A stretch of 64,000 nucleotides of DNA from Leptospirales bacterium (GTDB lineage Bacteria > Spirochaetota > Leptospiria > Leptospirales > Leptonemataceae): assembly GCA_019694655.1 (NCBI GenBank), contig JAIBBN010000011.1, forward strand, positions 1 to 64,000. The letters run 5' to 3'. The number at the start of each line of letters is the position of its first letter. Position 1 is the stretch's first letter. Below the pieces are notes generated by a model. It was not told the DNA's origin and ran no database searches. It saw only the letters and a list, made by a program, of their open reading frames with translations. Below, piece by piece: positions 1 through 64,000 of the stretch. The translations under genes and the position numbers were made by a program.

Positions 1-890
1 TCGACAACCACCATCGTTCCGTCTTCAAGATAGCCAATGCCTTGATTCTCGTCCTTTCCTTCCTTGATGATATCGATGACGATGTCTTCTCCGGGCAGGA
101 CGACAGGTTTAAGGGCGTTGGTCAGAGTATTTAAATTGAGCACTTCGACGCCCTGCAGCTCGGCTACTTTATTCAAATTGAAATCGTTGGTGACTAGCTG
201 CGCATCGAGATCCTTGGCGGCGCGTACCAGCTTGGCATCGACTTCGCGAGTATCGGCGTAATCCAGGTAGTTGATTTTTACCACGATGTCCGTGCGCTGC
301 TGCAGCTTGTTTAGCATATCCAGGCCGCGGCGGCCGCGGTTGCGCTTGATCGGATCCGGGCTGTCGCTTATCAGCTGAATCTCTCGCAGCACAAAGTTTG
401 GAATGATGAAGGGTCCTTCCACGAATTTTGTTTCGGCGATATCGAGAATACGGCCGTCGATCACTACGGATGTATCCAGCAGCTTGGCTCGGCTTCGACC
501 GAATTCGCCTGATTCGCCGACAGCGCTGCTTTCCACCAGGCGCAGTTTGAAGGCGCCGCCCAGAAGCATCCCCGCCATCCCAGACAGCGCGCAAAGCACT
601 CCATAAAGGAAGGCCGATGCGGCCGCGCTTTCGTAGCCAGCCAGCAGTACCAGCTCGGAAAAGAAACTTCCGGCGATCGCCCCGACAGCCAATCCGGCTA
701 CAGCGCCGGCTAAACGACCGACATCGAGTCCCCGAAAGATAACATCAAGGTAGAGGGCAAAGCCCGCCAGCAAGGCGGCAGCGACAGCGAGGCCGACGCT
801 CAAGTTCGAATAACCGGATTCCAGCCATCCGGCAAGGTATACCAGGCCTCCCACCGCTACTGCGGCAGGAGCTCTCAGGATTTTTTTCAT
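1..890 (-). CDS. PIN and TRAM domain membrane protein (YacL-like), 3' end cut off by the window
   Basis: The gene starts with ATG at 890 and is still open at base 1 (296 codons visible). The first ~115 residues hold about four hydrophobic segments. A PIN nuclease domain follows at ~136-255, with acidic residues D139, D145, E170 and D236 in the family contexts LLDTS, VIDGR, LRE and TNDFN. A TRAM RNA-binding segment begins at ~263 and runs off the end. This is the YacL architecture: a membrane-anchored, probable RNA-acting protein. It lies 72 bases downstream of carD on the same strand, the carD-yacL pairing known in other bacteria. The domain assignment is firm; the substrate is unknown. Confidence 0.88.
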
Positions 891-962
891 AGATCTCGTC
901 CATCCTGCGATAGTCGAGCTATGGACTCTATGCCAGCTGCCAGCCCGCCGTCGAATCCCCGA

Positions 963-1565
963 TCAGGAAAGCGTTTCCGATATCAGGTTGCCCGCTTCCT
1001 CAACGCTAGCGCCCCGCGTTAGAGCAATCTCATGGGAAATCAGATTGTAAGCCTGCTCATAGAGCCGACGCTCCATCAGCGATAGCTCTTTTTCCCGGGC
1101 GCGCTTGTACAGATTGCGACACACTTCCGCTACGGAGTAGATGTCGCCGGATTTCAATTTCGCGGTATTGTTCTGATAACGGATCTTCCAGTCTTCCTCC
1201 GTATCGACCTCGTCCTTGCGCAACAAATCCAGGACTTTTTTCACATCTTTCTTCTGGATAATCGCACGTATCCCGATCGCGCGTGCGTTCTCGACGGGAA
1301 CCATGACGCGCATCTTGTTGCTGGCGATTTCCAGGATGTAGTAGTCCTTCTTCTTGTTCAGAACGCTCTGCTTCTGAATGGCGCTAATTTGCCCCACGCC
1401 GTGCATGGGATAGACCACGTATTCTCCCGGAGAGAAACCTTCGTCGCTCCGCCGTACGGCGGACGCAGGTTTCGATTTCCGGGGTTTTGTTTTCGATTTG
1501 GGCTGAGCTTTGGGCTTCGCTTTCGCTTTGCGGGCTTGCGGCTTCTTGCCTCTAGCAGCTGGCAT
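963..1565 (-). CDS. carD: CarD/CdnL family transcription regulator with a lysine-rich N-terminal tail
   Basis: CarD/CdnL proteins bind the RNA polymerase beta subunit and stabilise open promoter complexes. From the ATG at 1565 the product has 200 residues. About 35 residues of Lys/Pro/Ala repeats come first, then the CarD Tudor-like domain (FSPGEYVVYPMHGVG) and a C-terminal helical domain ending near the stop. The 1565 start is preferred because a TTGACA/TGTGAT promoter-like pair lies just upstream; an ATG at 1607 and a TTG at 1655 are also in frame. The gene precedes the yacL-like gene. The basic tail is unusual. The family is certain, the start less so. Confidence 0.88.
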   Translation of the reverse strand: MPAARGKKPQARKAKAKPKAQPKSKTKPRKSKPASAVRRSDEGFSPGEYVVYPMHGVGQISAIQKQSVLNKKKDYYILEIASNKMRVMVPVENARAIGIRAIIQKKDVKKVLDLLRKDEVDTEEDWKIRYQNNTAKLKSGDIYSVAEVCRNLYKRAREKELSLMERRLYEQAYNLISHEIALTRGASVEEAGNLISETLS

Positions 1566-1593
1566 ATCTTGTCCAGAATAGCTCTTTGGAGAG

Positions 1594-1621
1594 ATCACAG
1601 CAGACATAAGCCGACTGTCAA
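1594..1621 (-). promoter_or_regulatory. Possible sigma-70-type promoter of carD
   Basis: Reading leftward there is a perfect -35 hexamer TTGACA (1621-1616), a 16-base spacer and a weaker -10-like TGTGAT (1599-1594). The predicted transcript would start just upstream of the carD ATG at 1565. This is pattern-based only. The rest of the 1566-1788 gap, between two divergent genes, shows nothing else I can name. Confidence 0.3.
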
Positions 1622-1788
1622 GAAGAAATGCGGAAACCCGACCCCGATGCGGCAATCTGGCCGAGGGATCACTATTTGATAGACAATTGTCACTTTTTGA
1701 TACCGCTGGTCGGCGATTGCCCGCCGCCCCTCAACTTCTGCCTCGCTTATGTCACGCCGCGATTCGCGGCAGCGATAGTACACCCTAG

Positions 1789-2712
1789 ATGAGCCTTTCC
1801 TCTCGCCAACAAACGCGCGGGATCTTGCGGCTGCCCGATGCGTCCCTGGCATTGTTCCTTTGCGCCGCACTGTCGCTGGCCCTTGAGCCTGCCGCACTTG
1901 CTGCCAACGAGGGGATCACCGGCGCCGAGGCGCGCTCGCTGCTGGCAGTGGAAACGGGAATTCGCCTCAACGAACGATACTTTCAAACCATCAACGCCGC
2001 CCTTTCCAACTATGGCGACGAAACGGAGCGCCAGGTTTTTCGCCGCTCAATTCACCGCCACATTCAAGGGGAGATTTCCTATCGAGCCCTGCACTACAAT
2101 GAAGCCCTGCGAGAACTGCAGAAAAGCCAGCTGCTGCTGATCCAACTCTATGAACGAATCATCGACAAATCCATTGAGGAGAACAGAGGGCTCATTGGCC
2201 GCTTTGCACCGCGCGTTTTGAATGAAGCCGGACCTATTCGACGCAGGAAGTACCTGCAGCTGGGCCTGCGCGACAATGCGGTTGCAGCACGCTTCCGATT
2301 GATGGAAGCGAATCGCTTTCCATTGCTAATCCAGGTACGACTGACGGAACTCGAGGAGTCCTTTAAGCTAACTCGACAGGCTCGTCGATTCTACGTTTTG
2401 CTCAGCCTGGAATTCGAATCGGTAGCCAAGCCCAATGATCCAGAAGGCCTGGACTTCAATGAAATCCAATCGTTGATCCTTTCCGGATATCCAGATCGTC
2501 GCGGCGAGATGCTACTGATCCACAGCGACAACCACTTTCGCCTGGGTACGGAAAGCCACGATCTCTTTGAAACATACTGGGGAGATCCCGACTTTAGCGC
2601 GCTGGAGTCGCCGCTGGCTGGATTTCGTGAGCGCCCCGAGGATTTTCTTCGCTACTTGCCGGCCGCCGGGACGCCCGCCCACTACGCGCCGCGGCGCTTT
2701 CCCGTTGATTGA
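1789..2712 (+). CDS. Secreted protein of unknown function
   Basis: A 307-residue protein I do not recognise. A basic N-terminus is followed by a hydrophobic stretch around residues 19-38 ending in AALAAN, which looks like a signal peptide cleaved near residue 39. The mature part is charged and mostly helical in character, with Arg/Glu/Leu-rich segments and no cysteine or metal motif. It stands alone: the genes on either side run the other way (carD upstream, the EAL protein convergent and 19 bases away). The ATG has no clear Shine-Dalgarno sequence. Export is inferred; no function is proposed. Confidence 0.75.
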   Translation: MSLSSRQQTRGILRLPDASLALFLCAALSLALEPAALAANEGITGAEARSLLAVETGIRLNERYFQTINAALSNYGDETERQVFRRSIHRHIQGEISYRALHYNEALRELQKSQLLLIQLYERIIDKSIEENRGLIGRFAPRVLNEAGPIRRRKYLQLGLRDNAVAARFRLMEANRFPLLIQVRLTELEESFKLTRQARRFYVLLSLEFESVAKPNDPEGLDFNEIQSLILSGYPDRRGEMLLIHSDNHFRLGTESHDLFETYWGDPDFSALESPLAGFRERPEDFLRYLPAAGTPAHYAPRRFPVD

Positions 2713-2731
2713 CGTTTCAGTACCGACCAAT

Positions 2732-4168
2732 TCAGGAATCGGCGGAACCGGCGCCCTCTGCCGGCAGCAGGCCAGCTTCGCGCGCCACTTGAAAAATGTC
2801 GCCGGTTTCGCGCTGGCGATCCGCCAGATCGGCGTCGCTGAGAATCTGAATTACTGTATCTTCGGGCAGGTCGCGCATCTCAGCAAATCGCAAACGATAT
2901 TCTGTAACCGGCATTTTGGAGCAAAACATGTTCGCCTGGTACTGGTGGATGTGCAGTTCCAGCAAAAATTTCAGCGTATCGACGTCTTCGACTGCTTCCG
3001 CTGTAATCAGGGCCTCGCGGTTATCGGCAAGACGTTTGCAATAGGAAATGAACGCCAGGTTATCCAGAAACTTTGTCCGATCTTCATCTGGCTTAAACTT
3101 GAAACTGATCGGGTCCAGTTTGAATTCCTTGATCATCTGGCCCAGGTCGAGAATTACCTGGTGGCTCTGACTCTTGACGCCGAAGTCGTCGGCCGCAAAG
3201 GTAATTCCGAAATTGTGAAATTCCTGGCAAACTTCCTTCAGCTTCTTGCCAGTCTCTTCGTAAGGTTTTTCAACCAACTCGAAGCGCACATTGCGAGGGT
3301 TGAGACCGCGTGCATGCAGCAGACGATTGAGTCGCACCACGCGTTCGCTTTGCGAAAAGGTATCCAGGATAGTTTGCGGACTGATATTGAATTTGAGCAC
3401 GCCCGGCGTCTTTTCGCAGGCGATGATCAACTTTTCCAGGATCAAGAGCTCAATCCGCTCCAGATCCTCATCTTCGGGAATATCGCTGATCAGTTCGTGA
3501 TAGCCCTTGTAGAGTCCGCCGCCTACAAAGACCTCTCCGCCCTTCACAGTGAAGCGCCTGGCGCGGTGGTCGTAGTAGACGGTTGGCTGAATGACCGCCT
3601 CCTCGGCGTTGCCGGCAAAATATGTATTCGCTCGATTGAAGTAGGTCCAGCTCCAGCGAATCAAATTGTCGCGTAGATTCTTGGCCGAAGAGCGCAGCAG
3701 TACATCCAGTATTTCGTTGGAATTGGAGATGAAGTTGCACTGCGTTCTGGCGACGCCAAAACCAAAGGTGCACAAGCGTTTGCGATGCACCTCTTCGTGC
3801 AGCTTTCCAATGGCGTTGTCAATATTTGGCGCCCGCCCGGCATCGACGCTTTGCAGCGGCGCAATGCCCAGGATCAAGGCCGAGCGCATTGAATCAAAGT
3901 AGTAATGGTGGTCGACTCCCTGATCCAGGATGGGCCCGAGGCGTTGGTTGATCAGGTCGACGAAATCCTGCATCGTCACTCCGCCCACATTCTCGAAACG
4001 AACGATGAACAGCGGCTTGCCCCGATTGGATTCAATAAATTCGCGTTTGAAGCGTTCAATATCGCCAAACTGCACCAGGACATTGGCCGTCGAAGCGAGG
4101 GAGTCGCTGCCAAATAGAGAATCGTCTGCAAAAATCGATGCGTCGAGGTTGGCGGGGTCGATGGCCAT
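2732..4168 (-). CDS. EAL-domain protein with a divergent EAL motif
   Basis: A cytoplasmic 478-residue protein. The C-terminal part (~190-440) is an EAL cyclic-di-GMP phosphodiesterase fold. The EAL triplet itself reads EVF (E212). The other metal and substrate positions look kept: N261 (FNISP), E297 (ELVE), D327/D328 (DDFG), K350, E391 (AEAVE) and Q411. Residues ~30-180 could be a degenerate GGDEF-like domain (a TFGFGVA stretch resembles the family core) but lack GGDEF. No sensor or membrane segment is visible. The gene follows tonB by 83 bases on the same strand. It is either an atypical phosphodiesterase or a c-di-GMP-binding effector. Confidence 0.78.
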   Translation of the reverse strand: MAIDPANLDASIFADDSLFGSDSLASTANVLVQFGDIERFKREFIESNRGKPLFIVRFENVGGVTMQDFVDLINQRLGPILDQGVDHHYYFDSMRSALILGIAPLQSVDAGRAPNIDNAIGKLHEEVHRKRLCTFGFGVARTQCNFISNSNEILDVLLRSSAKNLRDNLIRWSWTYFNRANTYFAGNAEEAVIQPTVYYDHRARRFTVKGGEVFVGGGLYKGYHELISDIPEDEDLERIELLILEKLIIACEKTPGVLKFNISPQTILDTFSQSERVVRLNRLLHARGLNPRNVRFELVEKPYEETGKKLKEVCQEFHNFGITFAADDFGVKSQSHQVILDLGQMIKEFKLDPISFKFKPDEDRTKFLDNLAFISYCKRLADNREALITAEAVEDVDTLKFLLELHIHQYQANMFCSKMPVTEYRLRFAEMRDLPEDTVIQILSDADLADRQRETGDIFQVAREAGLLPAEGAGSADS

Positions 4169-4251
4169 GAGACTGCAGCGCGCCCAGGGCGCGGCGGCAG
4201 GATCAGGCCGATCGGATCGCGAGGTGTCAAGCGCGCTTTGCGACCAGCAGG

Positions 4252-4968
4252 CTATTGCAGCACGAAGTTGACTGGCTGGATGAACTTGATAGTCACTGGC
4301 TTGCCGTCCGCCCCCCGGCTCGGCGCCCAGCGCTTGCGGCGATAGGCGGCGGCGGCGGCGCTGTCCAGCAGCGGGTCAATGCCTTTGGCGACCCTTACCC
4401 GAAGCGTGCTGCCGTCGTCGGCCACCACAATCTCCAGAAAGACTTTGCCCTGCAAGCCCCGGCTGCGCGCCTCGGCGCTGTACTCGGGGACAATTTCGGG
4501 ACTCAGGTCGACCGGCGGACTGACGCCGGAGGCAAAGGCCTGCACGGCGCCGGCCACACGCGGGTCTTCTCCGTCCTCGGCGACTTTGTCCTTGTCGCGC
4601 ACGAACTCGTTGCCAAAAATCTCGTCGATTTCGAGTACCGGCGCTGCGCGACGGTTGGGTCGCAATGCTACGACGTCGCCAAAGTTAAACTGCGCGAGGG
4701 CCATCTCGTCGAATCGGCGATCGCCAAACCAGGACAGCAAACCGCCAACAATCAACAGGCCGGCGACGGTTAGCGGCGCTCCAAATCCAAGTCCAGCATT
4801 GATCAGCCAGACCCTGTGCCGCGCCACGAAGGAGACGCGTTGGCGCAGCTCAAAACTGTTGGATAATCCGGGCAGAACCTGACGACCATCTGCCAGACGG
4901 ATGCCATCCAGATGAACGGCGGCATGATCGCTCTGGTAGCTCGCGGCCTGTCGATTGCGTTTGGACAT
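4252..4968 (-). CDS. TonB-family energy transducer
   Basis: A 238-residue protein with a cytoplasmic N-terminus of about 52 residues, one membrane helix at ~53-80, a periplasmic linker and a C-terminal TonB domain at ~150-238 (pattern PEYSAEARSRGLQGKV, then VADDGS, ending in KFIQPVNFVLQ). TonB transmits proton-motive force from ExbBD to outer-membrane receptors. The long cytoplasmic N-terminus and the lack of a Pro-rich Lys/Glu linker are atypical. It is the last gene of exbB-exbD-tonB, 3 bases after the exbD stop. No TonB-dependent receptor is in the window, so the cargo is unknown. Confidence 0.85.
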   Translation of the reverse strand: MSKRNRQAASYQSDHAAVHLDGIRLADGRQVLPGLSNSFELRQRVSFVARHRVWLINAGLGFGAPLTVAGLLIVGGLLSWFGDRRFDEMALAQFNFGDVVALRPNRRAAPVLEIDEIFGNEFVRDKDKVAEDGEDPRVAGAVQAFASGVSPPVDLSPEIVPEYSAEARSRGLQGKVFLEIVVADDGSTLRVRVAKGIDPLLDSAAAAAYRRKRWAPSRGADGKPVTIKFIQPVNFVLQ

Positions 4969-4971
4969 GGC

Positions 4972-5397
4972 TCAACGTCTGCCGGGTCGATTGGAGTCGA
5001 CGGCCAGACCAACCTTTACGATGCCCGCCTCCTTGACTGTATCAAGTACGCTGAGAACGCTCTGGTAGCTGGTGGCGCCTTCCGCCCGCATGATCACTGC
5101 CAGATCGGGTTGAATCTGCTTCTGCGCGCGCAACAGCGCCGGCAGCGTGGCCGGATCGATCGGACGATCATTCCAGAACAGACGTCCATCGGGATGGACC
5201 GTGATGTTGACCTTCTGTGGCTCCTGCCGCACGCTTGCAGCATTGATATTCGGCAGTTTAATCGGAATCGTGCGGTACTTGGTAAACTCGGCAGTAATCA
5301 TTAAGATGATTACGATCACCAGCATGATGTCAATCAACGGAACAACATTGATGCCGGAGATTTCTCCGTCGTCCGATTGCGAAGGTCCAGCGGCCAT
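4972..5397 (-). CDS. exbD: ExbD/TolR-type proton channel subunit
   Basis: A 141-residue inner-membrane protein with one N-terminal helix. It carries the family signature NVVPLIDIMLVIVIILMIT with the proton-carrying Asp at residue 23, followed by a periplasmic domain. With ExbB it forms the proton-driven motor that energises TonB. It lies between exbB (42-base gap) and tonB (3-base gap), so one transcript is likely. TolR is the alternative family name, but the adjoining tonB favours ExbD. Confidence 0.92.
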   Translation of the reverse strand: MAAGPSQSDDGEISGINVVPLIDIMLVIVIILMITAEFTKYRTIPIKLPNINAASVRQEPQKVNITVHPDGRLFWNDRPIDPATLPALLRAQKQIQPDLAVIMRAEGATSYQSVLSVLDTVKEAGIVKVGLAVDSNRPGRR

Positions 5398-5439
5398 ATT
5401 TTGCTCCCGATTGGTTGATGATACGCTAGAGTTGATCGA

Positions 5440-6231
5440 CTAGCGCGGCGTCGATAGACGAATTGCTTTTAGCAAGCTGACAATTTCCTCAGCCATGGAG
5501 ACTTTATTTCGGGCGCCTTTGGATAGGCCGTTGTAAAATATGACTGTCGGTACTGCGGCGATCAGTCCGGCAGCTGTCGCGATCAAGGCGGATGATATTC
5601 CCTTCATAACCACCGAGGGACCGGCGTCGGCGCCAAGGTCAGCGAGGTCGCCGAAGGCCTGCATGATTCCCAGTACAGTGCCCAGCAGGCCGATAAATGG
5701 TATGTTGTTGCCAAGCGTATTCAGGATCACCAGTCGCCGCTCCAGGTTTCTTCGCTCAGCGGTCAGCGCGGTGTGTGCGTACTGTTCCATGGTTTCAACG
5801 CCGAACTCCCAGCCCTTCAATGCCGAAGCAGCGACCCGTCCCTCCAGTCCAAACTTTTCCTGTCCGATTTCGGCTGCAATCTGGTCAATTGGAAGGCGCC
5901 TTTCGTGCAGACTTTCGGCAAGGTACTGAACCAACTCAGCGTTGCTGCCACGATTCTTTCGATAGATGATATAGCCGCGATCGACAGCAACAGCGATCAC
6001 AAGAAGTCCCAGGCCAATAATTACCCAGATGGCGGGATCGCGATACCATTCCGAATCCAACTTCAACGACTGATTGTCGTTGGCCGGCTGGTCTTGCCTT
6101 TCCTCGCCTGCTGGAGCGGCCTGTTCCGACGCTGCCGGTTCGCTTTGCGAAAATAGCGGTCCCTGCAACGAGAAGGTTGCAACAACGAGACCGGCCAGGA
6201 TGCCGACCCGGACCAGATGACGAAATTTCAT
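5440..6231 (-). CDS. exbB: ExbB/TolQ/MotA-type proton channel protein
   Basis: A 263-residue inner-membrane protein. An N-terminal signal-like helix (~10-28) and a Gln/Glu/Ala-rich periplasmic stretch precede the three-helix MotA/TolQ/ExbB core (helices near 70-85, 170-195 and 212-235). The core includes the conserved NNIPFIGLLGTVLGIM segment. The extra N-terminal signal segment is the long-form ExbB seen in some organisms. It is the first gene of exbB-exbD-tonB. A short inverted repeat (6286-6304) lies upstream of its ATG. Confidence 0.9.
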   Translation of the reverse strand: MKFRHLVRVGILAGLVVATFSLQGPLFSQSEPAASEQAAPAGEERQDQPANDNQSLKLDSEWYRDPAIWVIIGLGLLVIAVAVDRGYIIYRKNRGSNAELVQYLAESLHERRLPIDQIAAEIGQEKFGLEGRVAASALKGWEFGVETMEQYAHTALTAERRNLERRLVILNTLGNNIPFIGLLGTVLGIMQAFGDLADLGADAGPSVVMKGISSALIATAAGLIAAVPTVIFYNGLSKGARNKVSMAEEIVSLLKAIRLSTPR

Positions 6232-6285
6232 GAAAGCACTCCTGCCCTGGACTGGGTGCCGAGCATCGTGCCACTTCGTGACAGA

Positions 6286-6304
6286 GTGATGACAAACAGA
6301 TCAC
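6286..6304. repeat. Inverted repeat upstream of exbB
   Basis: The arms GTGAT and ATCAC are separated by 9 bases, 55 bases before the exbB ATG. The spacing does not fit a CRP site and the sequence does not look like a Fur box. It could be an operator or chance. In the same intergenic region a GC hairpin (GCCGCC-GCA-GGCGGC, 6338-6354) lies after the stop of the upstream gene but lacks a T-run. Confidence 0.2.
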
Positions 6305-6369
6305 AACTGCCTGGCGATCGTATCTCATACCGCTGCCGCCGCAGGCGGCGGAGCTTCAACCCGGACTGC

Positions 6370-7248
6370 TCAATCAACAAAGCGCAGCATAACGTCCCCG
6401 CGTTCGACCTGCAATTGTTGTAGCGCTTTGAGCATCCCCGTGCGTCCGATGCCGGCCTGTACTCTGTAGCTGGTCTCCCGCCAGCCGATCATCCGATATC
6501 GCTCGGCGCGACTCAGTAGCGCCGCGTAGAGGCGGTCCAGACGTTCCTCCTCCGGTTCGCCGGAAAGCTGCAAATGATCGGACGCAATCCGATTGTCCTC
6601 CAGCCTGCGATCGGGAAAGCCCAGCATTCCAGAAGGCGGGGGGTCCGGCAAACGAATGCGATAGGGGGATGCGTAGAGGTCAAAATTTTCACTGCCGCGA
6701 ACAAGTTGAAATAGAAACGGCGTTTCCGAGTCGGGCATCTCTTGCGGACTGATTGGCTCCAGGTGGTTGAGCCGTAAGAAAATATATTCCGGCAATACGC
6801 CGAACTCCAGCAATCGCTCAAAAGCTAATTGCTCTACATCCTGATAGAACGGCATCATCGGCGGCGAGACCGACGCTGGCGATTGGATGGTTTGAAGTGT
6901 TGTTCCGCTTTGCCATTCGATCATATCCAGCGAAAGACTGTCGCCAGAGAGCGCAAACCAGCATGCGTCGCATTGCAGCTCCGCCGACAGTTGCTGCGCA
7001 AGTTCGCGATCGAACCAGAAGGAGGAGCTGTCCAGAAGCGCGATCACGCCATTGGCGCCCGGCAGCAGCAAAGTCAGCCGCGCCTTCTGTAGAGAATTGG
7101 CTGTAGAGAAATAGGCTGAGTCGTTCTCCTCAAAATCCTCAAGGCATGCCTCGGTGCGACTCCAGGCGACAAGATGCTGCCCCAGTGTCTGGATCAATGG
7201 CCCCATGGCCGCGCCGCGCAGGAATATCTGGCCAGTGGCTACGCTCAC
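6370..7248 (-). CDS. Conserved-looking protein of unknown function
   Basis: I do not recognise this protein. I place the start at a GTG whose TG is shared with the TGA of the upstream GNAT gene (GTGA overlap). ATGs at 7269 and 7206 are also in frame, so the start is uncertain by about 20 residues. The product of ~292 residues has no signal peptide or membrane helix and is rich in Leu, Glu and Arg. A WFALSGDSLSLDMIEW stretch suggests a beta-rich first half; the C-terminus is charged and helical. It is probably cotranscribed with the GNAT gene. Confidence 0.65.
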   Translation of the reverse strand: MSVATGQIFLRGAAMGPLIQTLGQHLVAWSRTEACLEDFEENDSAYFSTANSLQKARLTLLLPGANGVIALLDSSSFWFDRELAQQLSAELQCDACWFALSGDSLSLDMIEWQSGTTLQTIQSPASVSPPMMPFYQDVEQLAFERLLEFGVLPEYIFLRLNHLEPISPQEMPDSETPFLFQLVRGSENFDLYASPYRIRLPDPPPSGMLGFPDRRLEDNRIASDHLQLSGEPEEERLDRLYAALLSRAERYRMIGWRETSYRVQAGIGRTGMLKALQQLQVERGDVMLRFVD

Positions 7249-7799
7249 TGCCGCGCCCGCCCGCGCCATTCTTGTTCCAGCAGACTCATGCTTCGTGCGC
7301 TCCACCATTGGCCATTTACCAGCAGAGTCTCGCGCAGCAGCCCTTCGCTTCGAAATCCAAGCGAGTCGTACAGACGTAATGCCGGTCGGTTCTGCTCGTA
7401 GACTCGCAGATCAATACGGTGCAAACGCAAGGTCTCAAAACCCATTTGCAGGGCGGCCGAGACCATCATTCGACCGAGACCTCTGCGCCGAAGAGTATGG
7501 TCGATCAGGATTCGTGCCAGCGTTGTGTTGCGCTGGGCATAGTCGATGCGACCAAATTCAAAGTAGCCGCTGAAGCGTCCATCTTGCTGGCGTCGAAACA
7601 CAAGACAGAGGCGCCGCGGCTTCCCGGGAAATCGCAATCGCAAATGGCGCGCGAAGGCTTCACGCCGTAGCGGAAAGCTGAAGTGCGGTCCGGACCACGC
7701 GGCAAGCGCCTCCGGCTCGTGGAGGTTCTGGCGCAGTTGCTCGAAATCGGTTTCCAGCGCCGTCGAAAGTTCTGCGGTAGACGCCGCTGTACTGGCCAT
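7245..7799 (-). CDS. GNAT-family N-acetyltransferase
   Basis: The 184-residue product of the ATG at 7799 has the GNAT fold. The acetyl-CoA pyrophosphate loop RRRGLGRMM follows the central strand (TLARILID), and the RimJ/RimL-type tail NRPALRLYDSLGF comes next. Such enzymes acetylate amino groups of proteins or small molecules; the acceptor cannot be read from sequence. A GGGA sequence precedes the start, and a TTG at 7817 is also in frame. It lies 56 bases after the ligase-DUF35 gene on the same strand, so it may be the tail of that operon. Confidence 0.85.
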   Translation of the reverse strand: MASTAASTAELSTALETDFEQLRQNLHEPEALAAWSGPHFSFPLRREAFARHLRLRFPGKPRRLCLVFRRQQDGRFSGYFEFGRIDYAQRNTTLARILIDHTLRRRGLGRMMVSAALQMGFETLRLHRIDLRVYEQNRPALRLYDSLGFRSEGLLRETLLVNGQWWSARSMSLLEQEWRGRARQ

Positions 7800-7855
7800 G
7801 ACAGTCCCAGCAGACAACTACGCCGTACAACTGTCGAGCGCGAGTTGGTCGGCGC

Positions 7856-9886
7856 TCAGCCGCCGTGGCGCGGCCGAAAGTGAACAATATCGTGGAGATT
7901 GCCGCGGCGCTCGGCCGGCGGACGCCAGACAGCTTCGACCTGGAGACCGACGCGCAGATCTTTTTCGGCAATTTCTCCTACAATATGATAGATATCGTTG
8001 TTGGACCCGTCCAGGCGAATGTGCGCGAAGGTATAGGGCGGCTTCAAGGGCTGCCCGGGAAACTCCATGTAGACGGTGGTGAAGCTGGTTAGCTGGCCGG
8101 AGTTGGGAAGCTCCACCCAATCCATTGCTTCGACGAAGCAGAGACTGCAAAAGGATCGCGGGGGGCATTGCACGCGCTTGCATTTTGGACAGCGCGTGCC
8201 GTAAAAGCGCCCCTCATAAGCCATTCCCTCATAGAAGCGAGCCATTGCCTTGCCATAGACCCAGCGATAGGGCACATGGACATGACCGGGCACGCGATTG
8301 ATCAACTGCTGATTGCCGGCGTACTCCTCGATAATCTTGTGCTTCTGAATCTTGCCCGTAGCGGTGCGCGGCAGGTCGTGAACGATCTCCAGAATGCGCG
8401 GGCGCTTAAATTCAGCAACCTTCATGCGAAGGTATTTGCGCAGGTCTTTGTCGCTGGCAGCGGCGCCCGGACGCAAGATGACAAAGGCGGCCACTTCTTC
8501 GCCGTATTTCTTGTCTGGAACGCCCACCACCGCGGCATCGAGAACGGCCTCATGCTGATAGAGGACCTCTTCGATCTCTTTGGGATAGATGTTTTCCCCG
8601 CCGCGAATGATCATCTCCTTCTTGCGTCCGGAAATAAAGTAGTAACCTTCTTCGTCCCGATAGCCCAGATCGCCCGTATGCAGCCAGCCATTGGTCAACG
8701 CTTGCTCGGTCGCCTCTGGATTATTCCAGTAGCCGCGCATGACGTTGGGCCCGCGGATTACGATCTCGCCAATTTGTCCATCGGGAAGCGGTTTGTTGCC
8801 ATCATCCCAGATGGCCATTTCCTGTCCGGGGATGGCGACGCCAATGGATCCTATCTTGCGCTCTCCGTGCAGCGGATTCAGTGAAGAAACGCAGGTTCCT
8901 TCCGAAAGACCGTAGCCCTCAAGGATGCGCGCGCTAAACTTTTGTTCAAATTTTTGAAAAACTTCAACCGGCATCGGCGCGGCGCCACAAATGCAGGCCT
9001 TGAGAAAATCCAGTTTCTCGCCTTCGGTTTCGGTCATTTCATTGAGGTAGTTGTAAATCGTCGGAACCCCGCTGAAGGTCGAACAGCGGTACTTGCGCAA
9101 TGTATCAATGAAGCTGCGCGGCTTGAACATCTCTTCCAGCACCAGGGTCGCCCCGGCTTGAAGACTGGACATGACTGATGCGATTTGTGCATTCACGTGG
9201 AAGAGCGGCATGATGCAAAGGCTGACATCGCTCTGTTCGAGGCTGATCAGTTGGTGTGCGACCAGACTGTTGTAGAGGAGGTTAGCATGGTCGAGGGTAA
9301 CGCCCTTGGGATGTCCGGTGGTGCCGGAGGTATAGATCATCACCGCCAGCGTACTTTTATCGATCTTGAGTTGCGGCGCTTTCGCGCTGGCCAATAGGGG
9401 GCTGAGCGCCGTCGCGTCCGGGTAGTTCGCCTCCGCTGCTTCGGGTCCCACCAGCAGCGTCTTTTCAATGGATTGGATGCGATCCCAGACTGGCTCCAGC
9501 AGTTTCCGATAGTGTGGCGTCGTTACCAGCAAAGGAGCGCCGCAGTCGTTTAAAATGAATTCCAGTTCTTCTGACTTCAAAAGCGTGTTGATGGTTACGG
9601 CGATGGCGCCGGCATGCATCGCGCCGAAGTAGGCAAAGAGACAATCGTCTGAGTTTGGAATCAGAATCGCAACGCGGTCGCCGGGTTTGACTCCACTTGC
9701 GACAAAGACCCCGGCCTCCTGCTGTATTCGCCCTCGAAACTCGCTGTAGCTGTAGCTGCGATCCTGAAAGATCAGATAGGTCTTTGTCGGATACTGCCTG
9801 GCGCGGGATTCCAGAAGTTCATTGACGGTCTCAAACTCGGACTCAATGCGCAGAGCGGGGCCGGCTCCTTGAGATTGCGAGCTCAT
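7856..9886 (-). CDS. Acyl-CoA synthetase fused to a DUF35 (zinc ribbon plus OB-fold) domain
   Basis: A 676-residue two-part protein in one uninterrupted frame. Residues 1-525 are an ANL-family acid-CoA ligase: the ATP loop TSGTTGHPKG at 186-195, EGYGLSEG at 323-330, the TGD motif at 404-406 and the C-terminal catalytic Lys at 512 (TATGKIQK). Residues ~545-676 are a DUF35 domain with a complete zinc ribbon (C566, C569, C580, C583; CX2C-X10-CX2C) and an OB-fold. DUF35 proteins are partners of thiolase-fold enzymes. The fusion therefore links substrate activation to the two thiolase homologues upstream. Its ATG overlaps the preceding stop (ATGA). The acyl substrate is unknown. Confidence 0.93.
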   Translation of the reverse strand: MSSQSQGAGPALRIESEFETVNELLESRARQYPTKTYLIFQDRSYSYSEFRGRIQQEAGVFVASGVKPGDRVAILIPNSDDCLFAYFGAMHAGAIAVTINTLLKSEELEFILNDCGAPLLVTTPHYRKLLEPVWDRIQSIEKTLLVGPEAAEANYPDATALSPLLASAKAPQLKIDKSTLAVMIYTSGTTGHPKGVTLDHANLLYNSLVAHQLISLEQSDVSLCIMPLFHVNAQIASVMSSLQAGATLVLEEMFKPRSFIDTLRKYRCSTFSGVPTIYNYLNEMTETEGEKLDFLKACICGAAPMPVEVFQKFEQKFSARILEGYGLSEGTCVSSLNPLHGERKIGSIGVAIPGQEMAIWDDGNKPLPDGQIGEIVIRGPNVMRGYWNNPEATEQALTNGWLHTGDLGYRDEEGYYFISGRKKEMIIRGGENIYPKEIEEVLYQHEAVLDAAVVGVPDKKYGEEVAAFVILRPGAAASDKDLRKYLRMKVAEFKRPRILEIVHDLPRTATGKIQKHKIIEEYAGNQQLINRVPGHVHVPYRWVYGKAMARFYEGMAYEGRFYGTRCPKCKRVQCPPRSFCSLCFVEAMDWVELPNSGQLTSFTTVYMEFPGQPLKPPYTFAHIRLDGSNNDIYHIVGEIAEKDLRVGLQVEAVWRPPAERRGNLHDIVHFRPRHGG

Positions 9887-10383
9887 GCTGCGCCTCCGGT
9901 CGTTGCTGGAGTAAAGAAGTCAATGTCTCGAATGGTTCCGCTGCGCGGTTCCTTCCAGCGAATCTGTAGCGCGGCGCCGGGCTGGAGCGCCATAAGCTCA
10001 GCGCGCGACGCGACAACCAGATGAATAAGATCGGTGTCGGCGCCGGGAAATCGTATGGCGGCGAGCATGTATGGCGGCTTCAAGCCTTCGGGAAGATTCC
10101 AGGGCGCCCGGTCAACAACCGTTCCGGCCGAAAGCGTTGGCTGTCCTTGCAAGGTCAAATAGCGATCCATGGCAACTGGCGCCGCCGGCGACCAGGCTTG
10201 CGGCGGAAGAAATACCCGGGAGGTCCGCGGACAGCGCACTGCAAGGATTTCACGATCATCGCGCAGCCGGGTTAGGAATCGGCCAATGACCGGGCCGGGA
10301 TTCCAGATATAGTCGTTATCGATTTCGCCGGGCAACACCTGAATAGCGCGACGCTCCGCTGGTTTTTCCTGATCCTGGCTCAT
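9883..10383 (-). CDS. DUF35 OB-fold protein with a degenerate zinc ribbon
   Basis: A 166-residue DUF35 protein. The OB-fold half is clear (GTVVDRAPWN, KPPYMLAAIRFPGADTDLIH, then a PGAALQIRW strand). The zinc ribbon that should precede it keeps one cysteine (VRCPRTSRVFLPPQ) and has lost the other three. Solo DUF35 subunits such as ChsH, BbsA and PhlB assemble with thiolase-fold partners. It overlaps its neighbours on both sides by ATGA, so stoichiometric expression with thiolase A and the ligase-DUF35 fusion is likely. It probably plays a structural role next to the intact DUF35 of the fusion. Confidence 0.85.
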   Translation of the reverse strand: MSQDQEKPAERRAIQVLPGEIDNDYIWNPGPVIGRFLTRLRDDREILAVRCPRTSRVFLPPQAWSPAAPVAMDRYLTLQGQPTLSAGTVVDRAPWNLPEGLKPPYMLAAIRFPGADTDLIHLVVASRAELMALQPGAALQIRWKEPRSGTIRDIDFFTPATTGGAA

Positions 10384-11615
10384 CGCTCTGCTCCAACCGT
10401 GCGACGTTCAGCACGCTTGCGACGCGACAGTTCAAAGTCTTGCTCGCCGCTGAGAATCATGACCGTGTGGAATTGAATAGCGCCGCCCCAGCCATGGGCC
10501 AGTCCAATCTCGGCGCCCTGCACCTGGCGATCGCCAGCTCGACCCATCAATTGCAGCGCAACTTCCGCCTGGCGAATCATTGCCGACGCGCCAATTGAAT
10601 TATTGGATAGCACGCCGCCCGAGGGATTCACTGGCAATTTGCCGTCCATGCGGATTGCGCCCTGGTCCACGAGGTCAGCGCCGTGACCGCGTTCCACAAG
10701 GCCCAGGCCCTCATACCAGATCAAATGCTGGCTGGTAAAGGCGTCGTAGATTTCCAGAACATCGAGTTCTTCCAACGGCTTCGTAATCCCAAGCTGTGAA
10801 TAGCAACGACGCGCCGCTTCGCGCTGAGCGATAGGATTGGACCAATCGCGATCTACATAATTGTAGCCCTCGGAGATTGTTGCTACGGCCTGAATCCAGG
10901 CTTTTGGCCGCTCCGATTCGCGCGCTTTTCGCGCGCTCTGGATCACCATTGCGCAAGCGGCATCGCTGGTCGGACAGCTATCCAGCAAGCGCAGCGGCGT
11001 GGACAACCAGGCCATGCCCAGCATCACCTCTTCGCTGATTTGCGGCAATTTTAGCTGCGCGTTGGGATTGTTCAGCGCATTCTTGCGCATCCATGCGCCG
11101 ATCTTTGCAAAATGGCGTTCATTCACGCTCGGAAATTGGTTCTGGTAGATGCGCGCCTGATTGGCTACAGCCGAGGGAGCGCCAGCCGCAAAGTCGCGTC
11201 CCATGGTTGGCGCATAGACCAAACTCAAACCCTTTTGCACCGAAGACTCGCTGAGTTTGTCGCCGGAAACGACCAACACGTTGTCATAGAGGCCTGACGC
11301 GGCCATGTAGTAGCCGGCAATCCCGGTTGATGCGCCAACGGTTCCCCCGGTTTGAATCCTGCAGTGTTGCTTACCAATACCAAAGGTGTGGTCGGTGGCC
11401 CACAGGTCCGGTTCGTTGACGCCTTCAAAGTATTCTGGACCGCTGCCAAAAACTACCAGATCGATGTCCTCCGGTTGCAGCTCGGCATCCTTCAATGCAA
11501 GCACACACGCTTCATGCATCATTTCCGGAAAGTTGACGTCGCGACGCTTCAGGCGCGTGATGGTCTGCCCTACGCCGGTTACAGCAGCCCTGGCAACTTG
11601 CTTTGCATCGCCCAT
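10380..11615 (-). CDS. Thiolase-fold protein without the usual catalytic Cys and His (Ltp2/SCP-x-like), 'thiolase A'
   Basis: A 411-residue thiolase-superfamily protein of the SCP-x/Ltp type. The region where thiolases carry the nucleophilic Cys reads RIQTGGTVGAS (86-96), with no Cys. The usual GHP triplet in the NPSGG loop (330-343) is replaced by NNS. It keeps YDAFT (290-294), a motif shared with Ltp2-like aldolases of steroid side-chain breakdown, where tyrosines rather than Cys are implicated. I infer a lyase, retro-aldolase or acyltransferase subunit rather than a beta-ketothiolase. It lies 2 bases after thiolase B and overlaps the DUF35 gene. Confidence 0.85.
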   Translation of the reverse strand: MGDAKQVARAAVTGVGQTITRLKRRDVNFPEMMHEACVLALKDAELQPEDIDLVVFGSGPEYFEGVNEPDLWATDHTFGIGKQHCRIQTGGTVGASTGIAGYYMAASGLYDNVLVVSGDKLSESSVQKGLSLVYAPTMGRDFAAGAPSAVANQARIYQNQFPSVNERHFAKIGAWMRKNALNNPNAQLKLPQISEEVMLGMAWLSTPLRLLDSCPTSDAACAMVIQSARKARESERPKAWIQAVATISEGYNYVDRDWSNPIAQREAARRCYSQLGITKPLEELDVLEIYDAFTSQHLIWYEGLGLVERGHGADLVDQGAIRMDGKLPVNPSGGVLSNNSIGASAMIRQAEVALQLMGRAGDRQVQGAEIGLAHGWGGAIQFHTVMILSGEQDFELSRRKRAERRTVGAER

Positions 11616-11617
11616 CC

Positions 11618-12760
11618 TCAGGCCTCCAGCACGTAGACAATATTGGCCTGCATGGCCAGTCCTGCCTGGGCATGCGCCAGCGCGCGATGCGCCTGTTTGA
11701 GCTGAACAGCGCCAGCCTCTTGCCTCAACTGTAAACTGGCTTCGAGTATGCGCCCCAGACCGGAGGCATAGATAACATGGCCGGACAGAGCGCCGCCCGA
11801 TGGGTTGATCGGACGCACGCCCTGGGCCGTCGTTGCACCGCTGCGCACATCCTCCAGCGCGCTTGCGCCGTATTTGAAACCCATCGCCTGCGCCGTCAAA
11901 ATTTGCTGGTGTGCATATAGCTCGTGGATTTCAACAAAATCGACGCTATCAATTTTGGTCCCGGCCATGCGCAGGGCCTGCGCTGTGGCAAGCTCCGCCG
12001 AAGGCGCCCGCGTCAGATCGCGATAACCGGGATAGTAGGCGTCGCTGGACATGCCGAAACCTGTTATCCACGCGGCATTTAGTTTGCGTTCACGTATGAA
12101 TTCCTCTGTAGCCAGGAAGAGGACAGTGCAGCCATCGCCAGCGCGCGCGGCGGTGGCCTTATTGATAGGCGATGCGATCGGCGCGGCAGCCAGCGCTTGA
12201 TCCACGCTCATCGCAACTCCCTCGCCGGCCATACTGCGCGGGTTAAGCGCACCCCGACTGCGATTGACCGCCGCTACTGCGGCAAAGTCATGCGCCGTCG
12301 CGCCGGATTTTTGTAAGAAGAATTGCGCCTGTAGTGCGGCGATGGAGTCGCCATCAGCGCCTACCGGACGCAGATAAAAGGGATCCGCGCCCATGCCGCT
12401 CATTGCGCTGGCGCTGCACTGTGTTGCCTTGGACTGCGCGACGATCATACAGCAGCGGAATTTCCCGGAGAGCAGCTTGATTAGCCCGTAGTGAAGCGCC
12501 CAGGCGCCATCGCGTTCCACCTTCGATTCGTCCTTCATGAAGGAGCCGGCCGGCTCCACCGTATACACATGCTGGATTGAGATTCCATCCATCACATCGT
12601 CGCCCGCCTGGACAACCGTGTCGATGTCATCAAGCGCTAGACCGGTGTTTGCGAGCGCCTGACTGACGGTAAGGAATACCGTGTCCTCTATGGAAAGGTC
12701 GAGGTTCTCGCGCTCCTGGCGAATCGCCTGGCCAACAATGCCAATTCGTGCGGGGATCAT
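11618..12760 (-). CDS. Thiolase-fold protein lacking the N-terminal nucleophile, 'thiolase B'
   Basis: First gene of the ligase/DUF35 operon, 380 residues from the ATG at 12760 (a TTG at 12826 is in frame but the operator lies between). It has a thiolase fold. The nucleophile region reads TVEPAGSFMKDESKV and has no Cys, while the C-terminal loop keeps His in NPSGGALSGHVIYASG. The HDCF-type motif is IHELY. The two thiolase homologues are too divergent to be recent duplicates, so a heteromer in which each brings part of the active site is plausible. Tandem thiolase-plus-DUF35 arrangements are known for BbsAB and, with a KAS subunit, for PhlACB. Confidence 0.83.
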   Translation of the reverse strand: MIPARIGIVGQAIRQERENLDLSIEDTVFLTVSQALANTGLALDDIDTVVQAGDDVMDGISIQHVYTVEPAGSFMKDESKVERDGAWALHYGLIKLLSGKFRCCMIVAQSKATQCSASAMSGMGADPFYLRPVGADGDSIAALQAQFFLQKSGATAHDFAAVAAVNRSRGALNPRSMAGEGVAMSVDQALAAAPIASPINKATAARAGDGCTVLFLATEEFIRERKLNAAWITGFGMSSDAYYPGYRDLTRAPSAELATAQALRMAGTKIDSVDFVEIHELYAHQQILTAQAMGFKYGASALEDVRSGATTAQGVRPINPSGGALSGHVIYASGLGRILEASLQLRQEAGAVQLKQAHRALAHAQAGLAMQANIVYVLEA

Positions 12761-12785
12761 CGTCGCTCCGGCAGCCAGCCCAATA

Positions 12786-12809
12786 TTGATTGACTTGTCA
12801 GTCAATGAA
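12786..12809. promoter_or_regulatory. Palindromic operator upstream of the thiolase/DUF35/ligase operon
   Basis: A 24-base near-palindrome, TTGATTGAC-ttgtca-GTCAATGAA, with 9 of 12 symmetric pairs matched, including the perfect inner arms TTGACT/AGTCAA. It ends 25 bases before the thiolase B start. Size and symmetry fit a TetR-family operator, such as those controlling acyl-CoA metabolism genes. A -35-like TTGACT sits inside it on the leftward strand. No repressor gene is adjacent, so the regulator would act in trans. The rest of the 12761-13008 gap holds only a GAATGCATTC palindrome at 12967-12976. Confidence 0.6.
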
Positions 12810-13008
12810 AAAGCAGGCTGCCGCAACGGCGGGTCCGGCGTATCGTGTTCAAGGTCGCTTCGATTCGGTCATTGCAGCAAAGACTCCGGAGCCTCGGCGC
12901 ATGGTGCAGATCGCCGGCAGCCATTGCGACGATGCTTCTGGCTGCGGCGCCTGCCTGAATTTGTGAGAATGCATTCATGGAGCAAGCTTCAGAGACCTGT
13001 CGGGCAAG

Positions 13009-13311
13009 ATGAACGAATACATTGAAATCGTAAGGTTCCGCCTGAATGCAGGGATTTCCGAAGAAGACATTCTGGCGGCGGAGTTACATATGGCTGCCCA
13101 TCTTAGCAGCAACTATGCAGGATATTTGGGCCGCCAATTGCTGAAGTCGGAGGATGGCGCCTGGACAGTACTGCTGCGTATGGCTTCAAAAGAGGCAATG
13201 CAGGCCCTGCTGACCGCTTTGAAGGAAGATAGGTCGGACGCGGTTCGAAATTATGTCCGCTGTGTTAACCTCAAGGAAGCGCGGATCGAGTTCTATTTGG
13301 CCGTCCGTTGA
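13009..13311 (+). CDS. Small protein, possibly a dimeric alpha/beta-barrel
   Basis: A 100-residue cytoplasmic protein, divergent from the thiolase operon. The opening strand YIEIVRFRL, a central Trp-containing strand (GAWTVLLRM) and a final strand IEFYLAV, separated by helices, resemble the ABM/DUF3291-type ferredoxin-like dimeric barrels, but no signature residue can be named. It could be an enzyme, a cyclase-like protein or a structural protein. The Shine-Dalgarno sequence is weak. It is separated from plsC by 132 bases. Confidence 0.6.
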   Translation: MNEYIEIVRFRLNAGISEEDILAAELHMAAHLSSNYAGYLGRQLLKSEDGAWTVLLRMASKEAMQALLTALKEDRSDAVRNYVRCVNLKEARIEFYLAVR

Positions 13312-13443
13312 AGTTCTAACGAGTCATTTCCGCCTGTCTCAATTTTGATTGCGGCCCCGATAGCGCGGAGCGCCGAAATTTGCCGCTACCGGGCGCTACA
13401 TTTTTTGCAACCAGCGACGGGGCTTTGCAGTCCTAAGCCAGGT

Positions 13444-14124
13444 ATGCCAATGAGCGCTCGCAATCTGGCTCGTTTCGGTCATCCCGGGCAATCGCTTTTC
13501 CTTTCGGCCCTGTGGAATGCGGTGGTGAGCATTGCGTATGCGCCTTTCTACCGCGTCCGTGTGCAGGCCGAAGCGCAGATCCCTGCAAGCGGTCCAGTAC
13601 TGATTCTCTTCAAGCATTGGTCGTTAGCGGATGTCCCATTGGGCAAGTTGGCCATCACGCGCAACAATGGGCGTCATTTGTGGTGTGTAATGAAAGAATC
13701 GCTGGCTCGCGGTCCTTTTGGAAGATTGATTTTGAAGGTAGGCGGTATTCCAATCAACCGTGACAGGCCGGAGCGCAGCCGCCGCGATTTGATGCTGGCG
13801 CGCCATGTCCTCAGCAATGGCAATATGCTCTGTGTTTTCCCGGAGCAAACGACTGTTCCCGGACGCATGGCTCGAGGTCGGGCGCCAGGCTTCCGCTTTA
13901 TTACTGCAGAAACGAATCAGGCATTGCCGGTTGTCTGCATTGGCATTCACTACAGACCTCGTCGGTTTCGCCGAACACAGGTCGATATCCGCATTGGCGA
14001 AGCGCTGCTTTTTCAGCCCGGCGATGATCCCGAAGATTTTCTGCACCGAGCCATGCATAAAATTGCTTCGCTCTCTGAACTGCAGTATCACTTTGAAAAG
14101 TCCGCAGCGCCAGTTGCATCCTGA
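13444..14124 (+). CDS. plsC: 1-acyl-sn-glycerol-3-phosphate acyltransferase family protein (PlsC-like)
   Basis: PlsC-type enzymes add the second acyl chain to lysophosphatidate at the inner membrane. From the ATG at 13444 the product has 226 residues. It shows a hydrophobic N-terminal segment, motif I H58-x4-D63 (HWSLAD), motif GGIPINRDRPERS and a motif III variant FPEQTT where FPEGTR is usual. An ATG at 13450 and a TTG at 13345 are also in frame. The altered motif III may mean a different acyl acceptor. The next gene follows in 42 bases. Confidence 0.8.
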   Translation: MPMSARNLARFGHPGQSLFLSALWNAVVSIAYAPFYRVRVQAEAQIPASGPVLILFKHWSLADVPLGKLAITRNNGRHLWCVMKESLARGPFGRLILKVGGIPINRDRPERSRRDLMLARHVLSNGNMLCVFPEQTTVPGRMARGRAPGFRFITAETNQALPVVCIGIHYRPRRFRRTQVDIRIGEALLFQPGDDPEDFLHRAMHKIASLSELQYHFEKSAAPVAS

Positions 14125-14166
14125 ATTTGAGCTTGTACCAGGCAGACCGCCGATTCCAATTGCGCT

Positions 14167-14904
14167 GTGGCCTTCAACGCCTCGCCCCAATCTATTCCGC
14201 AGCGCCGGAGCAGTAGCAGCCTCGAGTTTTCCATCGAACGACGGCGCGGTCGCCGCCGCATCGCAGTCTGCGTTTCGCCTGGCGGCCAGATCACCGTGCG
14301 TGCACCGCTGCGCACTTCGCTTAGAGAATTGGAGGAAATAGTAGCCAGACGCCGTGACTGGATTGTGCTTCAGCAACAACGGCAGCGAGCGCGGTTTCCT
14401 GGCCTGGCTGAAAAGCTATTTAAGTCCGGCGAAGTCTATTTGCTCGGCGGCAAAGAATTGCGCCTGGCGGTCTGCATTGCAGCCATTCGCCGCTGCCAGA
14501 CCAGCAGCAACGGAAGGGAGATCCTTATGCAGGCGCCGTGTACTGCTCAAATCGTGGATCGCCGGCGCTCGTTGCTGAATTGGTACCGCGCTATGGCCAC
14601 GAGCGACCTTTCACAAGTCGTAGCCAGATGGTCGCAGCGAATGGGCCTTCAACCGGCCGCCGTTTTAATTCGAGACCAGCGTTCGCGGTGGGGAAGTTGC
14701 AACGCCAGGGACGAATTGCGATTGAACTGGCGCATCGTGCAGGCGCCCGGCCTGCTGCAGGAGTACGTTGTCGTCCATGAGGTGGCGCACATCCGCCACA
14801 AAAATCACGGACCTGCTTTCTGGCAATTGGTCGCAGCTCATATCCCTGATTTCCGCGAGCGTCAGAAAGCGCTCCGCCAGCTGACGCCTTACCTGAGCTG
14901 GTAG
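14167..14904 (+). CDS. YgjP-type metallopeptidase-domain protein (DUF45)
   Basis: A 245-residue protein starting with GTG; no earlier ATG is available. Its C-terminal half is the DUF45/YgjP family, with SRWGSC at 173-178, the zinc motif H204-E-x2-H208 (HEVAH) and a third ligand H214 in NHGPAFW. The first ~90 residues are basic. The family is predicted to be zinc-dependent proteases; few are characterised. The gene ends 5 bases before the convergent gene at 14910. Confidence 0.87.
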   Translation: MAFNASPQSIPQRRSSSSLEFSIERRRGRRRIAVCVSPGGQITVRAPLRTSLRELEEIVARRRDWIVLQQQRQRARFPGLAEKLFKSGEVYLLGGKELRLAVCIAAIRRCQTSSNGREILMQAPCTAQIVDRRRSLLNWYRAMATSDLSQVVARWSQRMGLQPAAVLIRDQRSRWGSCNARDELRLNWRIVQAPGLLQEYVVVHEVAHIRHKNHGPAFWQLVAAHIPDFRERQKALRQLTPYLSW

Positions 14905-14909
14905 ACTTT

Positions 14910-16121
14910 TCAATTCTGATCTGGTCGTTCAGTCGTTTGAATATTAGAATGACCGTGCAACGCTCCATAGCCATAGGAAAATGGCAGAGCCGGTCGCGCT
15001 TCGGCGGCGTAGGCAGCGCGCAGGTCGGGTTGATCGGGAGTGAAGGGTTGATCGCGTAAGCGCGTCGCGCTGCGATAGGCGCCAAACAGTCGGACCCTCC
15101 GACCCGCCTGTATCAGATAGCGATAGGGAACGCCGCTGTCATCTTGAATGCCGCTAACAGCTCGCTGCGCGAGAAAGCGCGCCAGGCGTTCGTCTTGAGT
15201 GCGATGGAGATGGTAGGAAGCGGACTTCAACAAATAGGAAAAGGCGCCGAGACCTTCCAGGAATTTCGCACTACGCGTTTGTGGCGTCAATAATTCATCG
15301 CTGATCCATAGGCGCAGATAGGCCAGTTCCCGCTGATTCGACTCTCCCTCTCGAATAAAGCGAATTCGCAACCCTTCTGGAGCATAGTCCGGGTCGCGCA
15401 ATCGCTGTTGCAGTTGCTCTGGAGTGAGCGGCGCCGTTTCTGCGTCCGCCGGCTGTAGCTCCCCATTGCTATCCAGGGCTACGCGCGTGACCGATTCAAT
15501 GCGGCAGCCGCTGCGCGCCAGCTCCAGTAAGAGCACGGCCAGCAAGCCCCGAAAGCGATTGTCTGCAAGTTGGGCGCGCATCACAAGCGTGCGCAAATAG
15601 TTGTCCTGGCCCAGGCTGACAATCGAGTTGTGCAAACGGGCCAGCGCGGATTGCCGTTGCGCCGCGTTTAGCTCGCGAGGATCCGGGATCTTGCCAGGCT
15701 CTTCCAGCGACACCATGACATAGCGCCGTGCGTCGGGATACCAGCGTAGGAGATTGAATGCATCCGCCCCGCTGAAAAAATAGAGGGCGCTTGAAGCTGG
15801 CTGAGGAGGCGCGTTTGAATTCCGCCAGCTGTCGATCGGCGCGCCGCTGCGCTGCATGATTCTGGTCCAGAGTTGATCTTGATTCCGCCGGTAGTTCTGG
15901 TAGGCCCGCTCCTGCTGCAAGGGCGCCAGCGGCGATTCGGCGCGCAATTCGAGGCCGGCAAAGTAGCGCGCCAGATCGTCCCAATCTGAGGAAAGGGGCG
16001 CCGCGCCGGCGCCGTGCGGCTGGCAGGCCAGCAGGATGACGGGAACAATCCGCCAGATACCAAGACCTGGTAAGCGGCGAGGGGCTGAGAGCCGGCTGGA
16101 CTTATATTCTATTTGATTCAT
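14910..16121 (-). CDS. Predicted lipoprotein or secreted protein of unknown function
   Basis: A 403-residue protein from the ATG at 16121 (a TTG at 16160 is also in frame). A basic N-terminus and the hydrophobic run IVPVILLACQ give a lipobox-like LLAC around residue 33; cleavage after GAGA is an alternative. The mature part is rich in Arg, Gln, Leu and Tyr and includes a FFSGADAFNLLRWYP stretch. I do not recognise a family. It is divergent from gyrA across a 168-base gap, which holds a perfect 10-base palindrome GGGGCGCCCC but no clear promoter. Confidence 0.7.
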   Translation of the reverse strand: MNQIEYKSSRLSAPRRLPGLGIWRIVPVILLACQPHGAGAAPLSSDWDDLARYFAGLELRAESPLAPLQQERAYQNYRRNQDQLWTRIMQRSGAPIDSWRNSNAPPQPASSALYFFSGADAFNLLRWYPDARRYVMVSLEEPGKIPDPRELNAAQRQSALARLHNSIVSLGQDNYLRTLVMRAQLADNRFRGLLAVLLLELARSGCRIESVTRVALDSNGELQPADAETAPLTPEQLQQRLRDPDYAPEGLRIRFIREGESNQRELAYLRLWISDELLTPQTRSAKFLEGLGAFSYLLKSASYHLHRTQDERLARFLAQRAVSGIQDDSGVPYRYLIQAGRRVRLFGAYRSATRLRDQPFTPDQPDLRAAYAAEARPALPFSYGYGALHGHSNIQTTERPDQN

Positions 16122-16289
16122 CAGGACAAATCCACTGCCGGAAAGAGCCAGCAGTTGCAAAGAAAAAGCGCACCCGTTCTGTCAAAATCACGGCGAGTAT
16201 CTTTCAGGTAAAAACCAATTGCCGGGGCGCCCCTGGCGCGGGACACAAGCCTGACGTCGACTTCGACGCACCCCAACTGAAGCGATACC

Positions 16290-18845
16290 ATGGCCAAGAA
16301 AAAGGCGATCAAGAAAGCAGACTCCGCACCGCGCGGCGCCAAAGCGGGACCCAGTCGTTCCGGCAATGAAGCCCATCTAACGCAGATCGTGCGCACGGAC
16401 ATCCAGGGCGCCCTGGCCCGCGGCCAACGTGTGGTCCCTGTGGATATCGAAAATCAGATGAAGGAGGCCTACCTCGACTACGCCATGAGCGTGATCGTGG
16501 GACGCGCACTGCCCGATGTGCGCGATGGGCTGAAGCCGGTGCATCGACGCATCCTTTTTGCCATGCACGAGAAGGCGTGGCGCCAGGATCGCGCCTTTGT
16601 CAAGTGCGCCAAGATCGTAGGCGAGGTAATTGGCAACTTCCATCCGCACGGCGATGGCGCAGTCTATGACACGCTGGTCCGTATGGCTCAGGACTGGACG
16701 ATGCGCGCCCCGCTGATCGATGGCCAGGGCAATTTTGGTTCCATCGACGGCGACCCGCCGGCCGCCTATCGTTACACAGAAGCTCGCCTTACAAAGATGG
16801 CCGAAGAATTGCTTCGCGACATCGACAAGGAGACAGTCAACTATAACCCCAATTTTGACGCCACACGCAAGGAGCCCGTTGTACTTCCGGCGGCCTTCCC
16901 CAATCTGCTGGTCAATGGCGCCAGCGGCATTGCCGTGGGTATGGCGACCAATATTCCGCCGCACAATCTGCAAGAGGTCATAGCGGCCACCAAAGCCCTG
17001 ATTGAGAACCCGAAGCTAAGCGCGGAACAACTGTTGAAGTACATTCCCGCCCCCGACTTTCCTACCGGCGGCATCATCATCGGCGGCGAAGGATTGAAGG
17101 CGGCTTACACCACCGGTCGCGGCCAATTCCGCATCCGCGCTCGAGTCGAAATCGAGCAAACCTCTCGCGGTCGCGATCTCATCGTCATTACCGAAATTCC
17201 TTACCAGGTTAACAAGAAGACGCTGCTCGAGAAAATTGGCGAGCTAATTCAAAACAAGGCCGTCGAGGGAATCGCCGACATTCGCGATCTTTCTGATCGC
17301 CATGGGATTCGCGTTGAGATCGAGCTGAAGAAGGAGGCAAGCGCCCAGATTATTCTCAATCAGCTGTACAAGCAAACGCAGCTGCAGGTCAGTTACGGCG
17401 TCATTCTTCTGGCTCTGGTCGGCGGACAGCCGCGCGTCCTGAATGTTAAGGATATCCTTACCGAATATATTGCCCACCGACGCGAAGTCGTCATACGTCG
17501 AACGACGTATGAATTGGCGCAAGCTGAAAAGCGGGCCCACATACTGGAGGGCCTCAAGATCGCCCTTGATTTCATTGATGAAGTCATCAAAATCATTCGC
17601 GGCTCGAAGACCGTAGACGAAGCCCGTGAAAAACTGATCAAGCGATTCAAGCTCACCGAGATTCAGGCTAACGCCATTCTCGATATGCGGCTCCAGAAAC
17701 TGACCAGTCTCGAATCGCAGAAGATCATTGAAGAGTTGAATCAGCTCAAGGAACAGATCAAGGACTACAAATCCATCCTTAAGAGCGAGGAGCGCCAGTA
17801 CAAGATCGTCTCCGATGAATTGGGCGAAGTTGGAAAACAGTATCCTGGAAAGCGCGCAACGGAAATCGACCATAGCTCCGTCGATACCACTAATTTCGAA
17901 GTCACCGATCTTATTGCTGATGAAGACTGTGTGATTACGATAAGCGAAGACGGCTTCGTGAAACGCATGGCCGTCGACAGCTTCCGTCGTCAGCGGCGAG
18001 GCGGTCGCGGCGTCAAGGGCGGCAGCGGCGCCAAACGAGAGGACTATGTAAAGCGCATGCTGGTGGCCTCTACGCACGATACTCTGCTCCTCTTTTCGAA
18101 CAAGGGCAAGGTATTTGCCTTAAAGGTTCACGAACTTCCCGATTCCACGCGCGAGGCGCGAGGAAAATCACTGAAGGCTTTGATCAATCTGGCGCAAGAT
18201 GAAAAGATCAGCGCGCTGGCGGCCACCCGCGAATTTGGCCAGGATCGCGCGATTGTCATGATTACGCGCCAGGGCATTCTGAAGAAGTGTGATCTGGAGA
18301 TTTTCCAGAACACCCGCAAAGGCGGAATCATTGCGCTCAATCTTCGCAAAGAGGATGAACTGATCGATGTTCGCCTGGTGGGTCCGCGCGACGATATCAT
18401 TGTCGCCTCGCGCCTCGGAAATGCATTGCGAACCAACCTGGCTAAAATGCGCAGCCAGGGGCGCAACGCCGCCGGAATCATTGGGATGCGCCTGGAGAAA
18501 GAGGATTACGTCATTGGCATGGACATGGTTCGACCCAAGACGCAATTGCTGGTGATCAGCGAGCGCGGTTTCGGCAAGCGAGTGCCCTTCAACAATTTCC
18601 CGGCCAAGGGTCGCGGCGGCAAAGGGATGACCTATATCAAGATTACCGAAAAGAACGGTCCGGCGGTGCGCATATGCAGCGTGCTGGACGATGACGATAT
18701 TGTCATCATGACCACCAGCGGGATGACGCTTAGAATGGTGGCCAGCGAGGTATCTTCCATCGGGCGCGCTACCGTAGGCGTGAAGCTGGTGAATCTGGCT
18801 GACTCTGATGCAGTGCGCGATGTTGCAATCATGAGCGACGAATAA
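16290..18845 (+). CDS. gyrA: DNA gyrase subunit A
   Basis: The breakage-reunion subunit of gyrase, 851 residues. Residues 1-45 are a Lys/Ala/Gly-rich tail before the conserved VDIENQMKEAYLDYAMSVIVGRALPDVRDGLKPVHRR core is reached. The catalytic Tyr is Y162 (AYRYTEAR). The QRRGGRG gyrase box at ~567-574 marks it as GyrA rather than ParC. The quinolone region reads HPHGDGAVYD, so the position equivalent to E. coli Ser83 is Gly123, while the Asp87 equivalent is D127. Six beta-pinwheel repeats fill the C-terminal domain. gyrB is not in the window. Confidence 0.97.
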   Translation: MAKKKAIKKADSAPRGAKAGPSRSGNEAHLTQIVRTDIQGALARGQRVVPVDIENQMKEAYLDYAMSVIVGRALPDVRDGLKPVHRRILFAMHEKAWRQDRAFVKCAKIVGEVIGNFHPHGDGAVYDTLVRMAQDWTMRAPLIDGQGNFGSIDGDPPAAYRYTEARLTKMAEELLRDIDKETVNYNPNFDATRKEPVVLPAAFPNLLVNGASGIAVGMATNIPPHNLQEVIAATKALIENPKLSAEQLLKYIPAPDFPTGGIIIGGEGLKAAYTTGRGQFRIRARVEIEQTSRGRDLIVITEIPYQVNKKTLLEKIGELIQNKAVEGIADIRDLSDRHGIRVEIELKKEASAQIILNQLYKQTQLQVSYGVILLALVGGQPRVLNVKDILTEYIAHRREVVIRRTTYELAQAEKRAHILEGLKIALDFIDEVIKIIRGSKTVDEAREKLIKRFKLTEIQANAILDMRLQKLTSLESQKIIEELNQLKEQIKDYKSILKSEERQYKIVSDELGEVGKQYPGKRATEIDHSSVDTTNFEVTDLIADEDCVITISEDGFVKRMAVDSFRRQRRGGRGVKGGSGAKREDYVKRMLVASTHDTLLLFSNKGKVFALKVHELPDSTREARGKSLKALINLAQDEKISALAATREFGQDRAIVMITRQGILKKCDLEIFQNTRKGGIIALNLRKEDELIDVRLVGPRDDIIVASRLGNALRTNLAKMRSQGRNAAGIIGMRLEKEDYVIGMDMVRPKTQLLVISERGFGKRVPFNNFPAKGRGGKGMTYIKITEKNGPAVRICSVLDDDDIVIMTTSGMTLRMVASEVSSIGRATVGVKLVNLADSDAVRDVAIMSDE

Positions 18846-18933
18846 GCGCTTGCCAGGCGCCAGGGCGTCATTTCAAAACGGTAGCGAACGGGTTAGCTGC
18901 GCCCGGCAGCGCGGCTGACGTCGTCGGACTACG

Positions 18934-19533
18934 ATGGACGGTCTGTTGCATCAGTCCGTGCTGGTGCTCAATGCGGGCATGGCGCCCATTGAAATCTGCA
19001 CGGTGCGCAAAGCAATCCTCGACATTTTTCGAGAGATCGCCTTTGCCGTTGTTGATTCCCCGCATATGCTGCGCAGTCCCTCGCTGAGCGTAGCCGCTCC
19101 ACGCGTTATCTCCCGACGCCACTACCATCGGCTGCCGCGCCGCAAACCGCCGTTGAATAAGTGGACGATTTTCCAGCGCGACGACCATACCTGCGCCTAC
19201 TGCCGTCGGCGATTTGCGGCTGCCGATCTGACCGTCGATCACATCACACCGCGAAGTCGTTGGCAGAGGCTCATGAGCGATCCGCCGCCCTATCTGTATC
19301 ACTCCTGGCGCAACGTGGTTGCCGCATGTTCCCGGTGCAATTCCATCAAGGGCTCGCGCCTGCTGGGCGAACTGGGCTGGCGACTGGAGCGCGCTCCGCA
19401 AGAACCAGAGTGGATGCCGCATTTGGTCATTTCCAGGCGTCGCGCCGAACGCATGGGTTGGCTGGAATTTTGCGCTTTCAATGTCAAACTTGTTGATGAT
19501 AGCGGCGATTCTGGGCCTGCCGTCACGGACTAG
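18934..19533 (+). CDS. HNH endonuclease family protein
   Basis: A 199-residue protein with a central HNH nuclease domain (~87-150). It shows CAYCRRRF, the catalytic pair in TVDHITPRSRW, and the second zinc pair in ACSRCNSIKG. The N-terminal part (VLVLNAGMAPIEICTVRKAI) is the module typical of stand-alone bacterial HNH proteins related to the McrA/HNH_5 group. It starts 88 bases after gyrA on the same strand. There is no methyltransferase or phage context, so a housekeeping repair-type role is as likely as defence. Confidence 0.88.
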   Translation: MDGLLHQSVLVLNAGMAPIEICTVRKAILDIFREIAFAVVDSPHMLRSPSLSVAAPRVISRRHYHRLPRRKPPLNKWTIFQRDDHTCAYCRRRFAAADLTVDHITPRSRWQRLMSDPPPYLYHSWRNVVAACSRCNSIKGSRLLGELGWRLERAPQEPEWMPHLVISRRRAERMGWLEFCAFNVKLVDDSGDSGPAVTD

Positions 19534-20525
19534 AAGCTGTCAGTGTCCGGATCGCCATCGCCGTCCCGCGCACTGAAGGACGCGGGTGCGGCGCCCGGCG
19601 ATGACCCGCCTTGATCGATGCCCTTGCGCACCTGAAAGATCTGGTTCAGTCGAATCTGGCACATGCGTCGCAGTTCCGACATATCTTTGACGAACCTCTC
19701 CAGCCGCGTATCAATGTCCAGGCGTTGTTCCATTAAGCGGACCGTGTCGCGGATGAATCGGAGGTCATCCTCTCGAGCAATCTTGTGCGTCTTGATCAGC
19801 CAGCGAACACGGTCGAACTCATATTTGCGAAAGTGTATTCGCACCAGAAATTGAACGCCATACTTGCGCACCGCGTCGCCCCAGCGACCGCTTTCATCCA
19901 TTTGCTGAATACGATCCAGCTCGCCGCTATCAACGGCGCGCTGACTGCGAGGATCCGGGGCTTCCGGCGTAATTGCTTCACTCTCTTCGACTGGCGCCAA
20001 TCCTGGAATCAGCTGTTCCAGACGGTTGCGCCGCCAGACGTCGGAGAACTCCGACATGCTCTGCGCCAGCAAATTCTCGTACTGCTGCAACATCAAAGCT
20101 ACGTTTAGACTGCGTCCGAGGTGCGTGTTGTTAAAAGTACGCGCCTGCGGAACGAGTTCGCGCATTACCGAGCTGGCGCCTTTACGCCGGTAAAATTGTT
20201 GCTCATGTGCGGCTTCCAGGTCCAAGAATGCTACCTCCCGAACCTGGCGAATGATTGTCGGTTCCGCCACGACATAGCCGTAAACGCCGTCGATCATCAG
20301 ATTGTCGTCGGGCTCCACCATTGTAATCGTGAATATGTAGTGCGCTTCAGTCAGCAATCGCAGAAACTCGCGCATTTGCTCCGGCGAATCTACAATATCC
20401 GAGACGTAGCGCCGGTACATGCTGTCGCTGACCGGCAAAGGGTGGTCGCGTTGCGTTTTGCCCTCGTTGATTTCTCGAATTCGCTTGGCAAGTTCCAGAA
20501 TCGCTACGCCGGGAGCTAAAGGCAT
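19530..20525 (-). CDS. Protein of unknown function
   Basis: A 331-residue soluble protein I do not recognise. The N-terminal ~180 residues look globular (PLAPGVAILELAKRIREINEG, then MIDGVYGYVVAEPTII). A low-complexity linker rich in Glu and Pro (~178-200) leads to a charged helical C-terminus, and the last ~25 residues are Gly/Ala/Asp-rich. There is no signal peptide or known motif. It follows kdsB by 3 bases and is probably cotranscribed; its tail overlaps the end of the HNH gene by 4 bases. Confidence 0.72.
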   Translation of the reverse strand: MPLAPGVAILELAKRIREINEGKTQRDHPLPVSDSMYRRYVSDIVDSPEQMREFLRLLTEAHYIFTITMVEPDDNLMIDGVYGYVVAEPTIIRQVREVAFLDLEAAHEQQFYRRKGASSVMRELVPQARTFNNTHLGRSLNVALMLQQYENLLAQSMSEFSDVWRRNRLEQLIPGLAPVEESEAITPEAPDPRSQRAVDSGELDRIQQMDESGRWGDAVRKYGVQFLVRIHFRKYEFDRVRWLIKTHKIAREDDLRFIRDTVRLMEQRLDIDTRLERFVKDMSELRRMCQIRLNQIFQVRKGIDQGGSSPGAAPASFSARDGDGDPDTDSF

Positions 20526-20528
20526 ACT

Positions 20529-21278
20529 TTAGCCTCCGTCGATCAGACCGCGGCGGGCGAAGAGCGACTTGATCTCTGCCAGATCCTGAGGCGTGTCCAC
20601 TGCCGGGAGGGAATCTTCCGCCAGGTATACTCCAATCTGGTAGTCGTTCTCCAAGGCGCGTAACTGTTCGAGCGATTCGGTCTGCTCCAGTCCGGAAGCT
20701 GGCAGGGTTCTAAAGCGCAACAGGAAATCTCTCTGATAAGCGTAGATGCCCAGGTGCAGGTAGACCTCCTGTTCGGCGCGATTGCGCGGGAAAGGAATTA
20801 GACTACGGGAAAAATACAGGGCGCGCCCGCTCTTGGAGAGTGCAACCTTGACGCGATTCGGTTCGAGCGGATCTTCTTCGCGCTTGAATGGTCGTGCGGC
20901 GGTTGTCATTTCCCATTCGGGATGTCGAACCTTCAGGGCCGTCACACCAGCGATCAACGCCGGATCAATGCCGGGTTCGTCGCCCTGAATGTTGACAAGG
21001 ACATCGAAGTCCTTGTAGTATTCGGCCACCTCGGCCAGTCGATCGGTCCCGCTTTTGTGACGGTCAGAGGTCATCAGCACCTCTCCGCCAAAGTCGGCTA
21101 CCACCCCGCGGATGCGCTCATCGTCGGTTGCAACTACAACTTTTTCCAATTCGGTGCAGCGGACGGCAGCCTCATACACCCATTGCAACATTGGCTTCTT
21201 GCCAATCATTGCCAGCGGTTTGCCGGGAAATCGCTCCGAAGCGTATCGGGCTGGAATCGCGCCAAGAACACGAGGCAT
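20529..21278 (-). CDS. kdsB: 3-deoxy-manno-octulosonate cytidylyltransferase
   Basis: KdsB makes CMP-Kdo from CTP and Kdo in the cytoplasm, the activation step for adding Kdo to lipid A. The 249 residues are the usual length. The nucleotide-binding N-terminus GAIPARYASERFPGKPLA is canonical, as are VVVATDDERI, NIQGDEPGIDP and the HLGIYAYQRDFL segment. It starts the kdsB-unknown operon, 52 bases from the end of queC. The gene shows that the organism makes Kdo-containing LPS. Confidence 0.95.
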   Translation of the reverse strand: MPRVLGAIPARYASERFPGKPLAMIGKKPMLQWVYEAAVRCTELEKVVVATDDERIRGVVADFGGEVLMTSDRHKSGTDRLAEVAEYYKDFDVLVNIQGDEPGIDPALIAGVTALKVRHPEWEMTTAARPFKREEDPLEPNRVKVALSKSGRALYFSRSLIPFPRNRAEQEVYLHLGIYAYQRDFLLRFRTLPASGLEQTESLEQLRALENDYQIGVYLAEDSLPAVDTPQDLAEIKSLFARRGLIDGG

Positions 21279-21330
21279 GCTGGGATGGATCTACAAGCCC
21301 CTCGCAGAACTGTCAACAGTCATCCAGGCT

Positions 21331-22023
21331 CTAAGTTTGAGAAGGCGGTACGGCCGACAGCGGATCGTCCACTCCAGCTTCAGCGAAACCGCGGCGCCGC
21401 AACTGGCAACTGTCGCACCGCCCGCACGGTCTGCCATCAAGCCCCGGCTGGTAACAGCTGGAACTGTACTCATAGCGAACTCCGAGCCGCAGTCCGCATT
21501 GTATAATCTGCGCTTTGTTCAGTTTAATCAAGGGCGCGTGCAGTTTGATGGCCCGTCCCTCTACGCCATCCCTGGTAGCCAGACGGGCAAGCGTCGCAAA
21601 GGCCTCCAGGAACTCGGGACGACAATCCGGATAGCCGGAGTAGTCGAGCGCATTGATGCCCAGAAAAATATGTCCGATCCCTCGCGACTCTGCCAGCGCG
21701 AGAGCGTGCGCTAGAAACAGCGTATTTCTGGCCGGCACATAGGTTACTGGAATCTGATCGTCTATCGCGCGATCGAGCGGCACCGCAATATTTCGATCGA
21801 CCAGCGCTGTTCCGCGAAACAGACGTTCGTCAATCTTCAGCGTTAGCATTTCTGCGCCGATGCTCTCCGCTTGCCACGCGGCGCAACGCAATTCGACAAC
21901 GTGACGCTGCCCGTAATCAAAGCTCAACGCGAGTGGGGCGTAGCCTTCGCTTTGCGCAATTGCCAGAACTGTGACCGAGTCCAGACCGCCGCTGAGCAGC
22001 ACAATTGCGCCGGGAGCCGTCAT
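21331..22023 (-). CDS. queC: 7-cyano-7-deazaguanine (preQ0) synthase
   Basis: QueC converts 7-carboxy-7-deazaguanine to preQ0 with ATP and ammonia, for queuosine. It has 230 residues, the usual size. The ATP pyrophosphatase loop SGGLDS is at 11-16, and a four-Cys zinc site lies in CYQPGLDGRPCGRCDSC near the C-terminus. It overlaps queD by ATGA and is the third gene of queE-queD-queC. queF and folE are not in the window. Confidence 0.95.
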   Translation of the reverse strand: MTAPGAIVLLSGGLDSVTVLAIAQSEGYAPLALSFDYGQRHVVELRCAAWQAESIGAEMLTLKIDERLFRGTALVDRNIAVPLDRAIDDQIPVTYVPARNTLFLAHALALAESRGIGHIFLGINALDYSGYPDCRPEFLEAFATLARLATRDGVEGRAIKLHAPLIKLNKAQIIQCGLRLGVRYEYSSSCYQPGLDGRPCGRCDSCQLRRRGFAEAGVDDPLSAVPPSQT

Positions 22024-22403
22024 CCACGATACACGGCGCGAGATGTGCAGGTTTCATGAACTACAATCTCAATCATCTGGGGCAGGGCCTTGTGCAGTTT
22101 GCGCCATAGCCAGACAGCCAGGCATTCGCTGGTCGGGTTGCCCAAACCGGATATTTCGTTTAGATAGCGATGGTCCAATTCATCGTCGACGATGGGTCGC
22201 ACCGCCTTGCCAATCTCGCCAAAGTCAATCAGCCAGCCCACCTGGGGGTCAATCGGTCCGCGCAGTCGGACTTCGAAACGAAAGGAGTGTCCATGCAGCC
22301 GCGCGCATTTGTGACCCGCAGGCGCGCCCGGAAGCAAATGAGCCGCTTCAAATCGAAATTCCTTAACAATTTCAACTACCGGCGTTTCCGTTTTATCAGA
22401 CAC
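22020..22403 (-). CDS. queD: 6-carboxy-5,6,7,8-tetrahydropterin synthase
   Basis: QueD turns 7,8-dihydroneopterin triphosphate into 6-carboxytetrahydropterin, the QueE substrate. The 127-residue product carries the zinc histidines H22, H37 and H39 and the catalytic C33 in KCARLHGHS, plus the ELDHRYLN and NPTSECLA segments of the family. The start is a GTG with a strong GGAGG six bases upstream; it overlaps the queE stop by 8 bases. Confidence 0.95.
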   Translation of the reverse strand: MSDKTETPVVEIVKEFRFEAAHLLPGAPAGHKCARLHGHSFRFEVRLRGPIDPQVGWLIDFGEIGKAVRPIVDDELDHRYLNEISGLGNPTSECLAVWLWRKLHKALPQMIEIVVHETCTSRAVYRG

Positions 22404-23127
22404 CGGACGCCTCCGGTCCCCAGATCCATTTGTGTAGCTGCGTCTGCATTCGAAGCTTGCGACCGCTCCTTAGAATCCAGGAAGCGACATCGGCCAACGC
22501 TGGACCGCCCCATACCGGGGATATCAGAACCTCGAAACGATGATCCAGCTCTTCCTTTTCAATCCACAGCAGCGCCGCATGAAAATCTGTTTCGTCCGCT
22601 ACAACAAATTTGATTTCATCGGTCGGTTTCAAGACCGTCAGGTTGCCCCGGAAGTCGCGACGCGCTTCTCCTGAAGATGGAAGCTTGATGTCCATGATGA
22701 TATGCAACGCCGAGGGCAGTCCGGCGAGCGGGAGATGTCCCCCGGTTTCCAGCAGAACGCGCGGAGTTGGCCGGCGTGCAAGCAGCTCACTGCAGAGTTC
22801 GATCAACGCCTCTCGCTGCAGCAGCGGCTCGCCGCCGGTGATCTGAATCAAATCAACGCCTTCGGGAAGATCGGCCAGTATCCGATGGCGAGAAATCCAG
22901 GCGCCCTGGCTCCACGCTTGAGGCGTATCGCACCAATGACAGCGTAAATCGCAGCCTGCCAGGCGGATGAAGTAGCAGGGCAGACCGCTGTGAGCGCCTT
23001 CGCCCTGGAGCGAAAGGTATCGCTCATGCAAACGAAGAAAATGTTCGTCGGAAACGCCCGGCCGCCCGCCTGCCAGAGGCTGTTCGGCCTGAATCATCCG
23101 CTCCGCGGAAAAGGCGCTGCCGCTCAT
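22396..23127 (-). CDS. queE: 7-carboxy-7-deazaguanine synthase (radical SAM)
   Basis: QueE rearranges 6-carboxytetrahydropterin to 7-carboxy-7-deazaguanine. From the ATG at 23127 it has 243 residues. The radical-SAM cluster CX3CX2C (C59, C63, C66), preceded by LSLQGEG and followed by WCDT, is canonical, as are QITGGEPLLQ and the MDIKLPSSGE segment. An ATG at 23199 would add 24 residues but would overlap the divergent kinase gene. A GGA precedes the preferred ATG. First gene of the que operon. Confidence 0.93.
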   Translation of the reverse strand: MSGSAFSAERMIQAEQPLAGGRPGVSDEHFLRLHERYLSLQGEGAHSGLPCYFIRLAGCDLRCHWCDTPQAWSQGAWISRHRILADLPEGVDLIQITGGEPLLQREALIELCSELLARRPTPRVLLETGGHLPLAGLPSALHIIMDIKLPSSGEARRDFRGNLTVLKPTDEIKFVVADETDFHAALLWIEKEELDHRFEVLISPVWGGPALADVASWILRSGRKLRMQTQLHKWIWGPEASGV

Positions 23128-23142
23128 CTGCGTCCAGGATAA

Positions 23143-24645
23143 GTGGAAGGGGAAAGAGGGCCAGCAGAATGCGATGTCGCTGCGGCCTTTGGGCGACATA
23201 AGCTAGCAGCAGAACGCCTGATTCGCTCAGTCACAAACTCGACCCACGGTTCATCCCTTAGAGTGACGCTTGTAGCGCTTCTGATTCTGCTGGCGATGAT
23301 TGGCATCGCTCTTTCTGGTCGAAACGCGCTTTCCCAGGGTCAGTCTCCCCCTGACGCGATACTGGAGGGACGTTTCCTGGCGCAAATCAAGCTGCTGGGC
23401 GAGTCTCTGTGCGCCGCCGGCGCAGATTGGCCGGAGCGCTTGCTGGCTGAGCTTCCGGCGCGTAACGCAGCGCTGCTCTGGCGCTCCGCAGCTATGAAAT
23501 CTTTTCGCGCTTTGCATTCTCGATCGGCAGCGCCCTCTGGCGCTTCGACAGAAGCTTTCGACCACTGTAGCCTGGCCGAGCGCGCGGCTAGCCTGGCAGT
23601 TGAGATGGAAGAGTGCAAGTTGCTCGCGGCGGTTGTCGACTGGAACCTGCAGGCGACGCCAACAGAACCCGGTGAAAAAGTAGCGGCTCGAATTCTGATC
23701 TGGCTGTTCCCTTCTGGCGATCCAGGCGCCGGCGCACCCTGGCTGGCATTAGCCTGCTTGTTTGATGCCGACCAATGGTTGCCTGGCGAAGAATGCCGAA
23801 ATGCATTTCTTATCGAAAGCAGAAGTGGATTGGAGAATAATCTGAGCTTCTTGCGCTGGCGAGGCGCCCAGCAGTCTCCGCTGCAGACGCAGCGAAGCTT
23901 GATGCAGAATGCGAGCCCTCCCCGCTCGCCAGCGTCGCCCGCGGCCATGCATCAAGCGCTGGCCAGAGCCGCACATGACCTGCGCACGCCGCTGTCCGCG
24001 CTGACTCTGGCCCTGGAGGCCGAGATTCTTTCGTCGGGAAGCGTGCAGAAAGATACTCTTCTACGATTGCGTCGGCTGCTGAGGCCGGTGGAACAATTTG
24101 CTGACGATCTGCAGGCTTTGGACGGGAGGGAGCAACGCCTCCTGCCAGCGGAAATTTTTGCTGCATCAGGGATTCTCAGCGACGCTGCCGAAATACTCAC
24201 ACCGCTCTTACACCAACGACGCCTGACAGTACAATGTATACAGTCCCTGCCCGCTGGCGATCTGTTCTGCTACTCGCATCGCAGTTCCGCACTGTCTATC
24301 GTCCTCGGTATTTGTCTGAGTCTGGCAAGAAACGCCCTTCCCGGCGGAGTCTTGAACCTTTCGATCGAGAGCGGGCGCCGCTTTGTTCTCTTTCGCATCA
24401 GCGACTCGCGATCTGGACCGCTGAGCGCTGAAGCGGTTATCGATCTTGCGCGCTGGAATATCGGTCCGGGCGGCGGCGGTTGGGGGCTCAGTGTTTTCGC
24501 GGCCCGGCGCCAGGCCTTGCGCATGGGCGGTCGCCTGTTCAGCTCCAGCGATACCGCGAAGGGTCTGCAATTTTTGCTTGTACTCCCGGCCGCAACAGAA
24601 AATCTACGGGAGAGCGGCCATGAGTATCATTCACATGCGCAATGA
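23143..24645 (+). CDS. Membrane histidine kinase with a degenerate catalytic domain
   Basis: About 500 residues from a GTG at 23143; no in-frame ATG lies before the membrane segment, so the start is uncertain. One hydrophobic helix at ~42-60 is followed by an uncharacterised region. A DHp phosphoacceptor motif AAHDLRTPLSAL at ~282-293 follows, and then an ATP-binding domain ending with GPGGGGWGLSVFAARR and GLQFLLVLP. In the N-box, SLARNALPGG has Ser where the Mg-binding Asn is expected. Only one membrane helix is visible, and there is no paired response regulator. Activity is uncertain. It starts 15 bases from the queE ATG. Confidence 0.8.
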   Translation: MEGERGPAECDVAAAFGRHKLAAERLIRSVTNSTHGSSLRVTLVALLILLAMIGIALSGRNALSQGQSPPDAILEGRFLAQIKLLGESLCAAGADWPERLLAELPARNAALLWRSAAMKSFRALHSRSAAPSGASTEAFDHCSLAERAASLAVEMEECKLLAAVVDWNLQATPTEPGEKVAARILIWLFPSGDPGAGAPWLALACLFDADQWLPGEECRNAFLIESRSGLENNLSFLRWRGAQQSPLQTQRSLMQNASPPRSPASPAAMHQALARAAHDLRTPLSALTLALEAEILSSGSVQKDTLLRLRRLLRPVEQFADDLQALDGREQRLLPAEIFAASGILSDAAEILTPLLHQRRLTVQCIQSLPAGDLFCYSHRSSALSIVLGICLSLARNALPGGVLNLSIESGRRFVLFRISDSRSGPLSAEAVIDLARWNIGPGGGGWGLSVFAARRQALRMGGRLFSSSDTAKGLQFLLVLPAATENLRESGHEYHSHAQ

Positions 24646-24865
24646 CACGGGCCGACGCTGTGGCAGCTTTGTCCGATATGAATACGGGGCCGACTTGTTT
24701 GGCTTTTTTTACCTGGATGTTGTGCAAGGGAGAAAGCACCGGGTAAGACGAGTCCGGCAGCTGCTCTTCGACAACCCGCGCGACTTCATCTGCGTCCTGG
24801 ACCGCGACCTGGATCGTCGTGACAATCTGAACTACGTGGCCATCGCAGCAGCCGGCAAAAGCTGA
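24620..24865 (+). CDS. Small protein of unknown function
   Basis: An 81-residue basic protein that I do not recognise. Its ATG at 24620 lies inside the kinase gene (26-base overlap) behind a GGGAGAG ribosome-binding sequence, so it is probably translated with the kinase. The product has an RRVRQLLFDNPRDFI stretch and several Asp/Arg pairs, with no membrane helix. An ATG at 24635 is an alternative start. The same frame is open back to 24446, but that part is antisense-like and unlikely to be coding. It ends 5 bases before the convergent xseA stop. Confidence 0.6.
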   Translation: MSIIHMRNDTGRRCGSFVRYEYGADLFGFFYLDVVQGRKHRVRRVRQLLFDNPRDFICVLDRDLDRRDNLNYVAIAAAGKS

Positions 24866-24870
24866 GCCAA

Positions 24871-26205
24871 CTAAGCATCGACGATTTGGCTCTCCGCCAC
24901 ATGAACTGCCAGGCGGCCCTCGGCCAGTAAGATCTCCAGCCGCTCGCCGGGCTGCGCCTGGCGAGCGCTACGAATCACCAGCTGGCGCTCATTTCTCACT
25001 ACAGCGTACCCCCTCTGCAAAGTCGCCAGGGGAGAAAAATTTTGCAGTCTCTCAGCTGCTATGGATAGTCGCTTGCTCTGATTTTGCAGCATACGCCCGC
25101 AGTAGGCCGGAAGTAACTGAAAAGGTTGCAGCTTCTCACGACGATCGCGCAAGAGCGTCGACATCCCGTCTCGAAGATCCCTGGCAGCGAGATCAAGACT
25201 CTGCATTCGATCAGCCAGCATGCTCTGCGGTTGGCGGAATATTCGCGATTGCAGCAAGCGATTCAAACGATCCTGTCCATTTCGCCGTCGATTGCGCAGC
25301 GCTACCTTCATACGCAGCGGCAGATCTTCAAGCTGGTCAAGCAGGGCTTCCAGCTCTGGGATCGCACGCTCCACGGCGGCGGACGGAGTTGCGGCGAATG
25401 CGTCGGCGGCGAGATCGCTGATAGGATGATCGATTTCATGACCGACGGCGGAGATGATAGGAATTTGGCAGCCAGCAAAGGCCCGGGCCACTTTCTCGGA
25501 ATTAAATGCCAGCAGGTCTTCAAAACTACCGCCGCCTCGACCGGCGATAATCAAGTCTACGCCAAGGGCAGGCGTCTGCAATGCTTCGATCGCCGCGACA
25601 ATGGAATCCTCGGCGCCATCGCCCTGCACAATGCAAGGGGCCAGCAGAATGTTGAGCGTAGGAAAGCGGGTACGTGCAACACGAATGATGTCTTGAATCG
25701 CTGCGCCAGTCGATGCAGTTGCGACGCCTAAAGTCAGCGGTAATTCGGGCAGCGCGCGCTTGCGCTTCGCCTGAAACAGGCCCTCCATTTCTAAACGCCG
25801 TCGCAGCTCTTCGATCTTCAATCTGAGTTCGCCTTCGCCGGCCGCAACCAGACGAACTACATTGAACTGATATTGCCCGCGAGGGGCATAGACCGAGACT
25901 GTGCCTTGCGCCAGTAACTTGGCGCCATTTTGCAGACGCAGGTGCTTGTGTCTCTGAGCCGCCGGCCGAAACAGCGTACAGCTTAAAGTAGATTGGGCAT
26001 CTTTGAGAGAAAAATAGACATGGCCGCTGCTATGCTGGTTGAGGTTAGCAATTTCGCCTTCGACCCAGATGTCGCGGAGTCCGAGGTCGGATTGCAATCG
26101 ATCGCGAACCCTCAGGTTGAATTCGCTGACGCTGAGCGCCGGAATTGAGCTGGCGCCGTCCGTTGCATCGCCTGTTGGAAGTCCGGCGGCGCCGGCGGGA
26201 TTCAT
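24871..26205 (-). CDS. xseA: Exodeoxyribonuclease VII large subunit
   Basis: XseA with XseB degrades single-stranded DNA in the cytoplasm. The 444 residues are the normal length. The N-terminal OB-fold holds WVEGEIANLNQHSSGHVYFSLKD, and the catalytic domain holds VATASTGAAIQDI, the glycine-rich DLIIAGRGGGSFEDL and SAVGHEIDHPISDLAAD. A coiled region and the RGYAVVRN tail follow. It overlaps the preceding small secreted protein by ATGA. No xseB follows; the next downstream gene is on the other strand. Confidence 0.95.
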   Translation of the reverse strand: MNPAGAAGLPTGDATDGASSIPALSVSEFNLRVRDRLQSDLGLRDIWVEGEIANLNQHSSGHVYFSLKDAQSTLSCTLFRPAAQRHKHLRLQNGAKLLAQGTVSVYAPRGQYQFNVVRLVAAGEGELRLKIEELRRRLEMEGLFQAKRKRALPELPLTLGVATASTGAAIQDIIRVARTRFPTLNILLAPCIVQGDGAEDSIVAAIEALQTPALGVDLIIAGRGGGSFEDLLAFNSEKVARAFAGCQIPIISAVGHEIDHPISDLAADAFAATPSAAVERAIPELEALLDQLEDLPLRMKVALRNRRRNGQDRLNRLLQSRIFRQPQSMLADRMQSLDLAARDLRDGMSTLLRDRREKLQPFQLLPAYCGRMLQNQSKRLSIAAERLQNFSPLATLQRGYAVVRNERQLVIRSARQAQPGERLEILLAEGRLAVHVAESQIVDA

Positions 26206-26645
26206 AACAGGGAAGCCTGTCGAATAAACAAAATGCCGCGTAAAGCAGAATCTTCGGTGAGAATCAGCGTGGCCAGTCGACGGGATGGGCTTTCCGCGAT
26301 CAGCAACGAACGCTTCGGCTCCAGGTGACTCTGAATGATCTGCCAGCCGGCCTCACTGAAGGCGTTCTGATAGTGCTTCAACGCCTCCGGCATTTCCAGC
26401 GTCATTTCGAACTCGGCAACGCCCTCGGCCGCACTCAAGTACGGTTCGCGGTTGTATACCGCGACTTGAATGATCCGCGCCTGCGGCGGGCGAAAGGCGC
26501 GAGGAAAGGCTTCTGGCAACTGCGCAGGATTCTTGTAAATAGCGTAGCCATCAAATAGCAAGACCCGATCATCCCGGTTACAATCGCTGAAAGCGACCAG
26601 CGTAGCCAACAGCACCGCCAGACCGATGAACATCCGCCGGATCAT
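26202..26645 (-). CDS. Small secreted protein, possibly a lipoprotein
   Basis: A 147-residue protein with an N-terminal hydrophobic segment (IGLAVLLATLVAF) followed by SDC, so a loose spirochaete-type lipobox is possible although Asp at -1 is unfavourable. The mature part has two alpha-beta units (RIIQVAVYNREPYLS... and TLILTEDSALRGILFI) separated by a helix. I do not recognise it. It is sandwiched between the XPB-N-like gene (one-base gap) and xseA (ATGA overlap), so it is cotranscribed with both. Confidence 0.7.
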   Translation of the reverse strand: MIRRMFIGLAVLLATLVAFSDCNRDDRVLLFDGYAIYKNPAQLPEAFPRAFRPPQARIIQVAVYNREPYLSAAEGVAEFEMTLEMPEALKHYQNAFSEAGWQIIQSHLEPKRSLLIAESPSRRLATLILTEDSALRGILFIRQASLL

Positions 26646-26646
26646 C

Positions 26647-28644
<1,998 letters not shown>

Positions 28645-28725
28645 GAAAACCAGAAAGCCGCGAAGAGACGGCGAAGGAATCCCGCCAGCTTTCAGGCGCT
28701 GGGCGGCCCTGTAAAACCCTTTTCA

Positions 28726-29562
28726 ATGTTGACCCGCCTCCTGATCTCTTTGTTTTACCTCTACACTGGCTGGTTTTTTGCCAATGAATCCTTGCGAACG
28801 CCCCTTTCTGGAACTCTCACTCAGGAGCTGGCGTGGCTATTGCTGGCAACAGGCGCTGGATTGGCGGCCCTGCACTGGCGGCTTGATCATCGTCTGATAC
28901 AAGCCGGGCGAGGGTATTTCCGGTGGCGTTGGCTTGAACGGCGCATAGTGGCGCTCTTGGCCGCTGCATTAGTTGCTTTTCACTTTCGGGACATGGCGCT
29001 GGAGCGAGTAGAAGTCAGCGGCGAAAGCATGGCGCCCGGTCTGCAAAGTGGCGACCGCATCTGGATTGAGAAGATCTCCAATGGCATCCATCTCCCCGAA
29101 CTATCCTTCCCCTTCGGCGCTCTTTCAGCGACCGGCAAGCTCCCGCGCTTCGGCTTACAACTCATGCGTCGAGGCGATGTTGTCGTTTTCCGCTATCCGG
29201 GGGCGGATGCCTTTGGCGCCACATTCTTCGTAAAGCGGATCGTCGCAATGCCAGGGGATCATTTCGAATTGCACGGCGAGGATATCTGGGTGAACGGGGT
29301 CCGTAGCTTCGAACCATCCATGATTCCATCCCGCAATATCCAGACATCGGCGATTCCCGCCGCAGCGCCCATCCGCCAGCCGCCGGCGGAGTTGTCCTTG
29401 CTTGCGCCGGTAGTCCGTGATTCAGCATTGTTTGGCATTGGCAATCGAGGCGTTGTGCCGCCGAATTGTGTTCTGGTTCTTGGCGACAACCGCCGCCATT
29501 CGAGGGACAGTCGTAGCATTGGATTTATTCCTGCGTTTTTTATTGTAGGTCGCACCTTCTGA
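28726..29562 (+). CDS. lepB: Signal peptidase I
   Basis: The inner-membrane enzyme that cuts signal peptides from secreted proteins, 278 residues from the ATG at 28726. The nucleophile S101 is in SGESMAPGL, and the general base K170 is in FFVKRIVAMPGDHF; GDNRRHSRDSRSIGF near the C-terminus is the family E box. Two to three membrane helices fill the first ~90 residues. The frame is open upstream to 27973 only as a shadow of the antisense gene. Its stop overlaps the next ATG (TGATG). Confidence 0.92.
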   Translation: MLTRLLISLFYLYTGWFFANESLRTPLSGTLTQELAWLLLATGAGLAALHWRLDHRLIQAGRGYFRWRWLERRIVALLAAALVAFHFRDMALERVEVSGESMAPGLQSGDRIWIEKISNGIHLPELSFPFGALSATGKLPRFGLQLMRRGDVVVFRYPGADAFGATFFVKRIVAMPGDHFELHGEDIWVNGVRSFEPSMIPSRNIQTSAIPAAAPIRQPPAELSLLAPVVRDSALFGIGNRGVVPPNCVLVLGDNRRHSRDSRSIGFIPAFFIVGRTF

Positions 29563-30560
29563 TGTTACGGATTAGCGTTTCTGCAGCACTTTGCATTCTG
29601 ATTTGCGCTTCGTTGCTCTCGAGTTGCGTGCGCTTTGAGTGCTCTGATTCCGATCCTGCTTGCAATGATCTGACTGCAGCGCTGCAGGCCTGGTGGCTGG
29701 CTTCCGAGGGTCGGCTGGTCGCCGCTCTGGGCAAGGCCGGTACGCCAAACGCAGGCGAACTCTGGCTGAAGGAACCAGGCGGAAACTGGGAGCTGGTGCA
29801 GAGCGCTCCTCAGTTGTTTCGAGACGTTGCCTATTTGAACGGACAGTATCTAGCCGTTACTCAACAAAATATCTATCGCTCGCTGGACGCGCGTAACTGG
29901 CAAATCCTGAGCCCACTCGATGAATTTCGCGGCCTCGCCTTCGGCAACGGAGTCTTCCTGGCAACCAGCACCGCTGGTCCCTGTCCCTACTATTCCAGTG
30001 ACGGCATCAACTGGACTCTCTCCGTATGCGGGCTATCGGACAAATATGTGGCGGCCTTCGACGGCGCAAAGCTGATGGCCATGGGTTGGCTGGACCCCAT
30101 CTATTCCGCAGATGGCATCAACTGGAATACCAGCTCTGGCGCCTGCAATGCGGATCAAACGGAATCGATGGCGGCCGCTGCCGGCCGCTTTGTCGGCGTA
30201 GGATCTACCGGAACGGTCTGCTATTCATCAGATGGCGGCGCCAATGCTACCGGCTATACGCATGCGCTACTGCTGAACGATATAGCATACCATCCGCTTA
30301 CGGCTCGGTTCTATGCCAGTGCGTTAGCGGGCGCGAACGGCGGTATACGTAGTTCGCCCGACGGCACAGCAGGCAGTTGGTCGGGCGACCTATCCGGCGG
30401 CAGCGCCGACTTCTATTCAATTCGCGCCGTCCGCGGCGCGCTCTATGCCGGCGGCCCCGATGGGACAATCTTTGTCTCAATCGACGGCGCCCATTGGAAC
30501 GGCTATCCAGGTCCGACGCGGCCGGGTTTTGTTACGTATGCAGTGATTGGACCTCCTTGA
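29562..30560 (+). CDS. Lipoprotein with Asp-box-like repeats, probable beta-propeller
   Basis: A 332-residue lipoprotein: hydrophobic N-terminus, then lipobox LLSSC at ~19-23. The mature part has about six copies of a short motif of the type S-x-D-G-x-x-W (for example YSSDGINW, YSADGINW, VSIDGAHW), spaced 35-50 residues apart. This matches Asp-box loops in sialidase-like beta-propellers, with no catalytic residues visible. It is translationally coupled to lepB. A ligand-binding surface protein is inferred. Confidence 0.78.
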   Translation: MLRISVSAALCILICASLLSSCVRFECSDSDPACNDLTAALQAWWLASEGRLVAALGKAGTPNAGELWLKEPGGNWELVQSAPQLFRDVAYLNGQYLAVTQQNIYRSLDARNWQILSPLDEFRGLAFGNGVFLATSTAGPCPYYSSDGINWTLSVCGLSDKYVAAFDGAKLMAMGWLDPIYSADGINWNTSSGACNADQTESMAAAAGRFVGVGSTGTVCYSSDGGANATGYTHALLLNDIAYHPLTARFYASALAGANGGIRSSPDGTAGSWSGDLSGGSADFYSIRAVRGALYAGGPDGTIFVSIDGAHWNGYPGPTRPGFVTYAVIGPP

Positions 30561-30586
30561 CTTCCCCAGCTGCAGGGGCGGGAAAC

Positions 30587-31816
30587 TCAGAACTTATTGA
30601 AATAGGCGGATTGCAAGATCGAGGGGCAAAGCGCGCCATTGGCATGGGGCCGGATAATGGGGACAACGGTTGCTGTATCGGGAACTCCATAAACCAGACC
30701 GTTGGGCGCCGAAATTGCGCCTACCAGCTGGCCGCCGCCTGGAAAGCCGGCAAGGCTGCCGACGTCGCCGCTACTTGTCAGCGGACTCAGAATCAACACT
30801 CGCGTTTCATTGTAGGGACCGGCAAAAATCCGTCCATCTGGCGCCAGCGCGCCGCCTACCCAGTTTGCACCGGTCACACCGGCAACGGAAATCGTTGTGA
30901 CATCATAAGTATTGGAGGACGGATCAATTACCAGCGGCGGAGCATCGCCAATCGGTATGCCATAAATCTTGCCGTCCGGTCCCAGCACGCCGCCTTCGCG
31001 CGGCCCGGCCGGAACTCCGGCGATGCTGCTTTGATCGCCGGTATTCGTTGCAGGATCGACAATCAAGACGTGCGTCTCAGCATAAGGAATCGCGTATATT
31101 TTGCCGTTGGGCGCGAGCACGCCGCCGCTGTATTTCGAAGCTGCGGCTAACACCGGAATAGTTGTTGAATCCGCAGTATTTGTGACAGGGTCGATGATCA
31201 ACACGCTGGCGGCCGTCTGCGGAAAGGCGTAGATCTTGCCATTGGGACCCAGCACTGCCCCGCGCCACTTGTTGCCTGCCAGGCCCAGGCCCGAGATTGT
31301 GGTGGTATCGGCGGTATTGGCCTCAGGATCAACGATCATCACGTTGTCGGCTGAGGAAGGAATAGCATAGATCTTGCCGTTGGGCGCCAGAACCCCGCCC
31401 CAGTACTTGTTTGCTCCGACGATTCCGGAAATGCTGGTCAGATCAATTGTATTGGTTGCAGGGTCGATGATCATCACGCTGGTTTCATTGCAGGGAATCA
31501 CATAGATCTTGCCATTTCGCGCCAGTACTGCCCCGCGCCACTTACAACCGCCTCCCGGCAGCCCGGTTATGGTTGTGAAATCCACAGTCGCACTGCCCGA
31601 GTTTCCGCGGCTGGCCTGCCATTGCAGTTCGCTGCGCAGGAAGGGCCAGGCATAGGGCTGCACCAATTCTCGCGAATTGAGATTGCAGGCGTTCAAACCA
31701 ATGAGCGAAAGCTCGGGCCTGAAATTGCTTTCAGTATCGTAACAGCCGAAGCTGGCAATCGACAACCATAGCCCTGCAGTTAGGATCCGGAGATGCACCT
31801 CAGGAAGGCGCCACAA
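30587..31816 (-). CDS. Lipoprotein with seven tandem repeats, predicted seven-bladed beta-propeller
   Basis: About 409 residues (TTG start at 31816; a GTG at 31798 is an alternative). A signal segment ends in SFGC, a possible lipobox. From ~residue 90 there are seven tandem repeats of 43-47 residues, each with the core GVLAPNGKIYAIP and then VLIIDPATNT-D-TTISG; the last copy is shortened. Such repeats build a seven-bladed propeller, as in SMP-30/NHL-like proteins. It lies tail-to-tail with the other propeller lipoprotein, 26 bases away. Its function is unknown. Confidence 0.82.
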   Translation of the reverse strand: MWRLPEVHLRILTAGLWLSIASFGCYDTESNFRPELSLIGLNACNLNSRELVQPYAWPFLRSELQWQASRGNSGSATVDFTTITGLPGGGCKWRGAVLARNGKIYVIPCNETSVMIIDPATNTIDLTSISGIVGANKYWGGVLAPNGKIYAIPSSADNVMIVDPEANTADTTTISGLGLAGNKWRGAVLGPNGKIYAFPQTAASVLIIDPVTNTADSTTIPVLAAASKYSGGVLAPNGKIYAIPYAETHVLIVDPATNTGDQSSIAGVPAGPREGGVLGPDGKIYGIPIGDAPPLVIDPSSNTYDVTTISVAGVTGANWVGGALAPDGRIFAGPYNETRVLILSPLTSSGDVGSLAGFPGGGQLVGAISAPNGLVYGVPDTATVVPIIRPHANGALCPSILQSAYFNKF

Positions 31817-31931
31817 GCGAGCGGACGGTCAAGCGATTGACTGCCGCCGCGGACCCTCCATTTTCGATTTGCCGGTCGCTTTTCTTGTGGTACGGCGACG
31901 AGCGCCTGTTACGCTAGGTCCTCTGGCTGCC

Positions 31932-33773
31932 ATGCAATCAGGCCGTAAACGATTGATCTTGCTGGCGGCAGTAGTTACTGTCGGCTTTGTCATTATTCTG
32001 GCGCGTGCGTTTTACCTCGCCTTTGGGCGAGGCGATGGGCAGGACGGCGCGCAGGGCGAAATCTTGCGCGGACCGATTGTGGATCGCCGTGGTTTTACCC
32101 TGGCGCTGACTGAAGAGGCCAGTGCAATTGGCATCGCTCCAGGCGAAGTTAGCGACGCTGAGTTTGTCGCCGAGACCCTTGCCCGTCGATTGCAGATGTC
32201 CCCGGAGGAAATTCTGCAACGCATTTATGTAAATAAGGAGCGCAGTTTCTTCTTGTTGAAGCGTCAGGTGGACGACCTTGCCGCCGACCAGATTGTAGAA
32301 TTGCATCTGCCGGGCGTCCACCGGCAGCGCGAACACCGCCGTGTCTATCCCGGCGGTTCGCTTGCCAGCAACTTGCTGGGTTTCGTAGGTCGCGACCAGG
32401 AGGCCGCCCTGGCTGGCATCGAACGCGACTACAATCTGACCCTCACCGCCGCAGCGCGCAGCGGCGATACGCGCGCGCCGACCTTGCGTTTGACCATTGA
32501 CGCTCTGGTCCAGCACCGCCTGGAAATCGAGCTGGCTGAGGCCTTTGAACGCTCCGGCGCCAAGCGGGCCGCCGGTTTGATCATGAATGTGCAGACCGGG
32601 GAAATCCTGGCGATGGCAAGCATGCCGAACTTCGATCCCAACGAATACTACAAGAGTAATGCATACCAGCGGGGCAATTGGAATATTCGACTCAACTATG
32701 AGCCCGGATCCACGGTGAAAGCCTTGATGGCTGGCATCTTGCTAAGCGAACGCGCCGTACGCCCGGAGGAGCGATTTTTCTGCCCCGGCGAAATCAAGTT
32801 CTACAATTCCGTTGTCCGCTGTCGCGCTGGCGGCCGCATGATTGCACATGGCAATCTTACGCTCCGCGAAATCATTCAGCACTCCTGCAACGTCGGCATT
32901 ATCAAAGCCATGCAGCGCATTCGTCCGGAACGACTCTACCGCTATCTGACACAACTCGATCTCGGCGTAAAGACAGGCATCCTGCCATCGGGGTCGGGAG
33001 AAACCAGCGGCTATTTTCCGGACTATGCCAACTGGACGCCTTCCACATCGTACTACATGCCCATCGGCCAGGGCTTTAGCGTCACTCCGATCCAGTTGCT
33101 TCGAGCAATGTCCTCCCTTGCTAACGGCGGTCGACTCGTGCAGCCACGTTTGTTATCTTCAATCAGCGCCCCGGACGGCAGCATGGTGGAGCGCAGCGAG
33201 CCAGAATCAACCAGTGCGCCGTTCAGCGCGGAGGTCGGTCGCGCGGTAATTGATATGATGCGCGGCGTAGTTCGCAACGGCACCGGGAGGGCCGCAGCTG
33301 TTCCCGGACTGGATGTAGCAGGAAAAACAGGCACCGGTGAAAAGTCGAGTTCGCAGGGGTATCTTGATACTTACGTTGCCTCCTTTATTGGTTTTTTCCC
33401 GGCAAACGCGCCACGCTTCGGAGCGCTGATACTATTCGATGAGCCGCGCGGTCAGGATAGCGGCGGATCGCTGGCCGCTCCGGTTTTTGCGCGGGTCATC
33501 GCTCAGAGCCGCGAGGCTCTCGAACAGGCCGATCGGGTCTACTCGCCGGGATCGTTACGGCCTTTGCCGGCGCATCCGCCGCGGATCAATCCGGATATCC
33601 TCTACGATTTACGCGGCCTCTCTGCTCGAGATGCCCTCAACATCATTTCCTCCTACTACCGTATTCCAGTGGAGGTGCACGGTTCTGGCTATGTGTACGG
33701 CCAATCGCCTGCCCCGGGCGTCCGCATCCGCGGCATTCAGAAAATCGTGCTCTATTTGCAGGAATTGCACTGA
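31932..33773 (+). CDS. Class B penicillin-binding protein (FtsI/PBP2-like) with a PASTA domain
   Basis: A cell-wall transpeptidase, 613 residues from the ATG at 31932 (a TTG at 31869 is in frame). One membrane helix (~7-30) and a PBP dimerisation domain precede the transpeptidase domain, with active-site S260-x2-K263 (STVK), S318-C-N320 and K465-T-G467. A single PASTA domain fills ~557-612. It is outside the dcw cluster, so it may be a second PBP or a displaced ftsI. The neighbours are unrelated. Confidence 0.9.
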   Translation: MQSGRKRLILLAAVVTVGFVIILARAFYLAFGRGDGQDGAQGEILRGPIVDRRGFTLALTEEASAIGIAPGEVSDAEFVAETLARRLQMSPEEILQRIYVNKERSFFLLKRQVDDLAADQIVELHLPGVHRQREHRRVYPGGSLASNLLGFVGRDQEAALAGIERDYNLTLTAAARSGDTRAPTLRLTIDALVQHRLEIELAEAFERSGAKRAAGLIMNVQTGEILAMASMPNFDPNEYYKSNAYQRGNWNIRLNYEPGSTVKALMAGILLSERAVRPEERFFCPGEIKFYNSVVRCRAGGRMIAHGNLTLREIIQHSCNVGIIKAMQRIRPERLYRYLTQLDLGVKTGILPSGSGETSGYFPDYANWTPSTSYYMPIGQGFSVTPIQLLRAMSSLANGGRLVQPRLLSSISAPDGSMVERSEPESTSAPFSAEVGRAVIDMMRGVVRNGTGRAAAVPGLDVAGKTGTGEKSSSQGYLDTYVASFIGFFPANAPRFGALILFDEPRGQDSGGSLAAPVFARVIAQSREALEQADRVYSPGSLRPLPAHPPRINPDILYDLRGLSARDALNIISSYYRIPVEVHGSGYVYGQSPAPGVRIRGIQKIVLYLQELH

Positions 33774-33802
33774 ACCTCGAGGTTCGCAGCGCAGAGGGCG
33801 GT

Positions 33803-34870
33803 TCAGAACCAGCGTCGATAGCGCATGAACGCAAGCAGGCCGAGGGCAGCGCCGCCCATCAAAGCCCACGCAAAGAGATATCCATAGCGCCAGCTGAGTT
33901 CCGGCATGAAGTGGAAATTCATTCCATAAACGCCGGCGATAAAGGTCAGCGGAATGAAGATAGTCGAAATGACTGTAAGCGTACGCATGATTTCATTGGT
34001 GCGATTGCCCACGCTGGATAGGTAGAGATCCTGCATCGAAGTCAGCATATCACGATAGGTTTCGATGGTCTCCATTACGTGGAGCACATGGTCATAGACA
34101 TCGCGGAGAAAGGGACGGAGCTCCGCTTCAAAATGATTAGAATCGCCGTGGTAGAGCGCCGATAGCGTTTCCCGCAATGGCCAGATCCATTTGCGTATGT
34201 ACATCACCAGCCTTTTAAAGTGCGCCAGTCGCTGCAACGCTCTTGGCGTGGGGCGATCGACCAGTATGTCTTCCAGCGAGTCCAACTCCTCGCCCACCGC
34301 CTCGAGCAGCCCAAAGTATCGATCCACCACGCTATCGAGCAACAAGTACGCTGCCAGTGAAGCGCTGAATGCTTGTCTTCTTTCCTGCCAGGCGACTAAC
34401 TTACGCCTGACGACCTCGAACAAGTCGTCATCTCGATTTTCCTGAAACGAGATAGCAAAAGTATCGCCGACGATTAAGGAAACCTGTTCGGCCTCAAGCG
34501 TGGTTCGTTCGCGGTTATAGTGCAGGAGCTTAACTACGAGATAAGTGCAGTTATGGTATTCCTCGAACTTGACTCGCTGTTCGACGTTCAGAGTGTCTTC
34601 CAGCAGCAAGGGATGTAGCTGAAAATGGGCTCCAACGGCTTCGGCAACGGCTGGCGACGGCGAGCCATCGACGTCCATCCAGATTGGCGCGCCGGGCCGG
34701 CAGTCGGCCAGGGCGCTGCGGATATCTTCATGGTCACGCAGGCGCAATTGTTCGCCCAGCAATTCCATGACCCGAATTGCTACTCCCCCGTGGTCCGAAG
34801 ACCCGAGCGCGACCAGGGCGCCCGGCGGCAGACCGTTCTTACTTTGACGTTTGGATCGCAGGCGCCTCAT
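33803..34870 (-). CDS. corA: CorA-family magnesium/cobalt channel
   Basis: CorA forms a pentameric Mg2+ channel in the inner membrane. The 355-residue product has the cytoplasmic alpha/beta domain, a long stalk helix (the YHGDSNHFEAELRPFLRDVYDHV region) and two C-terminal membrane helices with the GMN filter in VYGMNFHFMPEL. AAGGAGG seven bases before the ATG is a strong ribosome-binding site. A CsoR-type operator lies 15-31 bases upstream of this ATG, so the gene may respond to the divergent repressor. Confidence 0.93.
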   Translation of the reverse strand: MRRLRSKRQSKNGLPPGALVALGSSDHGGVAIRVMELLGEQLRLRDHEDIRSALADCRPGAPIWMDVDGSPSPAVAEAVGAHFQLHPLLLEDTLNVEQRVKFEEYHNCTYLVVKLLHYNRERTTLEAEQVSLIVGDTFAISFQENRDDDLFEVVRRKLVAWQERRQAFSASLAAYLLLDSVVDRYFGLLEAVGEELDSLEDILVDRPTPRALQRLAHFKRLVMYIRKWIWPLRETLSALYHGDSNHFEAELRPFLRDVYDHVLHVMETIETYRDMLTSMQDLYLSSVGNRTNEIMRTLTVISTIFIPLTFIAGVYGMNFHFMPELSWRYGYLFAWALMGGAALGLLAFMRYRRWF

Positions 34871-34885
34871 GGACCGGCCTCCTTA

Positions 34886-34901
34886 ATACTATACGGGGTA
34901 T
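34886..34901. promoter_or_regulatory. CsoR-type operator, site A (corA/csoR intergenic)
   Basis: ATACT-N6-GGTAT, the same 5-6-5 geometry as the sites at 39983 and 40086, with one mismatch to ATACC. It lies between corA and csoR, 44 bases before the chosen csoR ATG and 15 bases before the corA ATG. It overlaps an in-frame upstream ATG (34900), which is one reason that ATG is not used as the csoR start. Autoregulation of csoR is the expected use. Confidence 0.65.
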
Positions 34902-34944
34902 GCAAAGCCTTGACGGTTTCTGTTCCGGCGCCTTCCATGGAACC

Positions 34945-35202
34945 ATGGAACCTACGGAATTGATCCATCGATTGAACCGAATCCAGGGACAAATCGAGGC
35001 TATCAAACGAAGCCTGCAAAGCGAAAAGACGGACGACTGCCGCAAAAACATTTTGCTGGTGAAGGCCGCGACCAATGCGCTTAAGAAGTTCGGCAATGCC
35101 TATGTGGAAGCGCACCTTGATCAGTGCGTGGCGAATAAGACCAGCGCCCGCCAGATCGAAAAGGAACTCCGGTCGATCATTGCATCGGCCTTTGCAATGT
35201 AA
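34945..35202 (+). CDS. csoR: CsoR/RcnR-family metal-responsive repressor with the Cu(I) ligand set
   Basis: An 85-residue all-helical DNA-binding protein (DUF156), the usual size from the ATG at 34945. The family helix HRLNRIQGQIEAIKRSLQ is followed by C32, H57 and C61. These have exactly the spacing (25 and 4) of the Cys-His-Cys copper ligands of Mycobacterium CsoR (36, 61, 65). Copper binding would release the operator. Persulfide sensing (CstR) is the alternative, but CstR lacks the His. It is adjacent to three matching operators. Confidence 0.88.
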   Translation: MEPTELIHRLNRIQGQIEAIKRSLQSEKTDDCRKNILLVKAATNALKKFGNAYVEAHLDQCVANKTSARQIEKELRSIIASAFAM

Positions 35203-35237
35203 AGCGGCGTCTTGTTCGGTTCTCCGCGCCGGGCAAG

Positions 35238-38200
35238 CTATGGCTCATTTGCCTCCTCAATGATCTGACGGCGCCTGGATTCTCCGGCGATCCAATAGTA
35301 CAAGGTCGGAACGGCAAAGCGGCTGATTACTGTAGCAGCGACTTCTCCAAAGATCAAGCTGATCGCCAGACCCTGAAAGATGGGATCCGAGAGCATAATC
35401 GCTGAACCGGCAACCACGGCAGCTGCCGTTAGCAACATTGGCCGAAAGCGAACGACGCCGGCCTCGATCACGGCGCTCTTGAGGTCGATGCCTGTGGCCA
35501 GCTCCTGTTCAATAAAGTCCACCAGAATGATCGAATTGCGCACGATGATGCCGGCGCCGGCGATGAATCCGATCATCGACGTTGCTGTGAAATAGGCGCC
35601 CATTATGGCATGCCCGGGCACGATCCCAATCAGACTTATCGGAATCGGCGTCATGATGATCAAAGGAATGATATAGCTTCGAAACCAGCCCAGCACCAGA
35701 ATATAGATCAAAATCATGACTACGCCAAATGCCGCTCCCAGGTCGCGGAAGACTTCGTAAGTGATGAACCATTCGCCGTCCCATTTCACGATTGGCGAGC
35801 GGGTGTTCCATGGCGCCTCCGCCGTTTGCGTCGGAGTTGTCATTTGCGGCGATAGCCTCAAAATTCCGTAGACCGGCGACTCTTCCGAGCCGGTTAATTC
35901 TGCAAATACATAGGAAACAGGTTTCAGGTTCTTGCGGAAGATTGTGTAGTACGGTCGCACTTGCGGCGCGCGCAGAGCGTCTTCCAGCGCAGCGCTTCCG
36001 GTCTCGAAGCTTCGCAACTGCGTTGAGGCCAACGGTCGCGCGCTCGAGCGCACAGCTTGGTCCACGGATACAATGATTGCCATTTCCTCGGGCGTACTGA
36101 CGTCGGCCAGGGCCGACACGGGCGTCTCCGAGAACACCAGGGCGCCCGCCTGCACCGCCTGAGAGGCGTTGATTCCAACCAGGCCGCCGCGGTTGGGATC
36201 GTAAGCAAAGTATTCCCGGGGCCGGCCTTCGCGCCATGAATAGTCGAGATCGACGATAGCTGGATCGGACTGGAATAACTTCAGAATGTCTTGCGCTGCC
36301 GCCTCGCGCGCGGCGCGGTTGGGCCCATATACCTCGGCGACCATGGTGGCAAGAACCGGCGGTCCGGGCGGTATTTCCAGTACCTTGGTTATGGCGCCGT
36401 GCTGGCGCGCAAATTTATGAATGACCGGCCTCAAGCTGGCAATGATCTCGTGGCTGGAGCGGCTGCGATCGCCTTTGTCGAGCAGCGCCACATGTAGATC
36501 CGCCATATGCTCGGCATGACGCAGGAAGGTATGCTTGACCATTCCGGAAAATGAGAATGGCGCCGGTTCGCCAGCAAAGACCTGCACTCGCTCAACGGCG
36601 GGGTCTTTCATGATTTCCCGGGCAAGTTGCGCCGAGAGTTCGGCGGAACGCTGCAGCGGCATATCAGCGGGGAAATCAATCAGCACTTGAAGCTCATTCT
36701 TATTGTCAAATGGTAACATTTTAACATGTACCCATTTGAAAGCAAAAAAGCTAACGGCGACAAGCAGCAGCATAACGACGGTCGCGCCAAAGGCCAGGGC
36801 AGCGCGGCGCTCGCCCAGTAGCTTTGCAGTTACAGCGCGATACAACCGATCCAGTCGCCCCTCCTTATTGCCCGCATCATGTTCCGCTTTGGAGCCGTGA
36901 CCGGCCAGAAGGCGTACCGAAGCCCAGGGCGTAACCACGAAGGCCACAAAAAGCGACAGCACCATAGCCAGACTGGCGCCCACCGGGATAGGTTTCATGT
37001 AGGGACCCATCAAACCGCGCACAAAGGCCATGGGCAGGATGGCCGCTATAACCGTAAAGGTCGCAAGGATGGTTGGATTGCCAACTTCGGACACCGCCCG
37101 TATTGTCGCCCGGGCGATTCCCAGCGCCGGGTTTTCGCGCAAGTGACGCTCCACGTTCTCCACCACGACAATGGCATCGTCGACCAGGATGCCGATTGAA
37201 AAGATCAACGCAAAGAGCGTCACCCGATTGAGCGTATAGCCCAGGAAATAGTAGACGGCCAGCGTCAGAGCCAGGGTTACCGGGATAGCGATCGATACGA
37301 CCAGCGAAGCGCGCCAACCCATGGCCAGCGCAATCAAAGCTGCAACGGAGACCGTGGCGATCATTAAATGTTCAATCAGTTCGTTGCTCTTGTCGCGGGC
37401 CGTAGCGCCGTAGTCGCGAATCGCAACGAGATGAATGTCTGAGGGAAGATCAGCTGCGTAGGAACGGGCGCGCTCCAGCAAGATAGGCGACAGGGAAGCC
37501 ACATCTGTACCGCGCCGCTTGGCAAAGGAGATTGTTACAGCGCGCTGAATCGGCGGTACGGTTGTTTGACCGGATACGCTTTCGCTGCGCTCGAGCAGCA
37601 CTGATAGACGCTGCGTCTCTTCCGGCCCGTCGACAATGCGGGCGACATCGCCGACGCGGACGAGGCGACCGCCGCGTTGGGCGATAGCTACGGCAGCGAC
37701 ATCCCTGGCGGAGCGTAGACGCCCGCCCATTTCGACGGTTACAGCGCTGACGGAACTCCAGTTCTGGCCGGCGGGGGCGGCATCGTTGTTCGACATCAGA
37801 GCGCCCGCCACTTCGGCGACGGAGACGCCAGCATTACGCGCTCTCGAAGGATCGACGATGACTCGCACCACCCTTCGCCGCCCGCCAAGCAGTTCAACTC
37901 GCGAAAGGTCGGGCGTTGAAGAAAGCTCCCGCGCCAGCGGCGCAACCAGCGTGCGCAATTCGTAGTCATCTCTGGTAGGCGAAGCGAAGGTCAGCGCCAG
38001 AAAGGGGACATCATCGATGGAGAACGATCGGACCTGAGGCTGCGAGGCGCCCGTTGGAAGTTGATGACGGATTTCGAGAATCTTATGGTGCACCTTGACC
38101 AGCGCCGGTTCCATTGGTTCGCCGACCTTGAAACGCACAGTGACTACGCTGACATGCGGACTTGATGCCGAGTATACGTATTCAACGCCCTCCAATCCCC

Positions 38201-38516
38201 AAACAGCGCGCTCCAGAGGTTCGCTGATCTGACGCTCGACCTCCTCCGGCTCCAGCCCTGGCGCCTGAGTGACAATGTCGATCATAGGTACAGATATTTG
38301 CGGCTCTTCTTCCTTGGGCGTCAGGTAGATCGAACCGAGACCTAACACGATGCTGGCCACGGCAATGACTGGCGTCAGTCGCGAATGAACGAAGTTACTG
38401 GCCAGTCGGCCGGCAAAACCGCGGGCATCGCTGGCGAGACTACTTACCGACATTTCAGGCGACGGCGAAGCGGTGAATGAACTCTCATCTTCGTGCGGCG
38501 GTCGACGACGACTCAT
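35238..38516 (-). CDS. RND-family efflux pump permease
   Basis: A 1092-residue inner-membrane RND transporter, the normal length. It shows the twelve-helix pattern, periplasmic porter loops and the proton-relay Asp pair in ILVDDAIVVVENVER. Its N-terminus carries ~45 extra residues of Ser/Arg-rich sequence. Substrate is not readable; it is closer to HAE-type pumps than to CusA, whose methionine triad I cannot place here. It overlaps tolC by ATGA. No membrane-fusion (HlyD) gene is present between them or nearby. Expression is probably controlled by the CsoR-type operator ahead of tolC. Confidence 0.9.
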   Translation of the reverse strand: MSRRRPPHEDESSFTASPSPEMSVSSLASDARGFAGRLASNFVHSRLTPVIAVASIVLGLGSIYLTPKEEEPQISVPMIDIVTQAPGLEPEEVERQISEPLERAVWGLEGVEYVYSASSPHVSVVTVRFKVGEPMEPALVKVHHKILEIRHQLPTGASQPQVRSFSIDDVPFLALTFASPTRDDYELRTLVAPLARELSSTPDLSRVELLGGRRRVVRVIVDPSRARNAGVSVAEVAGALMSNNDAAPAGQNWSSVSAVTVEMGGRLRSARDVAAVAIAQRGGRLVRVGDVARIVDGPEETQRLSVLLERSESVSGQTTVPPIQRAVTISFAKRRGTDVASLSPILLERARSYAADLPSDIHLVAIRDYGATARDKSNELIEHLMIATVSVAALIALAMGWRASLVVSIAIPVTLALTLAVYYFLGYTLNRVTLFALIFSIGILVDDAIVVVENVERHLRENPALGIARATIRAVSEVGNPTILATFTVIAAILPMAFVRGLMGPYMKPIPVGASLAMVLSLFVAFVVTPWASVRLLAGHGSKAEHDAGNKEGRLDRLYRAVTAKLLGERRAALAFGATVVMLLLVAVSFFAFKWVHVKMLPFDNKNELQVLIDFPADMPLQRSAELSAQLAREIMKDPAVERVQVFAGEPAPFSFSGMVKHTFLRHAEHMADLHVALLDKGDRSRSSHEIIASLRPVIHKFARQHGAITKVLEIPPGPPVLATMVAEVYGPNRAAREAAAQDILKLFQSDPAIVDLDYSWREGRPREYFAYDPNRGGLVGINASQAVQAGALVFSETPVSALADVSTPEEMAIIVSVDQAVRSSARPLASTQLRSFETGSAALEDALRAPQVRPYYTIFRKNLKPVSYVFAELTGSEESPVYGILRLSPQMTTPTQTAEAPWNTRSPIVKWDGEWFITYEVFRDLGAAFGVVMILIYILVLGWFRSYIIPLIIMTPIPISLIGIVPGHAIMGAYFTATSMIGFIAGAGIIVRNSIILVDFIEQELATGIDLKSAVIEAGVVRFRPMLLTAAAVVAGSAIMLSDPIFQGLAISLIFGEVAATVISRFAVPTLYYWIAGESRRRQIIEEANEP

Positions 38517-39979
38517 GGTTGACTCTCCTGGCGTTGTGAGATGTTTGCGCCGTTCAACAAATAGAGTGCGGCGCGCAAGCGAACGTATTCGCGTTCGACT
38601 CTGGCTTGTTCAAAAAGTACATCAGCTCGACGGGAGTGAGCATCCGCCAGCTGCAGCGCTGTGATGGCGCCATCGCGATACAAGCGCAGCGCTGTAAGAC
38701 TTTGTTGCGCCAGCAAGCGCTGGTTCTCCTGGATCAGCAGCAGACCCTTGCGCAATGCCACGAGGCTTTCTCGATAACTGCGTCGTTGCGCTGCTTCACG
38801 ACGCGCCGCGTCGCGAGCTCTCGTTTCAGCGGCATCGGCCCTGGCCCGGGCTTCAGCGCTGAGGCCCGATTCGACGGGTGAATAGAGATTCATTTTGAAA
38901 TAGAGACCGAATTGATAGGAGTCGGCGGCGCCCCTTGCACCGGCGTTGTAACGCGCTTCGCCAAATACGCCGGCCTGTGGCCGCAACACGTTTTCGGACC
39001 CCTCGGCCTGAGCCCTTGCGGCATCCGCGTTAGCCAGCGCCGACTGCAGGGCGAGCGAGGGCGTCTCCTCCGCTTCTACGATGTCTTGCGGAAAGCAGCG
39101 ATCGGCGAAATCCATTGGGTTCTCCGACCGAAGCGCCCAGCCCGAAGGCAAATCTCCGGCAGCCACAGCCAGGCTTTCTCGCGCGGATTTCCGGAGCGCT
39201 TCATGCTCCAGCAGACGCGCCTGCAGCCGATTGTCATGCGCCTGCAATGCCAGCAATCCGGCGCGACCGACCGGATTGCTGGCGGCGCCCAGCTGATAGC
39301 CGCGCAGAATGCGCGCCGATGCGCTTCGCAGTTCGAGGACGCCTCCATTTTCCCGATCCACGGACAGGAGTTCCGAATAGGCGATGGCCGCTCCCGCATA
39401 CTCGGCAAGCGCCGTTTGCCTGCGATCAAGCATCCGGGCAAGCGCCTGTTGCTGCGCGGCGCGCGCAGCGGCATCACTCGCGCCGCCTTCGTAGAAGCGC
39501 CACTCGATGCCGGCGCCGGCCGTGCCGTGCGAAGAAGGGGCTGGATGATTGAGCGTATCAGGTCTAAGGAAGTTGGCGCTATTCTGATATATCTCAAGCG
39601 GCGTAGCTGGCAAACTCAGGTCGGCAGATTCAACCTGCCGCTCCTGAAGCCGCGCGCCAAAACTGGCCAGCGCGTCGTTGGTGCGATAGAGGCGGCTATC
39701 TATATACAAGCGCGGGAGCCAGTGCCGGGCCAAACGGTCGCGCGCCAGACGAGCGGCCTCTTCCTCTCCTCGCGCCGATTGCAAGCGCAAGGAATTCTGT
39801 TCCACCAGCGCCGCCAGCGTTTCGAAGGATAACGCTTCCCCTCCGCCCGGTGCAGTTTGCGCCTGGAGCAGGCGCAGCGGCGCCGCTGTTAGCAGCAGCA
39901 GGAACGCGGTCGCCGTCGCAATCAAACTTCGCGGCATCGGCGAGGCGACTGGTCGCAAAACCCGGGCGCTGGACGTCAT
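38513..39979 (-). CDS. TolC-family outer membrane efflux channel
   Basis: A 488-residue outer membrane factor. The start at 39979 gives a basic N-terminus and the signal peptide LIATATAFLLLLTAAPLRLLQAQ. The rest is the TolC repeat of long amphipathic helices with Ala-rich heptads. An AGGGGG ribosome-binding sequence lies 6 bases upstream and falls inside operator site B. An internal ATG at 39937 would leave a shorter signal peptide. The channel would serve the RND pump encoded immediately downstream. Confidence 0.88.
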   Translation of the reverse strand: MTSSARVLRPVASPMPRSLIATATAFLLLLTAAPLRLLQAQTAPGGGEALSFETLAALVEQNSLRLQSARGEEEAARLARDRLARHWLPRLYIDSRLYRTNDALASFGARLQERQVESADLSLPATPLEIYQNSANFLRPDTLNHPAPSSHGTAGAGIEWRFYEGGASDAAARAAQQQALARMLDRRQTALAEYAGAAIAYSELLSVDRENGGVLELRSASARILRGYQLGAASNPVGRAGLLALQAHDNRLQARLLEHEALRKSARESLAVAAGDLPSGWALRSENPMDFADRCFPQDIVEAEETPSLALQSALANADAARAQAEGSENVLRPQAGVFGEARYNAGARGAADSYQFGLYFKMNLYSPVESGLSAEARARADAAETRARDAARREAAQRRSYRESLVALRKGLLLIQENQRLLAQQSLTALRLYRDGAITALQLADAHSRRADVLFEQARVEREYVRLRAALYLLNGANISQRQESQP

Positions 39980-39982
39980 GCT

Positions 39983-39998
39983 ATACCCCCTACGGTAT
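39983..39998. promoter_or_regulatory. CsoR-type operator, site B (tolC leader)
   Basis: ATACC-N6-GGTAT, a perfect 5-6-5 inverted repeat with a CCCTAC spacer. On the leftward strand the AGGGGG ribosome-binding sequence of tolC lies inside it, 6 bases before the ATG. Bound repressor would therefore cover the leader just after a promoter-like TAGATT, acting as a block to elongation or initiation. Confidence 0.72.
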
Positions 39999-40085
39999 GT
40001 GTCCAATCTAGCGCGAGAGCTCTGGGGGTCCAACAAATTTTTGATTGAGGACGCCGATCCTGTTTTCTGCGCGACACGCACGGCC

Positions 40086-40107
40086 CATATACCCATACTG
40101 GTATATG
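40086..40107. promoter_or_regulatory. CsoR-type operator, site C (upstream of the DUF2892 gene)
   Basis: CATATACC-CATACT-GGTATATG is a perfect palindrome with 8-base arms and a 6-base spacer, the strongest of the three sites. It contains the shared ATACC-N6-GGTAT core and overlaps a TATATG-like -10 element, 21 bases before the DUF2892 ATG. Sites B and C lie within 125 bases of each other between divergent genes, so one repressor can control both directions. Confidence 0.78.
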
Positions 40108-40128
40108 TAATATCGGAGGAGGAGTCTC

Positions 40129-40359
40129 ATGTACTGTGCCAGAACAGATCGTTGGTATCTGGAACGCGCCATCTGGTTGGTTGCCGGAGTGATTACCCTG
40201 GGCAGCGCCGCGTTGTCGGCATTTGTTAGTCCCTACTGGCTAATTCTGACGGCGCTGGTCGGGGTAAATCTGATTGTATTTGCCCTGAGCGGATTCTGCG
40301 TCATGGCCAATCTGCTGGTTAAGCTGGGTTTGCGATCCGCAGTAGCCCCGAGCGCCTGA
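40129..40359 (+). CDS. DUF2892 (YgaP-type) small membrane protein
   Basis: A 76-residue inner-membrane protein with two hydrophobic helices (~13-37 and ~41-60) and the GFCVMANLLVKLGL tail that resembles the DUF2892/YgaP consensus (GFCP...LL..LG). GGAGGAGG precedes the ATG. The family often accompanies sulfur- or metal-handling genes. With operator site C directly in front, it belongs to the CsoR-type regulon. Its biochemical role is unknown. Confidence 0.82.
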   Translation: MYCARTDRWYLERAIWLVAGVITLGSAALSAFVSPYWLILTALVGVNLIVFALSGFCVMANLLVKLGLRSAVAPSA

Positions 40360-40375
40360 ATCGCTCGCATCCAAT

Positions 40376-41137
40376 TCAGTTTGAAGTACGCTGGGCCAGA
40401 CGCCGGGCTTCCGCCTGGCACTGGCGCAGATTATCAAGCATCGCTGCCTCTACCATCAGGCGATTCTTTTCGAATGTCTCCGGACCGCCCTCTCGATTCA
40501 GAAAAATCGGCGGCCCCCAGCGTACCACAAGGGTGGCGAAAGGCTTGGGAATGCGATGCTTGTCCCAGGCTTTTTCTACAACCCATTCGCGCGTGGCCTC
40601 AACGTGGCAGGGGATTATGGGCAGCCCCGTGATCTGAGCGCATGTTACGATGCCCCCCTGCAATTCCAGCGCCGGCCCGCGAGGACCGTCGGGAATGATG
40701 CAAATGGGTACGCCCTTTCGGCCCAGGGTGATCAACCGTTTCAAGGCTCGACGGCCAAAACGCGAGGATGAACCGCGGATTGCATAGTGACCGGCGCGCC
40801 GCATATAGCGGACAATGTACTCGCCGTCCTTCGAGGCGCTTGCCATGGCATAGATTCCCCAGCCTCGATGGTAATGTACTACCATCAAGACCGCCTGGTG
40901 CCAGATGCCGTAGAGGAAGCCCCGCTTGTTCTGCCGGTAGGATTCAATGTGCTCGCGCCCAATCTCCACGGTTCTTCCGAACAGCGTCAACAGGCGGATC
41001 ATGCAATCAACGATAAGCGGGATGAGCCAGAACAGGAATCGCTCCTTTCGCGTCGGTCGCCACGCCAGAACTTCCTCTGGATCTTCTTCGAATGGTTCCG
41101 CGCTCGGCGCCGCTTGGTCGGCAGTGGCGCGCCTCAT
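40376..41137 (-). CDS. Lysophospholipid acyltransferase family protein (DUF374)
   Basis: A 253-residue membrane-associated protein of the DUF374 acyltransferase group. It has a hydrophobic helix at ~35-52, GIWHQAVLM (the H-containing motif), ASASKDGEYI, RGSSSRFGRRAL and PDGPRGPALELQGGIV. DUF374 proteins are related to LpxL/PlsC-type acyltransferases of lipid A or glycerolipids; the acceptor is unknown. Its ATG shares one base with the prfB stop (TGATG). Confidence 0.85.
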   Translation of the reverse strand: MRRATADQAAPSAEPFEEDPEEVLAWRPTRKERFLFWLIPLIVDCMIRLLTLFGRTVEIGREHIESYRQNKRGFLYGIWHQAVLMVVHYHRGWGIYAMASASKDGEYIVRYMRRAGHYAIRGSSSRFGRRALKRLITLGRKGVPICIIPDGPRGPALELQGGIVTCAQITGLPIIPCHVEATREWVVEKAWDKHRIPKPFATLVVRWGPPIFLNREGGPETFEKNRLMVEAAMLDNLRQCQAEARRLAQRTSN

Positions 41138-42294
41138 CAGATGTCTTTCTCCTGCACCGCCTTCAGCGGCTTTCCGCTGGCCGACGATTTCAGAAAGGCC
41201 TTCACAAAGGGATCCAGATTGCCATTCATAACGCCTTCGACATCGCCCGTTTCATGCTGCGTGCGCAGATCTTTGACCATTTTGTAAGGATGAAAAACAT
41301 AGGAGCGAATCTGGTTGCCCCAGCTTACGTCGTTCTTCTCGCCGGAGCGGCTCTCAATGTCCGCCTGGATTTTCTGACGTTCCAGTTCATACAGGCGGGC
41401 CTTGAGCATTTTCATCGCTGTGCTGCGATTCTTGTGCTGCGATCGCTCATTCTGGCACTGTACTACGATTCCGCTCGGAATGTGTGTGATGCGAATAGCC
41501 GAGTCCGTCTTGTTAATGTGCTGACCGCCAGCGCCGCTCGCGCGATAAGTATCCACTCGCAGATCCTTCTCTTCCACCTGAACATCAATAGAATCTTCAA
41601 TGTCCGGCGTCACATGGACCGCTGCAAAAGAGGTGTGTCGGCGCTTTTGCGAGTCAAAAGGCGAGATGCGAACCAAACGGTGAACCCCGTTCTCGGATTT
41701 CAGATTTCCGAAGGCGTGATCGCCGCGTACCATCAACGAGGCCGACTTGATCCCTGCCTCTTCTCCGTCCTGATAGTCCAGGATCTCAGTACGAAATCCG
41801 CGGGACTCTAGCCAGCGCGAGTACATGCGCAGTAACATCTCCGCCCAATCCTGACTCTCTGTGCCGCCGGCGCCAGAAGAAATGGTTACAATCGCGTCAC
41901 GGCCATCGTCGCTGCCGGAAAGCGCTTCGCTGAGTAAAAGCTCTTCAAATCTTTCCTCCAGCGTTCGAAAGTCTGCGGAAAGAGACTCCATTGCGCTTCG
42001 CGGATCCTGTTGAAACTCCTCCAGCGTCAGGTCCACCAGATCAGGGAAATCGCTGAGCTCCTGCTGCAAATGACGCCACGGAGCGGCGCGCCGCTCCATT
42101 TCTGACTTCTTCATGGAAATGTCGCGGGCGCGATCTGCGCGATCCCAGAAGTCCGGACGTGCAGTTTCAATTTCCAGATCGCCCAGTTCATGCACCAGGG
42201 CGTCAATACCGTGTTCTTTCCAGCGCGACTGAAATTCGGCGCGCAGTTCTTCGAAAGCTTTCAGCAGTTCGGTCTTATTGCGATACTCGGCCAT
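41137..42294 (-). CDS. prfB: Peptide chain release factor 2
   Basis: RF2 ends translation at UGA and UAA. The 385 residues are full length. The anticodon-mimic tripeptide SPF is at 211-213, and GGQ at 256-258 (ASGAGGQHINKTDSA). The N-terminal coiled region is continuous: there is no in-frame UGA near codon 26 and no programmed +1 frameshift, unlike E. coli. It is followed by the DUF374 gene. Confidence 0.95.
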   Translation of the reverse strand: MAEYRNKTELLKAFEELRAEFQSRWKEHGIDALVHELGDLEIETARPDFWDRADRARDISMKKSEMERRAAPWRHLQQELSDFPDLVDLTLEEFQQDPRSAMESLSADFRTLEERFEELLLSEALSGSDDGRDAIVTISSGAGGTESQDWAEMLLRMYSRWLESRGFRTEILDYQDGEEAGIKSASLMVRGDHAFGNLKSENGVHRLVRISPFDSQKRRHTSFAAVHVTPDIEDSIDVQVEEKDLRVDTYRASGAGGQHINKTDSAIRITHIPSGIVVQCQNERSQHKNRSTAMKMLKARLYELERQKIQADIESRSGEKNDVSWGNQIRSYVFHPYKMVKDLRTQHETGDVEGVMNGNLDPFVKAFLKSSASGKPLKAVQEKDI

Positions 42295-42369
42295 CGTTGC
42301 GCTCGCGCCAACTCAGGGCGCCTTTGCTTTTGCGTCACAGACGCCGCCCGGCGAGCGGCGCATATGAAA

Positions 42370-42406
42370 AATGCTCAGCCGCGCCCGCGGCTGGCTATGT
42401 TTTTTG
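42370..42406 (-). terminator. Hairpin with flanking T-runs, possibly bidirectional terminator
   Basis: An 8-base stem CAGCCGCG/CGCGGCTG with a 2-base loop lies at 42376-42393. Leftward, GAGCATTTTT follows the stem, so it can terminate the CoA-transferase transcript ending at 42437. On the other strand GGCTATGTTTTTT follows. The region sits between the CoA-transferase stop and the prfB start. The extremely short loop and the spacing before the T-run lower confidence. Confidence 0.45.
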
Positions 42407-42436
42407 TGTCAGAGCGCGCGGCCAGGGCCGGATTTC

Positions 42437-43720
42437 TCACAGATTCAACCAACGGGATTCCTTGCGCAATTGTTCGCGAAAATCGGGATGAGCAATGGAA
42501 ACCAGGGCCTCGGCGCGCTGGCGCAGGTTTTTGCCGAACAGATCGGCGATGCCGTATTCCGTGACCACGTAGTGAATATCGCCGCGGCTGGTGACTACGC
42601 CGGCGCCCGGCGTCAGGTGATTCTTGATCCGGGATAATTTGCCGCCTTTGGCTGTCGATTCCAGGGCGATAATTGCTTTGCCACCCGGCGATCGCGAGGC
42701 GCCCCGGACGAAGTCCACCTGGCCGCCAATTCCGCTATAGATCATCTCGCCGATACTGTCAGCGCAGACCTGCCCGGTCAGGTCGACTTCCAGCGCCGAA
42801 TTGATGGCCCGCATCTTTTGATTTCGTGACACGATGAAGGGATCATTCACATAGTGACTGGGATGGAGCTCAAAAAGCGGATTGTTATCCATGTACTGAT
42901 AGAGTTCCCCGGATCCCATGGCGAAGCTGGCAATGACCTTGCCGCGGTGCAGACCCTTTGCCTGATTGTTGATAACGCCAGACTCCAGCAGCGGTAGCAC
43001 GCCGTCGGAAAACATCTCGGTGTGAATACCGAGGTCGCGCTTATCGCCAAGACAGGCCAGGACGGCGTTCGGTATTCCGCCGATGCCCATCTGCAATGTG
43101 CAGCCGTCTTCTACCAGCCCGGCAACATGACGGCCGATTTCCATTTCCAGATCGCTGCATTTGCCAGCGGGAAGCTCCAGAGGCGCTTCTTCAAGTTCGA
43201 CAAAATAATCTACGTCGTTAACATGAATGAAGCTGTCGCCAAGGCTGCGCGGCATCTTTGGATTTACCTGGGCGAGCACAATCTTTGCTGCTTCGGCGCA
43301 AGGTTTGGTCACGGAGACTTCGATGCCAAAACTCATGAAGCCATAACGATCGGGAGGCGAAACATTTACCAGGGCCACGTCGATTGGCCAGTTGCCGCCG
43401 CGCACGAGCGTGGCGATTTCGCTCAAAAAGATTGGAATGTAGTCGGCCCGTCCCTCATTGACGGCCTTGCGAACGCCCGGCCCGAGGAACCACGCATTGG
43501 TGCGCAGCGCGCTGCAATCGCGGAAGGGATCCTCGCCAAATACCAGGAGGTGGTTTAGTTCGATATCGCTGAGATGCCGGGCGCGTTCAATCAATGCGCC
43601 GGTGAGGGCTCGCGGCAGCGCAGCGTTGCCGTCGAGGAAGACGCGCATTCCACTCTGAATGCAGTCTACGGCGGTGCTGGCTGATACGGTGCGTTCCTTA
43701 TACCAATCTTTCCAATGCAT
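42437..43720 (-). CDS. Acetyl-CoA hydrolase/transferase family CoA-transferase
   Basis: A 427-residue cytoplasmic enzyme of the 4-hydroxybutyrate CoA-transferase/acetyl-CoA hydrolase family, moving CoA between short-chain acids. The C-terminal half shows GIGGIPNAVLACLGDKRDLGIHTE with the probable catalytic Glu in HTEMFSDG, then the YSGIGGQVDFVRGA motif. The ATG at 43720 is preferred over a TTG at 43753. The exact acids cannot be told from sequence. It stands alone between a hairpin downstream and the 43814 gene. Confidence 0.87.
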   Translation of the reverse strand: MHWKDWYKERTVSASTAVDCIQSGMRVFLDGNAALPRALTGALIERARHLSDIELNHLLVFGEDPFRDCSALRTNAWFLGPGVRKAVNEGRADYIPIFLSEIATLVRGGNWPIDVALVNVSPPDRYGFMSFGIEVSVTKPCAEAAKIVLAQVNPKMPRSLGDSFIHVNDVDYFVELEEAPLELPAGKCSDLEMEIGRHVAGLVEDGCTLQMGIGGIPNAVLACLGDKRDLGIHTEMFSDGVLPLLESGVINNQAKGLHRGKVIASFAMGSGELYQYMDNNPLFELHPSHYVNDPFIVSRNQKMRAINSALEVDLTGQVCADSIGEMIYSGIGGQVDFVRGASRSPGGKAIIALESTAKGGKLSRIKNHLTPGAGVVTSRGDIHYVVTEYGIADLFGKNLRQRAEALVSIAHPDFREQLRKESRWLNL

Positions 43721-43813
43721 GCCGCAGTTGGCGTCGCTTCCGTTGCGGGCCAACCCATTTTCAACATCTGGCGGTGAAGGAACGCGCAGATTCGCTGTTC
43801 GTCCAATCAGGGT

Positions 43814-44362
43814 CTAACGGGAACCCTGGGGAGCTGCAGATCCAGGTACGTAGAAATCCGGATTCCAGGCGAGGCTATGTAGCAGCCGGGACGCTGCTTC
43901 GTTGTGGTCCTTTCTCCAGGCGACGATTGCCAACAGCAGCAAGTCGCCCTGTCGTTTGATTCTAATTTCTCGTTGGATGTCATTGCGCCCGATTCGGCCC
44001 TCACATTGAAGCCGCCTGTCGAAGTCGCCGCCTTCCGGTAGCTCCGGAAAGCGGCAGGGGGCCAGCGTTTCCAGCGACAATTGCGGTATCGCTTCGGCGC
44101 GGCGGAGTGTAAATGCGGTCATATAGACATACAGACTTTCCTGGTCTGCGGACTGCAGCTCCGTCTCCATATGCAAGCCGCGCGGTGTTTGGCGAACCCG
44201 CATGGGTTCAGGCGTCAGGAAACTTGCCGGAGCGCGATAGTGATTGAAAGGCGCGTTTGACTCGACGACTGCTGCCGATTCGACGGATTGCGCAACCAGT
44301 CTGTTGCTGAGTCCAAGTGCGAGGGCCAGCGCGACTCCCGCAATGCGGCGCCAACCAATCAT
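43814..44362 (-). CDS. Secreted protein of unknown function
   Basis: A 182-residue protein with an N-terminal signal peptide (basic WRR, hydrophobic IAGVALALALGL, then a VAQ cleavage site). The mature part carries two cysteines and several charged strands (ETELQSADQESLYVYM, then REIRIKRQGDLLLLAIVAWR), giving a compact beta-sheet-like pattern. I do not recognise it. It shares TGATG with the preceding gene, so the two are translated together. Confidence 0.7.
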   Translation of the reverse strand: MIGWRRIAGVALALALGLSNRLVAQSVESAAVVESNAPFNHYRAPASFLTPEPMRVRQTPRGLHMETELQSADQESLYVYMTAFTLRRAEAIPQLSLETLAPCRFPELPEGGDFDRRLQCEGRIGRNDIQREIRIKRQGDLLLLAIVAWRKDHNEAASRLLHSLAWNPDFYVPGSAAPQGSR

Positions 44363-45135
44363 CAGAAGAGCGCCTGATCCAGCCGTAGCGGACGCGCATC
44401 AACAAACTCAAAAACCAGGGTGCTGTCGCCAATGCCTAAGCGGCCGCCGAACTCGGCAGCGTTGCGGTCAATCCACTGTCCCGATGCGAGCAAACCTAGA
44501 AAATTGCCGCGCACCTCATACGCCTGGCCGGCAATGATCGGCGCGATGCGGCGTTCGGCGCGACGATCAAAGCGATCCTCTCGATAGCGAAACAGCGCCT
44601 CGCGTCCATCGAGGTCAAAAAACGAGAGGTAGTCGCCACGTACGCCCGAGTAGCGCAGTCGGATCGAAGCAGGAGGGGTCTGACCTTGTTGCATCGCCTT
44701 TCGGATTTCGTCCAATCGGGGATCATTTTCCCGAATGTCGCCCTCATATGGCGAGTCTGAAGCATCTTGCTGCGGCGAACTCAGCTGGGCCAGCGTTTGG
44801 CCGCCGGGGGCGAAGCCAAAGATCCGAAACGCAAGGCGATAGCGTTCGTTAGTACGCATGTTCGTGTTTTCAAATCCTTCGCTCAGGAAATACACTGTCC
44901 GACCTGCTGCATCCTCAAAGACGCGGACCGATTCATAGGCACGGCCCGTATCCGCCCGACGCAGGCCTCGAAACAGGAGTTCTTCGTGCAGCGATCGGCG
45001 GCTCCCACGCAGGGATCGCAACTCGGCGTGACTGAAATCGCTGAACTGAGCGGGCGACGCCGCCGGCGTCCGCGCGGCGGATAGCAACGTCGCTACGAGC
45101 AGCGCCCCGCCGCAAGGCCGCGCGAACGGAATCAT
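44362..45135 (-). CDS. Secreted protein of unknown function
   Basis: A 257-residue protein with a weak signal peptide (GGALLVATLLSAARTPAASPA). The mature part is Arg/Glu/Asp-rich with repeated beta-strand-like stretches (RYRLAFRIFGFAPG, then SFFDLDGREALFRY). The family is unknown. It overlaps the preceding HEAT-repeat gene by ATGA and the next secreted gene by TGATG, so HEAT protein, this protein and the next form a coupled series of exported proteins. Confidence 0.7.
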   Translation of the reverse strand: MIPFARPCGGALLVATLLSAARTPAASPAQFSDFSHAELRSLRGSRRSLHEELLFRGLRRADTGRAYESVRVFEDAAGRTVYFLSEGFENTNMRTNERYRLAFRIFGFAPGGQTLAQLSSPQQDASDSPYEGDIRENDPRLDEIRKAMQQGQTPPASIRLRYSGVRGDYLSFFDLDGREALFRYREDRFDRRAERRIAPIIAGQAYEVRGNFLGLLASGQWIDRNAAEFGGRLGIGDSTLVFEFVDARPLRLDQALF

Positions 45136-46349
45136 GGCGCACCCTCGGCGCCGGAAGCGCTGCTGTTTTCTGATGTTTCTGGCGCGTCGCGATCGCTTTC
45201 GTCTTCGCCAGTGGCGCCGTCGAGCCGCTTGATAGCAGCCCGGGCTGCCGCGCGGATCCGCGGGCCTGAATCGTTGGCGGCAATGTATTCCAGAAGCGGG
45301 CGCGCAGCCTGCAGACGAATTTCTCCTATCTGGCGGACGGCGCGCAATCGAACTCGGCCATCATCGTCGCGCGCTGCGGCGAGGATTTCGGCGTTCACTT
45401 CTTCGTCCCCCAGGCGCACCAGCGCGCCCAGTAACTGAAGTTTGAATGAACTTAAAGCAGCGCGCTCCCGGGAATTGGAAAGGGCCCGAATCTTGTTCAG
45501 TTCCTCGCGGATGGGGGACGCTACGCTGCGATCCCCCAGTCGTCCCAGCGCGTTGGCAGCGAAGCTGCGCGTTGTTGGGTCCAGTTGCTCATTGCGCAGG
45601 ACGCCCAGCAGGTGGTCTTTCATTTCAACGGCGCCGGCTCGGCCATAAAACAGGGTGATTGCCAGTCGTATCTCGCTATGAGTGCGGGGATCGTCTGATT
45701 TCTCCTTGAAGAAGGACGCCATTTCGCGCCGCTTCAGTTCTCCCAGAAGATTGATCACGCTGACCAGCAATTGATTGTTTTCCGCGTACTCCTCCTTTCT
45801 GGCCAGTTCCTCCAATGCAGCTCCGGCTTCGGCCGGCGGATCGTGTGAAAGCGCTGCGACGGCGGCGCGGATCACGTCGCGGTTCTCATCGCGCAGCGCA
45901 GCGATAAAGACGGCCTGCGACGATCGGTGTCGCATTTCACCCAGTACGCGTATTGCGGTTTCACGGACGGCAAAATCGAGGTCCTTGCTGGCCATTTCTT
46001 CCAGCACAGGATAGAAGCGCTGCCGTTCCTGTTCGTTGAGCGCGATTACTTTGCGCATGCCCGCGCGTCGTTCGGTAGAGGCCGCAAAGCGGATCATGTT
46101 CTCCAGGGCGTCGAGGGCGCGCTGTCGCGGCTCGGAGGCGTCGCCGGCGACTGACGAGGCGGGCGCAGGCGCCGAAGGGCTGGGAGCTGTTTGTGCAGGA
46201 GCCGACGGCGCAGGCTGTGCCAGCAAAGCGCCGCTCAATACGACTGAGGCCGCGAGGCTGCAAAGCCTGAGGGTTGTGCTGCAGTTGATAAGCGCCAGAC
46301 TATGGACTGGTGCGCAGCGCCGCGTTCTCTTTTTCCAGCATGGCAACAC
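45132..46349 (-). CDS. Secreted HEAT-repeat protein
   Basis: About 405 residues with a GTG start I infer at 46349 inside the response regulator gene, preceded by GGAA; a TTG at 46346 and an ATG at 46460 are other in-frame choices. A signal region ([19 protein letters not shown]) and a Pro/Ala/Ser-rich linker precede eight or so HEAT/PBS-lyase-like repeats of ~30-37 residues (for example [17 protein letters not shown], then [13 protein letters not shown]). HEAT arrays form scaffolds for protein binding. It overlaps the response regulator and the downstream secreted gene. Confidence 0.75.
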
Positions 46350-46788
46350 GCTGTTCCAGGGAATTGAGCAGACGCTGGTTTTCAATATTCTCGCGGAAGC
46401 GAGCGATAAGTTCCTCAATATCGCGGCGGAGCGTGTCCATATTCCAGGGCTTTTCCACATAGCGATTCAGGCCCCCGTAGTTGATGGCATGGATAGCATT
46501 GTCTAAACCAGCCTGACCGGTGAGCAAGATCTTGATGCAGTCGACCTGCGTCTTATTGATCTGCTCCAGAAACTGATCGCCCTTCATTCCCGGCATCACC
46601 TGGTCAGTGATCACCACTTCCACGACGCCGCCGGATTTTTCTATGTCGTCGATCAGCTGCAACGCCTCCTCGGCGCTGGAGGCAATTTCAATCTCATGAC
46701 TGCCGCCAAAATGTTCGCGCAACTGCTCGCGAAGCGTCTCCAGAACGGAGACCTCGTCATCAACGCAGACGAAGAATCCCTTGTCCAT
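46300..46788 (-). CDS. Response regulator receiver protein with a C-terminal coiled coil
   Basis: A 162-residue protein with one receiver domain. The acid pocket is D10/D11/E12, the phosphorylation site D62 (ITDQVMP), and the switch residues are T90 and K113 (YVEKPW). A coiled-coil-like helix follows at ~125-160 and there is no DNA-binding domain. An AGGGAGAG ribosome-binding sequence precedes the ATG at 46788. It may signal through protein contacts, possibly with the downstream HEAT protein, but no kinase is nearby. Confidence 0.88.
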
Positions 46789-46981
46789 GCTACTCTCCCT
46801 GATCATCGGTCAGACCCTGCAAATCTTTAGTCGCATCGCCCCTTCCCCCGAAGGCGGCGGTCCCTGGAAATACAGTCACAGACCTGACCTGCATTCAATC
46901 AATTTTCCCGCCGGAGGGCGCCAGGGAATTCCGATTGGCCATTGGATTGACCGCAGGACGCTGCGCTCAGCGCCTTGATCT

Positions 46982-47227
46982 ATGGCATTGCGCTACCTGA
47001 TGACCCAGCAAATCGTTCCTGGCCAGGGGATGAGCTATACCCACTATGAGATCGAGGGCGACGACCAGATTGTCAGAATGTTGACGGCCCTTCCCGAGGC
47101 TGGCCGCATCTCGCTGTATCCTCGACCGCCGGTGAAAAAGCTTTTTGCTCCGGAGCGCTGTGAAACCTCCAGTGCGGAGGACTTTTTGAAGCTATGGGCA
47201 GAAGGCGAGAATAAGCTTCGGCAATAA
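46982..47227 (+). CDS. Small protein of unknown function
   Basis: An 81-residue soluble protein, isolated on the plus strand. It has the stretch GMSYTHYEIEGDDQIVRMLTALPE and a basic RPPVKKLFAPERC segment with one cysteine. I know no family for it. The ATG has no convincing ribosome-binding site. Its stop lies 11 bases from the tRNA gene, which runs the other way. Coding status is moderately supported by sequence character only. Confidence 0.5.
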   Translation: MALRYLMTQQIVPGQGMSYTHYEIEGDDQIVRMLTALPEAGRISLYPRPPVKKLFAPERCETSSAEDFLKLWAEGENKLRQ

Positions 47228-47238
47228 GAAAGTTGCAC

Positions 47239-47311
<73 letters not shown>

Positions 47312-47383
47312 CGCATGGACAGGTCCGCCGCCGCCAGCGCCCTGTCAACAAGTTCGGTACGATTCGGACGTCAGGAGAATTTC

Positions 47384-47773
47384 ATGAGCCACGAATTGAT
47401 TCGACTGCTGCGGAGCAAGCCGCCGCTGGCCCTGGTCGGCGCCAGCAACAGACCGGAAAAGTTTGGCAATATCATTCTGAAGACGATGCGAGCCCGCGAC
47501 TACACTATTCTGCCAATCAATTCGGCAGAGAAAGAAATCGAAGGTCTGCAGGCCTTTCCAAATTTGACAGAAGCCGCGCAACGGTCCGCAATTGGATTGG
47601 TGGTGTATGTTGTGCCGCCTCCGCGAACATTGCGCAGTCTGGCGGAAGCGCGGTCGCTTGGGCTGCTGCGCGTCTGGATACAGCCAGGCGCCAGCGATGC
47701 TGCAGTTGTCGATTATCTGGAAAGGAACGGTTTTCAGTTCTTGGTGAACGCCTGTGTGATGGTCGAAGGCTGA
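47384..47773 (+). CDS. CoA-binding protein (YccU-like)
   Basis: A 129-residue Rossmann-fold protein of the CoA_binding_2 group (YccU-like). It has a glycine-poor nucleotide loop LALVGASNRPEKFGNII and the VVYVVPP-type strand. GGAG precedes the ATG at 47384. It overlaps the tail of lipB by 40 bases (convergent). The cofactor and role are not known; CoA or NAD binding is a family inference. Confidence 0.85.
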   Translation: MSHELIRLLRSKPPLALVGASNRPEKFGNIILKTMRARDYTILPINSAEKEIEGLQAFPNLTEAAQRSAIGLVVYVVPPPRTLRSLAEARSLGLLRVWIQPGASDAAVVDYLERNGFQFLVNACVMVEG

Positions 47774-48420
47774 TCATCCCGAGTGGAGAATTCCAGGGCC
47801 TCGGCCAGGCAATGCAGGAATCGCTGAGTGAAGTCGCCAATCCTATCCGACGCTCCGCCCAACTGCTCAATGCTGACCGGCCGTAGCTCGGCATGCCCGC
47901 ATACCGCAATTGCCGAAAAGCTGGAGAGCGAGTTCTTAACATTCAAAGCCAGACCGTGGCTGGAAAAAAAGGACTTCAAATCCAGACCAATCGAAAGCAG
48001 TTTACGGCCATCGATACTGTAGAGCCCGGGACGGTCTGAATCCAGAAAAGTTTCCAGCGACCACGTATGTTGCACGGCTTGCTGCACGCTTTCCAGCAGC
48101 ATTCGAAAATACTCGCTGAATCCAAGCTGCCGGCGCCGCAAATCCAGATGCGCGTAAAAGATCCACTGGCCGGGTTCATGGGCCGTGTGATCGCCGCCCC
48201 TGGCAATCTGCGCGTATTTCACGCCCCGTCGACGTAGTTCAGCGTCGGTAAGGTGCAGGTTTTGCGGCCGAGATTGCACGCCGGCCGTAATCGTAGGCGG
48301 GTGCTGGCAGATGAGAAAGAGCTCCCGTCGAGCGCGTCGCAAGCGTTGTTGCAGGCGCAGATAACGATCGTAGTCCAGCGGCGGCGAAGCCGAGGCGATC
48401 ATGTCAATTGTGCGCACCAT
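47734..48420 (-). CDS. lipB: Lipoyl(octanoyl) transferase
   Basis: LipB moves octanoate from ACP to lipoyl domains in the cytoplasm. The 228-residue protein from the ATG at 48420 has RGGDHTAHEPGQ at 74-85 (usual HGPGQ reads HEPGQ), Lys140 in RKLLSIG and the catalytic Cys174 in AVCGH. ATGs at 48441 and 48402 are in frame; the chosen one follows GAAGAG. It overlaps the end of truD. The partner lipA is not in the window. Confidence 0.9.
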   Translation of the reverse strand: MVRTIDMIASASPPLDYDRYLRLQQRLRRARRELFLICQHPPTITAGVQSRPQNLHLTDAELRRRGVKYAQIARGGDHTAHEPGQWIFYAHLDLRRRQLGFSEYFRMLLESVQQAVQHTWSLETFLDSDRPGLYSIDGRKLLSIGLDLKSFFSSHGLALNVKNSLSSFSAIAVCGHAELRPVSIEQLGGASDRIGDFTQRFLHCLAEALEFSTRDDQPSTITQAFTKN

Positions 48421-49663
48421 TGTATTGCTCTTCAGGTTCATTGCGTAGATGGCGCGGATTCTCTGACGGAGCGCGCCGCAATGCTGTCAAACGTTTGATT
48501 ACCATGGTCCCAAAGGAACCGCGCGGCAAGATAAATTCAACGGTTGCCTTCCGTTTCTTCTTGTAACGTTCGTCATCCATCCGCTCCCCGATTTTGAGAT
48601 CGCGGGGATGCAGCAATAACGGGCGCTCGTAAGACTTCAAGTATACGTCCCGGAATGTCGCGTCTTCCAAATGCCGGGCTGTCAGCTTTTGCTCAGCCAG
48701 CGCCTGATCCAGAGCCTGCCGTACCGGCGCCTCCAGTCTGCCCATCCCCGGCCCAGGCGCCGGCAGTCGCTGCGCCTGCATAGCGCGCTCCGCTTCTGAC
48801 GTCAGCGTACGATAGAAGCGGTAGGCGCCTGCCTTTCCGGCCGTCAGAAAACTTAGCGGCGCGTTGGCGGCCACCAGACGATCAGCAGCCTGATTCCAGA
48901 GATGCGATTGCAGCGAGCTAAGCGCCATACTCAGATCATCCCGTGAAAGCAATGAGGCCACGTTGGCCCGGCCCTTTCCCCTGCCCAACAGCATGCTGAA
49001 AGCGCGACGTTCCAGGTTGGTATGGGCGGCTGCCAGGCAAGCGGTCCAGTCGCCCCAACGCGCCTCAAGAATATGCTTTCGCTCTCTGGCAGACTTCTTT
49101 TCGCCGGGATAGCGCAATGTTAGAGCGATGCGCAAGGCGAGTTCGATCTCGCCGCGCAGCAAGGCGGCGGCCAGAAAGCCGCGCTTTGGATCATAGGCGC
49201 CAAATCGCTGATCATCAAAATAATTTGGCAACCCGTAGCGCAGAACTTCGCCGAGGTTTTCGTCAAGAATTGATTCCTGCCAGGGAGCAATATTTCTGAG
49301 CACGATGCGAAATGCATTGCCACTGATATACTCCGGCGCCATTGCCGAATTGCTTCTTCCAAGGTATTGTAGCGAGAAACCGTTGACTGGCGACTGCAGC
49401 GGCCTGTCGCCTTCCACCGTTACCAGCTGCGTTGTTGTCGCGTGACGATCCTTACGTCCGCCATAGCTGATTCGATCATAGCTGATGCCCGAATGTCGAG
49501 CAGCATAATGCAGCGCATCTGTCGTATTCCAGCCCGACTTGGTCAGTTGGTAAGCCTGAAATGCGCCCGCTTCTGTTAGCGGCAGGGTCCACTGTTCCTG
49601 AACAACAAAGTCGTCCGCCTGGACTTTGATCTTGTAAGCAATGGCCGCTGTGATTTCGCTCAT
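48404..49663 (-). CDS. truD: tRNA pseudouridine synthase D
   Basis: TruD makes pseudouridine 13 in tRNA-Glu. The 419-residue product has the catalytic Asp72 in GGRKDRHATTTQ and NYFDDQRFG, and the family C-terminal region, with a divergent insertion typical of TruD. Start ATG 49663 overlaps the upstream stop (ATGA). The Asp is kept in an RKD context where LKD is usual. Confidence 0.92.
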   Translation of the reverse strand: MSEITAAIAYKIKVQADDFVVQEQWTLPLTEAGAFQAYQLTKSGWNTTDALHYAARHSGISYDRISYGGRKDRHATTTQLVTVEGDRPLQSPVNGFSLQYLGRSNSAMAPEYISGNAFRIVLRNIAPWQESILDENLGEVLRYGLPNYFDDQRFGAYDPKRGFLAAALLRGEIELALRIALTLRYPGEKKSARERKHILEARWGDWTACLAAAHTNLERRAFSMLLGRGKGRANVASLLSRDDLSMALSSLQSHLWNQAADRLVAANAPLSFLTAGKAGAYRFYRTLTSEAERAMQAQRLPAPGPGMGRLEAPVRQALDQALAEQKLTARHLEDATFRDVYLKSYERPLLLHPRDLKIGERMDDERYKKKRKATVEFILPRGSFGTMVIKRLTALRRAPSENPRHLRNEPEEQYNGAHN

Positions 49664-49998
49664 CTTGCGCCAGCCATCAAGCAAAAGGCCAGCGCGCGAC
49701 AATCCGGACCGCTTGCGGCCTCGCAATTTTGCATCAGCTGCGGTCGACGAAGACAACCGGCAAGGCAGCCGCTCTCAAACGATTGCAGCGCGGGATGCTG
49801 TTGCGCCTGCGCCCCGAACAATTGCAGTGCGCATTCCCGCCCTCTCTGGCATGCTTCCTCGCAATAGCTTGCGGACTCGAAGTGCACGCCGCCTGCGGTC
49901 TCGCTTGAAAAGAAGATTCGGCGGCCAAGGGCGAAGCTCAAGATCAACGCAATCAGAACGTAGAGCCCTCCCCATCGGACGTGCATCAAGCGCCTCAT
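49660..49998 (-). CDS. Small Cys-rich membrane-anchored protein
   Basis: A 112-residue protein from the ATG at 49998. A basic N-terminus and one membrane helix (~12-28) are followed by a short cysteine-rich tail: C-x3-C-x5-C, then C-x3-C-x8-C-x7-C-x5-C. This gives eight cysteines that could form four disulfides or bind metal; twin Cx3C motifs suggest a helical hairpin. I do not recognise the family. It overlaps its neighbours on both sides by ATGA, between the ArnT-like gene and truD. Confidence 0.7.
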   Translation of the reverse strand: MRRLMHVRWGGLYVLIALILSFALGRRIFFSSETAGGVHFESASYCEEACQRGRECALQLFGAQAQQHPALQSFESGCLAGCLRRPQLMQNCEAASGPDCRALAFCLMAGAR

Positions 49999-51479
49999 GG
50001 CTGAGGTCCCGGTCGAAACAATCCGGCTGTCTCCGTTAAGGCTGAAAGATTCATCTGCGAGCTTGAAGCATCGCTTTTGCGCAACCAGAGCGGCCACTTC
50101 GATTGCAGATGGTATCCATCCGGAATCTGGCTGCGGCTTGGCCCAGCAATTAGAATTGGTCGAACGCCATCGGCGCAGCTGATCGTGCTGGCTGCCGAGG
50201 ATGCATGCCAGACGCTAAGCCGGGGATAGTACATTCGAATCAGGTACGCATCCCAGGCGCGGCGGCTGACAAGACAGAGTTCGCTGCCAATTGTCGCAGC
50301 TTGCGCCGTCGGGAGCAACGGACGAGAAAGTATTGGAAGGAGACCTACGTGAAAGAGGAAGATAGCAAACGCTCCCGCCCATCCTGCCCGCCAGAGCCAT
50401 TGCGGCCAGCGAGGCGTCGGTTGGAGAATTGCTGCCGTCAGCGCCGCCGGCAGAAAGGGAACAACATAGTAGCTATCCTTTCGGTCCGGCAAAAAATGCA
50501 GCAATGTAAGCAATAGAACGGCAACAGCCAATTGTGCGGCCAGCCTTCGGGAGCGAGTCAAAATCGGGCCGCGAAACGCGAACAGCCAGCCGCCAAGCAA
50601 TAGCGGGCTCCAGGGCAGCGAATACAGCAGCCACCCGCCCAGCAGCCGGAACTCCGACTGGTTTTGTCCGCCAAATTTTGCAAGATTCTCGAATATGAGA
50701 AAGTGCAATAAGGCCTCGCGCACGCGATCTGTTGGCTCGATAAGCCACACGCTCAAGCAAACAATTGTCAAAGGCATGGCCAAAAAGATTCCCTGGAGAG
50801 CCGTCCGCCGCAGGCGCCGAGCGAATCGCTTGCCGGGCATTCGCAAGATGGCAAAGGAGTGAACACTGCAAAAGACAATGGTTGTATAGACGCAAAATAC
50901 CGGACCCTTAAGGAGGAGACCGGCGAGCGAAAATACACCGGCAAAGAATGCTGCAGCCGCCGCCGCGCCAATTCTTCCGGCGCCCTCAGCTTTCAGGATC
51001 CAGAATGCGGTCCAGATCAGACTGGCCGCCATGCCTTGCTCCATCATCAGCAGGCGCGAAAAGCGTGCTACGCCAAAGAGCGACAGATAGATCAATGCAG
51101 CAATTGTTGCCTGACACAACGACTGACGGGCAAGACGTACGCAGGCGGCGACGCCAGCGGCCGCCAGCAATGTGAAAAGAAAGGATGATAGACGCAATAC
51201 GAAGATTTGCTCCCCGGCCAGGGATGCCAGAAGTGTGGCCGTCCAGAATAGCAGCGGCGGCTTGAAGTAGTTGATTTCGCCATTCAGCTGTGGCAGAAGC
51301 CAATGCCCCGAGCGCAATGTATCCTGGACAGTTGCAGCGTGCATCGGCTCATCGCCCTGCTGCAGCAGAGCAGCGCTCTGGCTACCCGGCAGCAAGTAGA
51401 TGGCGGCCCAGACCGCCGTCAGCAATGCCAGAATCCAGCCGCGCTTCATCGCAGCTGGAGCGATGCGGGCAAAATTCAT
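49995..51479 (-). CDS. ArnT/PMT-type integral-membrane glycosyltransferase
   Basis: A 494-residue protein with about ten membrane helices, matching the GT-C superfamily (ArnT, dolichyl-phosphate mannosyltransferase). The first loop has the Asp-containing LLQQGDEPMHAATVQ and YFKPPLLFW, the lipid-linked sugar motif region of ArnT. It would transfer a sugar from a polyprenyl phosphate to lipid A, protein or another acceptor in the periplasm. It overlaps mrfA and the Cys-rich gene by ATGA. Confidence 0.85.
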   Translation of the reverse strand: MNFARIAPAAMKRGWILALLTAVWAAIYLLPGSQSAALLQQGDEPMHAATVQDTLRSGHWLLPQLNGEINYFKPPLLFWTATLLASLAGEQIFVLRLSSFLFTLLAAAGVAACVRLARQSLCQATIAALIYLSLFGVARFSRLLMMEQGMAASLIWTAFWILKAEGAGRIGAAAAAAFFAGVFSLAGLLLKGPVFCVYTTIVFCSVHSFAILRMPGKRFARRLRRTALQGIFLAMPLTIVCLSVWLIEPTDRVREALLHFLIFENLAKFGGQNQSEFRLLGGWLLYSLPWSPLLLGGWLFAFRGPILTRSRRLAAQLAVAVLLLTLLHFLPDRKDSYYVVPFLPAALTAAILQPTPRWPQWLWRAGWAGAFAIFLFHVGLLPILSRPLLPTAQAATIGSELCLVSRRAWDAYLIRMYYPRLSVWHASSAASTISCADGVRPILIAGPSRSQIPDGYHLQSKWPLWLRKSDASSSQMNLSALTETAGLFRPGPQP

Positions 51480-53836
51480 TCTTTTGAACCGGGGGAGGCC
51501 GACGCCCTGGAGCGAACTGTCTCCAAAGGCGAATGTTCCTGAGTCGGCGATAGTTCGCTGGCAAATGCTGCGCCGTCTTCGCACAGGAATCCAAGCATCT
51601 CCGTCGCCAGCGCCTTCAGGTTGCCCTCTTCCGCAGGCGCACCGGTGCAGGAAGGACAGCCATCGTTGCAGACGCAATCGGCTACGAGCTGTCGGGCTGC
51701 GGCGGCGACAACCGGTAGATTTTCGATAATGCGATAGCTGAGTTCCAGGCCGCCCGGAAAGGAATCGTAAAAATAGATCGCCGGCAGGCGGAAACTAACC
51801 ATGCGAACTTCGGCGCGTACCCGGATGTCGCGCGGATCACATAACGTAAACAAAGGCGCTACAACTCCAAGCGCAGAGGCTGCAGCATTCAAGGCTGCTC
51901 CAAGTTGAGCAGCGGGCAGACGACGATGAAGCGGATGTTCCTCGGGTACCAGAATCCAGGCGCCCTGAGTATGCATTTCAATTTCCGGAGTATGTATGTC
52001 GCCCCATCCCAGATTTTCATGGGTCTCCAGTTTGATTTTCTTAAACATCACGGCCTTGACGCGCAGCATCAGTTCGCCGCGGCGAAGATCGAATCCGCCG
52101 CGTCGCGGACGCTCCTCTTCCTCAAGAACCGTAAGCTCAACTTTATCTTGCGCATCAGTATAATAGTCGACGTCGATGCGGCGAACGCGGGCCTGGCGAT
52201 CTTCCCACAATAGTTGCTCCACGTAATACTGCCGCCCCTGATGAATGTAGATGGCATGTTCGTGAACAGTAACCGGCGCTGCGAACAGATCAATTTCTCC
52301 AATTACCTCCTCCCGACTTTTTTCCGTAACGTCGATGATCGCAAAGTTCTCGCGCGGGCCAGAGCGCATGCTGAAGGTATTTGCGGGATAGACATCGCTC
52401 ATCCAGTGATACTTTTCGCCGCTCTTATTCAAGATGCGTCGTTCACTCAGGTAGTCGAGCACCTCCTTCAGGCCCGGAAAGGCGCCAAACGTATCGCCTT
52501 CGGAAAAGGGAAGTTCAAAAGCTGCACACTTGATGTGATCTGCAGCAATCAGCAGATTGTCAGCATTGATCATCGCCTGTTCCGGATTCTTTTCCAGAAA
52601 TGCATCGGGATGCGAAATCAGATACTGATCGCTGCCGTCAGAAGTAGCAAGCAGCACCGACAACGAAGGACCGCCGCGCCGACCAGCCCGGCCAAACTGT
52701 TGCAAAAGACTGCTTATGCTGCCCGGATAGCCTAAAGTAACCGAGACTTCCAGAAGGCCAATATCTACGCCCAGCTCCAGAGCGTTGGTGCTGACGACGC
52801 CGATTACTTTGCCTTCGCGCAGCTCTCGCTCAATGCGACGTCGCTCGTTGGGCAGATAGCCGCCGCGATACGCTCGTATCTGCTGGCGCAATTCTGGACA
52901 CCGTTCGCAGAGGTAGGTGAAAAGCAGTTCGACGCGCATCCGGCTGCGACAAAAGAAAATGGTCGAAATGTGATTCTTGAGCAAGAAGGCGCCAAGCGCC
53001 GCCGCTTCCTTTAGAGAAGAAGCGCGGATTCCAAGTTGCCGATTCACGACCGGCGGATTGTAGAACACTATGTTGCGCTCGCCGCGCGGAGCCCCGTTCC
53101 GGTTTACCAAATGAAATCTTTGTTCAACAAGACGTTCAGCGTGCTCGCCTGGATTTAGAATAGTTGCCGAGCTTGCCAGAAATTGCGGGCGCGCGCCATA
53201 GAAGGCGGCAATGCGCTGCAAGCGCCGCAGCAGATTGGCAACATGACTGCCAAAAACGCCGCGGTAGGTATGAACTTCGTCGAGTACCACGAACTCCAGG
53301 TTCTCAAAGAGCTTGATCCATTGCGTGTGATGCGGCAGGATTCCGGCATGCAGCATATCCGGATTGGTGATGACAAAGTCGCCGGCCTCCAGAATCTTCC
53401 GGCGCGCTGCTGGAGGCGTATCGCCATCGTAGGTGAAGATGCGAAAGTCCGTGCCACAGGCGTCGTTGAAGAGATTTAGAGCCGATTGCTGATCCTGGGA
53501 TAAGGCCTTGGTTGGAAAGAGTAGCAGGGCGCGAGCGTGTGGCTTCTCTAGCTTGCGCTGAAAGATTGGAAGCATGTAGGTCAGCGATTTGCCCGAGGCC
53601 GTAGGCGTGACCACCACCGTGTTTTTTCCAGAAAGCGCTGCGCTCACCGCTTCACTCTGATGGGAGTAAAGTTGCCGGATTCCGCGGCCCTGCAGGGCCC
53701 TCAACAGGCGCGGATCCAGCTCCGGCGGAGCTGAGGCATATTCGGCGTCGGCCGCCGGCAGAGTAACGCTGCCGGTGATGCACGGAGAAAAATGGGGATC
53801 TGCATTCAGAAAGTCGAGAAATTGCGGAAGATTCAT
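51476..53836 (-). CDS. mrfA: MrfA-type DEAD/DEAH helicase (YprA) with a DUF1998 zinc-binding domain
   Basis: A 786-residue SF2 helicase. Walker A TPTASGKS, DEVH box (VVLDEVHTYRG) and SSATILNPGE belong to the motor; GRAGRRGG marks motif VI. The C-terminal DUF1998 domain has the four-cysteine site CxCx3CxxC at 721-730. In Bacillus, MrfA and MrfB act together in repair of mitomycin C damage. mrfB lies directly upstream, 44 bases away. The ATG at 53836 is preferred over the longer frame back to 53884. Confidence 0.9.
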   Translation of the reverse strand: MNLPQFLDFLNADPHFSPCITGSVTLPAADAEYASAPPELDPRLLRALQGRGIRQLYSHQSEAVSAALSGKNTVVVTPTASGKSLTYMLPIFQRKLEKPHARALLLFPTKALSQDQQSALNLFNDACGTDFRIFTYDGDTPPAARRKILEAGDFVITNPDMLHAGILPHHTQWIKLFENLEFVVLDEVHTYRGVFGSHVANLLRRLQRIAAFYGARPQFLASSATILNPGEHAERLVEQRFHLVNRNGAPRGERNIVFYNPPVVNRQLGIRASSLKEAAALGAFLLKNHISTIFFCRSRMRVELLFTYLCERCPELRQQIRAYRGGYLPNERRRIERELREGKVIGVVSTNALELGVDIGLLEVSVTLGYPGSISSLLQQFGRAGRRGGPSLSVLLATSDGSDQYLISHPDAFLEKNPEQAMINADNLLIAADHIKCAAFELPFSEGDTFGAFPGLKEVLDYLSERRILNKSGEKYHWMSDVYPANTFSMRSGPRENFAIIDVTEKSREEVIGEIDLFAAPVTVHEHAIYIHQGRQYYVEQLLWEDRQARVRRIDVDYYTDAQDKVELTVLEEEERPRRGGFDLRRGELMLRVKAVMFKKIKLETHENLGWGDIHTPEIEMHTQGAWILVPEEHPLHRRLPAAQLGAALNAAASALGVVAPLFTLCDPRDIRVRAEVRMVSFRLPAIYFYDSFPGGLELSYRIIENLPVVAAAARQLVADCVCNDGCPSCTGAPAEEGNLKALATEMLGFLCEDGAAFASELSPTQEHSPLETVRSRASASPGSKE

Positions 53837-53880
53837 GGTCCGGCCCCGAAATTGGAAAGGACATAATCCTGAAGCGCCGG

Positions 53881-55107
53881 TCAAGCCGATTGCCGCTGGC
53901 GCTTGCGTTCCAGGCGCAGGCGCCGGCGACCCAATTCCTCCGCCCCGTAGACCGTTTCTGTCCTGCTGGCCTTGACCAACATTTCGAGGCAGAGCGCCAA
54001 TGCCCCATCGTAGTCGTGCAACCGATGCTCCTGCAGGCGCATCAACATCATCCGCGACACATCGCAGTCATGGTCCCGAATTGCTTGCCACAAGGCTTGA
54101 GCTGCGTCGCTATTTCGGCCAAGCCTTCGATAAAGTTGGGCCAGCAGGATTAAATCACGGCGGCGCAAGGGCGCATCCCGATCCTCTTCCAGCCTTGAAC
54201 CAAGCATTACGATCGCTTCTTCAATGTGTTGATTGCGCAGCAGGGTTCGCGCCAACCCGGAGCGCAGCAGTCGCCGACCGCCATCGCGCCGTTCATAGAT
54301 ATGTATGGCCTCCAGCATCAGAAAGCACATGCCGACCAGATCCAGTCGGTTGTGCTCAAGGACACGAGCCATGCCAGCATCGTGGCCGTAGTTGAGCCAA
54401 TCAAAGTAAATCTGCGGCGCTTCTGCTCCCGGAAGATCGTCGCCTCGATCGAGGCCAAGCAGTTCGCGCTCCAGATCCGCCTGTCTTCGCCCGGGCATTG
54501 CCTCGCGGGAAATCAATCTCCGAAAGACGTGTAGCAGATCAAAGTGTGCCAGGCGCGGCAACTGTGGCCTTCGGTGCAGGAGCAGGCGATTGCGAATCAG
54601 GGGAGCATCGAAGGATTTTCCGTTAAAGGTAACCAGATACTCAAAGGAAGACAGCCGCGAGCTCAAATATTCCAGACAGCGCTCCTCTGCGCTGGGCGAC
54701 GGCATCAGAATTTGCTCTACTGAAACGCCGCTGGAATCAATCATCGCGAGGCCTATCAAAAAGGGAACGACTCCAACTCCGCGCGAGAGCCCGGTGCTTT
54801 CCACATCGAGAAAGGCGATTTCGTCGGCGGCTACGGTTTGGGCGCCGGGCCACAAGGCAAGCTCCAGCAAAGGACTCAGCGAAAGCGGCATGTACCTGGA
54901 AAAGCGAAAGCGACCGGCCTGCGGATCATCGGATCGCCAGCGGCGTAGCAACGCGCCTTCCCCGAGACGTTCGAAACTCAGGTCGAAGAGCTCTTCGCTA
55001 TCCCTTTTCTGCGCGCCCAGCGGCGGCTCTACGGCGCTCGTTGACCTCTCATCCTGTATTGCATCGCGCCGCTCGTAGAGCGAAAGCAAGGCCCCCAGAC
55101 GACTCAT
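53881..55107 (-). CDS. mrfB: MrfB-type (YprB) 3'-5' exonuclease, RNase H-like, with TPR-like repeats
   Basis: A 408-residue protein. The RNase_H_2 exonuclease domain (~90-275) shows the DEDD pattern D101-x-E103 (FLDVESTGL), TFNGKSFDAP with D168 and LEHNRLDLVGM. The C-terminal ~125 residues carry TPR-like helical repeats (ARTLLRNQHIEEAIVMLGSR). The Bacillus partner MrfB is the nuclease of the MrfAB repair pair. It overlaps the upstream GT2 gene by ATGA. Confidence 0.88.
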   Translation of the reverse strand: MSRLGALLSLYERRDAIQDERSTSAVEPPLGAQKRDSEELFDLSFERLGEGALLRRWRSDDPQAGRFRFSRYMPLSLSPLLELALWPGAQTVAADEIAFLDVESTGLSRGVGVVPFLIGLAMIDSSGVSVEQILMPSPSAEERCLEYLSSRLSSFEYLVTFNGKSFDAPLIRNRLLLHRRPQLPRLAHFDLLHVFRRLISREAMPGRRQADLERELLGLDRGDDLPGAEAPQIYFDWLNYGHDAGMARVLEHNRLDLVGMCFLMLEAIHIYERRDGGRRLLRSGLARTLLRNQHIEEAIVMLGSRLEEDRDAPLRRRDLILLAQLYRRLGRNSDAAQALWQAIRDHDCDVSRMMLMRLQEHRLHDYDGALALCLEMLVKASRTETVYGAEELGRRRLRLERKRQRQSA

Positions 55108-55973
55108 ACCGGCCGGCCTTTTGCTCGCTCATTGCTATTGCGAAAGTCCCTGAATCTCTGGTTCACCTCCCACAACTTGGCGTACTTCAGGAAATTGTAG
55201 TATCCGCCCATCGAAGCAAGCGCCAGCCCCGCATAGCCATCGAGAAAGCCGGCGCGAAACAAATAGATGACCAGGAATTTCCAGATTCCCTTGATCACGG
55301 CTGCAAGTGGGGAGCTGCGTTTACCAGAACCAACACGATCGCTGGCAGCCATGCTGGTATAACGATCGATCCGTTGCAGATGATCGCTGAGATCGGCATA
55401 ACCGTAATGTTCCAGAACGCCGCTGGTGACGCCCGTTGGTAGCGCGGTGCGCCCGGTTTCATGAACCCGCCCTCCTTGAAAGTCAGCGGCGCCTCGAACA
55501 AAGAAGCGAATATTGTAATCGGGAAACCAGCCGCCGTGTTTGATCCAACGACCGAGGTAGTAGCTGATGCGCGGCAGTTTGTAAACCTGGAATGCTGGCG
55601 TTAACTGGGCGGCGATTTCCTGCAGCTCCAGCGCCAGCTCCTCGCTGCAAACTTCATCGCCGTCAATAACCAGGATCCAGCGGCCGCGGGCCAATGAAAT
55701 GGCAAAGTTCTTCTGGTCGATGTAACCTGTGAAGCGGCGAGCAACGACTCTGGCGCCGTGGCGGCGAGCAATCCTGGCTGTGTCATCGCTGCTGAAGCTA
55801 TCAACGACGACGATTTCATCCGCGAAGCGAACGGACTGCAGACAGCGCTCAAGTCGGATCGCCTCATTGTGCAAGATCAGGCATACGCTGATCCGCAGCG
55901 GCGGACTGACGCGCTTACTGGCTGCGCTCGAGGGAGCGTTTGCTGATAAATTTTTCGGTGAACGGGATTTCAA
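55104..55973 (-). CDS. Glycosyltransferase family 2 protein, WaaE/KdtX-like
   Basis: A 289-residue GT-A enzyme starting at TTG 55973; no ATG or GTG fits the N-terminus. The nucleotide-sugar motifs are SVCLILHNEA, VDSFSSDDT and the metal DxD-like IDGDE; C-terminal NIRFFVRGAADFQGGRVHE and GGYYNFLKYAK are typical of WaaE-type LPS core glucosyltransferases. The sugar and acceptor are unproven. It overlaps the upstream ATPase gene by 59 bases and mrfB by ATGA. Confidence 0.87.
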   Translation of the reverse strand: MKSRSPKNLSANAPSSAASKRVSPPLRISVCLILHNEAIRLERCLQSVRFADEIVVVDSFSSDDTARIARRHGARVVARRFTGYIDQKNFAISLARGRWILVIDGDEVCSEELALELQEIAAQLTPAFQVYKLPRISYYLGRWIKHGGWFPDYNIRFFVRGAADFQGGRVHETGRTALPTGVTSGVLEHYGYADLSDHLQRIDRYTSMAASDRVGSGKRSSPLAAVIKGIWKFLVIYLFRAGFLDGYAGLALASMGGYYNFLKYAKLWEVNQRFRDFRNSNERAKGRPV

Positions 55974-56637
55974 GGCGCGCCATCGTGCGATCTTTTTCAG
56001 TAATGATGCGAAACATTCCAGGATCGATATTTTCGCCCTTCAACAGGATGATGATCAAAGCAATACCAAGCCCCGCCCCCTCGGATTCGGAGGACATTGC
56101 CTGATCCATGTAGAATTCAGCGATATCATTGTAGCTCATCGCTTTCTTGAACTTCTCGCGCATCGTCGCCTCTTCCTGCCGCGCAATGCCCGTGTTGTTG
56201 ACGACCTCCACGGTAAGGCCATCCTGATCGAACTGAAAATCGATCAAACAGAAGTAACCCTTCGTTCGCGCCTTCTGCCCGTACTCGAAGGCCATCTGCT
56301 CGGAGAAGATCCGTTTGTATTCTTCGTTTCCGCGGGCGTAGTCGGCTTCGTTGTTGATGCTCAGTCCGCGCTCCTCAAAAAAGACCCGCTTCTGGTTCGC
56401 CTTGCAACCATTGATTACCAGCTCTTTGAGGATCGTATAGACCGTTGTCACCAGCTGCGGCCGAGCATTCTTATCAAGAATGCTCTCGATGGCATGCTGG
56501 ATGTGCTTTTCCACGAGGTCCGTCATGCGGTGCGTCTTAAGCGTCAGGGCACGCCCGTCACGCACGGCGACGTCAATATTGTCGTTAATTTGCTGCAAGG
56601 CCTGATTGGTACTCACGGCGGGGATTCCTGTGGCCAT
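55915..56637 (-). CDS. Stand-alone histidine-kinase-like ATPase domain protein
   Basis: A 240-residue soluble protein that is little more than a GHKL ATPase domain. The N-box-like ILKELVINGCKANQKRVFF is followed by VEVVNNTGIARQEE and GAGLGIALIIILLKG. There is no DHp phosphoacceptor or membrane helix, so it is not a normal sensor kinase; an anti-sigma or regulatory switch role is possible. It follows the ABC transporter genes by 70 bases. Confidence 0.75.
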   Translation of the reverse strand: MATGIPAVSTNQALQQINDNIDVAVRDGRALTLKTHRMTDLVEKHIQHAIESILDKNARPQLVTTVYTILKELVINGCKANQKRVFFEERGLSINNEADYARGNEEYKRIFSEQMAFEYGQKARTKGYFCLIDFQFDQDGLTVEVVNNTGIARQEEATMREKFKKAMSYNDIAEFYMDQAMSSESEGAGLGIALIIILLKGENIDPGMFRIITEKDRTMARLEIPFTEKFISKRSLERSQ

Positions 56638-56707
56638 TCCTAATCTTCGGCTTTGCAGGGCGCAATTCCAGAACGCGCCCGCTCACAAGCCGGGAGTAAT
56701 TTTTCAG

Positions 56708-57685
56708 CTAGTTTTCCAGTTCGCGACGCTTGAATAACGCGATGGAGGCCGCCCCCAGTCCAACGATCCAGGCCAAATTGATGGCCAATGAAATCTGCCC
56801 GGCATTTGCGCCAATTTGACCCAAACCAAGTTGTTGGAGTCCTCCGCGCAACTCGGGAATCCGCGACATAATCTCCGTATAGGCGTAGAAGAGATTCAGG
56901 CCGATCTGTGGCAATCCGTAACCCAGCAGATAAACCACCGGACGGAATACCTCACTTTCCGGCATTCGCCCGGACATCAGGAAGTAGGATGGAATAAAAC
57001 TGAGCGCGAGCGGGAGGAGCGAAAGAAAGACCGCCGGGAACCTGCCCAACCAAATTGTTAGAAAGAATAGCAGCATCGTCCAAAGCGCAAAACCCTCCAG
57101 GGCAATCAACATGGAGGGCAAAAGCTCCTCGCCCCAGAAGCCCGTAGAAAGCTTCATCAGCGGCAAATAACAGGCTACCAGCAGCCCGCCGGAGACGACC
57201 AGGATGCCAAGTACCGCGAGATACTTCCCGACCAGGTATTCCCAGCGTGCAACCGGACGCGCCAGCAAGAGCGTATGCATGCTTGTGCGCAAATCGGCCA
57301 GGGCCAGAAAGGGCGTAAAGAAAAGGGCAAGCAAGAAGACCCAGGAAGTGAGCGAAAAAAAAGAAATGGTAACCAGAAGATTCTTCACGGTTGCCGCAAC
57401 GGCATCGTCGGAAGGACTGCGGCTATCCATTTCCGCCAACATCGCGGCGCGTTGCTCGGCCGGTATTCCCGCTTGCATCAGGCTCTGCTCGTACTCAACC
57501 CGCTGCTGCTTGCGTCCAGAATCGGTAACGGCCCGGCAAGTGGCCCCGCAGCCGAAACCCAGACCCATAAAAAGAAAGCATCCGGCCAGCAATATGACCA
57601 GAAGTCGCCGCCGTACTGCTTCCCGGTAAGTCAGGCCAGCAATGACGCCAATGCGCTGCAAACTCAGTTCCAATCTCTGCATCAT
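56708..57685 (-). CDS. ABC transporter permease (ABC-2 type)
   Basis: A 325-residue inner-membrane protein with about six helices and a large soluble loop after the first helix (~55-110). The start at 57685 has GGAGAGG nine bases ahead. The NTLLLARPV-like DLRTSMHTLLLARPVARWEY is the ABC-2/NosY-type permease signature. It follows the ATPase by 31 bases. Export of a lipid, drug or copper-maturation factor is possible; the substrate is unknown. Confidence 0.85.
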   Translation of the reverse strand: MMQRLELSLQRIGVIAGLTYREAVRRRLLVILLAGCFLFMGLGFGCGATCRAVTDSGRKQQRVEYEQSLMQAGIPAEQRAAMLAEMDSRSPSDDAVAATVKNLLVTISFFSLTSWVFLLALFFTPFLALADLRTSMHTLLLARPVARWEYLVGKYLAVLGILVVSGGLLVACYLPLMKLSTGFWGEELLPSMLIALEGFALWTMLLFFLTIWLGRFPAVFLSLLPLALSFIPSYFLMSGRMPESEVFRPVVYLLGYGLPQIGLNLFYAYTEIMSRIPELRGGLQQLGLGQIGANAGQISLAINLAWIVGLGAASIALFKRRELEN

Positions 57686-57716
57686 ATGCTTCATCCTCTC
57701 CGGAAGCAATCTTGAG

Positions 57717-58628
57717 CTAGGCCCCGGCGCCCTTCACCAATCGATAGAATACTTCTTCCAGACTCTCGCGACTTTGCGAGTAGTTCAAGATCCGTCCGCC
57801 TGCTTCGACGATAGATGCAGGAAATTTGCGCTCTCTTTCTTCATCCGTGATCTGCAAAGTCGCGGTACAGCCTTCGACTGAGGCAGCTGCGTCGGCGGCA
57901 AGAATGGCGCCGCGAATCGCGTCGGTCATCGCATCGACCGTAAGCGAAAGTCCCCTTCGCGCTGCGATTTCGTCGCGACTGCCCTGCGCTACCACAAGGC
58001 CACGATTCAAGATTGCAACGCGATCGCAGGTCTTCTCTACTTCCAGCAACTGATGGGAATTTACAAGCACCGTCGCGCCGCGCTCACGCTCCTGAAGAAT
58101 GATCTCGCGCATCTGTTGAATGCCAATGGGATCCAACCCTGAGATTGGCTCATCCAGGAGCAAGATCTCAGGGTCGCCAAGCAAGGCCTGGGCGATGCCG
58201 ATCCGTTGCGTCATACCCTTGGAGTAGGTTCCCACGCGCCGATCGGCATCCATGCTCATGTGCACGCGCTCGAGCACTCGCGCCACGCGACTGGCCCGTT
58301 CGGAGCGTGGAATTGCCAGCAGTCTGGCATGGTAGTGGAGAAACTCGCGTCCGCTCAAGAATGGATGAATAGCAATACGTTCCGGCAGGTAGCCAATTCG
58401 GCGGCGGTCCAGATCGGCCGGAGCGCTCCCCAGGATCTGCACTTCGCCTGCCGTGATTCGAATGAAGTCGAGCAAGATCTTGATAAAGGTAGTTTTGCCT
58501 GCGCCATTGGGGCCCAGGAAGCCAAAAATCTCGCCGCGTCCAACGCGTAGATCCAGGCTACGCAAGGCGGGCGCCGCGCCATAGTTCTTGGTCAGAGAGT
58601 GAGCTTCGATGACGGCTGCATTGGCCAT
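57717..58628 (-). CDS. ABC transporter ATP-binding protein
   Basis: A 303-residue ATPase subunit from the ATG at 58628 (a GTG at 58694 is in frame). Walker A GPNGAGKTT at 39-47, signature YSKGMTQRIGIAQ, Walker B ILLLDEPISGLDP and the H-loop (NSHQ) are intact. The ~85-residue C-terminal domain matches the exporter class, including NosF/CcmA-like subunits. It pairs with the permease that follows. It leads the long leftward gene run. Confidence 0.93.
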   Translation of the reverse strand: MANAAVIEAHSLTKNYGAAPALRSLDLRVGRGEIFGFLGPNGAGKTTFIKILLDFIRITAGEVQILGSAPADLDRRRIGYLPERIAIHPFLSGREFLHYHARLLAIPRSERASRVARVLERVHMSMDADRRVGTYSKGMTQRIGIAQALLGDPEILLLDEPISGLDPIGIQQMREIILQERERGATVLVNSHQLLEVEKTCDRVAILNRGLVVAQGSRDEIAARRGLSLTVDAMTDAIRGAILAADAAASVEGCTATLQITDEERERKFPASIVEAGGRILNYSQSRESLEEVFYRLVKGAGA

Positions 58629-58717
58629 GGGGCCGCTGTCGCTGCCGGCGACCCGGCAGTCCATCAATTCACGTATTTCGACTTGGCCTGTCACCGCCGC
58701 GTCCCTGCTCTGGACCC

Positions 58718-59218
58718 GTGAAGCTAGTTCTGATGCGACACGCCGAGGCTGCCCCCGGCGACGATGATGATTCGCGAGCGCTGACCGCCCAGGGCAGGTC
58801 CGATGCCAGTCGCATGGCTCGCTTGCTCAGCGGCTGCCACTGGGGGATGCTTCATATTCGCCACAGTCCGCTGCTCCGGGCCACACAGACCGCGGAAATA
58901 GTCGCACAAACCCTGAGCAAGCTCAATGGCAAGGCCCCGCAACCGGAAACGGATTCACGGTTGAAGCCCGGCGCCGACATCGAAGATTACGAAACTATCT
59001 TCTATGAGGACCGCGCCGGCGGCTGCAACCTGTGGGTCTTTCATTCTCCGGAAGTGATGCAAGTCGCGGCCTGGCTCACTGGCCTGCGCGATTCCGGCTT
59101 CTACTTCACGCCTGGTTCGATGCTGGCTTTGAATGTACCACAACCCAATCCCGCAGGTCGCGCCATGGTGGTGTGGCAGGCCCAGCCGGAATATCTGCGC
59201 GACGTCGTCAGCCCTTAA
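58718..59218 (+). CDS. sixA: SixA-type histidine phosphatase
   Basis: A 166-residue histidine phosphatase of the RHG branch, starting at GTG. The catalytic His8 is in LMRHAEA, and a second His sits in VFHSPEV in place of the usual HxP; arginines in the RHSPLLRATQTAE segment complete the pocket. SixA dephosphorylates phosphohistidine on HPt or NPr proteins in E. coli. It overlaps the convergent GT4 gene by 11 bases. Confidence 0.87.
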   Translation: MKLVLMRHAEAAPGDDDDSRALTAQGRSDASRMARLLSGCHWGMLHIRHSPLLRATQTAEIVAQTLSKLNGKAPQPETDSRLKPGADIEDYETIFYEDRAGGCNLWVFHSPEVMQVAAWLTGLRDSGFYFTPGSMLALNVPQPNPAGRAMVVWQAQPEYLRDVVSP

Positions 59219-60425
59219 GCGGCCGCGTCCACTGACGTACGCTCCCCACTAACAGGTCAGCCGCACGTTGATCGTCAAATTGATCAGCAACATACTTTCG
59301 CCCGCGCGCGCCAAGCTGATTGCACCAGTCCGGCGCCGCCAGCAAGCGATGAACCGCGTCGCCAAGTTCGGACCAGTCATCCAGAAGCAATCCGCCGCCG
59401 CTGCGCTCGACGTGTTCACGCAGCACAGCGCTTGCCCGCAGGGCTATGAGCGGAGTTCCCTGGGCCATTGCTTCGAGGCTGGCAATGCTAAAACTTTCCA
59501 TGACGCTGGGCATAATAAAGGCAAGCGCTTGGGCCATCAATTGCCGCCGCAGTTCATCGCTGACGAAGCCACAGTTCCTTAGCCAGTCAGCTGCCTGAAT
59601 GTGCATTGGTCCTTCTCCGGTCAGTACAAGTTGCACTGTACCCTTGAGCGGATTGCAGGCATCAATCAACCCGGGAAGTCCCTTGCCAGCATCCAGGCGA
59701 CCGCTGTAGAGCAGATAAGGGGCGCGAATGCCTGATGGCAGCGGTCCAGAGAGCGCCGGCGTTTGATCAATGCCCACCGGCAGCGTCAGATGGTCGCAAG
59801 CCCCCCACAAGCGTTGCGCCAGCGCGCCTTCCGCATCGCTGTGGAAAATCAGGGCGCGCGCGCGACGGACCATAGCGCCAAAAATCGGCAAATAAGCGAC
59901 GGGTTCATTGTGCAGGGTCGGCGCCAGCAGGTTGCGAGACGGCGGCGTCGTCTCCATACCAAAATATGTGGGAGCATAAAGATAAGTCACATATATGAAT
60001 GCCCGATACTCATTTCGGTTACGATAGAGAAAGTCCGCAAGTTCCGGCGAGTACGGACCCTGGGCGCGCAGCCATTCCAGTTGCGCAGCAACGCTCCATT
60101 CGCTGTAAATGGCGGCAGCCGCGTCGGCCAACGAGTCTCCCGCTTCGAACTCTCGGAATGCGCCGGTCATTTGCGCGTGCAACTTTCGCCAGTAGCTTCC
60201 GCGCTCGCCAATCACCGGAAATCGACGAACCAGCATTCCCTCGTAGATTTCCACGCCAGATGGCAGCTCATTGCGCCAGCTTTCGGCGTCGCTTGCCGTT
60301 GTTGTCAGCAATTCGCATTTGAAAGCGGGCTCAAGGTAGCGAGCAATTCGCATTGCATTGCGTTCCGAACCGCCAACAACTTCGGGCGTCCAGCGTTGCA
60401 CAATGACGGCGATGCGTTCTTTCAA
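59208..60425 (-). CDS. Glycosyltransferase family 4 protein
   Basis: A 405-residue GT-B enzyme with a TTG start preceded by GGAG. N-terminal acceptor motif EVVGGSERNAMRIARYL and donor-site LLYSGRLDAGKGLPGLI, EALAQG-like SLEAMAQGTPLIALRAS are GT4. The start codon overlaps the TGA of the previous GT4 (TTGA). The sugar donor and acceptor are unknown; operon context suggests surface glycans. Confidence 0.9.
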   Translation of the reverse strand: MKERIAVIVQRWTPEVVGGSERNAMRIARYLEPAFKCELLTTTASDAESWRNELPSGVEIYEGMLVRRFPVIGERGSYWRKLHAQMTGAFREFEAGDSLADAAAAIYSEWSVAAQLEWLRAQGPYSPELADFLYRNRNEYRAFIYVTYLYAPTYFGMETTPPSRNLLAPTLHNEPVAYLPIFGAMVRRARALIFHSDAEGALAQRLWGACDHLTLPVGIDQTPALSGPLPSGIRAPYLLYSGRLDAGKGLPGLIDACNPLKGTVQLVLTGEGPMHIQAADWLRNCGFVSDELRRQLMAQALAFIMPSVMESFSIASLEAMAQGTPLIALRASAVLREHVERSGGGLLLDDWSELGDAVHRLLAAPDWCNQLGARGRKYVADQFDDQRAADLLVGSVRQWTRPLKG

Positions 60426-61564
60426 TTGCGAAGCTCCCGGACAGTGGGTTGCGCTCGCTCCGCATCCACTGCGGCCAGAAAGAGTTCTTCAATCCGTTGC
60501 GGATGAAAGCATTCGAGATAACGGGCGCGCCCGCGCTGCGCCATCGCCAGACAGAGTTCGGTATCTTGGGCCGTTTCCCAGAGCAAGGCGGCAATTTCCA
60601 GTGGTTCCGAACGTGTCACTGCGAGCCCGGCATCGCCAAGGGTCTCGGCCATGGCCCCGGCAGCTGCCGCGATGACCGGCGTGCCCAGAGCCATTGCTTC
60701 CACCAGAGGAACGCAAAACCCTTCGTGTTCGCTCAAACTTACGAAGGCCGTTGCCGCCAGATAGGCGGCCTTTAGAGCGGCGCTATTCAGTCGACCGGCC
60801 CAGCACACGTTTTCGGAAATTCCAAGTTTCGCGATTAGCAAATCGAGCTGCTGATTAAAGTCAGGGATCTGTGCCGAACGCCGACCCGGCAAGATCAGCT
60901 GCGCAGCTCTGCCCGTTTGGGCAATCAACTCGGCAAAGGATTGGAGCAGCCTGACGTATCCTTTATTTGGCGCGATGCGGCCCACCATTACAAATCGCGG
61001 TTGTTCAACGCTGCTGGCGCGCCAGGCCGCAAAACGGCGCAGGTCCGTCGGTTCGGCCAGCATCTGCTCAATGCGGTGAAAGGGCGGCACGATCGCCGCT
61101 CGCCCGGCCTCCAGGCCATGGGCCGCCAGCTCGGCGGCGTTGTAAGCTGAATCGGCCAGCCAGCGCACGCCGTCAAGTTGCGCAAACTCCGCAAGCATAG
61201 CAACGCCCTGCTCACAGATTGCTGCGATGGCAGGATTGTATGGTTCATAGAATTGCGGCGGCGTAATGCTGTGGTACTTGATGACGACCTGCGCTGGCGT
61301 ATCACGAAGACGCTGCAGCGCCTCTGGCCAGCCGATGCAGTAGTGATAGATCAATAGATCACGGCGGTTGCGCAGAAATCCTGGCAGGCGACGCGGATGT
61401 CGAAACGTAAGGCCGCGCTCGCCATTGGGTGCAAAGACGCAGGTTTCCCAACCCTGTCGTCGAAGTGCATCCGCCATCCCCTGAACGTCATTGCCCACCG
61501 CATCATCACGTTCCCATGCCGGCGCGAGAATGGCTGCGCGGCGCGTTTCATTTGTTGCCGTCAA
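60422..61564 (-). CDS. Glycosyltransferase family 4 protein
   Basis: A 380-residue GT-B enzyme from TTG 61564, which follows AAAGG. Acceptor-side motif RDDAVGNDVQGMADALRRQG and donor-side MVGRIAPNKGY with EHEGFCVPLVEAMALGTPVI are typical of GT4. It overlaps the DUF4214-like gene by 17 bases and the next GT4 by TTGA. Probably works with it in one polysaccharide or glycolipid pathway. Confidence 0.9.
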   Translation of the reverse strand: MTATNETRRAAILAPAWERDDAVGNDVQGMADALRRQGWETCVFAPNGERGLTFRHPRRLPGFLRNRRDLLIYHYCIGWPEALQRLRDTPAQVVIKYHSITPPQFYEPYNPAIAAICEQGVAMLAEFAQLDGVRWLADSAYNAAELAAHGLEAGRAAIVPPFHRIEQMLAEPTDLRRFAAWRASSVEQPRFVMVGRIAPNKGYVRLLQSFAELIAQTGRAAQLILPGRRSAQIPDFNQQLDLLIAKLGISENVCWAGRLNSAALKAAYLAATAFVSLSEHEGFCVPLVEAMALGTPVIAAAAGAMAETLGDAGLAVTRSEPLEIAALLWETAQDTELCLAMAQRGRARYLECFHPQRIEELFLAAVDAERAQPTVRELRN

Positions 61565-61925
61565 GTTTCAGCCTTTGGCGGCAAAGCCCAATCAGCGCTG
61601 CCGGCAATAGAATAAGCAATGGCTGCAGCGGGCTCCCTTGCAATCGCCCTTCGTAGCGCAATCGTAAATCCCACAGCACCGCCGCCTTGCTGCGCGTTTC
61701 CGCCAGCCTGTTGCGCAGGTGACGCAGCTGCTTTGGTCCGGGTTTTCGTCCCCAGATGAGTCGCGTTGCTTGAACTAGAAACTCATCGCCATTATGGGCA
61801 ATGAGTTCAGCCGGCGACGGCGCCAGTGGCGCAGGAGCGACAGCTGGACCCGGCGCCCGTTGCTGTCGCCAGGCCGCGACCTGCAATTCTGCATTTTGAT
61901 ACACGCTGCCTGGGAAATCCATCAT
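61548..61925 (-). CDS. Small DUF4214-like protein
   Basis: A 125-residue protein. The central part, DEFLVQATRLIWGRKPGPKQLRHL then AVLWDLRLRYEGRLQ, fits the DUF4214 pattern of a small helical domain (F--aY--iLGR-pdp-Gl), often found beside or inside glycosyltransferases. A Pro/Ala-rich N-terminal stretch precedes it, and LLILLPAALIGL near the end is hydrophobic, perhaps a tail anchor. It overlaps genes on both sides. Family membership is moderate. Confidence 0.65.
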   Translation of the reverse strand: MMDFPGSVYQNAELQVAAWRQQRAPGPAVAPAPLAPSPAELIAHNGDEFLVQATRLIWGRKPGPKQLRHLRNRLAETRSKAAVLWDLRLRYEGRLQGSPLQPLLILLPAALIGLCRQRLKLDGNK

Positions 61926-62284
61926 CCATTCCCGAGATTCGAGGACAGGTCCAGTATTCGTCGTACTCTTGCCGGCAACTGAAGAGTCAAAACATAACTG
62001 CCATCAGGGCAACTGCGATCCGCCTCCAGAAGGTTCATCCGCGACTCGAAAATACACCGATAGTTGCCCTGGCGGTAGACCACCCGTACGGATTTGGGAC
62101 CCAGCATCTCACGCAACTGGTCGAGCGCGCCGACGGATGGCGCCTCTTGCGCCATCTCTGAGGCGGCGACGCGAAAGGCCAATTCACGCGAATTTTCATA
62201 AAGCAAGTCGGCCTTTACTTCGCGCCGCTGAATTCGCAACTCCGCCGGCTGGTGATTCAGAAAGATAGGCACGATTCGAGGCAA
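61922..62284 (-). CDS. Small protein, possibly PilZ/YcgR-N-like
   Basis: A 120-residue protein with a TTG start at 62284 (GTG at 62275 possible). The strand pattern RIVPIFLNHQPAELRI, then YRCIFESRMNLLE and YVLTLQLPARVRRI ending in basic residues resembles YcgR N-terminal or PilZ-like beta barrels that bind c-di-GMP, but the RxxxR and D/NxSxxG motifs are not visible. It is the first gene of a four-gene leftward operon, 22 bases from the argG ATG. Family is uncertain. Confidence 0.5.
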   Translation of the reverse strand: MPRIVPIFLNHQPAELRIQRREVKADLLYENSRELAFRVAASEMAQEAPSVGALDQLREMLGPKSVRVVYRQGNYRCIFESRMNLLEADRSCPDGSYVLTLQLPARVRRILDLSSNLGNG

Positions 62285-62291
62285 GTCTTAG

Positions 62292-63695
<1,404 letters not shown>

Positions 63696-63740
63696 TGGCA
63701 TAGGCGTCGGCGCTTGCGTGCTTGCGCCTGGGAGTAGATA

Positions 63741-64000
63741 ATGACCACTGCGGCGCAGCGTTTCTTTGGCAGTTTCCGCGCCGTATTTGGCGCGCCTGCT
63801 TACCTCACGCGGCACGGGCTGTGGAGCTATGCATTTACTCCGCTGGCGCTGAGCTTCGTAGTAGCGGCCGGGCTGGTAGCTGCGATTTACTATTTTGTAT
63901 CCCACGCCCTTGGATTGGGCGCCGGGATGGCGACAGCCGAAATTCTGCAATACCTTGGCCGGACAGCGGAAAATACGCCCGCGTGGCTATCCGCGGTGGT
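63741..64000 (+). CDS. EI24/CysZ-like membrane protein, cut off by the window end
   Basis: An open frame from the ATG at 63741, behind GGGAG, runs past 64000 (86 codons seen). The start FFGSFRAVFGAPAYLTRHGLWSY, then the hydrophobic FTPLALSFVVAAGLVAAIYYFV, is the layout of the EI24/CysZ family of inner-membrane proteins. CysZ is a sulfate channel, but the family is mixed, so the role is open. It is 45 bases after argG, same strand. Confidence 0.7.
   Translation, partial: MTTAAQRFFGSFRAVFGAPAYLTRHGLWSYAFTPLALSFVVAAGLVAAIYYFVSHALGLGAGMATAEILQYLGRTAENTPAWLSAV

Follow-up and report, generated by a model that had tools for sequence, protein, structure and literature searches.

FadR of Bacillus, a TetR-family regulator, recognizes a box that reads TGAATGANTANTCATTCA. 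It represses five fad operons, its own included, and is released from DNA by C14-C20 acyl-CoA, as stated in PMC4525379. FadP and PsrA of Proteobacteria are also TetR-family regulators of fatty-acid degradation (PMC5343134). Both belong to lineages different from that of the regulator described below. A further pair of TetR repressors, KstR and KstR2 of Actinobacteria, acts in cholesterol catabolism, where they are released by steroid-CoA thioesters and control genes of the Ltp2 and ChsH2 type. The proteins called FadR in Thermus thermophilus and Sulfolobus acidocaldarius are TetR-family regulators of fatty-acid metabolism as well. The Thermus consensus, TTRNACYNRGTNYAA (PMC5597230), has 15 bases and differs from the 20-base dyad found here. 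FadRSa of S. acidocaldarius binds the genome at no more than four sites, one of which lies in the promoter region of its own gene (PMC6449355).

The locus compared with these systems lies in a window from a Leptospirales bacterium, that is, the whole stretch of 64,000 nucleotides that was analysed. Positions 12786-12809 read TTGATTGACTTGTCAGTCAATGAA, and the inner arms TTGACT and AGTCAA occupy 12790-12795 and 12800-12805, just as described in the original prediction of a 24-base near-palindrome. The distance of 25 bases to the first gene of a ligase/thiolase operon was also correct, counted from an ATG at 12760 on the minus strand, which is preferred over an upstream TTG because homologues begin there. 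The features of the locus are as follows.

7856..9886, minus strand: acyl-CoA ligase (AMP-binding) with a C-terminal ChsH2-type zinc ribbon and OB fold (DUF35)
9883..10383, minus strand: small protein between the thiolases and the ligase, DUF35-like by eye, with no Pfam match
10380..11615, minus strand: second thiolase-fold protein, in which YDAF replaces the motif of SCP2 thiolases
11618..12760, minus strand: thiolase-fold (lipid-transfer/SCP2-type) protein, first gene, with HELY at the active-site motif
12786..12805, minus strand: predicted operator of a TetR/FadR-like regulator encoded on contig C9, a 20-bp dyad with the minus-strand reading TTGACTGAC-AA-GTCAATCAA, based on genome uniqueness and conservation
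12790..12809, no strand: second, overlapping register with an outer partial half-site TTCATTGAC, which yields the 24-base palindrome of the original prediction

The four operon genes are packed end to end on the same strand and are probably co-transcribed. A homologue of the small protein adjoins the thiolases in two relatives, and the HELY of the first thiolase-fold protein is HECY in several relatives. On the other side, 203 bases separate the end of the dyad from a divergent gene at 13009, which may also be controlled from it. The divergent genes (13009-14904, plus strand) encode a 100-amino-acid protein without a Pfam match, an acyltransferase (PF01553), and a YgjP-like metallopeptidase.

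Base pairing differs little between the possible registers, with 8 versus 7 of 10 pairs, or 9 versus 9 of 12, for centres at 12795/12796 and 12797/12798, respectively. The dyad by itself is not better than chance, as 318 of 2000 dinucleotide-preserving shuffles of 12761-13008 equalled or beat 8 of 10 pairs. The register is instead fixed by a second site, located before a tetR gene on contig C9, which is common with the window site over TATTGATTGAC--GTCAGTCAAT and mismatches it only at the two centre bases. The best register is thus TTGAYTGAC-NN-GTCARTCAA at window positions 12786-12805, where the sequence is TTGATTGAC-TT-GTCAGTCAA, and the recurrent dyad is centred at 12795/12796, two bases away from the centre at 12797/12798 in the original prediction.

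Both patterns were searched for in the bacterium's own genome (3,916,984 bases, 95.85% complete). The 16-base pattern of the original prediction, TTGACTNNNNAGTCAA, occurred with at most one mismatch at eight places, and its reversed control also at eight, so TTGACT-4-AGTCAA was rejected as a consensus. Five of the eight places fall within ORFs, and one precedes a TetR_N gene. Many occurrences in coding sequence had been named as grounds for giving up the palindrome, and this applies in part to the 16-base pattern and not to the 20-base dyad. The exact 20-base dyad was found at only two places, the window site and C9:97921-97940 before tetR. Its next best matches, at six places, had three mismatches, with four places in the reversed control at three or fewer. 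A looser 18-base form was again exact only at the window site and before tetR and matched eight other places with two mismatches, and its reversed control gave four in all. Neighbouring genes were read at 12 of these weaker places (L033 and L036 overlap L184 and L186) and did not form a coherent lipid set, so regulon membership is not claimed for the eight sites with two mismatches or the six with three. One match to the 16-base pattern, TTGATTCTGGAGTCAA (C23:21298-21313), lies about 115 bases 5' of an acyl-CoA-dehydrogenase-like ORF. It carries one mismatch to that pattern and does not match the 20-base dyad, and was set aside.

A -35-like hexamer is present in the palindrome, as had been noted, but no sigma-70-like promoter was found by scanning 12600-13100, and a scan for a terminator-like site or hairpin at the palindrome was also negative. 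Across four thiolase leaders measured, the operator lies 17-25 bases from the start codon, a position fit for blocking transcription. No promoter was recognized next to the operator, so the sign of regulation and the geometry of repression are predicted.

The original prediction had placed the regulator elsewhere in the genome and proposed looking for a TetR gene with the same palindrome in front of it, and both points held. The genome contains 21 TetR_N genes, none of which is on the window contig (C11), and the dyad, identical except for the two centre bases, precedes just one of them (C9:97232-97864, minus strand), whose start codon is 56 bases away. The encoded protein matches PF00440 (TetR_N) at 60.7 bits against a cut-off of 24. 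Behind the gene come acd1 and acd2, both for acyl-CoA dehydrogenases, and acd1 also follows tetR in nine relatives, at 71-75% identity. The operator type is therefore common to the tetR-acd1-acd2 operon as well, and the dedicated control that had been proposed for the ligase/thiolase operon is not quite accurate.

Among solved structures, the C9 TetR is most closely related to FadR of Bacillus halodurans and B. subtilis (PDB 3WHB/3WHC, 1VI0, and 5GP9/5GPA/5GPC), with an E value of 1e-16 in a single-sequence phmmer search and 3e-25 with a profile. All top four solved relatives were FadR in both searches. Fold comparison with VIA-align used a model of the 63%-identical orthologue L102 (mean pLDDT 86.5), for which the top six rows were Bacillus FadR entries with Z of 20.3-21.8 and an rmsd of 1.9-2.2 for the best. 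Stearoyl-CoA-bound 3whc aligned with Z 21.8 and rmsd 2.2 over 189 residues at 25% identity. A putative fatty acid metabolism regulator came next (Z 20.2, about tied with the lowest FadR entry), followed by values of 19.1 or lower, and KstR2 was a weaker match than FadR (Z 18.2 versus 21.8). The best NCBIfam match was also FadR (equivalog model NF053878), but its 77.5 bits did not reach the cut-off of 200, so we name the protein FadR-like and not FadR. Other families were rejected on their model scores, namely KstR (45.8 bits against 280), RutR (TIGR03613, 41.5 against 368), and PsrA (25.2 against 300).

Bacillus FadR is thus closest to the C9 TetR in both sequence and predicted fold. As with Bacillus FadR, an exact dyad precedes the regulator's own operon, here tetR-acd1-acd2, as well as the ligase/thiolase operon, and the window operator fits the form TGAnTGAn-nn-nTCAnTCA, an 18-bp layout that may correspond to that of the Bacillus box. 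The two differ in that identity is only 24-25% in the fold alignment, with a score under the NCBIfam FadR cut-off, and that the C9 regulator has a TGAYTGAC half-site, two exact sites in the genome, and DUF35 and thiolase-fold genes among its predicted targets.

By analogy with FadR, the C9 protein would be an autoregulated, acyl-CoA-released repressor of both operons, and we consider it likely that the dyad is its operator and that long-chain (or branched or sterol-type) acyl-CoA releases it. A repressor dimer would sit on TTGAYTGAC-NN-GTCARTCAA ahead of the ligase/thiolase operon, at a distance of 25 bases from the first gene, and on the matching dyad 56 bases from the start of tetR, the regulator's own gene and the first of the tetR-acd1-acd2 operon, so that both operons would be held down when substrate is absent. 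Accumulating long-chain, branched, or sterol-like acyl-CoA would fill the C-terminal pocket and cause the dimer to leave the DNA, and the genes for the ligase, both thiolase-fold enzymes, and both acyl-CoA dehydrogenases would be induced jointly. The acyl-CoA-responsive control suggested in the original prediction is better grounded by this kinship, as an expectation by analogy.

Conservation was examined in a family set of 22 genomes. TetR orthologues (E at most 1e-20) occur in 14 of them, 13 of which entered alignment A1 (the sequence from G015, L050, was left out because a stop is marked inside the match). The dyad, with up to three mismatches, precedes tetR in 10 of the 14, and the four without a good dyad are small AT-rich genomes of genus g11. 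In these four (G012-G015; L050, L052-L054, L109-L111), the TetR has 38-41% identity. No acd1 was found in the fetched flanks of tetR in G013-G015 (L109-L111), and G013 and G015 carry a near-match of the dyad 5' of a 4HBT thioesterase gene.

Of the 22 genomes, 11 contained the dyad with at most one mismatch, at 26 places in total, and these were 11 of 14 with the TetR and 0 of 8 without (Fisher p 0.001; because the genomes are akin, five being of one genus, this and the other Fisher p values overstate independence and are indicative only). All 26 places precede a gene. Nine are before tetR and seven before the thiolase operon. Four precede an operon for a metallo-beta-lactamase-like protein, with weak NCBIfam lactonase matches, and a short-chain dehydrogenase, and two each precede another short-chain dehydrogenase and a 4HBT thioesterase. 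The remaining two are before a cholesterol-oxidase-like GMC gene and a flavin monooxygenase gene.

The first thiolase-fold gene was matched in 12 of the 22 genomes. The dyad lies within 300 bases upstream of it in 7 of 7 genomes with the TetR, counting the bacterium's own, and in 0 of 5 without (p 0.0013, indicative only), and the five TetR-lacking leaders contain no dyad even at four mismatches. G001 and G003, which lack the TetR, have the same thiolase pair as the operon described here, and no close second thiolase was found in the fetched loci of the TetR-lacking G004-G006. The leader scan gave no row for one locus at a contig edge (L097, G019), and the site in that genome was taken from L085. 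In a tally of 14 operators, the invariant columns are so partly by construction, as the operators were cut out by pattern.

In genus g12 the third half-site, that of the second register, is perfect. The operators of this genus (L080, L081, L084-L086, L105-L107) have a third overlapping half-site, TTGATTGACTGATTTGTCAATCAA, and registers with spacers of 2 and 6 are both near-perfect, so that two dimers could bind. From named genomes, 80 homologues were collected, many from Deltaproteobacteria, Myxococcota, and Actinobacteria, and 25 of the 80 loci entered alignment A2. TGANTGANNNNTCANTCA occurs just upstream with at most two mismatches in 19 of 78 homologues (two loci had too short an upstream stretch), whereas random stretches taken from these loci would be expected to give about 1.3, and seven of the 19 are leptospire-like.

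A different ligand for the C9 TetR, such as a sterol- or bile-acid-CoA, a branched or isoprenoid acyl-CoA, or a free acid, is possible, though we rate it well below an even chance. The controlled genes resemble those of side-chain cleavage, with a ligase carrying a ChsH2-type DUF35 region, and the YDAF of the second thiolase-fold protein, which is kept in relatives, stands at a position where the aligned SCP2-type thiolase has HDCF. Steroid aldolases have motifs close to YDAF, namely YDHF in Ltp2 and YDCY in Sal, and a DUF35 domain binds the latter enzyme (PMC12329534). This second "thiolase" may then be an aldolase instead of a thiolase, and the motif together with Sal's DUF35 partner suggests that the operon may carry out retro-aldol cleavage of branched or sterol-like side chains, which we offer as a lead from sequence. 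The regulator itself points the other way, being nearest to the long-chain-acyl-CoA FadR and not to KstR (77.5 versus 45.8 bits).

Leptonema illini (G011) bears on the same question. This species uses long-chain fatty acids as its carbon and energy source (PMC3746420). Its genome has four exact dyads, located before tetR (followed by acd1), the thiolase pair, a GMC gene (L077, C1:166715), and a Baeyer-Villiger-like monooxygenase gene (L079, C1:1435343). An operator before the latter two is consistent with a sterol-type ligand, but the cholesterol oxidase model that is the top NCBIfam match of the GMC protein scores 598.9 bits, under its curated cut-off of 850. The retro-aldol lead thus leaves the ligand between straight long-chain and branched or sterol-type acyl-CoA, of which straight long-chain acyl-CoA would be our first choice.

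That another TetR or MarR regulator binds the dyad, or that the regulator activates instead of repressing, appears improbable. Similar dyads do occur near other regulators. The bacterium's own genome has a three-mismatch dyad (L037, C10:15086-15105) just 5' of MarR-like and short-chain-dehydrogenase-like genes, named by eye, which is probably another regulator's own site, and a two-mismatch dyad near another TetR gene at C16:41031. Class-wide, in 48 genomes, the exact dyad was present in 8 of 14 with the TetR and 1 of 34 without (p 6e-5). The exception, G042, has no TetR orthologue and carries the exact dyad directly before a different TetR gene, which suggests that the dyad marks a class of TetR operators and is not private to one protein. 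This site, a perfect TTGACTGACCAGTCAGTCAA, stands right after a TATAAT-like box, and the TetR gene behind it is of another clade (L192, C170:5371-5390). Against another binder, only 1 of the 21 TetR genes in the bacterium's own genome has the exact dyad, and the site and the C9-type TetR co-occur across the 22 family genomes. A chance palindrome or an RNA hairpin or terminator, with no regulator involved, is very improbable and was rejected on conservation, for although shuffles often match the dyad and the 16-base pattern and its reversed control occur equally often, the dyad precedes the thiolase gene in every genome with both genes and in none without the TetR, the reversed control of the dyad (at most one mismatch) is absent from each of the 22 genomes, and no terminator-like site was found.

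The favoured reading, an operator of a FadR-type autoregulated repressor, has a more speculative extension, to which we give a low probability, in which a FadR-type TetR has been converted into a switch for sterol- or branched-chain side-chain cleavage in leptospire-like spirochaetes. If true, the breakdown of sterol-like or isoprenoid lipids in these spirochaetes would be governed by a fatty-acid-type regulator. A literature search covering titles and abstract openings did not turn up work on any FadR-like TetR, or on the regulon of one, in Leptonema or its relatives. The comparison turns a lone palindrome into a regulator-target pair with a testable consensus and a compact, conserved predicted regulon, and points to a single regulator with its operator and probable targets throughout the leptospire-like family, including the cultured type strain Leptonema illini.
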